Assembly: GCA_937920635.1 (NCBI GenBank)
Contig: CAKZUE010000088.1
Location: 1-33,606 of the forward strand
DNA: 33,606 nucleotides
Origin: an uncultured Bryobacteraceae bacterium
Lineage (GTDB): Bacteria > Acidobacteriota > Terriglobia > Bryobacterales > Bryobacteraceae
Direction of reading: 5' to 3'
How positions within the stretch are numbered: the first letter of the stretch is position 1; the number at the start of each line of letters is the position of its first letter. A model generated the notes under the pieces. That model was not told the origin of the DNA and ran no database searches. It saw nothing but the letters and a program-made list of their open reading frames with translations. Shown piece by piece: positions 1-33,606 of the stretch. The position numbers were made by a program, and so were the translations under genes.

Positions 1-288
1 CCTTACCCGGCCCGCCACGTCTATCATCAGTTTGTGATTCGCGCTCCGGAACGTGACGGCCTGCGGCGGCATCTGGCCTCGCTGGGCATCGGCTCGGAGA
101 TTTACTATCCGCTGCCGCTTCACCGGCAGAAGTGCTTTGCCTGGCTGGGCTATGAGGAAGGCTCGTTGCCGGAAAGCGAGCGCGCCTCGCGCGAAGTTCT
201 GGCGCTGCCCGTCTACCCGGAGTTGAGCAGCGGAACCGTCGCCGAAATCTGTCAGGCGGTCGCCGCCTTTTATCACGGAAGGGCATGA
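1..288 (+). CDS. DegT/DnrJ/EryC1/StrS aminotransferase, C-terminal part
   Basis: The frame is open from the first base, so only the last 95 codons are present and the PLP lysine lies outside the window. The C-terminal pattern is typical of the sugar aminotransferase family: a tyrosine-histidine-glutamine strand (VYHQFVIR), an RDGLRRHLASLGIGSEIYYP segment, then PLPLHRQKCF and a final ALPVYPELS stretch. These enzymes transaminate nucleotide-linked keto-sugars for polysaccharide or glycan synthesis. The stop overlaps the next start as ATGA (285-288), so it is translationally coupled to the FemAB-like gene and belongs to the exosortase/exopolysaccharide region. The exact sugar substrate cannot be told from this fragment. 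Confidence 0.85.
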   Translation, partial: PYPARHVYHQFVIRAPERDGLRRHLASLGIGSEIYYPLPLHRQKCFAWLGYEEGSLPESERASREVLALPVYPELSSGTVAEICQAVAAFYHGRA

Positions 289-1319
289 GCATCCACGTCC
301 GGCCCCTGTCACAGGAGCATGAGGCAGAGTGGAACCGCTTCGTCAGGCGGCATCCGCTTGGTTCGCCGTTCCATCTCACCCAGTGGCGCGACTGCATCCA
401 CGCCACCTTCGGGTATGCGCCCCGTTACCTGCTGGCCGAAACCGGGGGCGAGGTGCGGGGCGTGCTGCCGCTGTTTCTGGTGTGGACGCCGCTGGCTGGC
501 AGAATCCTGCTGTCGACGCCTTTCGCCGTCTATGGGGGCATTCTCGCCGACGATGAGGAAGCGAAGCAGGCGCTGAAGAGCCGGCTCGTGGAGATGGCAG
601 GCCAGGAGCGGGTGCGGCATGCGGAGTTGCGCAACGCATGGACGGAGCAATGCGCCGGCTTCCAGCCCGTCCGGCGGTATGTCACCTTCACGCAGGAGCT
701 GAAAGGCACGGAAGAAGAGCTGTTGCAGAGCATCCCGCGCAAGACCCGGGCGGCGATCCGGAAGTCTTTGCAGTGCGGGCTGTCGTCCCGCCGCACGAGA
801 AATCTGGACTCGTTCTGCCGCCTGTATCTGGCCAACCTGCGCCGGCTTGGCACGCCTGCGTTTCCCCGGTCGCACTTCCGGCGGCTGCTGGAAAGGTTCG
901 GCGAAGAAGCGTTCGTGCTGGAGGTGCTGTCGGAGGGCCGCGTGATCGCAGCCGTGCTCACATTCATCTTCGGCGACCGCATCCTGCCTTATTACGGGGC
1001 GTCCGACCCGGGCTTCCACGCTCTCCAGCCCAACAACTTCATGTACTGGGATCTGATGCGGACCGGACTGCGCGAAGGGGCGCGGCTGTTCGATTTCGGC
1101 AGGAGCAAAATCGAACGCAGCGGGTCGTTCGATTTCAAGTCCCATTGGGGCATGGCCATGCGCGAGCTGCCCTATGAGGTGTTGCTGCAGGGCGGGGCGG
1201 AGGCGCCCGACCTGAGTCCGAACAATCCTAAGTACGAGCTGTTTCTTGCCACGTGGAAGCGGCTGCCCCTGTGGTTGACCAACGCGGCAGGCCCGGTGCT
1301 GATAAAATGGGTGCCCTAG
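285..1319 (+). CDS. FemAB-like acyltransferase, exosortase/PEP-CTERM-locus type
   Basis: A 344-aa soluble protein with the double GNAT-like fold expected of FemAB proteins. The N-terminal part carries PFHLTQWRDCIHATFGY (about residues 27-43). A basic SIPRKTRAAIRKS segment lies at about 149-161. The C-terminal Acetyltransf_6-like half has ILPYYGASDPGFHALQPNNFMYWDLM followed by a DFGRSK motif and a FDFKSHWG motif. Family knowledge: FemAB relatives transfer amino acids from aminoacyl-tRNA, and a distinct subfamily travels with exosortase loci. Here it lies between a sugar aminotransferase (4-bp overlap) and an exosortase, which supports that subfamily. The acceptor substrate is unknown. Confidence 0.82.
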   Translation: MSIHVRPLSQEHEAEWNRFVRRHPLGSPFHLTQWRDCIHATFGYAPRYLLAETGGEVRGVLPLFLVWTPLAGRILLSTPFAVYGGILADDEEAKQALKSRLVEMAGQERVRHAELRNAWTEQCAGFQPVRRYVTFTQELKGTEEELLQSIPRKTRAAIRKSLQCGLSSRRTRNLDSFCRLYLANLRRLGTPAFPRSHFRRLLERFGEEAFVLEVLSEGRVIAAVLTFIFGDRILPYYGASDPGFHALQPNNFMYWDLMRTGLREGARLFDFGRSKIERSGSFDFKSHWGMAMRELPYEVLLQGGAEAPDLSPNNPKYELFLATWKRLPLWLTNAAGPVLIKWVP

Positions 1320-1395
1320 ACAGGTGCGTGCCTTGCATCCGCGGCGGAGCGCGGCGCCTGGCGATGGGTTCGGGAGAGTCAAAACCGGAAAGAGC

Positions 1396-2274
1396 ATGAG
1401 CGCGGATGTTACCCATACCCTTGTGGCGAGAACCGGAGTGCGGGGGTTGCCCTGGCTGCTCATCGGCTGGATTGGTCTGCTGCTGGCCGTGCTGTATTAT
1501 CCGGTTCTGCTCCAGATGGGGCGGGACTGGTACCTCGACGACAACATGGGACATGGCTTCTTTGTTCCCGTGGTGTCGGCCTGGATCATCTGGCAACAAC
1601 GCACGAAACTGCTGGCGGCTGCATACCGGCCCAATCTGTGGGGGCTGGCTATCGTGCTGATGGGAGGCCTGCTGCTGGTGGTGGGGACGTATGCGGTGGA
1701 ACAGACGGTGATGCGGGGCTCGTTCCTCATTTCCCTGTGGGGAGCGGTGGTCACTCTCGGCGGTTTCCGCCTTCTCCTGGACCTTGCCTTTCCGCTGTTT
1801 CTGCTGGTTTTCATGATTCCGCTGCCGGCAGTGATCTACAACCAGATCACGTTTCCGCTGCAGATGTTTGCCAGCCAGGTAGCGGAAGCGGCGTTGAGCC
1901 TGCTGGGCATTCCCGTGCTCCGGGAAGGCAACATCCTGGAGCTGCCCAGCCAGAGGCTCTCGGTCGTCGAGGCCTGCAGCGGCATCCGCTCGCTGATGTC
2001 GCTCACCTACCTTTCGCTGATTTATGGCCACCTGTTCGAGTCCCGCCTCTGGTTGCGCATTGTGCTCCTGTTGCTCACGCCTGCCATAGCCATCCTGGTG
2101 AACGCCGCGCGGGTGGCCATTACCGGCCTGCTCAGCGAATATGACCCCGAGCTGGCCGTGGGCGCCTTCCACACGATGGAAGGCTGGTTCATGTTCCTTC
2201 TGGCTTTGATGCTGCTGGTGATTGTCCATCGGCTCCTGGGGAGGATCGCACGCCGGTATGGATCCCAAAGCTGA
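1396..2274 (+). CDS. exosortase (membrane cysteine transpeptidase-like)
   Basis: A 292-aa polytopic membrane protein with about eight hydrophobic segments. The expected catalytic residues are visible: Cys194 in VVEACSGIRSL, Arg239 in VNAARV, and His259 in GAFHTMEGW. Exosortases recognise C-terminal PEP-CTERM-type sorting tags at the inner membrane, cleave them, and are thought to attach the protein to surface polysaccharide. I chose the ATG at 1396 because GGAAAG lies just upstream; an in-frame GTG at 1324 would add a non-hydrophobic tail. It overlaps epsI by 17 bp. No PEP-CTERM substrate is encoded in the window, so the targets lie elsewhere. The exact exosortase subtype is not assigned. Confidence 0.92.
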   Translation: MSADVTHTLVARTGVRGLPWLLIGWIGLLLAVLYYPVLLQMGRDWYLDDNMGHGFFVPVVSAWIIWQQRTKLLAAAYRPNLWGLAIVLMGGLLLVVGTYAVEQTVMRGSFLISLWGAVVTLGGFRLLLDLAFPLFLLVFMIPLPAVIYNQITFPLQMFASQVAEAALSLLGIPVLREGNILELPSQRLSVVEACSGIRSLMSLTYLSLIYGHLFESRLWLRIVLLLLTPAIAILVNAARVAITGLLSEYDPELAVGAFHTMEGWFMFLLALMLLVIVHRLLGRIARRYGSQS

Positions 2275-2944
2275 CCGATTCGCGCTTGCCTCGCGCCGGG
2301 GCGCCGTCCTCGCGCTCAGCCTCCTTTTGATCGGCGAGGCTGCCGCCTACCACCTCCTGCCCAAGGCGGAGAAGAGTTTCCCGGTCAGGCCGTTGCGCGA
2401 GTTTCCGGCGGAAATCGACGGGTGGCGCATGGTCGCCGACAACGGGATCGATCCGGAAGTGCAGCGGGTGCTGCGGGCGGACGACACGCTGAACCGCGTC
2501 TATGCAAAGCCGGGAACGCGGGCTGGACTCAACCTTTTTGTCGCGTTCTTCCGGTCGCAGACGACGGGCGCCGCGCCGCACTCGCCCAAGAACTGCCTGC
2601 CGGGCTCCGGTTACGCGCCGCTGGACTCGGGGACGGCGTCCATCGAAGTCCAGCCCGGGCGCCGAATCGAAGTGAATCGCTACATCGTGGCCCGGGGCGA
2701 CTCGCGGAGCCTTGTTCTGTACTGGTATCAGACGCCGGCCCGCATTGTCGCCAGCGAGTATGCCGCCAAGTTCTGGCTGGTGGCGGACTCGTTGCGCTAC
2801 CGCCGCTCGGACACGAGCCTGGTGCGGATCGTAGTGCCAATCCTCGACGGCGCCGACAGCGAGCAGGAAGTGCGGGAGTTTGCGCGGGTCCTGCTGCCTC
2901 GCCTCACGGAGTTCCTTCCCCGTCTCGAGAGCGGCGGCGAATGA
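2258..2944 (+). CDS. epsI: EpsI family exosortase-associated protein (DUF3485)
   Basis: A 228-aa protein with one N-terminal membrane segment (about residues 13-33) and a periplasmic domain containing HSPKNCLPGSGY (residues 108-119, Cys113), the hallmark of EpsI. In many species EpsI is fused to the exosortase or encoded next to it in exopolysaccharide loci, and its precise activity is not established. It begins inside the 3' end of the exosortase gene (ATG at 2258, 17-bp overlap), so the two are co-translated. A TTG at 2222 is the first possible start in the frame but would lie deep in the exosortase coding region. Its last 41 bp are overlapped on the other strand by a small putative membrane gene. 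Confidence 0.9.
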   Translation: MDPKADRFALASRRGAVLALSLLLIGEAAAYHLLPKAEKSFPVRPLREFPAEIDGWRMVADNGIDPEVQRVLRADDTLNRVYAKPGTRAGLNLFVAFFRSQTTGAAPHSPKNCLPGSGYAPLDSGTASIEVQPGRRIEVNRYIVARGDSRSLVLYWYQTPARIVASEYAAKFWLVADSLRYRRSDTSLVRIVVPILDGADSEQEVREFARVLLPRLTEFLPRLESGGE

Positions 2945-3029
2945 GGCGGATCAGCGTGACAGCCGCCTGGATCAGAACATAGAACACCCACACGGTCAAC
3001 CGGTCGGCCTGGAGGCGCCAGCGTTTCAT
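2904..3029 (-). CDS. putative 41-aa single-pass membrane microprotein
   Basis: A short open frame that starts with MKRWRLQADRLT, continues with one hydrophobic helix (about residues 12-29) and ends in an arginine-rich tail (LIRRRSRDGEG), giving a topology with a basic C-terminal flank. Its ATG overlaps the stop of the upstream 96-aa gene as ATGA (3026-3029), the coupling seen repeatedly among the real genes of this window. It runs antisense across the last 41 bp of epsI. No family recognised. The case for coding rests on the coupling, the membrane-like composition and the lack of any other use for the stretch; conservation has not been tested. Confidence 0.42.
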   Translation of the reverse strand: MKRWRLQADRLTVWVFYVLIQAAVTLIRLIRRRSRDGEGTP

Positions 3030-3316
3030 TCCGGGTCGGGGAAAGCCAGCCGGTACTGGCGCTTGGCAAAGAAATCGCGCGCGACGCGCTCAGGCGAGCT
3101 CCGCGCCACATACAGCACCCGGCCGCCGGAGCGTGCGGCCATTGCACGGGCCACGGCGAGTTCCTGATTCGCTTCCGCCACGCCTGGCGCCTGCCCGGAT
3201 TGCAGCCATTCCTCCGTCCAGTGATTTAGGCGCCGCTCCAATTGCAGATCGGCGCAGCGCCATTCGCCGCGCCGCAAGACGGCTTTGTGCTTTCCAATAC
3301 TCAAAATGATGCCCAT
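3026..3316 (-). CDS. hypothetical 96-aa protein
   Basis: No family recognised. It is a small, charged, probably soluble protein (MGIILSIGKHKAVLRRGEWR at the start) with an alpha-helical middle rich in Glu, Ala and Arg and a GGRVLYVAR strand near residue 68. Codon third positions are GC-rich, as in neighbouring real genes, and it fills an otherwise empty 465-bp gap between epsI and fliW. It is divergent from fliW and followed, by ATGA overlap, by the 41-aa membrane ORF. The ribosome binding site is weak (GGCGAG about 5 bases before ATG), so the start is uncertain. Confidence 0.5.
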   Translation of the reverse strand: MGIILSIGKHKAVLRRGEWRCADLQLERRLNHWTEEWLQSGQAPGVAEANQELAVARAMAARSGGRVLYVARSSPERVARDFFAKRQYRLAFPDPE

Positions 3317-3409
3317 CGTGCTCGCCGTGGAAATTCCCTTGTACCACAGGCGCCGCTTCTTTGGAGAGAAATCCCGCGGCGGCGCCCACTATTTACCGTG
3401 AGCGGAACA

Positions 3410-3832
3410 ATGGCTGAAACGCCTGCCGGCAACGTGCGAATCACCCGGTATCGCTTTCCTTTCGGCATCCCTGCTTTCGAACATCTGACCGCTTTCCGCC
3501 TCCTCGAGAATCCCGCCTGGGCGCCGCTGGCCGTGCTCGAGAGCGAATCAGAGCCTCCCGTGCGGTTTGCCTGCGCTCCCGTGCGGCTGATCGAGCCGGA
3601 TTACCGCCTCGAACTGTCTGAAGCGGAAAAGGCTGCACTTGCGATCTCCGCCCCCGGCCCGGAGCTGATCGTGCTGGCCATCCTCACGTTCGCCGCGGGA
3701 CGGCCTCCGACGGCGAACCTCCTGGCGCCCGTGGTCCTCAACCCGGCTACAGGCGCTGGCGTCCAGTCTGTTCAGGCCGACGCCTCGTATTCCCACATCC
3801 ATCCGCTCCGCCAGGAATCGCCATGTTCGTGA
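3410..3832 (+). CDS. fliW: flagellar assembly factor FliW-like CsrA antagonist
   Basis: A 140-aa protein matching FliW: an ITRYRFPFGIPAFEHLTAF beginning followed by LLENPAWAPLAVLESE, then FACAPVRLIEPDYRLEL, with a beta-rich composition. In Bacillus and relatives FliW binds CsrA and relieves its repression of flagellin mRNA until flagellin titrates FliW away. The ATG at 3410 starts just before the conserved domain; the frame remains open upstream, but that part has no family resemblance. The stop overlaps the csrA start by 10 bp, giving the classic fliW-csrA pair. No flagellar gene lies in the window. Confidence 0.87.
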   Translation: MAETPAGNVRITRYRFPFGIPAFEHLTAFRLLENPAWAPLAVLESESEPPVRFACAPVRLIEPDYRLELSEAEKAALAISAPGPELIVLAILTFAAGRPPTANLLAPVVLNPATGAGVQSVQADASYSHIHPLRQESPCS

Positions 3833-4137
3833 TCCGCCGCAAGGTAGGACAGTCCATCCGCATCGGGGACCAAATAGTGGTGGAGGTGCTCGATTCCACT
3901 CCAAACCGGGTGAAGCTGGGCATTTACGCGCCTGCGGAAGTCAGGGTGGCAAGGACGGAAGTGCTGATGGCCGAGACGCAGAACCGGGAAGCGGCCGGCT
4001 CGGCTGCCATGGATGCGCTTGCCAGCCTGGCCGAGCGGCTGCGCGCCGCAAATCCCCGGAACTGGACCCCAGGGCGGGATCCGGCAGCCGGTGGCGCGGC
4101 CACAGCTCCCGCTGGTCTGCCGGAAGACCCTGCCTGA
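3823..4137 (+). CDS. csrA: carbon storage regulator CsrA with extended C terminus
   Basis: The first 55 residues are a clear CsrA: MFVIRRKVGQSIRIGDQI, then VKLGIYAPAEVRVARTEV, with Arg44 (the main RNA-contacting residue in characterised CsrA) retained. CsrA dimers bind GGA-containing stem-loops in mRNA leaders and repress or stabilise translation. At 104 aa it is much longer than the usual 60-75 aa. The tail (about residues 56-104) has an Ala/Leu helix (MDALASLAERLRAA) and a Pro/Gly/Ala-rich end. The 10-bp overlap with fliW implies coupled production of the regulator and its protein antagonist. Confidence 0.93.
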   Translation: MFVIRRKVGQSIRIGDQIVVEVLDSTPNRVKLGIYAPAEVRVARTEVLMAETQNREAAGSAAMDALASLAERLRAANPRNWTPGRDPAAGGAATAPAGLPEDPA

Positions 4138-4235
4138 CCGGATTCATCGTGTCGGCACCGGGACCTGCGTACTGGGAAGAGGATGCTGGCGCACTGCCGC
4201 ATAAGGTCTTTACCGGAGCCGCTGTTTCAGGTTCA

Positions 4236-4598
4236 ATGGGGTTGATGGCACATCCTCAGGTATCCATCGGAGCGGGCAATCAGGCGATTCGGCTGAGTTC
4301 GGCGCGGATCCTGCTGGTCTTTGCTTACCTTCAGGCCCTGGACGTGATGACCACGCTGGCCTTTCTGCTGGCGGGCGTGCAGGAAGCCAACCCGCTTGTG
4401 CGCCAAACGATTGCGTGGACAGGCAGCCCGCTGGCCGGGCTGCTGCTGGTCAAATTTGCCGCGCTTCTGTTGGGACTGTACTGCTGGGCGAGTGGACGGG
4501 TGCGTCTTCTTCAACGCGCTAACATCTTTTTCGCGGCTCTGGTCGCCTGGAATCTCTGCTGCCTCGTGCTGGGACTGGGACGCGCGCCCCACGCGTGA
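4236..4598 (+). CDS. DUF5658-like small membrane protein
   Basis: A 120-aa protein with three to four hydrophobic helices. The motif LDVMTTLAFLLAG...EANPLVR (about residues 35-56) followed by a VKFAALLLGLYCW helix is the pattern of DUF5658 proteins, whose function is unknown. The frame also allows a GTG start at 4149 (149 aa), but its extra residues look non-coding and it has no ribosome binding site; ATGs at 4236 and 4245 are both possible. It follows csrA after about 100 bp and converges on the Flp pilin gene. Confidence 0.7.
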   Translation: MGLMAHPQVSIGAGNQAIRLSSARILLVFAYLQALDVMTTLAFLLAGVQEANPLVRQTIAWTGSPLAGLLLVKFAALLLGLYCWASGRVRLLQRANIFFAALVAWNLCCLVLGLGRAPHA

Positions 4599-4638
4599 GT
4601 CACGCCAGCGGAAGGCGCGCGATGCATGCCCTTTGCGC

Positions 4639-4872
4639 TCAAGTCTGGTTCGTCGAGTTCAGGAGAATCTCGGCGATGCGGTTGTAGATTTCGCGCATCG
4701 AACTGGTGGCGGTATAGGGGATCAGCGCGGCGCAGGCAACCGCGATAAAGCCCACGATCAGCGCGTACTCCACCAGGTCCTGTCCCCGGTCGCTCCTCTT
4801 CCCCGCAAGGAAAAGCGCGCCGATCTCCCGCTGGAGCCAGCGCGCTACCGTGTGCATTTGGCCATGCATCAT
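4639..4872 (-). CDS. Flp/Fap family type IVb pilin precursor
   Basis: A 77-aa prepilin. A basic N-terminal leader ends in Gly30, followed by QDLVEYALIVGFIAVACAAL; this matches the Flp consensus G/XXXXEY, with cleavage expected between Gly30 and Gln31 and Glu35-Tyr36 in place. The hydrophobic stretch (residues 33-52) would form the pilus core. Flp pilins build Tad pili for adhesion. GGAGG lies 3 bases before the first ATG and 6 before the second (4869), so either may be used. No Tad assembly genes lie in the window; the pilin stands alone between a membrane protein and a glycosyltransferase. Confidence 0.88.
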   Translation of the reverse strand: MMHGQMHTVARWLQREIGALFLAGKRSDRGQDLVEYALIVGFIAVACAALIPYTATSSMREIYNRIAEILLNSTNQT

Positions 4873-5008
4873 AGTCCTCCAACGCTTTCAGTACTAGTTC
4901 CATCTTGGCGTTGGTTTGGACAGCCCTCAACCAAGCAAAGGCCGTAGGACGATGCAAAAGTTAACTTAGTTATCCGGGCATGGCGCGGCATCGGGGCAGC
5001 CCTTCCCG

Positions 5009-6490
5009 TTGCTGTGGCAGGCCTCCGGTTTCGACTACACTGTTGACTTGCCCCTGAAGCTGAGCATCCTGATTCCCGTCTATAACGAGCGGGCCGTTGT
5101 GCGCCGGAGCCTCGAACAGGTGCTCCACGCGCCACTGCCCGAGGGTATGGAGCGGGAACTCGTCATCGTCGATGACTGCTCGCGCGATGGCACGTGGGAC
5201 ATTCTGCGGGAGATCGCATCGCAGAATCCCTGCATCCGCCTCTTCCGGCACGAAGTAAATCAGGGCAAGGGAGCGGCCGTGCGCACCGCCATCGGCCACG
5301 CCGAAGGCGATTTCTGCCTGATCCAGGACGCCGATCTTGAATACGATCCGCAGGAGTATCCCGTCCTCCTCAAGCCTCTGCTCGAGGGCAGGGCGGACGC
5401 CGTCTTCGGGTCGCGCTATCTGGCTGGCGAGAGCCGCCGCGTGCTGCCCTTCTGGCACACGGTGATCAATCAGACGCTGACGCTGATTTCGAACGTCTTC
5501 TCCAACATCCACGTCACCGACATGGAGACTTGCTACAAAGTCTTCCGCACGGATCTGCTGAAGTCGATCCCGATCCGCTCCAACCGCTTCGGTTTCGAGC
5601 CCGAAATCACCATGAAGTGCGCCAAGCGGCGGCTGCGGATCTACGAAGTGCCCATCAGCTACCACGGGCGCACATACGAGGAAGGGAAGAAGATCGGCTG
5701 GAAAGACGGGCTCCAGGCGCTGGGCGTGGTGCTGAAGTTCTGGCTGATCGACGATTTGTACGCCGACACGCGCGGCCGCGAAGCGATCATCAACCTGACG
5801 CGCACGCCCGCCTACATCGACTGGCTCTGCTCGATCCTGCGCACGGAGCTGGGCGACGAGGTGTTCGAGCTGTCGGCCGGCCTCGGCACTTTCTCGGCGC
5901 GCCTGATGGGACGGCGCCTGCGCTACCTGGCCACCGATCCCGACCCGCTGCACCTGCATGCCCTCCAGAACCGGTTCCTGCGCACGCCGAATGTGGAAGT
6001 GAGCGCCTGCCGGCCTGACGCGGCCGGGGATTTCCAGCCGTGGGCCGGACAATTTGACAGCGCCCTGGCGGTGAATGTGCTGGAAGGGCTTCAGGCCCCG
6101 GCAACCGCCCTGGAGGGCCTGCGGACGGTGCTGCGCCCAGGCGGGCGGCTTTTCCTGGTGGCGCCGCAGGGCCCTTGGCTCTTCGGCAGTGTCGACCGGG
6201 CCATGGGACAGTTGCGGCGGTTTCGCCGCAAGGAACTGGCGCGGATGCTGAAAGAAGCCGGCTTCGAGGTGCTGTGGATCCGCGACATCAACAAGGCCGG
6301 TGTCCTCGGCTGGTGGCTGGCTTCGCGCGTCCTGCGTCGAAGACGGCTATCGAAGCTGACTCTCAAGCTCTTCGACAAAACGGTGTGGCTGTGGCGCCTG
6401 GCCGACCGGCTGCTGCCCTGGCACGGACTGACGATGCTCGCCGCGGCGCAGCGCAAGGGCGATGGCCGCGCACCGGATCGGATAGACTAA
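5009..6490 (+). CDS. bifunctional family 2 glycosyltransferase / SAM methyltransferase
   Basis: A 493-aa two-domain protein. Residues about 18-250 are a DPM1-like GT2 domain: LSILIPVYNERAVV, VIVDDCSRDGTWD, a QDADLEYDP DxD-type motif (Asp107, Asp109) and FGSRYLAG. Residues about 255-430 are a class I methyltransferase, with a motif I-like ELSAGLGTFSARL (about 287-299), LATDPDPLHL and the post-motif LRPGGRLFLVAPQGPW. Such enzymes transfer a sugar to polyprenyl phosphate or a glycan, and the methyltransferase half may methylate the product. No good ribosome binding site is visible: the TTG at 5009 is the first in-frame start, TTG 5048 is an alternative, and family members usually begin at the KLSILIPVYNE strand. 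Confidence 0.85.
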   Translation: MLWQASGFDYTVDLPLKLSILIPVYNERAVVRRSLEQVLHAPLPEGMERELVIVDDCSRDGTWDILREIASQNPCIRLFRHEVNQGKGAAVRTAIGHAEGDFCLIQDADLEYDPQEYPVLLKPLLEGRADAVFGSRYLAGESRRVLPFWHTVINQTLTLISNVFSNIHVTDMETCYKVFRTDLLKSIPIRSNRFGFEPEITMKCAKRRLRIYEVPISYHGRTYEEGKKIGWKDGLQALGVVLKFWLIDDLYADTRGREAIINLTRTPAYIDWLCSILRTELGDEVFELSAGLGTFSARLMGRRLRYLATDPDPLHLHALQNRFLRTPNVEVSACRPDAAGDFQPWAGQFDSALAVNVLEGLQAPATALEGLRTVLRPGGRLFLVAPQGPWLFGSVDRAMGQLRRFRRKELARMLKEAGFEVLWIRDINKAGVLGWWLASRVLRRRRLSKLTLKLFDKTVWLWRLADRLLPWHGLTMLAAAQRKGDGRAPDRID

Positions 6491-6504
6491 ACAATTGCTC
6501 TCTT

Positions 6505-7338
6505 ATGGGACAACGTTTCCGCCACGCCATCTGCAATGAGATCTATCAGGGCTGGGACTTCGCCGAAGCCTGCCGCCACATGAAGGCGGCCGGATACGAG
6601 GGCATTGAAATCGCGCCGTTCACCCTCTCCGAGGATCCCTGCAACATTCCTGCGGCAGACCGCCGCCAATACAGGGAGATTCTCGAAAGCGAAGGCCTCC
6701 GCTTCGTCGGACTGCACTGGCTGATGGTGGCGCCGAAGGGCCTCCACGTCACCACGCCCGATGACGTTTTGCGCGCGAGGAGTTGGGAGCACATCCGCGG
6801 GCTGATCGACCTTTGCTCCGATCTGGGCGATGGCGGCGTGATGGTGTTCGGCTCGCCGTTGCAGCGTGGCACCGCCGGCGGCAGCACGCGCGAGGAGGCC
6901 ACGCTACGCTTCATCGACGGGCTGGCTTCGGTGGCGCCCCACGCCCAAGAGCGCGGAGTGACGATCCTGGTGGAAGCGCTGCCGAAGAACCAGACCGACG
7001 TCATCGGCACCCTGGCGGAAGCCGTGCAAGTGGTCCGCTCGGTAGGCAGTCCCGCGGTGGCCACCATGTTCGACACCCATAACGCGGTGGACGAGACGGA
7101 GCCGCATGAGGCGCTCATCGAGCGGTACTTCCCGCTCATCCGCCACGTGCACGTCAACGAGACCGATGGCGGCCACTGCGGCACCGGCGATTACGACTTC
7201 CGCCCCGTGCTCGCCGCGCTGTCCCGGCTAGGCTATCAGGGCTGGATTTCCCTGGAAGCGTTCGATTTCACGCCTGGCGCGGAGCGGATCGCCACCGAGA
7301 GCATCCGGTACCTGAACTCCATCATCGAGGAGCTATGA
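6505..7338 (+). CDS. sugar phosphate isomerase/epimerase family TIM-barrel protein
   Basis: A 277-aa protein of the xylose isomerase-like TIM-barrel superfamily. Visible elements: an early AAGYEGIEIAPFTL strand, MVFGSPLQRG, ILVEALPKNQTDV (metal-binding Glu), MFDTHNAVDE, RHVHVNETDGGHCGTGDYDF and a final WISLEAFDF with the last metal-binding Glu. These enzymes isomerise or epimerise sugars or related polyols; the substrate is unknown here. The ATG at 6505 is chosen because the homologous region starts there. The next gene overlaps by 4 bp (ATGA at 7335), so it is co-translated with the nucleotide-sugar epimerase. Confidence 0.85.
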   Translation: MGQRFRHAICNEIYQGWDFAEACRHMKAAGYEGIEIAPFTLSEDPCNIPAADRRQYREILESEGLRFVGLHWLMVAPKGLHVTTPDDVLRARSWEHIRGLIDLCSDLGDGGVMVFGSPLQRGTAGGSTREEATLRFIDGLASVAPHAQERGVTILVEALPKNQTDVIGTLAEAVQVVRSVGSPAVATMFDTHNAVDETEPHEALIERYFPLIRHVHVNETDGGHCGTGDYDFRPVLAALSRLGYQGWISLEAFDFTPGAERIATESIRYLNSIIEEL

Positions 7339-8279
7339 GCATCCCTGTCGTCACGGGCGGCGCCGGCTTCATCGGCTCCGCGCTTGTCCGGGCGCTGCTC
7401 GCGCATGGCGCGCCGCGCGTCGCCGTCATCGACAATCTCAGCTCGGGCAAGGAAGCGAACCTGGCCGAGGTGCGCGGCCGCGTCGAGCTGCACGTGGCCG
7501 ACATCCGCGACTACTCGAGGATCGCGCCTCTTCTGCAAGGCGCGCCCGTGGTCTACCACCTCGCCGCCATCCCCTCCGTGCCGCGTTCCATCAGCGACCC
7601 CGTGCCCTCGCACGAGGCCAACATCGACGGCACGTTCCATGTCCTCCGCGCCTGCGTTGATGGCCGGGTGGGGCGAGTTGTCTACGCCGCCTCCTCCTCC
7701 GCCTATGGCGACACCGAGGTGCTGCCGAAATCCGAATCCATGGCCCCGCGCCCCAGGTCGCCGTATGCCCTCCAGAAGCTGACGGGCGAATACTACTGCG
7801 CGGTGTTCACGTCCTGCTACGGGCTGGAAACGGTCTCGCTGCGCTTCTTCAACGTCTTCGGCCCGCGCCAGGATCCTTCAAGCCCTTATTCCGGCGTGCT
7901 GAGCATTTTCATGAAGCGCCTGCTCGAGCGCCGCCCGCCCGTCATCTTCGGCGACGGCGAACAGAGCCGCGACTTCACCTACGTCGAGGACGTCGCCGAA
8001 CTGTGCCTCAAGGCCGCTCGCGCGCCCGCCGCCGTTGTTTCTGGCAATGTCTACAACGCCGGCAACGGGCGCCGCTACACGCTAAACGAAACCTGGCGGC
8101 TGCTGTGCCGCATGGAGGGCGTCGAGATCGGCCCGGAGTACGGCCCGCCCCGCCCCGGCGATGTCCGCCACTCGCAGGCCGACACCGCCGCCGCCGTGCG
8201 CGACCTCGGCCACGCGCCGCGCTTCTCGTTTGAAGAGGGCCTGCGCCGCACGCTCGACTGGTACCGCTCGACGCTCTGA
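7335..8279 (+). CDS. NAD-dependent nucleotide-sugar epimerase/dehydratase
   Basis: A 314-aa extended SDR. The N-terminal GGAGFIG glycine motif binds NAD; VIDNLSSG and VADIRD follow; catalytic residues are visible in ASSSAYGD and the YALQK (YxxxK) motif. The SLRFFNVFGPRQDPSSPYSGV segment and GDGEQSRDFTYVEDV resemble UDP-glucose or UDP-GlcNAc 4-epimerases of the WbpP/GalE type. It would supply an activated sugar for surface glycan assembly, in keeping with the glycosyltransferase and aminotransferase upstream. Substrate choice cannot be settled by eye. The stop is only 2 bp from the stop of the convergent decarboxylase gene. Confidence 0.9.
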   Translation: MSIPVVTGGAGFIGSALVRALLAHGAPRVAVIDNLSSGKEANLAEVRGRVELHVADIRDYSRIAPLLQGAPVVYHLAAIPSVPRSISDPVPSHEANIDGTFHVLRACVDGRVGRVVYAASSSAYGDTEVLPKSESMAPRPRSPYALQKLTGEYYCAVFTSCYGLETVSLRFFNVFGPRQDPSSPYSGVLSIFMKRLLERRPPVIFGDGEQSRDFTYVEDVAELCLKAARAPAAVVSGNVYNAGNGRRYTLNETWRLLCRMEGVEIGPEYGPPRPGDVRHSQADTAAAVRDLGHAPRFSFEEGLRRTLDWYRSTL

Positions 8280-8281
8280 TC

Positions 8282-9691
8282 TCAGGCGCCTGCCGCAATC
8301 TCCTCACCGAAGCGCCGTACCGCGGCCCACGTCCGCCAGACATCCCCGCGTGTCGTCTTGATGTTGCCAATCGCGATGCGCGCCACAAAGCGGCCGTCCA
8401 GCACGTTGCCGGACAAAAACGCCTCGCCGGATTCATTCACGCGCTGCATCAGCGCCCGCGTCGCTTCGTCGCCGGCCTTCAGCCGGAAGCACACCAGCGA
8501 CATGGTCACCGGCGCCGCCACTTCAAACAACCCGTGCGCCCGGATCTCCTCCGCCAGCTCGCGCGCCCATTCGATGTGCTGCCGGATGATCGAGCACACC
8601 TTGCGGTAGCCGAAATGCCGCATCACGAACCACAGCTTCAGCGCCCGGAACCGGCTGCCCAGCGCAATGCGGTAATCCATCGGATGCACCGCCTTCGGAT
8701 CCTCCTGCGAAGCCAGATACGGCGGGGTGAGCGAATACGCCAGCCGCAGCGCGTCCGGGCGCCGGCAGAAGAACGCGCTGCAATCGATCGGCGTGAACAG
8801 CCACTTGTGCGGGTTCATCACCAGCGAGTCCGCCTCGCCCGCGCCGTCCAGCATCCAGCGGTTCTCTTCGAGGATCGCCGCCGCGCCGCCATAGGCGGCG
8901 TCGATGTGGTGCCACAGCCCTTCGCGCGCCGCCACCGCCTGGATCTCTTTCACCGGATCCACGCTGGTCACCGACGTCGTGCCCACCGTGGAGACGACGC
9001 AGAAGGGCCGCAGCCCGGCCTTGCGGTCATCTTCTACAGCGCGCTCCAGCAGATCCGGCCGCATGCGGTAAGCGGAGTCCACGCCGATCTTTCGGACGTG
9101 TTTCCGGCCGATGCCCAGCGCCATGCAGGCCTTTTCCACGGAAGAATGCGCGTGCTCGGACGTGTACAGCACCATGCCCGGGCGGGCGCCGTTCTCGCGC
9201 AGTTCCGGATCCGCCACGGCGCGCGCCGCGCCAATCGCATGCAGCGTTGAAATCGAAGCCGTGTCATGGATCATGCCGAAGAACGCTTCCGGCAGCCCCA
9301 GCCACTGCCGCAGCCAGCCCATCACCGCCAGCTCGAGTTCCACTGCCGCCGGGCAGGACATCCACAGCATGCCGTTCACGTTCAGCGCGGCGCTCAGCAA
9401 TTCTCCGACGATTCCCGGGCCCGAAGCGCTCACCGAGAAATAGCCGTGGAACCGCGGATGGTTCCAGTGGTTCACCGCGGGCAGAACCGTGCGCTCGAAA
9501 TCGGCGAGAATCTCTTCCATCGGGTCGCCTTCCAGCGGCGCTTCGGGCGGGACGGCCGCCGATAGATCGCCGGGCTTCACCGTCGGCAGCACGGGGAAAT
9601 CGCGGATGTTTTCCAGATAGCCAGCCACCCATTCCAGCGCCGCCGCGCCGTGCTTCCTCAGTTCATCCGCGTCCCAGTCAGTTCGCTCCAT
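8282..9691 (-). CDS. PLP-dependent decarboxylase, aromatic-L-amino-acid decarboxylase type
   Basis: A 469-aa group II decarboxylase. The PLP lysine is Lys296 in VMNPHKWLFTPIDC; His180 (TSEHAHSS) would stack on the cofactor ring and Asp264 (HHIDAAYGG) binds the pyridine nitrogen. The C-terminal half has MDYRIALGSRFRALKLWFVMR, very close to animal and plant DDC/TDC. Expected reaction: decarboxylation of an aromatic amino acid (Trp, Tyr, DOPA or Phe) to the amine; specificity is not readable here. AAGGAG lies 8 bases before the ATG. It is divergent from the oxidoreductase gene with an 88-bp gap and stands as a single gene. Confidence 0.92.
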   Translation of the reverse strand: MERTDWDADELRKHGAAALEWVAGYLENIRDFPVLPTVKPGDLSAAVPPEAPLEGDPMEEILADFERTVLPAVNHWNHPRFHGYFSVSASGPGIVGELLSAALNVNGMLWMSCPAAVELELAVMGWLRQWLGLPEAFFGMIHDTASISTLHAIGAARAVADPELRENGARPGMVLYTSEHAHSSVEKACMALGIGRKHVRKIGVDSAYRMRPDLLERAVEDDRKAGLRPFCVVSTVGTTSVTSVDPVKEIQAVAAREGLWHHIDAAYGGAAAILEENRWMLDGAGEADSLVMNPHKWLFTPIDCSAFFCRRPDALRLAYSLTPPYLASQEDPKAVHPMDYRIALGSRFRALKLWFVMRHFGYRKVCSIIRQHIEWARELAEEIRAHGLFEVAAPVTMSLVCFRLKAGDEATRALMQRVNESGEAFLSGNVLDGRFVARIAIGNIKTTRGDVWRTWAAVRRFGEEIAAGA

Positions 9692-9747
9692 TGACCAGCT
9701 CCTTCTGTTCCGGCGCGCGGATCAGGTTGCCGCGCGAGGCCAAGTTA

Positions 9748-9753
9748 TATACT
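9748..9753 (+). promoter_or_regulatory. candidate -10 box for the oxidoreductase gene
   Basis: TATACT sits 26 bases before the ATG at 9780, with TTGCCG at 9727-9732. The spacing is only 15 bp, so the -35 assignment is weak. It lies in the 88-bp divergent region shared with the decarboxylase. Confidence 0.35.
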
Positions 9754-9779
9754 AATGGGCGGCTGAGGTGCCTATTCAC

Positions 9780-11039
9780 ATGGAGAATTACAAGCAACAG
9801 ACAAGCCGGCGGTCCTTTCTGGCCGGACCCGCCGCCGGCGCGGCGTTCACGATCGTGAAGCCGGAGCTCGTGCGCGGATGGGGCGCGGAAAAACTGAGAA
9901 TCGGTCTGGTCGGCTGCGGCGGCCGCGGCACGCAGGCCGTGGAAAACGCCATGACCGCCGATCCGGCGGTGGAACTCGTCGCCATGGCCGATGCGTTCGA
10001 AGACCGCCTCGAGGGCAGCCTGAAGCGGCTGCGCAATCTGCCCATCCAGGACCGCATCAAGGTGGATCCCGAGCACCGCTTCGTCGGCTTCGACGCTTAC
10101 GCCAAGCTCATCAGGTCCGGCGTGGATGTGGTCTTCCTGTGCACGCCCCCCGGCTGGCGCCCGCTGCACTTTGAAGCCTGCATCGAAGCCGGCAAACACG
10201 TCTTCATCGAGAAGCCTTTCGGCGTCGACCCCGTAGGCGTGCGCCGCATCATGGAAGCGGGCCGCAAGAGCGTGGAGAAGAAGCTCACCGTCGTCAGCGG
10301 GGCGCAGCGCCGCAGCGACCCGTTCTATCTCGAGAACGTGGACGCCATCAAAAACGGCAAGCTCGGCGAGGTGGTGGCGCTTTACGCCTACTGGGTCGGC
10401 ACTCCGGTGATTCAGCAGCGCAACGGGCGCAACCCGAAATGGGGCGAGTTCGAGTGGCAGCACCGCAACTGGTATTCGAACCTCTGGCTGTGCGGCGACC
10501 AGATCGTCGAGCAGCACCTGCACAACATCGACGTCTGCTGTTGGATCATGGGCGGCCCTCCGGTCAGCGTGGTGGCCAGCGGCGGCGCCGCGTGGCGTCC
10601 GGTGGGCGACGAGATTTACGGCAACATCTACGACCATGTCTCGTCGGACTTCGAGTTCGCCAACGGCGTGCGCATGTCGAGCTATTGCCGCCAGTATCCG
10701 CAGGGCAGCTACCAGCAGGTGAACGAGATCGTCGCCGGCAGCAAGGGACGCATGACGCTGAACCAGACCCGCGGCGGTCCCGGCTACGTCAACGAGCACG
10801 CCAAGCTCTACAAGTCCATCCGCGGCGATGGCCCGTACATCAATGAAACGCAGGCGGTGGCCGAGTCCACCATGACCTGCATCATGGGCCGCGAATCCGC
10901 CTACTCCGGGCTCAAGATCACCTGGGACATGATCATGAACTCGAAGCAGGATCTCATGCCCAAGGCCGAGCAGTACACTTACGACCTGAAGGCCGAGCCG
11001 ACGCCGTTCCCCGTCCCCGGCAAGTACAAGTTCATCTGA
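9780..11039 (+). CDS. Tat-exported Gfo/Idh/MocA family oxidoreductase
   Basis: A 419-aa protein. The N terminus carries a twin-arginine signal (TSRRSFLAG, then an Ala/Gly-rich stretch), so it should be exported folded with its cofactor. The Rossmann domain shows LRIGLVGCGGRGTQAV, the LVAMADAFEDR strand and VVFLCTPPGWRPLH, with the EAGKHVFIEKPFG signature of the family. The C-terminal alpha/beta domain includes the EQHLHNIDVCCWIMGG helix. The ATG at 9780 is preferred over GTG 9768, because GAGGTG, 9 bases upstream of the ATG, serves as its ribosome binding site. Family members oxidise or reduce sugars and inositols; the substrate is unknown. A strong terminator follows. Confidence 0.92.
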   Translation: MENYKQQTSRRSFLAGPAAGAAFTIVKPELVRGWGAEKLRIGLVGCGGRGTQAVENAMTADPAVELVAMADAFEDRLEGSLKRLRNLPIQDRIKVDPEHRFVGFDAYAKLIRSGVDVVFLCTPPGWRPLHFEACIEAGKHVFIEKPFGVDPVGVRRIMEAGRKSVEKKLTVVSGAQRRSDPFYLENVDAIKNGKLGEVVALYAYWVGTPVIQQRNGRNPKWGEFEWQHRNWYSNLWLCGDQIVEQHLHNIDVCCWIMGGPPVSVVASGGAAWRPVGDEIYGNIYDHVSSDFEFANGVRMSSYCRQYPQGSYQQVNEIVAGSKGRMTLNQTRGGPGYVNEHAKLYKSIRGDGPYINETQAVAESTMTCIMGRESAYSGLKITWDMIMNSKQDLMPKAEQYTYDLKAEPTPFPVPGKYKFI

Positions 11040-11053
11040 TCCTGTTTGAAACG

Positions 11054-11094
11054 AAAAGGGCCGGTTCCGGCAGCCCGCCGGAACCGGCCTTTTT
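11054..11094. terminator. strong bidirectional intrinsic terminator
   Basis: A perfect 12-bp stem (11059-11070 with 11078-11089, GGCCGGTTCCGG paired with its complement) encloses a 7-base loop. It is preceded by AAAA (11054-11057) and followed by TTTTT (11090-11094), so it works in both directions between the convergent oxidoreductase and trkH genes. Confidence 0.95.
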
Positions 11095-11120
11095 CCCGTC
11101 CGCCGGCCCCTGCCGGGCGC

Positions 11121-12572
11121 TCACTTCCGCCAGAACCCCGGCGTGAGCACCACCACCAGCGTGTAGAACTCCAGCCTGCCGGCGATCATGCAGATGCTCA
11201 GCGTCCATTTCGCCACCGCCGGCAGGTGGGCGTAGTTCTCCGCCGGTCCCACGGTGCCGAATCCCGGTCCGATGCTGAACATCGCCGCCGCCACGCTGCT
11301 GACCGCCGTCAGCAGATCCACGCCAGCCGCTGAAACAATCAGCATTGCCACCAGAAACACGAACAGCGACAGGTAGATCAGGTTCAGCAGGCCCTGGATC
11401 GCCGCCTCAGGGATCGTTTCGCCGCCCGCCCGCACGGCGAACACCCCGCGCCGCGAAGACGTGCGCTTCAGTTCCCGGTCCACGATCTTGCCAAGCAGCA
11501 GGACGCGCGCCACCTTCCATCCGCCTGCCGTCGAGCCCGTGCAGCCGCCAACGAACATCAAAGCCAAAATGAGAGCGTGCGTCAGCGGAGGCCACTGCTC
11601 GTAGTCCGCCGTGGCGAAGCCCGTGGTTGTGCCGATCGAGGCTACCTGGAACAGCGCCGCGCGCAGCGCCTCCTCGCCGCTCAGCCGCCCGCCCCACTGG
11701 AGCGCGGCGAACACCCCCAGCGCTGTCAGTCCGAGAATCAGCAGATACCCGCGCACTTCGAAATCGGAGAAAAAGCGCCGCCCTTCCCGCCGCACCCACA
11801 ATCGGTAGTGCATGGTGAAATTGATTCCTGCCAGCAGCATGAACAGGATGATGATGTACTGCACCGCCGGGCTTGCGAAGGCTCCGATGCTCTCGCTCCG
11901 CGTGGAAAATCCCCCCGTGCCCAGCGTCGAAAACGTGTGGCAGGCGGCTTCGAAAGCGCTCATGCCCGCCAGCCGCAGCAGCAGGTACTCGAGCAGCGAC
12001 AGACCCGCATAGACTTTCCACAAAGAGAGCGCCGTCTCGGCAATGCGGGGCGCCAGCTTCTCGGACCGCGCACCGGAGAATTCCGCCCGGTAGAGAGCCA
12101 TGCCGCCCGCGCCGATCAGCGGCAGCACAGCCACCGTCAGCAGCACCACGCCCATCCCGCCCAGCCAGTGCGTAAAGTGGCGCCAGAACTGGATCACCGG
12201 CGGCAGCACTTCCACGCGCGGCAGGATGGTGGCGCCGGTCGTCGTGAACCCGGAGACCGATTCGAAGACGGCGTCCGTCAACGATTCAAAGGCAGGCGTC
12301 AGCAGAAACGGGATTGCGCCGAACGCGCAACCAGCCACCCACAGCAGCACGGTGAGCAGGATCCCTTCGCGGCGGTTGATCTCGGTCTGCGGCGGCTTCA
12401 GCCAGTAGGCGAGCGCGGCGCCGGCGGCGGCGGTGATCAACGCCGCCTGCCCCATCGCGCCCGCGCCCGCTGCCCCGATGACCCATCCCCAGGCGGCAGG
12501 CAATGCCATGGCGCCCGCCAGCAGCAGCAGAAAGACGCCCGCGACGTGGAACAGCCCTGCGGCGTGGATCAT
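11121..12572 (-). CDS. trkH: Trk-type potassium uptake channel subunit TrkH
   Basis: A 483-aa polytopic membrane protein. The four selectivity-filter repeats of the SKT superfamily are visible: SGFTTTGATILP, FSTLGTGGFSTR, SIGTTTGFAT and FSIGPGFGTVGP. GGCTGSTAGGWKVAR and the C-terminal CMIAGRLEFYTLVVVLTP end are typical of TrkH/TrkG. It conducts K+ inward under control of the TrkA ring. Its start overlaps the trkA stop by 4 bp (12569-12572), so the two are translated together. The gene ends about 27 bp from the shared terminator. Confidence 0.95.
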   Translation of the reverse strand: MIHAAGLFHVAGVFLLLLAGAMALPAAWGWVIGAAGAGAMGQAALITAAAGAALAYWLKPPQTEINRREGILLTVLLWVAGCAFGAIPFLLTPAFESLTDAVFESVSGFTTTGATILPRVEVLPPVIQFWRHFTHWLGGMGVVLLTVAVLPLIGAGGMALYRAEFSGARSEKLAPRIAETALSLWKVYAGLSLLEYLLLRLAGMSAFEAACHTFSTLGTGGFSTRSESIGAFASPAVQYIIILFMLLAGINFTMHYRLWVRREGRRFFSDFEVRGYLLILGLTALGVFAALQWGGRLSGEEALRAALFQVASIGTTTGFATADYEQWPPLTHALILALMFVGGCTGSTAGGWKVARVLLLGKIVDRELKRTSSRRGVFAVRAGGETIPEAAIQGLLNLIYLSLFVFLVAMLIVSAAGVDLLTAVSSVAAAMFSIGPGFGTVGPAENYAHLPAVAKWTLSICMIAGRLEFYTLVVVLTPGFWRK

Positions 12573-13963
12573 CGCCTCCAGAACCCTCCCAGCCCCGATC
12601 TGGAGGCGCCGGAGGACATCATCTCCTCCAGCTTCGGCAGCGCCTTCTCCGAGGTGAAAAACAGGATGCGGTCGCCTTCCTCGATCACGTCGTTGCCGCG
12701 CGGCACCAGCACTTCGCCGTCTTTCCGCAGCAGCGCGCCCGCCACCACCTCGCGCGGGAATTCAATCTCCCGCAGCCGCCTGCCCGCATGCCTCCATCCC
12801 GGCGGCGCCGTCAGCTCGATCGCTTCGGCGGCTTCGTCGCCGAACGTGGTCACCGACTGCACGTCGCCGCGCCGCGCAAATTGCAGGATCCGGTCCACCG
12901 TCGTCAGCCGCAGGCTCACCGTCGAGTGGATCCCCAGCCGGTGCGCCAGCGGCAGATAGTTCAGGCGGTTGATCAGCGCCACCAGCTTCTTTGCGCCAAG
13001 ACGCCGCGCCAGCATGGCGGCGATCAGGTTCTGCTCGTCCTCATAGGTCAGCGCCAGATAGGCATCGACGCCTTCCACCCCTTCTTCCACCAGCGTCGCC
13101 GCGTCAGTGCCGTCCGCGTGTACCACCATCGTGTCCTTCAGGATCGACGCCACCTTGTCGCACCGCGCCGCGTCCGTCTCAAACAGCTTCACGCGCACGC
13201 CCTGCCTCTCCAGATGCTCCGCCACCAGAATGCCCAACTGCTTGCCCCCCAGGATGAACACCCGCTCCACCTTCGCCGACTGCTCCAGCCCCAGGAACTG
13301 CAGCATCTCCGGGAACTCGTCCGTGCGCGTCAGCGCGTAGACATGATCGTGCGTCTGGAGCACGTCCGAGCCGCGCGGAATGATGACCTGCGTGCCGCGC
13401 AAAATCATCACGAGCAGAGAATGTTTCGGAGGCCCCATCCGCGCCAGTTCGATCAGGCTCTTGCCCGCCAGCCAGTGCCCGCTTTGCAGGAACATCCCGA
13501 ACAGCCGCACCTTGCCGTCGGCGAAATCGATGATGTCGGTGATGCCCGGCAGCCCCAGCACCGGCAGGATGCGGCGCGCCTGTTCGGACTCGGGATGGAT
13601 CAGCAGGTCGATCTTCAGGCCGATCCGCTTGCAGGCCTCCCGCCAGTCCTCCACCTCGTGGCTTCTCACCCTCGCCACTTTTACCGGCACATCGAACTCC
13701 GCCTGCGCCGCCAGACAGGACAGCAGATTCGCCTGGTCGTTGCTGGTAATGGCGATGAACATGTCGGCATCGGCCAAGCCGGCCAGACGCAGCGTGCGGA
13801 TGCTGGCCGCGTCCCCCTGCACCACCCGCGCGTCCAGTGAGTCGTCCAGATACTGACAGCGGTCCTCGTTGGGCTCGATGATGGTGACTTCGTTGCCCTC
13901 GCGCACCAGGCGGCGCGAGACGAGCTCGCCCACTCCGCCGCCGCCCGCCACGACAATCTTCAT
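12569..13963 (-). CDS. trkA: Trk system potassium uptake protein TrkA
   Basis: A 464-aa cytoplasmic regulator with two tandem RCK units. The first starts MKIVVAGGGGVGELVSRRL, a nucleotide-binding glycine motif, with IIEPNEDRC and VVQGDAA; the second starts near residue 230 with VFILGGKQLGILVAEHL, LFETDAARC and VHADGTDAA. Each TrkA-N domain is followed by a TrkA-C domain; the second ends in VLVPRGNDVIEEGDRILFF. Binding of ATP/ADP or NAD(H) gates TrkH. The ATG at 13963 is chosen for its GGGAG ribosome site 9 bases upstream; the frame remains open for 380 codons upstream but that part is antisense to the amidase gene. Confidence 0.95.
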   Translation of the reverse strand: MKIVVAGGGGVGELVSRRLVREGNEVTIIEPNEDRCQYLDDSLDARVVQGDAASIRTLRLAGLADADMFIAITSNDQANLLSCLAAQAEFDVPVKVARVRSHEVEDWREACKRIGLKIDLLIHPESEQARRILPVLGLPGITDIIDFADGKVRLFGMFLQSGHWLAGKSLIELARMGPPKHSLLVMILRGTQVIIPRGSDVLQTHDHVYALTRTDEFPEMLQFLGLEQSAKVERVFILGGKQLGILVAEHLERQGVRVKLFETDAARCDKVASILKDTMVVHADGTDAATLVEEGVEGVDAYLALTYEDEQNLIAAMLARRLGAKKLVALINRLNYLPLAHRLGIHSTVSLRLTTVDRILQFARRGDVQSVTTFGDEAAEAIELTAPPGWRHAGRRLREIEFPREVVAGALLRKDGEVLVPRGNDVIEEGDRILFFTSEKALPKLEEMMSSGASRSGLGGFWRR

Positions 13964-14032
13964 CCCTTGTTCTCCCTGTTTTTCATCCTTGCAGGCTCTC
14001 CGGCGGGCTGCGTTTTCTCCCCGCGTCTTCGC

Positions 14033-14038
14033 AGTATA
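14033..14038 (-). promoter_or_regulatory. candidate -10 box for trkA
   Basis: On the minus strand the hexamer reads TATACT, 70 bases upstream of the trkA ATG in the 150-bp divergent gap shared with the amidase gene. The matching -35 region is poor, so this is tentative. Confidence 0.35.
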
Positions 14039-14113
14039 CGGGAGACCGCGCCGGCAGGAGAACAGGCCGCGCCAGTCCAGCCCGCACTGCGGTCCCGCAG
14101 TACAATGCCATTC

Positions 14114-15676
14114 ATGAATCGCCGAGACATGCTCCTGGCTGCAGGCGCCGCCGTCCTGGCCTCCTGCGCCCGGCCCCGCAGTCCGCAACCGGAAACGGCC
14201 ACGCTTTCCATTGGCGAACTGGCCGCCGGCCTCCACGCCGGCCGCTGGAGCTGTGAACAGCTCACGCGCCTTTATTTGCAGCGCATCGACTCGATCGACC
14301 GCCGCGGGCCGCAGATTCATGCGGTGCTCTCGCTGAATCCGGATGCCCTCCGGCAGGCCGCCGGGCTCGACCGCGAGATGAGGGCCAAAGGGCCGCGCAG
14401 CGCTCTCCATGGCATTCCCGTGCTGCTGAAGGACAACCTCGACACCTCCTTCATGCCCACCACCGCGGGGTCGCTGGCGCTTGCCGGGTGGCGTCCTCCA
14501 AACAACGCCCCCGTCGTGCAGCGCCTGATCGATGCGGGCGCGGTGATTCTCGGCAAGACGAACTTGAGCGAGTGGGCCAATTTCCGCTCCTCGCGCTCGG
14601 TGAGCGGCTGGAGCGCCGTGGGAGGCCAGACGCGCAACCCGCACGCGCTCGACCGCAATCCCTCCGGCTCCAGCTCGGGCTCCGCCGCGGCCGTTGCTGC
14701 TTCGCTTTGCGCGGCCGCCATCGGCACAGAAACGGACGGCAGCATCGTCAGTCCCGCCAACGCCTGCGGCATCGCCGGGCTCAAGCCCACGGTGGGCGCG
14801 CTGCCTGGAGAAGGCATCGTGCCCATCGCCCCTTCGCAGGACACGGCCGGCCCCATGGCCCGCACGGTGCGCGATCTCGCCCTGCTTTTTGAGGTTCTGG
14901 CCGCCGGAAATTCGCCCGCGTATGCCGGAAAATTCGATATTCATTCCACCCTGAACCCGGGCGCTTTGAAGGGCGCGCGCATCGGCATCCCGCGCCGCTT
15001 CCATCAGCGGCGCCAGTTGCTGAACCGCTTTCTCGACGCGCAGGTCGAGCTCCTCAGAAAGCTGGGCGCCGAGGTGATCGACGAGGCCGAGCTGCCTTCC
15101 CACGGCCAGATCGGCGATGCCGAATACACCATCCTTCTATATGAATTCAAGGATTCGTTGAACCGGTATCTGAGCCGCCTGCCGGAGAATTTCCCGGCGA
15201 GAACGCTGGAACAGCTCATCGAATTCAATGAAAAGAACCGCGAAAAAGAGATGCCATGGTTCGGCCAGGAAATCTTCCTGGAAGCGCAGAAGAAGGGGCC
15301 GCTCATCGAGGCAGCCTATCAGGAGGCCCGCCAGAAGTGCATCCGTCTCTCCCGCGCCGAAGGCATTGACGCCGTGATGGACCAGCACAAGCTCGACGCG
15401 CTGGCCACGCTCACGGGCGGCCCTGCCTGGTTCATCGACTGGGTCAACGGCGATTCGGGCGGAGGCGGCTGTTCGCAGCCGGCGGCCGTGTCCGGCTATC
15501 CTCATGTGACCGTGCCCGCCGGCTTCATTCGCGGGCTGCCTGTCGGGCTTTCATTTTTCGGCCGCGCCTGGAGCGAGCCGCGCCTGCTCCAGCTCGCCTA
15601 TGCTTACGAGCAGGCGACGCACGCACGGCGCGACCCGGCGCTCCGGCCCGGCGGCCCTGCTCCGGCGGCAGTCTGA
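14114..15676 (+). CDS. amidase signature family lipoprotein/exported hydrolase
   Basis: A 520-aa amidase. The N terminus MNRRDMLLAAGAAVLASC combines an Arg-Arg pair with a lipobox (LASC, Cys18), so it is probably a Tat- or Sec-exported lipoprotein. The Ser-cisSer-Lys triad is visible: Lys106 in PVLLKDNLD, the cis-Ser in NPSGSSSGSAAA (about Ser186/187) and the nucleophile Ser210 in GTETDGSIVSPA. The rest follows the AS family (GLKPTVG, SQDTAGPMARTVRDLALL). It hydrolyses an amide bond, substrate unknown. ATGs at 14105 and 14114 are both possible; the second begins right at the signal peptide. It is divergent from trkA. Confidence 0.92.
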   Translation: MNRRDMLLAAGAAVLASCARPRSPQPETATLSIGELAAGLHAGRWSCEQLTRLYLQRIDSIDRRGPQIHAVLSLNPDALRQAAGLDREMRAKGPRSALHGIPVLLKDNLDTSFMPTTAGSLALAGWRPPNNAPVVQRLIDAGAVILGKTNLSEWANFRSSRSVSGWSAVGGQTRNPHALDRNPSGSSSGSAAAVAASLCAAAIGTETDGSIVSPANACGIAGLKPTVGALPGEGIVPIAPSQDTAGPMARTVRDLALLFEVLAAGNSPAYAGKFDIHSTLNPGALKGARIGIPRRFHQRRQLLNRFLDAQVELLRKLGAEVIDEAELPSHGQIGDAEYTILLYEFKDSLNRYLSRLPENFPARTLEQLIEFNEKNREKEMPWFGQEIFLEAQKKGPLIEAAYQEARQKCIRLSRAEGIDAVMDQHKLDALATLTGGPAWFIDWVNGDSGGGGCSQPAAVSGYPHVTVPAGFIRGLPVGLSFFGRAWSEPRLLQLAYAYEQATHARRDPALRPGGPAPAAV

Positions 15677-15729
15677 TGCTTCCCGGGCCAGCCAGTCCGG
15701 CTGCCGGCTTTCGTTAGTCTGGAATCAGG

Positions 15730-16428
15730 ATGTCGCGAGTCCATACAACCGGTTTGCTGCCTCTGCGCCCGCGGGGCGCGCTCGCCGGCGCCTGCCTGGC
15801 GCTGGTCCTTGCCGCCTCCTGCGGCGGGCGGAAGACGGCGGAGGAGAAGTCCGGCCCGCAACAGGATATCGAGATTTTGTTCCGGCGTATGCAGGCTGCC
15901 TGGAATCAGATTTTCACCACGGACGGCGCCGGCGAGTACCGCATGGCGCGTCTGGAGTTCTTCCAGGGGGAAAAGGAAACGCCCTGCGGCAAAGTTTCCG
16001 GCGGGATCCACTACTGCGCGGAGAACCGGATGGTTTCCATCGACCGCGGCTGGCTGGAGGGAGCCGGCCGGCAGCAGAACGGAGTCCAGGCCTATTTTCT
16101 GGCGCGCACGCTGGCCCGCCATGTACAACGGCAGCTCGGTGCTGATGAACGTGTCGAAAGGGCGGCCGCAGCCAGTCCCCGGGAGAGAGACGATCTCCTC
16201 CGCAAGCGCGAATTGCAGGCGGAATGTTTCGTCGGCTTGTGGCGGCGGTACCACGAGCAGGCCGAACCGGCAGCCGCGGCTCTTCGCGAAGCGATGCGGG
16301 TGGCGGTGCCGCAGGGCGGGGAAGAGCCTGCCTTGCCTCCGCTCGAGGAGCGCCTGCGGTGGTTCGACCGCGGACTCGCCGCGGATGAGATCGCTGCCTG
16401 CAACGTTGGAGCCGAGCCCGGGAAGTAG
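15730..16428 (+). CDS. lipoprotein of the YpfJ neutral zinc metallopeptidase family, active site lost
   Basis: A 232-aa protein with a lipoprotein signal (LVLAAS then Cys31). The body aligns by eye with the YpfJ/KPN_02809 zinc metallopeptidase family: TPCG (84-87), HYCAENRMVSID (94-105), a QAYFLARTLARHVQRQLG helix (120-137) and RKRELQAECFVGLW (158-171). In active members the helix reads AHEVGHHVQ. Here the HExxH positions 126-130 are Arg-Thr-Leu-Ala-Arg, so both zinc histidines and the catalytic glutamate are gone, while ELQAEC and the cysteines remain. It is therefore probably a non-catalytic family member. It lies 53 bp after the amidase gene and may share its transcript. Confidence 0.75.
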   Translation: MSRVHTTGLLPLRPRGALAGACLALVLAASCGGRKTAEEKSGPQQDIEILFRRMQAAWNQIFTTDGAGEYRMARLEFFQGEKETPCGKVSGGIHYCAENRMVSIDRGWLEGAGRQQNGVQAYFLARTLARHVQRQLGADERVERAAAASPRERDDLLRKRELQAECFVGLWRRYHEQAEPAAAALREAMRVAVPQGGEEPALPPLEERLRWFDRGLAADEIAACNVGAEPGK

Positions 16429-16518
16429 CCGGCACGGATGACCGCGCGGCAGGCGCTGGGGTTCGCCTTCCCGCGCGGGACGATGTCCTGCCCGGCTGTG
16501 ATCCACAGTTACGGGAGG

Positions 16519-16576
16519 TTCCCCCAGCCCTGCTCGCCGTTGCCCGGTCCCGCGCCGCCGGCGCCAACTGGGGGAA
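16519..16576. other. palindromic structure in the gene-poor tRNA upstream region
   Basis: A perfect 9-bp inverted repeat, TTCCCCCAG (16519-16527) and CTGGGGGAA (16568-16576), encloses a GC-rich 40-base interior. It lies in the 223-bp gap between the metallopeptidase-like gene and the tRNA. It has no U-tract, so a terminator role is possible but unproven. No ORF here is convincing. Confidence 0.4.
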
Positions 16577-16622
16577 GCCGCCCCATCAACGCCCTTCGCA
16601 TGCCGGGATGTTACACTGGAAA

Positions 16623-16638
16623 AGGCGCGAGAGCGCCT
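16623..16638 (+). other. GNRA-loop hairpin just 5' of the tRNA
   Basis: AGGCGC, loop GAGA, GCGCCT: a perfect 6-bp stem with a GNRA tetraloop ending 13 bases before the tRNA 5' end. It would be part of a precursor-tRNA leader. Confidence 0.4.
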
Positions 16639-16651
16639 CTTGCCAACGGAT

Positions 16652-16729
16652 CGGGCCGTGGCGCAGCCTGGCTAGCGCGCTTGCTTGGGGTGCAAGAGGT
16701 CCCGGGTTCAAATCCCGGCGGCCCGACCA
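16652..16729 (+). tRNA. tRNA-Pro (anticodon GGG)
   Basis: A complete cloverleaf can be folded by eye. The acceptor stem CGGGCCG (16652-16658) pairs perfectly with CGGCCCG (16719-16725); the discriminator is A and CCA is encoded (16727-16729). The anticodon arm CTTGC-TTGGGGT-GCAAG gives anticodon GGG, reading CCC and CCU. The T arm CCGGG-TTCAAAT-CCCGG is canonical. C1-G72 with A73 is usual for bacterial tRNA-Pro. The low-GC nuclease-methyltransferase gene lies directly downstream, so this tRNA is a plausible integration site. Confidence 0.96.
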
Positions 16730-16985
16730 AAGGTTTCAAAGAGTTACATCCTTCCTCCTCTCCCCAGCTCTTCAAACTGGGTTCAAACTAAGTCCAACGG
16801 TCCGCCTGGTAGCCGTGGCACCGATGGGGTGCTTCGTCTTGTTGTTCTCTGTTTCGCGAGGCGGAGAGAATTCTGTTTTTCCCTACATATACGACCGGCG
16901 GATGCGTCCCAAGGCTCTCTGTTGCGGTCGATTGCGGTCGGGAAACGTGACATTCCGGTGTGCCGCCAAGATAAGATTGACCTGA

Positions 16986-18341
16986 ATGAGAATTGTCTCG
17001 ATTAACCTCAATCAACGGCTTAGCAACGAGCACGCACGGTCTCGTTTCGAGAGTTGGCTTCAGCTGATGAAGCCAGATCTGCTTATTGTCCAGGAACCTT
17101 GGCATCCCAACTGCGTCTCAATGCCCTCCCTGGCCGGATACCGCCTGGTCGAGTGCACGGTGCTGCTGGCGGCTTGGATTCAATCAAACGGTCCGGAGCC
17201 GCGTGCCGAAAACGGAAGCGAGAGGTGGCAAATCTTCCATTTTCCGGGCCTGGTAGTCCACCACGTCTACCTGTCACCTCACTCGTCGAAGGAGCGTCGT
17301 GAGCAGCTGACCAGTTTGAGACTCTTGATCGACCGGGGATGCCACAACGTGGTTTTAGGTGACTTCAATCTGGCGCCCAGACCGCAAGATGGCCTCTTCG
17401 GTGACAGACCAAGCAGCTTCACGGAACGCTCGGAGCGGAGGGCGTTCAATGAACTTCTGACCTCTGCTTGCCTGCTGGACGCGACTGCGGACGCCAGCGA
17501 GCCAGAGTTCACCTTCGAGCGCTGGCAGAACGGCAAGCCAATCCGGTTTCGGTGTGACCTTGCACTGCTCTCCGCCCGCTTGGGAGGCACAGCACGGGTT
17601 ATCTACGACCACTCAGTTCGGTCTGTCGGCGGTTTTACGGATCATAGCGCTCTCATCGTTGACCTCGATGCCCTGAAGCCCGGCGACGCGGAAACGCCTG
17701 CTGGGGCTTCGGCGGCCGACCAGGCAGCTGAATGGCAGAGGCCTTGCAGGACAATTCCAGACAACAATGCTGCGCGCGCGGCCAATGCGCACAAGACCGC
17801 CATCCGGCGATCTACCCCTTCACAGATTGCCCGATGCCTCAAGTCGCAGGGAATTTTCGCGGCACTGAACGTGAAGTCAATTCTCGATTTTGGATGTGGG
17901 TACGGCTTCGATGTACAGTATTACCGGTCGCTTGCACTCGAGGCAGACGGCTACGACGCTGAGCCTAAATTCGGGTGGCCGTTGCCAGCGCGCACGGATT
18001 ACGACCTTGTCACAATCGTATTCGTAGTGAACGTGCTGCCAACGCGTGAAGAGAGGCTGGCAGCGGTTCGAGCCGCGGCAGGTTTCGCTCGCCCGGGTGG
18101 TTATGTATTGGTGGCGGCCAGGTCGGTAGCAGCAGTCACCGCAGAAGCCAGGCGTGGCAGGTGGCGCAAGTTCAATGACGGCTGGATCTCATCAGCTTCC
18201 AAGGGCACCTTCCAGCGGGGCATTCCGCGGGAGGAGCTGGGATGGCTGCTCGGCGCAGCTGACCTTGAACTTGCAGATGTCAGTCTACGTCTGACCTCCG
18301 ATGTGTCGTGGCTTGTGGGCAGGAAACGGGGCGATCGATGA
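16986..18341 (+). CDS. EEP nuclease - phosphorothioation-type methyltransferase fusion
   Basis: A 451-aa two-domain protein. Residues 1-228 are an endonuclease/exonuclease/phosphatase domain with the catalytic set intact: Asn7 (RIVSINLN), Glu37 (LIVQEPW), Asp126 and Asn128 (VLGDFNL), Asp191 (RFRCDLALL) and the closing Asp219-His220 (TDHSAL). A polar linker (about 229-265) leads to a methyltransferase domain (266-448): HKTAIRRS, motif I LDFGCGYGFDV (300-310), DGYDAEP, a VVNVLP strand, ARPGGYVLVAAR and a GTFQRGIPREEL element (407-418). The HKTAIRR start and the GTFQ...EEL element recall the DNA phosphorothioation-associated putative methyltransferase family. Base composition is lower than in neighbours (58 of 120 bases G+C over 16981-17100). 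No dnd gene is nearby. The function of the fusion is unknown. Confidence 0.78.
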   Translation: MRIVSINLNQRLSNEHARSRFESWLQLMKPDLLIVQEPWHPNCVSMPSLAGYRLVECTVLLAAWIQSNGPEPRAENGSERWQIFHFPGLVVHHVYLSPHSSKERREQLTSLRLLIDRGCHNVVLGDFNLAPRPQDGLFGDRPSSFTERSERRAFNELLTSACLLDATADASEPEFTFERWQNGKPIRFRCDLALLSARLGGTARVIYDHSVRSVGGFTDHSALIVDLDALKPGDAETPAGASAADQAAEWQRPCRTIPDNNAARAANAHKTAIRRSTPSQIARCLKSQGIFAALNVKSILDFGCGYGFDVQYYRSLALEADGYDAEPKFGWPLPARTDYDLVTIVFVVNVLPTREERLAAVRAAAGFARPGGYVLVAARSVAAVTAEARRGRWRKFNDGWISSASKGTFQRGIPREELGWLLGAADLELADVSLRLTSDVSWLVGRKRGDR

Positions 18342-18880
18342 GACTTGATTCAGCCTTGGCCTGCTCGCCGCTGTCGAGCATGCGTGGGAAGCTTGTCAGT
18401 GACAGGTTTGTTTCGCGAGACGCAAAAAATCCCTAACAGATGCTTTCCATGCGCCCCATGAATACCGCGCCGAAGGTTGCCGAATCAAACATTGTAGAAT
18501 CGTGATGTTTTTTTCTTGAGCCTCACACCGTGCCGCGTTGGAGAATAAGTCGAACGCCTTCGCAACGTCTTCCCAGAGGCGCACGGGCCTGTCGAATCTA
18601 CTGCATCCCCTCCAATTCCAAGCGGTTGGTCGGCTCGTTGTCGCGGCCTTCGGCCGCTCCGCTTGCCGCACCGAACACGGGCACGGTCGCGACCCCGAAA
18701 TAGTGACAGGAACACAATTGCCCTTTTTCTGCGCCAGGAGAAACTGGCTCCTGCTTTTCGCTTCGGCCACCACACAGGCTGCGGCCGAAACTTCTCCGGC
18801 GGCATGGATCGGAAATAGCCTCGTGCAGCCAGCTTTCCATGCATGCTCCGGTTCCATAGGCCCGTGCGATACTCGTTGCC
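18342..18880. other. gene-poor stretch after the fusion gene
   Basis: No convincing gene in 539 bp. Short frames exist on both strands but lack family resemblance and ribosome sites. It holds A/T-rich patches (around 18424 and 18506), a REP-like repeat copy (18643-18670) and a small inverted repeat TTCGGCC (18762-18768) / GGCCGAA (18783-18789). It probably combines the distal end of acquired DNA with the upstream region of the BNR-4 gene. No copy of the tRNA 3' end was seen that would mark an att site. Confidence 0.5.
18643..18670 (-). repeat. REP-like GC-rich repeat, copy 1
   Basis: Read on the minus strand this 28-mer matches the 28-mer at 26954-26981 at about 24 positions, sharing the core AGCGGCCGAAGG. 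It contains the internal palindrome GCGGCCTTCGGCCGC. Both copies lie in gene-poor DNA. Confidence 0.5.
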
Positions 18881-20275
18881 ATGGGACGGAAGACCTGGCT
18901 CATGCTGAGCCTGCTGGTTTGCGCCCGCGGCGGGGTTCTCCCCAAGGACGACGGCTACCGCGGCATCTGGTACTTCAACCAGCCCACCCAGGACGAGTTC
19001 AGATACAAATACAGCGGCGGCTTTGCGACCTATCCGCAGCAGCATGCGCCCATCGCGATCTACTCGAAGGAGGCGAACAAGACTTTTTTCTGTTACGGCG
19101 GAACCGTGAAGGGCAGGCAGGAACTGCTGCACATGGTCTCCTATTACGACCACGCCACCGGCATGGTCCCGCGCCCCACGATTCTGCTGAACAAACAGAC
19201 CGAGGACGCCCACGACAACCCGACGATTTCCATCGACTCGGCCGGGCACATCTGGATCTTTTCCAGTTCGCACGGCACAGTGCGGCCCTCATTTATTCAC
19301 CGGAGCCGGAAGCCGTACTCGGTGGACGAATTCGAGCTCGTGTCGACGACAAATTTCTCTTACACCCAGCCGTGGTACTTCTCCGGCGAGGGCTTCCTGT
19401 TTCTGCACACCCGTTACAGGGGCACCACCGCGCGGGACACGCGCAGCGGGAGGGCTCTGTTCTTCATGACGAGCCCCGATGGCGTCCGGTGGACGCCGCC
19501 CACGGAAGTGGCATTCATCCACCTGGGCAGTTACCAGATCAGTTGGCCGTGGAAGAACAAACTGGGCACCGCGTTCGACGTCCATCCGCCGCCGCTGGGA
19601 CTGAACGAGCGCACGAACCTCTACTACATGGAAACCGCGGACTTCGGCAGGACGTGGAAAAGCGTGGATGGCCGCAGCATTGAGCTGCCGCTGAAGGACG
19701 AAAAGAACCCGGCGCTGGTGCGGGACTACCGCTCCGAGAAGCTGCTGGTGTATCTCAAAGATCTGAACTACGATGCAGCAGGGCGCCCGGTGATTGTCTA
19801 CCTCACCAGCCGCGGTTACGAGCCGGGGCCGAAGAGCGGTCCCCGCACTCTGATGGCAGCCCGCTGGACAGGCAGGCAGTGGCAGTTCTCGAAGCTGGGC
19901 GAAACAGACCACAACTACGACCACGGCTCCCTGTACATCGAGCCGGGGCGGTGGCGTTTCATCGGTCCGACGGGGGCGGGCCCGCAGCCGCACGGAACGG
20001 GAGGCGAGGTGGAGGAGTGGACGAGCGCCGATGAAGGCGCGACGTGGAAAAGGACGCGGGCGCTGACCTCAGGCAGCCGGTTCAATCACACTTACGTGCG
20101 CCGGCCGCTGAACGCGCACCCGGACTTCTACGCTTTCTGGGCGGACGGAGATGCGCTGGCCGAGTCCGAATCGCGGATTTACTTCGCCAACTCCAGGGGT
20201 GAGGTGTTCCGGCTTCCGGCCGTCATGAGAGCGGACTACGAACGGCCCGAGAGGGTGCGGGCAGGGAAGAAATAG
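18881..20275 (+). CDS. secreted BNR-4 repeat beta-propeller protein
   Basis: A 464-aa protein with a short signal peptide (MGRKTWLMLSLLVCARG). The start of the mature part, DDGYRGIWYFNQPTQDE followed by YKYSGGFATYPQQHAP, and the NKTFFCYGGT strand are typical of BNR-4 repeat proteins. Blade motifs recur: DNPTISIDSAGHIWIF, SPDGVRWTPP, DFGRTWKS and DEGATWKR (Asp-box-like). Family members are extracellular propellers linked to polysaccharide recognition or lysis; catalytic activity cannot be assigned here. No clear ribosome site precedes the ATG. The gene converges on the small gene ending at 20375. Confidence 0.85.
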   Translation: MGRKTWLMLSLLVCARGGVLPKDDGYRGIWYFNQPTQDEFRYKYSGGFATYPQQHAPIAIYSKEANKTFFCYGGTVKGRQELLHMVSYYDHATGMVPRPTILLNKQTEDAHDNPTISIDSAGHIWIFSSSHGTVRPSFIHRSRKPYSVDEFELVSTTNFSYTQPWYFSGEGFLFLHTRYRGTTARDTRSGRALFFMTSPDGVRWTPPTEVAFIHLGSYQISWPWKNKLGTAFDVHPPPLGLNERTNLYYMETADFGRTWKSVDGRSIELPLKDEKNPALVRDYRSEKLLVYLKDLNYDAAGRPVIVYLTSRGYEPGPKSGPRTLMAARWTGRQWQFSKLGETDHNYDHGSLYIEPGRWRFIGPTGAGPQPHGTGGEVEEWTSADEGATWKRTRALTSGSRFNHTYVRRPLNAHPDFYAFWADGDALAESESRIYFANSRGEVFRLPAVMRADYERPERVRAGKK

Positions 20276-20374
20276 GCTTTGCCGCGCTGTCTCCAGCACA
20301 AACCGTGATCATCGCCGGAATGACATGCGACGCAGCGTGCCGGAGCGGGCCGTGAAATTCGTCTTGAAGAGGGG

Positions 20375-20596
20375 CTACGGCTGGAACAGTTGGAACTCGA
20401 ACTGCCGGGGATCCAGGCCGCGGCCTTCCAGTTGCGCGATGCAGGCCGGGACGTCGCGGCCGACAGCTTCGATCCGCTTCAGCGGCAGCGTCTGCGGCGT
20501 GTAGACTTCATACGCCACCCACCAGCCTGCCAGTTGGCTGCGCTCTTCCAGGGTCAATCTCTCCGGGGCGCGCCCGATCACTTTCGCCATATCCAT
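20375..20596 (-). CDS. hypothetical 73-aa protein
   Basis: No family recognised. It is a small soluble protein starting MDMAKVIGRAPERLTLEER, with an AGWWVAYEVYTPQTLPLKR middle and an FEFQLFQP end. It begins 12 bp after the stop of the 367-aa envelope gene on the same strand, so it is the fourth gene of the sigma/anti-sigma operon. ATGs at 20596 and 20590 are both possible; the longer frame up to 20749 lies inside the preceding gene. Confidence 0.65.
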   Translation of the reverse strand: MDMAKVIGRAPERLTLEERSQLAGWWVAYEVYTPQTLPLKRIEAVGRDVPACIAQLEGRGLDPRQFEFQLFQP

Positions 20597-20607
20597 CGCT
20601 CCAAATC

Positions 20608-21711
20608 TTAACGCATCGGGCGGAGCTGTTGGATCACCGCCTCGAGCCCCCGCTTGCGGTAGAGCTCGGCAAGCCTCATCATCTCGCCGGAAACCGGCAG
20701 CGCCGCGCGCAGTTCCGGCTGCGTCCAGGCGGCTGCGCCCGGCACCCATACGCCGCCATCTTCAAACTCGACCAGGGTGGGAAAGACGGTGAGAGCATCG
20801 ACGGGGCGGGCGAACCGCACCCGGGCTCCGGCCCGCATGGTGGCGCGTTGTCCGGGGGGCAGATGAATCTCCGAGGGCAGCGTGCCCGCGGGCAGCCAGC
20901 GGCCGGTGCTGTCCGGCGCCAGCCAGCCGAGTTCGACAAAACGCACCGCGCGCCGGCTGCGGTTCGAGATGTCCACGCGGGGCTCGCGAACCTCCGCCCC
21001 GGCTACCTGCGCATCCCCCCGGAGGACCTCGACCGGCGCATCGGGAATGCGCAACGCCGCCAGTTCGACCTGGCGGCCCGGCTCGATCGCCGTCGCCGGC
21101 GCGGCGCCGCGCGCCACCTGCACGGGCATCATCGCGCCAGCCGAAGACCGGGCCAGCGTCTCCAGGAGCCGGGCGCGCAGAGCCTCCGCGCCGCCGCTGT
21201 CCAGCAGGCGGGCCAGCATCTGCCGGTCCCGCTGGGCTTCCAGCTCCCAGGCCAGCATGGTGCGCCGGGCGTTCATCCGGTTCGGGCCGAAAAACGTCAG
21301 GTCGTCGAACAGCACGCCGTCCAGCGCGACCTCGGCGAGCACGGCCGGCTGCGGCGCCAGCGGACGCATGAGCCGCATGTCAATTCTGACGGAGAATTCC
21401 TCCCGCGGCCCCACGTCCAGGCCCGGGCGGGTCACCGCGCCGCGGCCGCCCGGCGCCAGTTCCTGGGCTACTACCTGAAGCGAGACAGCCCGGATGCGCC
21501 GCGGCGAACTGTTCCGCAACGTCAAAGTGGCGTGCAGATCCACGAGCACCGCTCCGCCGCGCGGCGTCGCGGCGGAGTTGCCCCAATCGGCGCTGATGAG
21601 CTCGGCCGGGCCGCCTTCCGGCAGCACCACGCGGAACGGCGCAGGCTGCGCCCAAGCCAGGGCAGCCGCCATCCACAAAACCATGGCCAGACTGTTACTG
21701 CGACGCCACAT
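20608..21711 (-). CDS. exported hypothetical protein of an ECF sigma operon
   Basis: A 367-aa protein with a signal peptide (MWRRSNSLAMVLWMAAALAWAQP). The mature part is beta-rich with repeated patterns of the type LTLRNSSPRRIRAVSLQVVAQE and VDISNRSRRAVRFVELGWL, which look like two immunoglobulin-like domains separated by a helical stretch (MLAWELEAQRDRQMLARLL). No family named. Its start overlaps the anti-sigma gene end by 17 bp, so it is likely a periplasmic partner or target of that regulatory pair. Confidence 0.75.
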   Translation of the reverse strand: MWRRSNSLAMVLWMAAALAWAQPAPFRVVLPEGGPAELISADWGNSAATPRGGAVLVDLHATLTLRNSSPRRIRAVSLQVVAQELAPGGRGAVTRPGLDVGPREEFSVRIDMRLMRPLAPQPAVLAEVALDGVLFDDLTFFGPNRMNARRTMLAWELEAQRDRQMLARLLDSGGAEALRARLLETLARSSAGAMMPVQVARGAAPATAIEPGRQVELAALRIPDAPVEVLRGDAQVAGAEVREPRVDISNRSRRAVRFVELGWLAPDSTGRWLPAGTLPSEIHLPPGQRATMRAGARVRFARPVDALTVFPTLVEFEDGGVWVPGAAAWTQPELRAALPVSGEMMRLAELYRKRGLEAVIQQLRPMR

Positions 21712-22273
21712 CGTAAATCGTCACCTGGCCTGTTTCTTCGTCCATGAACGGCGCCCGGACGCTGCCGTCCCAACTGACGGCCGCAGTCACAGGTGTCTGT
21801 CCGGCGCCGAGCACCGCTGAATTCTGCTGCCCCCATCGCACCGAGAGGCCCTCCTCGGACGAATGCAATGCGATCTCGGCGCCCGCGCCTGTGGCAGGCG
21901 TTCTCTGCCCGGGCCGGTGCAGGGTCCAGCTCACCACGGCCACCACGGCCAGAGCCGCCGTCACAATGGCCAGCGTGCGCCAACCTGCCTGGAGGGATTC
22001 TTCGATCCGGCGTCCCTGCCGGACGAGTTCGCCGGCGGCCAGGCCAAGGCGGATGTTGGCGCGCATTTCGGCTTCCAGCGAGGCCCAATCGAGGCTCGCC
22101 ATTTCGCCGCCCGCTTCGCGCAGCGCCGTCAGCGCATCACGGAAGGCTTCCACCGCGGAGCGGCAGCGCGCGCACCGCCGCAGATGCCACGCCACCCGCA
22201 GGCGCGGCCACAGCGGAAGATCGCCGCCTGCGTAGAGCGCCAGGTCCGGTTCCTGAGGGTGGGTGTTCCTCAT
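21695..22273 (-). CDS. membrane anti-sigma factor with N-terminal zinc finger
   Basis: A 192-aa protein. The anti-sigma zinc-binding motif His-x3-Cys-x2-Cys is visible as His30, Cys34 and Cys37 (WHLRRCARC). A single membrane helix lies at about residues 99-117 (TLAIVTAALAVVAVVSW), followed by a periplasmic beta-rich tail. It should hold the co-encoded sigma factor inactive at the membrane until an envelope signal. The ATG overlaps the sigma stop as ATGA (22270-22273). An upstream in-frame start at 22348 would lie inside the sigma gene. Confidence 0.85.
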   Translation of the reverse strand: MRNTHPQEPDLALYAGGDLPLWPRLRVAWHLRRCARCRSAVEAFRDALTALREAGGEMASLDWASLEAEMRANIRLGLAAGELVRQGRRIEESLQAGWRTLAIVTAALAVVAVVSWTLHRPGQRTPATGAGAEIALHSSEEGLSVRWGQQNSAVLGAGQTPVTAAVSWDGSVRAPFMDEETGQVTIYDVASQ

Positions 22274-22818
22274 TGACGCTTCTCCCAAAACCGGCGGAAC
22301 TTCACCCGCGCGTTGGCGATGTGCGACCGGACGGTTGCCTTGCCGCAATTCAACCGCCGGGCCACTTCATCGGCGGGCAGGTCTTCGAGGTCGCGCAGCA
22401 CCAGCGCGGCCCGTTCCCTGGGCGTCAGCCGGCTCAAGCCTTCCTCGAGAATCGACGCCCGTTCGGCGCGCAGCAGGCGGTTTTCCGGGCTTTCTTCCTC
22501 CCGCGACGGCAATGGCCCGGCGAACTCCTCAAGGCCGGATTCAGCCCGGCGGTTGCGGCGGCGCAGGTGGTCGAGCGCCGTATTGGTGGCGATGCGCGAC
22601 AGCCACTGGGCCGCTTTCCCGCTGTTGCGGAGCTGCTCCTGGCGCTGCAAGGCCTTGATGAAGGCCTCCTGCGTCAGGTCCTGCGCATCGGCCGCGTTGC
22701 CCACCAGCCGGTAGATCAGCAGATAAATCCGCTTCAGGTGCGCCTGGACGAACTCTTCCTGCTCGGCCTGCCAGAGCTGGCCGGCCTCGTCCGCGCGCGG
22801 CATGCCCGGTTCAGACAT
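22270..22818 (-). CDS. ECF-type RNA polymerase sigma factor
   Basis: A 182-aa sigma-70 family protein with region 2 (IYRLVGNAADAQDLTQEAFIKAL, then WLSRIATNTALDHLRRR) and region 4 (LTPRERAALVLRDLEDLPADEVARRLNCGKATVRSHI). It directs transcription of its own regulon, usually including its own operon. The ATG at 22818 has GGGAG 9 bases upstream; ATG 22884 is an alternative giving 204 aa. It heads a four-gene operon (sigma, anti-sigma, exported protein, 73-aa protein) with overlapping junctions. Confidence 0.92.
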   Translation of the reverse strand: MSEPGMPRADEAGQLWQAEQEEFVQAHLKRIYLLIYRLVGNAADAQDLTQEAFIKALQRQEQLRNSGKAAQWLSRIATNTALDHLRRRNRRAESGLEEFAGPLPSREEESPENRLLRAERASILEEGLSRLTPRERAALVLRDLEDLPADEVARRLNCGKATVRSHIANARVKFRRFWEKRQ

Positions 22819-22959
22819 GGCGGCTTGCTCCCGCGCCTGCTGAGAGGCGCGCGCCAGCCCACGCACTGTTTGCCGGCAATCCATTCCTGCTCTTTATGAC
22901 GCTGTCCGGCCGGCTAGCGTGCATAGTCATCCATCGGCTGTATGCTCAAATTGTAAGAG

Positions 22960-23019
22960 AGTGGCGGGCCGGAAGGAACCGGTCTGCCGGTTCGCGGCCG
23001 CCATGAAGCGGCCGCCACT
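22960..23019 (+). promoter_or_regulatory. structured 5' leader of the aminotransferase mRNA
   Basis: The arms AGTGGCGG (22960-22967) and CCGCCACT (23012-23019) can pair and extend past a one-base bulge. Inside lies a hairpin AACCGG-TCTG... closing with CCGGTT (22978-22983 with 22987-22992). GCGGCCGCC occurs twice (22994-23002, 23008-23016), so two exclusive pairings are possible. No known riboswitch consensus was recognised. Confidence 0.5.
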
Positions 23020-23043
23020 TTCCACGACGAAAGGAAAACAACC

Positions 23044-24243
23044 ATGCAGTTGACTTCGGCCATGGGCCGGATCGGAACGGAGACCGCCTTCGAAGTCCTC
23101 GTCCGCGCCCGGCAGTTGGAAGCCCAGGGCAGGGACATCATCCATCTTGAAATCGGCGAGCCGGACTTTGCGACGCCCGTCCATATTCGCGAAGCCGCCA
23201 AGACTGCGCTCGACGAGGGCTGGACCCACTACGGACCCACGCAAGGCTTGCCTGAACTGCGCGAAGCCATCGCCAGTTCTATCTCTCGCACTCGCGGCAT
23301 CAGCGTGGATGCCGACAGAGTGTGCGTCGTTCCCGGCGGCAAGCCGATCATCTTCTTCTCCATGCTGGCGCTGCTCGAGCCAGGCGACGAGGTCATCTAC
23401 CCCAATCCGTCCTTTCCCATCTACGAATCGATGATCCAATACTGTGGCGCCACGCCGGTACCGGTGCCGCTCCTGGAAGAGCGCGGATTCGCTTTCGACC
23501 TCGATTTCTTCCGCTCCCGGCTCTCCGACCGGACCAAGATGATCATCCTGAATTCGCCGGCGAATCCCACGGGTGGCGTCTTGAGCCGACAGGATCTCAG
23601 CACGATTGCCGGTTGGGTGCGCGACCGCGACGTGGTTGTCCTGTCGGATGAGATCTACAGCCGGATCTGCTACGAATCGGAACCCGCCTCCATCGCTGCC
23701 GAACCCGGAATGCTCGATAAGACCATCATTCTCGACGGGTTTTCCAAGACCTATGCGATGACTGGCTGGCGCATCGGCTACGGCGTTCTGCCGCCGTTTC
23801 TCGTGGATGCCGTCAACAAGCTGATGGTTAACTCCAATTCCTGCACTGCTTCGTTCACGCAGCGCGCCGCCATCGCCGCCTTGTCGGGGGATCAGACGCC
23901 AGTTGAGGAAATGGTTGCGGAATTCCGTCGGCGAAGGGATGTATTTGTAGAAAACCTCAACACGTTACCAGGCGTTCGGTGTGCGCTGCCGGAGGGAGCG
24001 TTCTACGCTTTCGCGAACATCAAGCAGACCGGATGGCGTTCCCGGTCTCTCGCCGACGCTCTCCTGAATGAAGCTGGCGTGGCTTGCCTGAGCGGCACGG
24101 CGTTTGGGCAGTATGGAGAGGGCTACCTTCGTTTCAGTTATGCGAATTCGCTGGACAACCTGATGGAAGCCGCCCGGAGAATACGCCTGTTCCTGGAGCG
24201 GAATACGAAAAGAGACGAAGAAAAGCGAACTGTAACGGGTTAA
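23044..24243 (+). CDS. class I/II PLP-dependent aminotransferase (AspC-like)
   Basis: A 399-aa fold-type I aminotransferase. The PLP lysine is Lys235 in LDGFSKTYAMTGWR; Asn171-type SPANPTGG, Asp202 and Tyr205 (SDEIYSR) bind the cofactor; Arg243 and a C-terminal Arg (YLRFSYA) bind the carboxylates. The HLEIGEPDFATP start is typical of the aspartate/aromatic aminotransferase Ib group. Amino-acid specificity is not readable. AAGGAAAA lies before the ATG. A structured leader precedes it, and the LuxR-type gene begins 21 bp after its stop, suggesting an operon. Confidence 0.93.
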   Translation: MQLTSAMGRIGTETAFEVLVRARQLEAQGRDIIHLEIGEPDFATPVHIREAAKTALDEGWTHYGPTQGLPELREAIASSISRTRGISVDADRVCVVPGGKPIIFFSMLALLEPGDEVIYPNPSFPIYESMIQYCGATPVPVPLLEERGFAFDLDFFRSRLSDRTKMIILNSPANPTGGVLSRQDLSTIAGWVRDRDVVVLSDEIYSRICYESEPASIAAEPGMLDKTIILDGFSKTYAMTGWRIGYGVLPPFLVDAVNKLMVNSNSCTASFTQRAAIAALSGDQTPVEEMVAEFRRRRDVFVENLNTLPGVRCALPEGAFYAFANIKQTGWRSRSLADALLNEAGVACLSGTAFGQYGEGYLRFSYANSLDNLMEAARRIRLFLERNTKRDEEKRTVTG

Positions 24244-24264
24244 ATATTCCCCTCAGACGAGGGT

Positions 24265-24795
24265 ATGTCCTACGCTCGATGCATGGACATCGCGGCTGCC
24301 CTTCTTCTTCGCGAAAACGCTGCTCCAGTTGCGGTCAATTCGCTCGGGGCTCAGCTCCTGCTCTCGCCAGAGTGGGACAGGTTACATAGTGAAGCATTTG
24401 TTCGGCTGTCTGGCGGAGTGCGTTCGGCAATTTTTGTGGTCCATAGGCAGGGCGAACGCCCCCCCTGGCTGGTCTGGCTGACGCCGCTCATGGACTGTGA
24501 TTCCGGGCGCAATGGCTTGGGGCTTTGCTTTGTCTTCGACCCGGAACGGCAGGTTCATGTGACGGGAAGTTTGCTGCAAAGCATCTACCGCCTGACACCG
24601 GCGGAGATCCGGCTTGCCGAGCAATTGCTCCTGGGGCGGCGACCTGCCGAGGCAGCAGAAGCGCTGGGGATCACCATCCACACTGTTCGAACTTATTTGA
24701 AGCGCCTCTATCATAAGATCGGCGCGAGGACGCAAGCCACTCTGGTGCGGAAGTTGATGCAAGCCACTTCCGTGACAGGACTTTTGGCCGCTTGA
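24265..24795 (+). CDS. LuxR-family HTH transcriptional regulator
   Basis: A 176-aa protein. The C-terminal third is a LuxR/GerE-type DNA-binding domain: YRLTPAEIRLAEQLLLG, then AAEALGITIHTVRTYLKRLYHKIGAR. The N-terminal part (about 1-105) has a PAS-like strand pattern but is too short for a response-regulator receiver, and no phosphoacceptor motif is seen. GAGGG lies just 1 base before the ATG, which is close; ATG 24283 is an alternative. It follows the aminotransferase by 21 bp and is followed by a strong hairpin. It may regulate the upstream gene, which is inference. Confidence 0.82.
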   Translation: MSYARCMDIAAALLLRENAAPVAVNSLGAQLLLSPEWDRLHSEAFVRLSGGVRSAIFVVHRQGERPPWLVWLTPLMDCDSGRNGLGLCFVFDPERQVHVTGSLLQSIYRLTPAEIRLAEQLLLGRRPAEAAEALGITIHTVRTYLKRLYHKIGARTQATLVRKLMQATSVTGLLAA

Positions 24796-24828
24796 GCCTT
24801 TTGAGTACAGGCATCAGGATCGGAGGAA

Positions 24829-24861
24829 CGGGCGGGGCCGGGAGGGGATAGGCCCCGCCCG
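24829..24861 (+). terminator. hairpin terminator candidate without U-tract
   Basis: A perfect 11-bp stem, CGGGCGGGGCC (24829-24839) with GGCCCCGCCCG (24851-24861), and an 11-base loop lie 33 bp after the LuxR-type gene. No run of T follows, so it may need Rho or act as an RNA-stabilising end. The remaining bases up to 25087 hold no convincing gene. Confidence 0.6.
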
Positions 24862-25087
24862 CGGAAGTACACGTCACGGGATCGGTTGCCACCAGGTCGG
24901 TAATTCCAGAAACCTACTGACGCCTCAAAGGATCCGGCGCGGCCAGCCATGGCCGCCGCTGCCGTTGTGTTCGGTGCCGCGAGAGGGAACGCATCGAACT
25001 CATTCGCGTTCCGTTCCAGAGAGCGGTGGCCGTGTTCCGTACCGCAAGTGGAACGGCCGGATGCTGGTGCATGGGATCTTGCCTCTT

Positions 25088-26650
25088 TCAGCCTGCCCTG
25101 CGCGGACCCGAGCGGGCCGGGACAGGATGCGGCCCGGGAGCAGCGAGCCAGCCGCCCGGCCCATGTGCAGCGGAGGCTGGCTCTTGCGGGCCGACGACTC
25201 CGGCAGCGGCCGCAGCCGCCCAGGCGCCCGCCGGCACTGCGCCAGGGCGCAGGCTCTCCACCGACGGATAGCAGTGTTCCGTTTTCAGCCAGCGGAGCGG
25301 TTCGCCGGTCCATCGAGAACGCGCGAACTGCCACAGCGCCCTGAGAGAAGCTGCGGCATTGATCAGGTTGCCCCAAACCATGCGCACGGGCGCGCCTGCG
25401 GCGAACGTCCATCCGTATATCCGGCCGGAGCAGTACATGCGAACCGCCAGCCGATGGCAGCACAACGCGAGGTTCACCGCCAGCAGGGCGCTCAGCCAGG
25501 GCTGGCCGGCGATGGCTTCGCCCAGCCACCACCTCGCGGATGCGGCGTTCGCCGCGGTCCATCCCGCCAGCGCCCACAGAAAAACGAGGTTGCTCAACAG
25601 TCCGATCCAGCTCCCCCACAGGATCTTGCGGTCCCGCCAGAAGAACCACGCCTGGAGCCATGGCTGCCGCATGCGCCTGCCCCATCCGTGCCGCTGCCAG
25701 GCTTGCAGGCAGTTCCCGGTCACCCAACGGGTTCGCTGGCGTACGGCGGCGCGGAAGCTGCGCGGAAAGTACTCCCGTGTCGCCAGAGGCTCGCCGTTGC
25801 TCCACTGAAGGGGCACAAAAATCTGGCGGCAGCCGAGTTCGTGCAGGCGCAGTCCGTTGTCGTAGTCTTCGGTCAACGCAAGAGGGTCGAAGAGCCGGTT
25901 GGACTCCGCTTCCGCCAGTTCTTCCAGCACTTCGCGCCGGAACGCGGTGCCCACGCCGCAGCCTGGCAGGAATGCGCCCAGCGCCGCCCGGATCCGAAGA
26001 TCCTTGGTCTGGCTCTCGGCAAAGTCGTCGCAATAAACGCCGTGGGTCAGCTCTTCGAGCGGCGTGGCCAGCGCCAGCACGGGAATCTGAACCATCCCAG
26101 CCGTCTTCGTCAGACGGTTGACCAGGGCGAGCGAGTCGGGATGAATCAAGTCCTCGGCATCGTGGATCAGCACGGCCTCTGCCACGGGCGCTCCGTTCAT
26201 CTCCTGTTCAATGAGCCGCTGGTAGATCCAGTTCAGACAGTCCGCCTTGGATGTGGGCCCATCATGGGGTACCAGAGCCACCCGGACGTGTGGATTCCGC
26301 GCGGCTGCCCGCTGCACTGCGCTCCGGGTCTCCTCATCATTGCGGTACACACCCGCCAGCACCTGGTAGTTGCGGTAACGGATCGAGGCGAGGTTGTGAT
26401 CCAGCATCTTTTCGATTACCGGCGCTTCCTTCCAAAGCGGCAGCAGGATGGCGATGCGTTTCTCCGGGGCGGGACGAAGCCGAGGGGGAATGGCGGGAGT
26501 TTGCCGGCGCAGCAGCCAGAGCAGGTCCAGAGCCAGGTCGTCAAGCCCGCTTAGGAAAATGTAAAGGGCCAGAAACGCAATGACAGGCAATGCGGCAGCC
26601 ATCCATTGCCGGTCAAGCCAGCCGATTAAGTTGAGCAAAACCTCCACCAC
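25088..26650 (-). CDS. NfrB-like inner-membrane family 2 glycosyltransferase
   Basis: A 520-aa protein. An N-terminal membrane part (residues 1-48) precedes a GT2 domain: AILLPLWKEAPVI, HDAEDLIHP (163-171), LTEDYDNG (259-266) and RQRTRW (304-309), then three or more membrane helices and WLKTEHCYP (454-462). The motifs match the phage N4 receptor protein NfrB and relatives, which make a secreted polysaccharide. In characterised NfrB a C-terminal MshEN-like c-di-GMP-binding domain follows; here the tail after residue 462 is only about 58 residues of Ala/Pro/Gly. The start is GTG (26650 or 26647) without a clear ribosome site. Confidence 0.8.
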   Translation of the reverse strand: MVEVLLNLIGWLDRQWMAAALPVIAFLALYIFLSGLDDLALDLLWLLRRQTPAIPPRLRPAPEKRIAILLPLWKEAPVIEKMLDHNLASIRYRNYQVLAGVYRNDEETRSAVQRAAARNPHVRVALVPHDGPTSKADCLNWIYQRLIEQEMNGAPVAEAVLIHDAEDLIHPDSLALVNRLTKTAGMVQIPVLALATPLEELTHGVYCDDFAESQTKDLRIRAALGAFLPGCGVGTAFRREVLEELAEAESNRLFDPLALTEDYDNGLRLHELGCRQIFVPLQWSNGEPLATREYFPRSFRAAVRQRTRWVTGNCLQAWQRHGWGRRMRQPWLQAWFFWRDRKILWGSWIGLLSNLVFLWALAGWTAANAASARWWLGEAIAGQPWLSALLAVNLALCCHRLAVRMYCSGRIYGWTFAAGAPVRMVWGNLINAAASLRALWQFARSRWTGEPLRWLKTEHCYPSVESLRPGAVPAGAWAAAAAAGVVGPQEPASAAHGPGGWLAAPGPHPVPARSGPRRAG

Positions 26651-26953
26651 GATACAAGTGCGGCGGGGGAGGGAAACCTCTCAGATGGATTGCCGCCTGT
26701 GCAGCGGCGCCGGGAGGCGCCCCATGAAAGGCTCCGCGCCGGGCACGAGGCTGCTGCCTCGAAAATCACCCCGCGAGTGATCGCAAAAGAGTGCTTACGC
26801 TCTTTATTCGACGCCATGGGGCAGGCGGGGCGGGTCGCGCCGACTTTCATCCATGCTGATGTCCCGCAGGGTTATGGCGGCTTGTTCCGGCCGCTGGCGC
26901 GGCCTCCACGCGCAACACAGAAACGCGCCGATGCGGCCGAGGCTGGATCCAGT

Positions 26954-26981
26954 GCCGCGAGCGAAGCGGCCGAAGGCTGCG
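26954..26981 (+). repeat. REP-like GC-rich repeat, copy 2
   Basis: Matches the minus-strand reading of 18643-18670 at about 24 of 28 positions. It also forms an imperfect inverted pair with 27051-27076. Confidence 0.5.
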
Positions 26982-26989
26982 GGAGCGAG

Positions 26990-27027
26990 CGGTTGCAGGC
27001 AGGAACGGACATGACGGGCGCAACCGC
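26990..27027. repeat. inverted repeat hairpin inside the REP-like cluster
   Basis: GCGGTTGC (26990-26997) and GCAACCGC (27020-27027) are perfect complements around a 22-base loop. A competing pairing exists between about 26982-26995 and 27034-27047. Confidence 0.5.
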
Positions 27028-27050
27028 GTGGCGACCGCTCACTCTCGGGT

Positions 27051-27076
27051 GCTTCGCGCCCTCCGCTTGCGGCGCA
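27051..27076 (-). repeat. REP-like GC-rich repeat, degenerate copy 3
   Basis: Read on the minus strand this resembles 26954-26981 (shared CCGCAAGCGGA-type core) and forms the outer right arm of the imperfect palindrome 26954-27076. Confidence 0.4.
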
Positions 27077-27403
27077 GAAGCTGGGCATGGAGCAGAAGCG
27101 CGATCGAGCAGCCTTTTCGCGCGGCACAATCCAGCGGCGCGGCCGAGCCCGGCGTTTTCCTGCCTCCGGGTGGAGCTCGGCTTCAGGGCTGGCCGCTGCC
27201 GGGGTTTCTTGCAGCAGCCGCGAGTGCGGCCGTCCAGTCCTCAGGTGCGGATTTCGGATGCGGAGCGCCGGATGAAAATGGCGGGACGGGAGCAGCAGAT
27301 GGAAGCGGGGACAAGCGTCCGGCAACTGGTCTAAGGTATCAGAATGTCAGACTTGATAGCGGGGCGGAATCCCCCTCCTCCCGCCCCCTCCAATACAGGC
27401 GAG

Positions 27404-27616
27404 CTACTTCTTGGGCGCGCCTTCCAGCGTGCCCTTTTCCTTGTAAAACTTCCCGACCGCGTTCAGCAGCGGATTTTCCTTGGTTGGCTTGCCCTTTTCA
27501 TGGCAAGTCGTGCAAGGCTTCTTCTCCTTCTTGCTGAGCTCCACCGTGGCGAACGCGCTGCCGGCCAGCAGGGCTGCCGCGGCGGCGACCGGAATCATCA
27601 ATCGCAAGCCTTTCAT
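27404..27616 (-). CDS. small exported monoheme c-type cytochrome
   Basis: A 70-aa precursor. A signal peptide (MKGLRLMIPVAAAAALLAGSAFA) is followed by a mature part of about 46 residues with one heme-binding CTTCH (Cys35, Cys38, His39) and a Lys-rich KGKPTKENPLLNAVGKFYKEKG stretch. No methionine occurs after the heme motif, so a classical Met distal ligand is missing. The periplasmic role would be electron transfer or heme-linked sensing; no partner is in the window. AAGGAG lies about 15 bases before the ATG, rather far. Confidence 0.75.
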   Translation of the reverse strand: MKGLRLMIPVAAAAALLAGSAFATVELSKKEKKPCTTCHEKGKPTKENPLLNAVGKFYKEKGTLEGAPKK

Positions 27617-27650
27617 GGTTCGTGCTCTTGCTCCTTGCTAGTAAGATCAA

Positions 27651-27666
27651 GGCCGCTTGCGCGGCC
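27651..27666 (-). terminator. weak terminator-like hairpin after the XRE-cupin gene
   Basis: On the minus strand GGCCGC-GCAA-GCGGCC forms a 6-bp stem with a GNRA loop, followed by TTGATCTT. It lies between the XRE-cupin stop and the cytochrome start. Confidence 0.4.
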
Positions 27667-27732
27667 ATTGGCCAGAATACCACTACTCCCGGTGACGTGA
27701 CCGGCCGCGGGCGCGTTGCCGACAACTGGATC

Positions 27733-28359
27733 TCAGAGACGTGGAGGGGTGGTGACCACAACCGCCTTCGCGCTGGTCTCCCCAAGTGCCCGGTAGGCGT
27801 GCGGATGCGACGCGTCGAAATACACGCTGTCGCCCGCGTGCAGCACCGTTTCTTCCTCTTCATACCGCAAGCCCAGGTCGCCTTCCAGCACGAGCAGGAA
27901 CTCCGCTCCGTCGTGCACGTGATCCTGCACCTGCCCCGGCGTTCGAGGCTCGAACTCCGCCAGATACGCCTGTAGCGACTTCTCCTGAGCCGAGAATGCC
28001 AGCACCTCGAACCAATACGCCGGCGCCGGAGCGTCGGCTCGGTCGGGGAAGCGCATCCGTTCGCCTTTCCGGACGACCGAAAATAGTCCGCGTTTCTTTC
28101 GATCGGCAAAGAAGTACTCCAGCCCCACGTCGAAGACCATCGCGATGCGCGCCAGCGTCGGCAGCGTCGGAACCAGCTTGCCGTTCTCCAACTGCGACAG
28201 CATCGACGGCGACAGCCCCGTGTGCTTGCCCAGATCCACCAACCCAATCTTCTTCCTCAGCCGCAATCGCCGCAGCTTGTCACCCAACTGATACGAGCCC
28301 AGCACCCGCTGGATGGTCTCCGGGCCGGTCTCGAAGGGCTTGACCTGATCTTCTTTCAT
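27733..28359 (-). CDS. XRE-family transcriptional regulator with cupin domain
   Basis: A 208-aa protein. Residues about 20-80 are a helix-turn-helix: LGDKLRRLRLRKKIGLVDLGKHTGLSPSMLSQLENGK in consecutive helices. The C-terminal half is a cupin_2 barrel, with HVHDGAEFLLVLEGDLGL and HAGDSVYFDASHPHAYRAL holding the conserved His/Glu metal positions. Such proteins repress genes and sense a small ligand through the cupin. The ATG at 28359 has AAGGAG 11 bases upstream; a TTG at 28404 is unlikely. It is divergent from the ECF sigma gene with back-to-back promoters and may control it. Confidence 0.9.
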   Translation of the reverse strand: MKEDQVKPFETGPETIQRVLGSYQLGDKLRRLRLRKKIGLVDLGKHTGLSPSMLSQLENGKLVPTLPTLARIAMVFDVGLEYFFADRKKRGLFSVVRKGERMRFPDRADAPAPAYWFEVLAFSAQEKSLQAYLAEFEPRTPGQVQDHVHDGAEFLLVLEGDLGLRYEEEETVLHAGDSVYFDASHPHAYRALGETSAKAVVVTTPPRL

Positions 28360-28382
28360 CTTTACTAAAACTCCTTTTGATA

Positions 28383-28411
28383 TTTTTACCTCTGCTGAAG
28401 CCAAATTTCAA
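28383..28411 (-). promoter_or_regulatory. candidate promoter of the XRE-cupin gene
   Basis: On the minus strand TTGAAA (28411-28406) and TAAAAA (28388-28383) are separated by 17 bp, 24 bases upstream of the ATG at 28359. Confidence 0.5.
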
Positions 28412-28417
28412 TAGGAC

Positions 28418-28446
28418 TTGAGAATGGTTCAGCAATGCCGTACGCT
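28418..28446 (+). promoter_or_regulatory. candidate promoter of the ECF sigma gene
   Basis: TTGAGA (28418-28423) and TACGCT (28441-28446) are spaced 17 bp, 27 bases before the ATG at 28474. Its -35 element is 6 bp from that of the divergent promoter. Confidence 0.5.
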
Positions 28447-28473
28447 AGAAGAGATCGCTAGAAAGGAAGACTC

Positions 28474-29094
28474 ATGCCAAAGTCTCTCACCGCCTATAGC
28501 CGCCTCGAGGACTCCCAGCTCGTTGTCCTCGCGCAAAGCGGCGACAACGAGGCTTTCGCCGAGTTGATCGAGCGCCATCAAACCATCTGCCGGCGCCTCG
28601 CTCTGTCCATTCTGAAGAACGCTGAAGATGCGGAAGATGAGGTGCAGAACGCGCTCTGGAAGGCCTTCGAGCACATTGGCCAGTTCCAGCAGGACGCCAA
28701 ATTCTCGACGTGGCTGTCGCGCATCGTCGTCAATCAGTGTCTGATGCGGCTGCGCAAAGACAAGCGGGCCCGCATGGTGTCCATCGACGAGCCGGTGTCG
28801 GCCGAAGACAATATGCGGCTGGATCTTCCTGACCACAACCTCACCCCCGAGCAGGCGCTCGGGCAGACGGAACTGGGCGCCGTTCTCCAGACTGAAATCC
28901 GCCGCATCCCTCCTCTGCTGCGCGAAGTCATCATTCTGCGCGATGTCGAAGAGAGGCCGATGGAAGAGATTTCGGAGAAGCTCGGCATTTCGGTCGCCGC
29001 CGCCAAGAGCCGGCTGCTGCGCGCGCGTCTGGAACTGCGGGAGCGCATGCAGAAGCACCTCGGCGTGATGGGGTTGGCCACGTTGACCACTTGA
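28474..29094 (+). CDS. ECF-type RNA polymerase sigma factor
   Basis: A 206-aa sigma-70 family protein with region 2 (FAELIERHQTICRRLALSI, NAEDAEDEVQNALWKAFEHI, then FSTWLSRIVVNQCLMRLRK) and region 4 (IPPLLREVIILRDVEERPMEEISEKLGISVAAAKSRLLRARLE, in consecutive parts). AAGGAAG precedes the ATG. Unlike the pair at 21695-22818, no anti-sigma gene is adjacent; the divergent neighbour is an XRE-cupin regulator, so control may be transcriptional. It is followed after 87 bp by the phoH operon, which appears to have its own promoter. Confidence 0.92.
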   Translation: MPKSLTAYSRLEDSQLVVLAQSGDNEAFAELIERHQTICRRLALSILKNAEDAEDEVQNALWKAFEHIGQFQQDAKFSTWLSRIVVNQCLMRLRKDKRARMVSIDEPVSAEDNMRLDLPDHNLTPEQALGQTELGAVLQTEIRRIPPLLREVIILRDVEERPMEEISEKLGISVAAAKSRLLRARLELRERMQKHLGVMGLATLTT

Positions 29095-29123
29095 GTTTCG
29101 CTGGCGCCCGGCGCCGCCATCCC

Positions 29124-29132
29124 TGATATAGT
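29124..29132 (+). promoter_or_regulatory. extended -10 promoter candidate for the phoH operon
   Basis: TGATATAGT is an extended -10 (TG-n-TATAGT) with no -35 match. A transcript from here would begin at about 29139-29141, at or within two bases of the leader-ORF ATG. Confidence 0.5.
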
Positions 29133-29140
29133 GAAAGTAG

Positions 29141-29185
29141 ATGACGGCCCAGGCACTGGATGACGGCGCCGCCTTCGGCGCATGA
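29141..29185 (+). CDS. putative 14-codon leader peptide ORF upstream of phoH
   Basis: ATG followed by 13 codons (MTAQALDDGAAFGA) and a TGA that overlaps the phoH ATG as ATGA (29182-29185). phoH has no ribosome binding site of its own, and a GCGCC/GGCGC hairpin (29166-29170 with 29177-29181) abuts its start, so coupling from this ORF would explain how phoH is translated. Start near the predicted transcript 5' end suggests a leaderless message. Conservation is untested. Confidence 0.42.
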   Translation: MTAQALDDGAAFGA

Positions 29186-30201
29186 AGGTACGCCTGCCCC
29201 TCATTCGTGGACTGGAGAGCTTCTTCGGAACCCGCGACGAAAACCTGCGTCTGCTGGAGTCCGGGTTCGGGGTAGCTACCCGGCTTACGCCCGACGCCTT
29301 TGAGATTGAAGGCGAGCCGGATGCGGTTTCGCGCTCGGAAAGCATCGTCCGCGATTTCATCTCCCTCACCGAATCCGGCCACAAAATCTCCGCGGGCGAC
29401 GTGAACAGTTTTCTGCGCGTGCTGACGGCTGACGACTCGGTCACGCTCCGGTCGCTGTTTGAAAGCGGACGGGCGCGCAACTTCGGCAAGAAGTCGCTGG
29501 CGCCGAAGACTCCGAACCAGCGCGCCTATCTCGACGCCATCGAGCGCTACGACCTTGTCTTCGGGATCGGACCGGCAGGCACGGGCAAAACCTATCTGGC
29601 CGTCGCCATGGCCGTTTCCGCGCTGCTGAACAAGCAGGTCACGCGCATCATTCTGACCCGCCCCGCGGTGGAGGCGGGCGAGCGGCTCGGCTTTCTTCCC
29701 GGCACGTTGCAGGAGAAAGTGGACCCCTACCTGCGCCCGCTGTACGACGCGCTGTTCGACATGCTGGAAACGGAACGCGTGGAGCGGTATCTCGAACGCA
29801 ACGTGATCGAGATTGCGCCGCTGGCCTTCATGCGCGGCCGCACGCTCAACGACAGCTTCATCATCCTGGACGAGGCGCAGAATTCCACCGCCGAGCAAAT
29901 GAAAATGTTCCTCACGCGCCAGGGCTTCAACTCGAAGACCGTGGTCACCGGGGATCTGACCCAGATCGACCTGCCGCCCGGCAAGCGCTGCGGTCTCAGC
30001 GAGGCGGTCGACATCCTGAAGGGCGTCGAGGGCATTCAGGTGATCTATTTCGATCAGCGCGACGTGGTCCGCAATGCGCTGGTGCAGCGCATCGTGCGCG
30101 CCTACGAGCAATACAATGAACTGATGGGGCCGGGCCGCCAGATGTCGCTCAAGCTGGATCAGCCGCCCGCCGAGCTCCAGCAGGACGCCGCCGTTCCATA
30201 G
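29182..30201 (+). CDS. PhoH-like ATPase
   Basis: A 339-aa PhoH/YbeZ family protein. An N-terminal KH-like part (about 1-100) precedes the P-loop domain with GPAGTGKTYLAVA Walker A (about 128-140), LTRPAVEAGERLGFLPG, the Walker B FIILDEAQNSTAEQMKMFLTR and TGDLTQIDLP. It is a nucleotide-hydrolysing RNA-linked enzyme that works with YbeY in ribosome and RNA maturation. An in-frame TGA at 29161 fixes the ATG at 29182 as the first start. ybeY starts 2 bp after its stop. Confidence 0.94.
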   Translation: MKVRLPLIRGLESFFGTRDENLRLLESGFGVATRLTPDAFEIEGEPDAVSRSESIVRDFISLTESGHKISAGDVNSFLRVLTADDSVTLRSLFESGRARNFGKKSLAPKTPNQRAYLDAIERYDLVFGIGPAGTGKTYLAVAMAVSALLNKQVTRIILTRPAVEAGERLGFLPGTLQEKVDPYLRPLYDALFDMLETERVERYLERNVIEIAPLAFMRGRTLNDSFIILDEAQNSTAEQMKMFLTRQGFNSKTVVTGDLTQIDLPPGKRCGLSEAVDILKGVEGIQVIYFDQRDVVRNALVQRIVRAYEQYNELMGPGRQMSLKLDQPPAELQQDAAVP

Positions 30202-30203
30202 GG

Positions 30204-30653
30204 ATGAACGAAGATCCGCTGCTTGTTTTTGCCGCCGCCACGCCCGGCGTGGACCGCCCCGCGCTACGCCGGTTCGCTTCCCGCCTGCGCGAGGAGGTGG
30301 CGGAAGGCCGCCCCTTCTGCTGCCGCATCACGTCGGACCGCGAGGTGCGCGAGCTGAACCGGCGGTTCCTGGGCGAGGATCGTCCGACGGACGTGCTCAG
30401 CTTCCCCTCGGGTTCCGGCATCGGCTCGCTCGGCGACATCGCCATCGCTTTCCCTTACGCCCGCCGGCAGGCGGAGGCGCTCGGCCACTCCGCCGACGTC
30501 GAGTTGCGCGTGCTGCTGCTGCATGGCGTGCTGCACCTGCTCGGTTACGACCACGAGACCGACCGCGGCAGGATGCGCCGGGCGGAAGAGCGCTGGCGCG
30601 CGCGCCTCGGGCTGCCGCACTCGCTCACCGGGCGCGCCGGGTGCCGGTCATGA
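30204..30653 (+). CDS. ybeY: endoribonuclease YbeY, rRNA maturation factor
   Basis: A 149-aa protein with the zinc motif HGVLHLLGYDHE (three histidines, H-x3-H-x5-H) near residue 110, preceded by LNRRFLGEDRPTDVLSFPSG and LGDIAIAFPYARRQAE, all characteristic of YbeY. It is a metal-dependent RNase acting in 16S rRNA 3' end maturation and 70S quality control. The stop overlaps the next start as ATGA (30650-30653). The C terminus after the motif (RRAEERWRARLGLPHSL) is slightly longer than usual. Confidence 0.95.
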   Translation: MNEDPLLVFAAATPGVDRPALRRFASRLREEVAEGRPFCCRITSDREVRELNRRFLGEDRPTDVLSFPSGSGIGSLGDIAIAFPYARRQAEALGHSADVELRVLLLHGVLHLLGYDHETDRGRMRRAEERWRARLGLPHSLTGRAGCRS

Positions 30654-31915
30654 TCTTCCTGCTGGCCCTGCTGTTTCTGCTTCTGCTGACCGTGGTCGGC
30701 TTCGTGCAGCTTCTCTATCTCGAATCGCTCCGCCTGCGCACGCGCGAGACTCCCGCCCTCGTCTGGTTCAAGGAGCGGCTGCAGGACGAGCTCGGGTATG
30801 AAACAGAACAGGGGGCGTTCGTTTTTTCCCTGATCAAGCACACGCTGCTCGTGTTGTGCGGCGGCGCGCTGGTGCTGGCTTCCGGCGGCGCGGGCTGGCT
30901 CGCGCGGCTCGAGCCCGTGGCCGCCGCCTGGCTCGTGATGATCATCGCTTCCTATGTGTTGCCGCAGATGCTCTACCGGCGTTCCTCCGGCCGGTGGATC
31001 TCTCCGCTGGTTCCTCTGCTGCGCCTGCTGGAATTGCTCTTCCGCCCCGTCACACTGACGCTGGGCTTCTTCGAGAAGCTCTTCGAACTCAGTGAACCCG
31101 GCGAAGAGGAGGCGCCCGCCTCCAGCGCCGAGGAGATCGAGGCGCTGATCACCGCCGGCGAGGAGGAAGGGATTCTCGAACGCGAGGATTCGCGGCTCAT
31201 CCAGAACGTCGTCGCCTTCGGCGACAAGCGCGTCCGCGAGGTGATGACGCCGCGCCGCTCCATCGTCGCGATGGAAGTGAACGGCTCGCTCGAGGACCTG
31301 CGCCGGCTGGCCAAGGAGCAGCAGTTTTCGCGCATCCCGATCTATGAAGGCGACATCGACCACATCATCGGTTTCGTGCACGTGCGCGACCTGTTCGAGC
31401 TGGACGACGAGCACCGCCACAGCAAGACCATCCGCGACCTGATGCGGCCTATTGAAGCCGTGCCGGAGACCAAGCCGGTCCCGCTGCTGCTGCGCGAGAT
31501 GCAGGAGCGCGGCATCCACATCGTCTTTGTCGTCGACGAGTACGGGCGCGTGGCGGGGCTGGCCACGATGGAGGACCTGGTCGAGGAGGTATTCGGCGAA
31601 ATCCGCGACGAGCACGAGCCGCAGCACGATATCGAACGCAACGCGGATGGCTCCATCACCGTTTCCGGCGCCTTTGACATCGACCACCTGAACGACTACT
31701 TCGGCTTCCGCCCCGGAGAAGACGTGGAAGCCACCACGATCGGCGGGCTTGCCTCCGAGTGGCATGGCTCGGTGCCGCGCCCCGGCGAGGTGGTCGAAAG
31801 AGAGGGGCTGCGCATCGAGGTGCTTTCTGCCGACGATTACCGCGTGGACCGCGTGCGCGTCAGCGCCGGCGCCCCTGCCCGCCAGGAGAATCCCGACCGT
31901 GAAGACGAAAAATGA
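30650..31915 (+). CDS. CorC/HlyC family (hemolysin-related) membrane protein
   Basis: A 421-aa protein. Residues about 1-150 contain three or four membrane segments (a shortened DUF21-like part). Two CBS domains follow: VMTPRRSIVAMEVNGS, then FSRIPIYEGDIDHIIGFVHVRDLF, and MRPIEAVPETKPVPLLL with VVDEYGRVAGLATMEDLVEE. A CorC_HlyC domain ends the protein (GSITVSGAFDIDHLNDYFG). Relatives are implicated in Mg2+/Co2+ efflux or membrane integrity. ATG 30650 is preferred to GTG 30641 because it overlaps the ybeY stop. The phoH-ybeY-corC order is a widely conserved cluster. era overlaps the end by 17 bp. Confidence 0.9.
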   Translation: MIFLLALLFLLLLTVVGFVQLLYLESLRLRTRETPALVWFKERLQDELGYETEQGAFVFSLIKHTLLVLCGGALVLASGGAGWLARLEPVAAAWLVMIIASYVLPQMLYRRSSGRWISPLVPLLRLLELLFRPVTLTLGFFEKLFELSEPGEEEAPASSAEEIEALITAGEEEGILEREDSRLIQNVVAFGDKRVREVMTPRRSIVAMEVNGSLEDLRRLAKEQQFSRIPIYEGDIDHIIGFVHVRDLFELDDEHRHSKTIRDLMRPIEAVPETKPVPLLLREMQERGIHIVFVVDEYGRVAGLATMEDLVEEVFGEIRDEHEPQHDIERNADGSITVSGAFDIDHLNDYFGFRPGEDVEATTIGGLASEWHGSVPRPGEVVEREGLRIEVLSADDYRVDRVRVSAGAPARQENPDREDEK

Positions 31916-32861
31916 CTCCGCCGTCCGGGGCAAGCACCGGAAGTTCGTCTCCGGATTTGTCTCGATTCTCGGCCGCCCGAACGCGGGCAAATCCACGCTG
32001 CTCAATGCCCTCATCGGCGCCAAGCTCGCCATCGTCAGCGACAAGCCGCAGACCACGCGCACGTTGGTGCAGGGCGTCTGGACCACCGATTCCTCGCAGG
32101 TGGTCTTCCTTGACACGCCAGGCATCCACGAGGCCGAAACGCGCTTCAACCGCTGGATGATGGACTCGGTGCTCGAGGCGCTCAAAGAGCGCGATCTGCT
32201 CCTGCTGGTCATCGACAGCACGCGCCCGCTCTCGCCCGCCGACGAGCGCAGCGTCGAACTGATCCGCAAGACCAAGACGCCCGCCCTCGCCGTGTTCAAC
32301 AAAATAGACGCGCTGAAACCGAAGTCGCTCCTGCTGCCGCTGATCGACCAGTACAGCCGCTGGCATGAGTTCGAAGAGTACCTGCCGGTCTCCGCTCTTG
32401 CCGGCGACGGGATGGACGATCTCCGCTCCTCCATCGTGTCGCGCCTCCCCGAAGGCCCTGCCTGGTTCCCGCCGGACCATCTCACCGACCAGCCGGAGCG
32501 CTTCCTCGCCGCCGAGATCATCCGCGAAAAAGTGCTTCACTTAACGCGCCAGGAAGTGCCGCACGCGGTGGCCGTGATGATCGACGAGTGGAAAGAGGAG
32601 CCGCGGCTGCTGCGGATTCTCGCCACCATCCATGTGGAGCGCCCGGGGCAGAAGGCCATCGTGCTTGGCTCGCAGGGCGCGCGGCTGAAAGAAGCCGGCA
32701 CAGCGGCGCGCCTCGAGCTGGAGGCCGTGTTCGGCCGCAAGGTCTACCTGGAGCTGTTCGTCAAGGTCAGCGAAAACTGGCGCGAAAACGAGCGCTTCCT
32801 GCGCGAGCTCGACTGGCGCTCCATGCGCGGCGCCTCAGGGCCGGACCTGCCGGACGAATAA
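31899..32861 (+). CDS. era: GTPase Era
   Basis: A 320-aa GTPase. G motifs: GRPNAGKST (G1), a TTR switch I element, DTPGIHEAETRF (G3), NKIDAL (G4, NKxD) and SALAGDG (G5). The C-terminal KH domain shows the VERPGQKAIVLGSQGARLKEAGTAAR pattern and ends VSENWRENERFLRELDW. Era binds the 3' end of 16S rRNA and assists 30S assembly, in functional keeping with YbeY. The GTG at 31899 has AGGAGA about 9 bases upstream, and gives a 17-bp overlap with the upstream gene. Confidence 0.95.
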   Translation: MKTKNDSAVRGKHRKFVSGFVSILGRPNAGKSTLLNALIGAKLAIVSDKPQTTRTLVQGVWTTDSSQVVFLDTPGIHEAETRFNRWMMDSVLEALKERDLLLLVIDSTRPLSPADERSVELIRKTKTPALAVFNKIDALKPKSLLLPLIDQYSRWHEFEEYLPVSALAGDGMDDLRSSIVSRLPEGPAWFPPDHLTDQPERFLAAEIIREKVLHLTRQEVPHAVAVMIDEWKEEPRLLRILATIHVERPGQKAIVLGSQGARLKEAGTAARLELEAVFGRKVYLELFVKVSENWRENERFLRELDWRSMRGASGPDLPDE

Positions 32862-32933
32862 TCCCCCCGCAGGATCACATGGTGAGCCACCGCCTCCTGC
32901 ACACTGCGGGTGAAGGAGGTCGTGATCCACCCG

Positions 32934-33416
32934 ATGACAACCCGCAGAGCCTTTCTCCCGATGCTGATGCTCGCTCCCGCCGCCGCCCGTGCCGGCGTCG
33001 GCAAGAAAGAAGTGCGCTATCTGGGGGGCGTCTGGACGGACGTCCGCGAAGGTACGGAAGGCAAGGTCCGCCTGGATGACGCCGCCGCCGTATTCGTCTT
33101 CGAGGGAAAGCAATACATGCTGCCCTATTCGAGCATTACCAGCCTTGAGTACGGCCAGAAGGTCGGCCGCCGCATCGGCGCCACCATCGGCTGGGGCGTG
33201 ACCACGCTCGGCGTCGCCGCTCTGCCCATGCTGCTGTCAAAAAAGCGCCGCCACTTTGCGACCATCGGATACAATGATGCCGAGGGGAAACCGCAAGGCC
33301 TGGTGGTGGAATTCGGCAAAGAAATCAACCGCAGCGTGATGAAAATGCTCTCACTCAAGTCCGGCAAAGAAATTGAGTTTGAAAGCGACAAGGCGCGCGA
33401 AGAGTTCTATCACTGA
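32934..33416 (+). CDS. Tat-exported hypothetical protein
   Basis: A 160-aa protein. The N terminus MTTRRAFLPMLMLAPAAARA has a twin-arginine motif (TRRAFL) and cleavable signal. The mature part has a FVFEGKQYMLPYSSITSLEYGQKVGRR segment in consecutive strands, a hydrophobic GATIGWGVTTLGVAALPMLLSKKRR helix and a KSGKEIEFES end, typical of a conserved but unnamed exported protein. ATG 32934 begins the signal; GTG 32922 and GTG 32910 are alternatives. AAGGAGG lies 14 bases upstream. It ends 12 bp before the stop of a convergent gene. Confidence 0.7.
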   Translation: MTTRRAFLPMLMLAPAAARAGVGKKEVRYLGGVWTDVREGTEGKVRLDDAAAVFVFEGKQYMLPYSSITSLEYGQKVGRRIGATIGWGVTTLGVAALPMLLSKKRRHFATIGYNDAEGKPQGLVVEFGKEINRSVMKMLSLKSGKEIEFESDKAREEFYH

Positions 33417-33434
33417 GCATGGGCAAGCTCAGTG
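33411..33434. terminator. symmetric hairpin containing both convergent stop codons
   Basis: CACTGAGC (33411-33418) and GCTCAGTG (33427-33434) form a perfect 8-bp stem with an 8-base loop. The TGA of the plus gene (33414-33416) and of the minus gene (33429-33431) lie in opposite arms. There is no U-tract. Confidence 0.5.
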
Positions 33435-33606
33435 CCGTTGCACGACGGCGATCCAGTTCCCCCGCGACGGCGCGGACAATTCCAGCCATCCGTGGCCTTC
33501 GGCCATCGCCCCGGGGCCGGACCGTCCCGCGTCCGCGTCGATCCAGCGGATCGTGAACCGCCCCGGCGGAGTTTGCAACTCCACCCGCCCGCCGGCGGGA
33601 AAATAC
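33429..33606 (-). CDS. partial gene, C-terminal end (glycosidase-tail-like)
   Basis: An open frame on the minus strand runs from the window edge to the TGA at 33431-33429 (59 codons; the start is outside). The product shows a GRFTIRWIDADAGR strand and ends WLELSAPSRGNWIAVVQRH. The pattern of a Trp-x-Asp strand, then a Pro-Ser-x-x-x-x-Trp-x-x-x-Val end, resembles the C-terminal putative collagen-binding domain of secreted glycosidases. That assignment is tentative because only the tail is visible. Confidence 0.5.
   Translation of the reverse strand, partial: YFPAGGRVELQTPPGRFTIRWIDADAGRSGPGAMAEGHGWLELSAPSRGNWIAVVQRH

Follow-up and report, generated by a model that had tools for sequence, protein, structure and literature searches.

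What does a protein do in which a nuclease-type domain and a methyltransferase share one chain, and to which system does it belong? This question is raised by a gene of an uncultured Bryobacteraceae bacterium, on a stretch of DNA that was analysed over its whole length of 33,606 nucleotides (hereafter the window). The original prediction described a 451-aa frame with a complete EEP active site followed by a methyltransferase resembling the TIGR04096 family, linked the protein to DNA phosphorothioation and regarded the fusion as undescribed.

The gene occupies positions 16986-18341 of the plus strand. Its translation is a single open frame of 451 aa without internal stops, and the window genome holds one copy of it. 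An EEP domain of the exonuclease III / LINE-1 endonuclease type covers residues 1-228 (16986..17669, plus strand), as judged from the Pfam family Exo_endo_phos (PF03372, residues 6-209, E 1.1e-7, 32.3 bits against a cut-off of 24.5), invariant residues and Foldseek. Residues 229-267 (17670..17786, plus strand) form a linker that is predicted to be disordered, aligns poorly and varies in length. The remaining part, residues 268-451 (17787..18338, plus strand), is a predicted class I SAM methyltransferase domain, kin of the N-terminal domain of TIGR04096. Methyltransf_23 (PF13489) matches residues 294-429 above its cut-off (E 1.7e-6, 28.3 bits against 27) and the glycine-rich motif LDFGCGYG is found at residues 300-307, with HKTA at 269-272 and GTFQ at 407-410; SAM binding and methyl transfer are predicted on this basis. 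AlphaFold gives two confident domains (mean pLDDT 83.7, pTM 0.58) and a pLDDT below 50 for linker residues 231-270. Residues N7, N9, E37, D126, N128, D191, D219 and H220 do not vary in an alignment of 14 fusions, which comprises the window protein and all of the 14 others except L019. By computation, both domains are thus present with their predicted catalytic residues kept, as had been proposed. In six pairs of streptomycete homologues dN/dS ranges from 0.08 to 0.53 in both halves, which computationally indicates purifying selection on both halves in these homologues; the window gene itself is without a close pair. Given full-length homologues and these ratios, the fusion of EEP and methyltransferase is real and above chance.

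The fusion is rare and scattered. As one chain it was found in 14 loci besides the window, all of them actinobacterial, nine from organisms named Streptomyces and two being Streptomyces plasmids. Recurrence in other genomes is hereby confirmed; since near copies are found among the loci (L002/L019 and L003/L013), the 14 loci do not represent 14 independent cases. By tblastn, two of 72,556 plasmid records match, over 96-97% of the query with about 41% identity (E 3e-66 and 4e-67). A genome scan with a single-protein query yielded no relative, and an alignment-based scan of genome contigs yielded 15 loci, of which 12 are actinobacterial fusions (L011-L021, L024), that of L020 with an altered methyltransferase tail. 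In an uncultured acidobacterium (L022) the halves lie in two overlapping frames, with 57% identity in the best segment, which points to a frameshift or to two genes. In a Marine Group I thaumarchaeote (L025), separate genes for the EEP (225 aa) and the methyltransferase (198 aa) overlap by 4 bases (10465-10468), and an alphaproteobacterial MAG (L023) shows the EEP only. Among 396 genomes sampled from the phylum of the window, the fusion is present in one, the window genome. Matches were obtained in two of 200 genomes of the thaumarchaeote's class, neither with a one-chain fusion, and in one of 240 genomes of the alphaproteobacterium's class, this being the EEP-only copy. When the window genome was compared with 60 relatives, the whole fusion was seen in the window genome only; five others match the methyltransferase part alone. 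A same-family genome (G009) retains a fragment matching residues 1-63, G455 has an EEP without methyltransferase and the thaumarchaeal genome G654 a methyltransferase without EEP. Identity as a phage gene was rejected, as neither phage records (tblastn) nor viral contigs (five queries) contained a relative.

With PF03372 above its gathering score and the Asn/Glu/Asp-Asn/Asp/Asp-His set in place, the N-terminal half falls into the EEP superfamily. The 50 Foldseek matches listed are all EEP proteins, LINE-1 and AP endonucleases being the best; among them are AP endonuclease / exonuclease III-type structures and LINE-1 endonuclease, and the regulator Crc is represented twice. In a profile search of PDB sequences, the first ranks likewise go to LINE-1 endonuclease and exonuclease III. 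The protein is no member of the exonuclease III family of NCBIfam (TIGR00633), scoring 22.7 bits against a cut-off of 99.05. At the place that we take to be that of the catalytic tyrosine of exonuclease III, with the role presumed for it there, the window protein has Y95 and both plasmid homologues have H. Twelve of the 14 fusions tested (L020 was left out) have an acidic EEP half (pI 4.9-6.9), and the values for L021 and L024 are 9.4 and 9.5. Unlike many DNA-binding nucleases, the EEP half is thus predicted to be mostly acidic, which together with the non-conserved tyrosine position speaks against a simple DNA nuclease.

Concerning the methyltransferase half, its best NCBIfam match is indeed TIGR04096 (dnd_rel_methyl), with residues 268-418 aligned to profile positions 4-142 of 478 (62.4 bits, E 3.3e-17), a better match than to the generic model. 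The resemblance described in the original prediction is therefore genuine. The membership cut-off of 150 bits is reached neither by the window protein nor by two homologues (49.8 and 50.8 bits); a true member, L042, scores 620.8 bits. The match ends at profile position 142, and the C-terminal domain of TIGR04096 (profile about 325-476) is absent from the window protein. Trees of 18-21 methyltransferase domains separate those linked to an EEP from three to four TIGR04096-type proteins with support of 100/99 to 100/100, so that the window domain lies outside the TIGR04096 clade; two rebuilds without long branches gave the same split. L043 and L020 were left out of the tree, and the G654 methyltransferase fell on the EEP-linked side where included. 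DndC was found in none of nine carrier genomes (G000, G454-G460, G654), some of which are incomplete. Among relatives with a TIGR04096-type protein, DndC is present in G047 and was not found in G041. The latter carries the TIGR04096-type protein with a desulfurase nearby, yet no DndC was found, and for this reason DndC absence should not weigh too heavily. Taking the clade split, the score below the cut-off and the absence of DndC together, the window methyltransferase is, by sequence, a relative and not a member of TIGR04096. The proposed link to phosphorothioation is not supported, since the match is below the cut-off, lacks the C-terminal domain and lies outside the clade and DndC was found in none of the nine carriers; membership in such a system was rejected and phosphorothioation is an unlikely setting for the fusion. 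The name of the TIGR04096 family occurs in PMC8416521. As a separate observation, the TIGR04096-type protein of G047 (L043, 5091-7772) apparently lies in two different frames, so the gene there may be broken or misassembled.

In Actinobacteria the fusion is accompanied by a recurrent gene set. Eleven of the 14 fusion loci contain the complete set, which encodes cysteine desulfurase, ATP-grasp-like, CWF19-like HIT, dCTP-deaminase-like (DCD-like) and MazG-like proteins. The DCD-like gene occurs in 13 loci, and so do the MazG-like gene and a LysR-type gene. The exceptions are L011, where the contig start lies inside the DCD-like gene, L015, where DCD-like, LysR and MazG-like genes alone were seen, and L020, with only partial desulfurase and LysR genes. 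Neighbours were compared across loci and named by Pfam, NCBIfam, PDB profiles and fold search. The desulfurase is an Aminotran_5 protein that matches the PADLOC models DndA and SspA with about 450 bits. The HIT protein is nearest to CWF19-like protein 1 (CWF19L1, E 7.1e-9), the dCTP-deaminase-like protein matches DCD (E 4.3e-23) and the dCTP-deaminase/dUTPase fold, and the MazG-like protein was assigned with E 3e-6. For the ATP-grasp-like protein there is no family match, and its name derives from its AlphaFold model (pLDDT 77.2) and a best Foldseek E of 1.2e-5, a weak fold match with TM by query of 0.24-0.43 among the 50 matches listed. In Kribbella (L021) the DCD-like domain is fused to YqcI/YcgG and the MazG-like domain to a PEP-utilising domain; a PEP-utilising dikinase-like protein is also encoded in a Pseudonocardiales locus (L024).

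Because these loci were found via the fusion, the association is seen from the fusion side. In a reverse check, the Kribbella ATP-grasp-like protein, searched against the 72,556 plasmid records, retrieved the same two records as the fusion. The ATP-grasp-like protein was found in two of 394 genomes of the class of G457, namely G457 and G1230. In G1230 a desulfurase gene (assigned by eye) adjoins the ATP-grasp-like gene and the contig ends just past the latter, so any fusion there is out of view. In the literature searched, the cassette is matched to no described system. With all cassette proteins as tblastn queries, the window gave matches to EEP and methyltransferase only, and the window genome has no match to the ATP-grasp-like or HIT profiles; the fusion there thus works without these partners or is a relic.

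The cassette has, at the level of sequence, a partial archaeal counterpart. On a contig of the thaumarchaeon G654 (L040, G654:C149, 1-3101), five genes stand in a row, encoding a HIT protein, an ATP-grasp-like protein, an unassigned protein, a protein corresponding to the C-terminal part of TIGR04096 and a methyltransferase. The contig begins within the HIT gene, which is therefore partial, and the TIGR04096 parts are split over two genes (profile 325-476 and profile 5-148). By tblastn, proteins of this row match actinobacteria with E 9.5e-9 for the ATP-grasp-like protein (Kribbella) and E 4e-4 to 8e-5 for the HIT protein. Against profiles built of actinobacterial rows only, the alignment spans 276 columns for the ATP-grasp-like protein (probability 96.7%, E 4.1e-10) and 100 columns for the partial HIT protein (probability 93.0%, E 3.4e-7). 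The strong G654 matches in the genome profile scans are expected by construction, since the thaumarchaeal proteins are within those profiles. Among 300 genomes of the class of G654, the ATP-grasp-like protein was found in G654 itself alone, and no EEP of the window type was found in G654 at E 1e-12. By eye the unassigned gene had been taken for MazG-like, an identity that was rejected, as tblastn, NCBIfam, PHROGs, PDB and hhalign (7.3%) do not support it.

Both the cassette and the solitary gene of the window show signs of mobility. On the Streptomyces plasmid NZ_CP108441.1, the cassette is accompanied by genes for a phage portal, a major capsid protein, ParA and ParB, on account of which the plasmid looks like a phage-plasmid. 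A single gene of 16.2 kb, annotated as DEAD/DEAH helicase, lies near its portal and capsid genes (L070, 462-16661; NZ_CP108441.1, 20461-36660). NZ_CP011666.1 encodes a MobF relaxase, transfer genes and type I-E CRISPR genes. Both carrier plasmids are classed as non-mobilizable in PLSDB.

In the window, the fusion gene is preceded by a tRNA-Pro (GGG) gene at 16652..16729 (plus strand, ARAGORN), to the 3' end of which the synteny with upstream DNA of the same genus extends. DNA matches in four same-genus genomes stop at window position 16729 (three genomes) or 16737 (one). The block from about 20375 on is found on another contig in G001 and G003 and more than 200 kb away in G002 and G004; the G003 contig stops at the tRNA, so its continuation is out of view. 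The spacer between tRNA and gene (16730..16985, plus strand) resembles the spacer in G009, where the EEP fragment lies behind a different tRNA end (Gly-like by eye); the local alignment scores 25, and the highest score among 500 letter shuffles was 17. In L022 a tRNA-Pro and a tyrosine-recombinase fragment lie within 1.3 kb of the gene, in a layout that differs from the window because the tRNA is oriented the opposite way. No integrase was found among ten window proteins (Pfam), and a search of the window for a second copy of the tRNA 3' end gave the tRNA itself alone. The GC3 of the fusion gene is 0.645, and eight window ORFs, two without family match and one without family test, have values of 0.658-0.851. 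As GC in 1-kb steps is equally low at 24-25 and 28-29 kb of the window, composition is weak evidence for transfer. From the synteny break, the spacer likeness and the comparison of loci, it is likely that the gene, solitary and just past the tRNA-Pro, was horizontally acquired. Two further observations concern the surroundings. The genes beside the EEP remnant of G009 (L010, 3006-4900, G009:C252), by eye dUTPase and ThyX, perhaps belong to a phage-like insertion. Between the fusion gene and the BNR-repeat gene of the window, a short stretch at about 18627-18747 has matches of about 25-58 bases on numerous contigs of its own genome and looks like a dispersed intergenic repeat.

Concerning a role in defence, the fusion matches no PADLOC model at E up to 10. 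Among ten cassette and archaeal proteins, the desulfurase alone gave strong PADLOC matches (DndA, SspA), and P0008 a marginal one (mad2, E 0.0055). Among the 69 flanking ORFs, hits to defence models occur singly (DRT, AbiEi, mads, MzaA and others, from 36 families of which 25 are listed); as the survey was made without a control set, enrichment cannot be claimed. In Pfam the same 69 ORFs match 92 families as scattered singles, including two ATP-grasp proteins, and no peptide-synthetase or polyketide families are among the 25 listed. Outside the cassette, the thaumarchaeal EEP/methyltransferase pair lies between ThiD-ThiN and ThiC genes (L025, 8406-12501), and the EEP-only gene of the alphaproteobacterium is tightly placed between PEP-mutase/methylisocitrate-lyase-family and NAD-synthase genes (L023, 6905-9332). 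Such copies may have a metabolic role, and together with the missing PADLOC match they count against a pure defence reading. Homologues in ordinary metabolic operons had been named as a point against the original prediction. This point does not apply to the actinobacterial copies, which lie in a nucleotide/sulfur cassette, but is partly supported by the neighbours ThiC in the thaumarchaeote and NAD synthase in the alphaproteobacterium. The assumption that the fusion is undescribed agrees with the literature searched, in which no description was found (most subscription journals and preprints lie outside it); in passages of PMC8569181 the word "methyltransferase" does not occur.

Taken together, we tentatively favour, with somewhat less than even confidence, a two-domain enzyme that acts on nucleotides or nucleic acid and is carried between organisms by mobile DNA. 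This mobile tailoring enzyme possibly stems from an undescribed modification or defence cassette. In its favour are the 14 loci, the split pair of L025, the cassette in 11 of 14 loci, the retrieval of the same two plasmids in the reverse check and the archaeal row of L040, as well as the DNA endonucleases nearest to the EEP, the ATP-grasp fold, the likeness of the HIT protein to CWF19L1, the plasmids, the rarity (one of 396) and the break at tRNA-Pro. Against it are the acidic EEP half, the H at the tyrosine place, the lack of PADLOC and phage matches, the ThiC and NAD-synthase neighbours and the low TM of the ATP-grasp match. We infer that the cassette would produce or remove altered forms of a nucleotide or of a nucleic-acid end. 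The desulfurase would mobilise sulfur, the ATP-grasp protein would join groups, and the HIT and MazG proteins would hydrolyse phosphoanhydride or phosphoramidate bonds. The EEP half would cut a phosphodiester and the methyltransferase half would methylate the product or a partner site, so that all parts together would amount to a module for modification or defence. In the window genome, the solitary EEP-methyltransferase would act on a substrate already in the host. A more specific version is rather doubtful. In it, the fusion would serve as effector or as tailoring enzyme in a nucleic-acid modification or defence system so far undescribed, with a HIT/ATP-grasp-like/methyltransferase core common to Actinobacteria and thaumarchaea and present on a phage-plasmid. 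Together with the desulfurase, the dCTP-deaminase-like and the MazG-like protein it would add or take away a novel nucleotide modification linked to sulfur or to an amino acid.

Several other explanations have to be considered. It is quite possible, if on balance not probable, that the cassette makes a nucleotide-derived small molecule, such as a nucleoside, a phosphoramidate or a sulfur-containing natural product, with the EEP trimming a phosphodiester intermediate, the methyltransferase tailoring it and solitary copies serving self-immunity or detoxification. The ATP-grasp-like protein, the LysR-type regulator in 13 of 14 loci, the PEP-utilising dikinase-like genes (L021, L024), the YqcI/YcgG domain of L021, the Streptomyces-named organisms of nine of 14 loci and the EEP half, acidic in 12 of 14, would suit such a pathway. 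However, the MazG-like and dCTP-deaminase-like proteins indicate nucleotide pools, DNA endonucleases are the closest EEP folds, a thaumarchaeote and a plasmid bearing phage genes have related genes, and the 25 Pfam families listed of 92 include no peptide synthetase or polyketide family. These same EEP folds (exonuclease III, AP endonuclease and LINE-1 endonuclease) would fit DNA or RNA end-processing or repair, in which the EEP would clear abasic sites or 3' ends that are blocked and the methyltransferase would label the end or shield it, with no role in defence. The HIT partner closest to CWF19L1 and the existence of copies without HIT and ATP-grasp-like partners agree with this, but a score of 22.7 bits is far under the exonuclease III cut-off of 99.05, and the fusion is very rare and apparently mobile, unlike housekeeping repair, so that we hold end-processing to be clearly unlikely.

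It appears improbable that the fusion is a compact restriction-modification protein that limits itself, with an EEP half cleaving DNA and a methyltransferase half giving protection in connection with phosphorothioation. One chain does hold two catalytic domains, the methyltransferase is homologous to a dnd-associated family and a DndA/SspA-like desulfurase is part of the actinobacterial cassette. Against these points stand the nine carrier genomes, none with DndC, and the make-up of the protein, in which EEP, linker and methyltransferase fill the 451 aa and no target-recognition domain was seen. Moreover, the halves are separate genes in L025, and the EEP of G455 and the methyltransferase of G654 were each seen without the other half. 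Finally, the gene of the window genome could be a passenger without current role, as its solitary position at a synteny break and the mere fragment in the same-family relative G009 would allow; with the frame intact and all named catalytic residues present, we consider this very improbable.

If the cassette acts on nucleic acid, as in the mobile-enzyme reading favoured here, it would represent new modification or defence chemistry with a cutting and methylating protein, bacterial and archaeal relatives and a copy on a phage-like plasmid. Even if a small molecule is made, a so far unnamed gene set is defined which can be tested in ordinary Streptomyces. The role of the TIGR04096 methyltransferase also becomes more approachable, as both parts of this family lie beside HIT and ATP-grasp-like genes in the thaumarchaeal row.

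In comparison with known systems, the cassette partners match the families of CWF19-like HIT proteins and of the nucleotide-pool enzymes dCTP deaminase and MazG, whereas their combination with an EEP-methyltransferase, an ATP-grasp-like protein and a desulfurase was not found described in the literature searched. With the Dnd and Ssp systems the actinobacterial cassette shares a DndA/SspA-like cysteine desulfurase, the only one of the Ssp genes compared; it differs in that DndC was not found in carriers and the neighbours are ATP-grasp-like, HIT, DCD-like and MazG-like genes. TIGR04096 proteins have in common with the fusion an N-terminal methyltransferase domain, homologous at 62 bits, with the TA(I/M) motif and the glycine-rich D-x-GCG motif, but the fusion shows no match to their C-terminal domain, remains below the cut-off, falls into another clade (100/99), occurs in carriers without DndC and has an EEP attached. 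The exonuclease III/AP/LINE-1 endonuclease group shares with the window EEP the fold and the catalytic Asn, Glu, Asp-Asn, Asp and Asp-His set; by comparison, the window EEP is a domain of about 228 aa that scores below the xth cut-off, varies at the tyrosine position and is fused to a methyltransferase.
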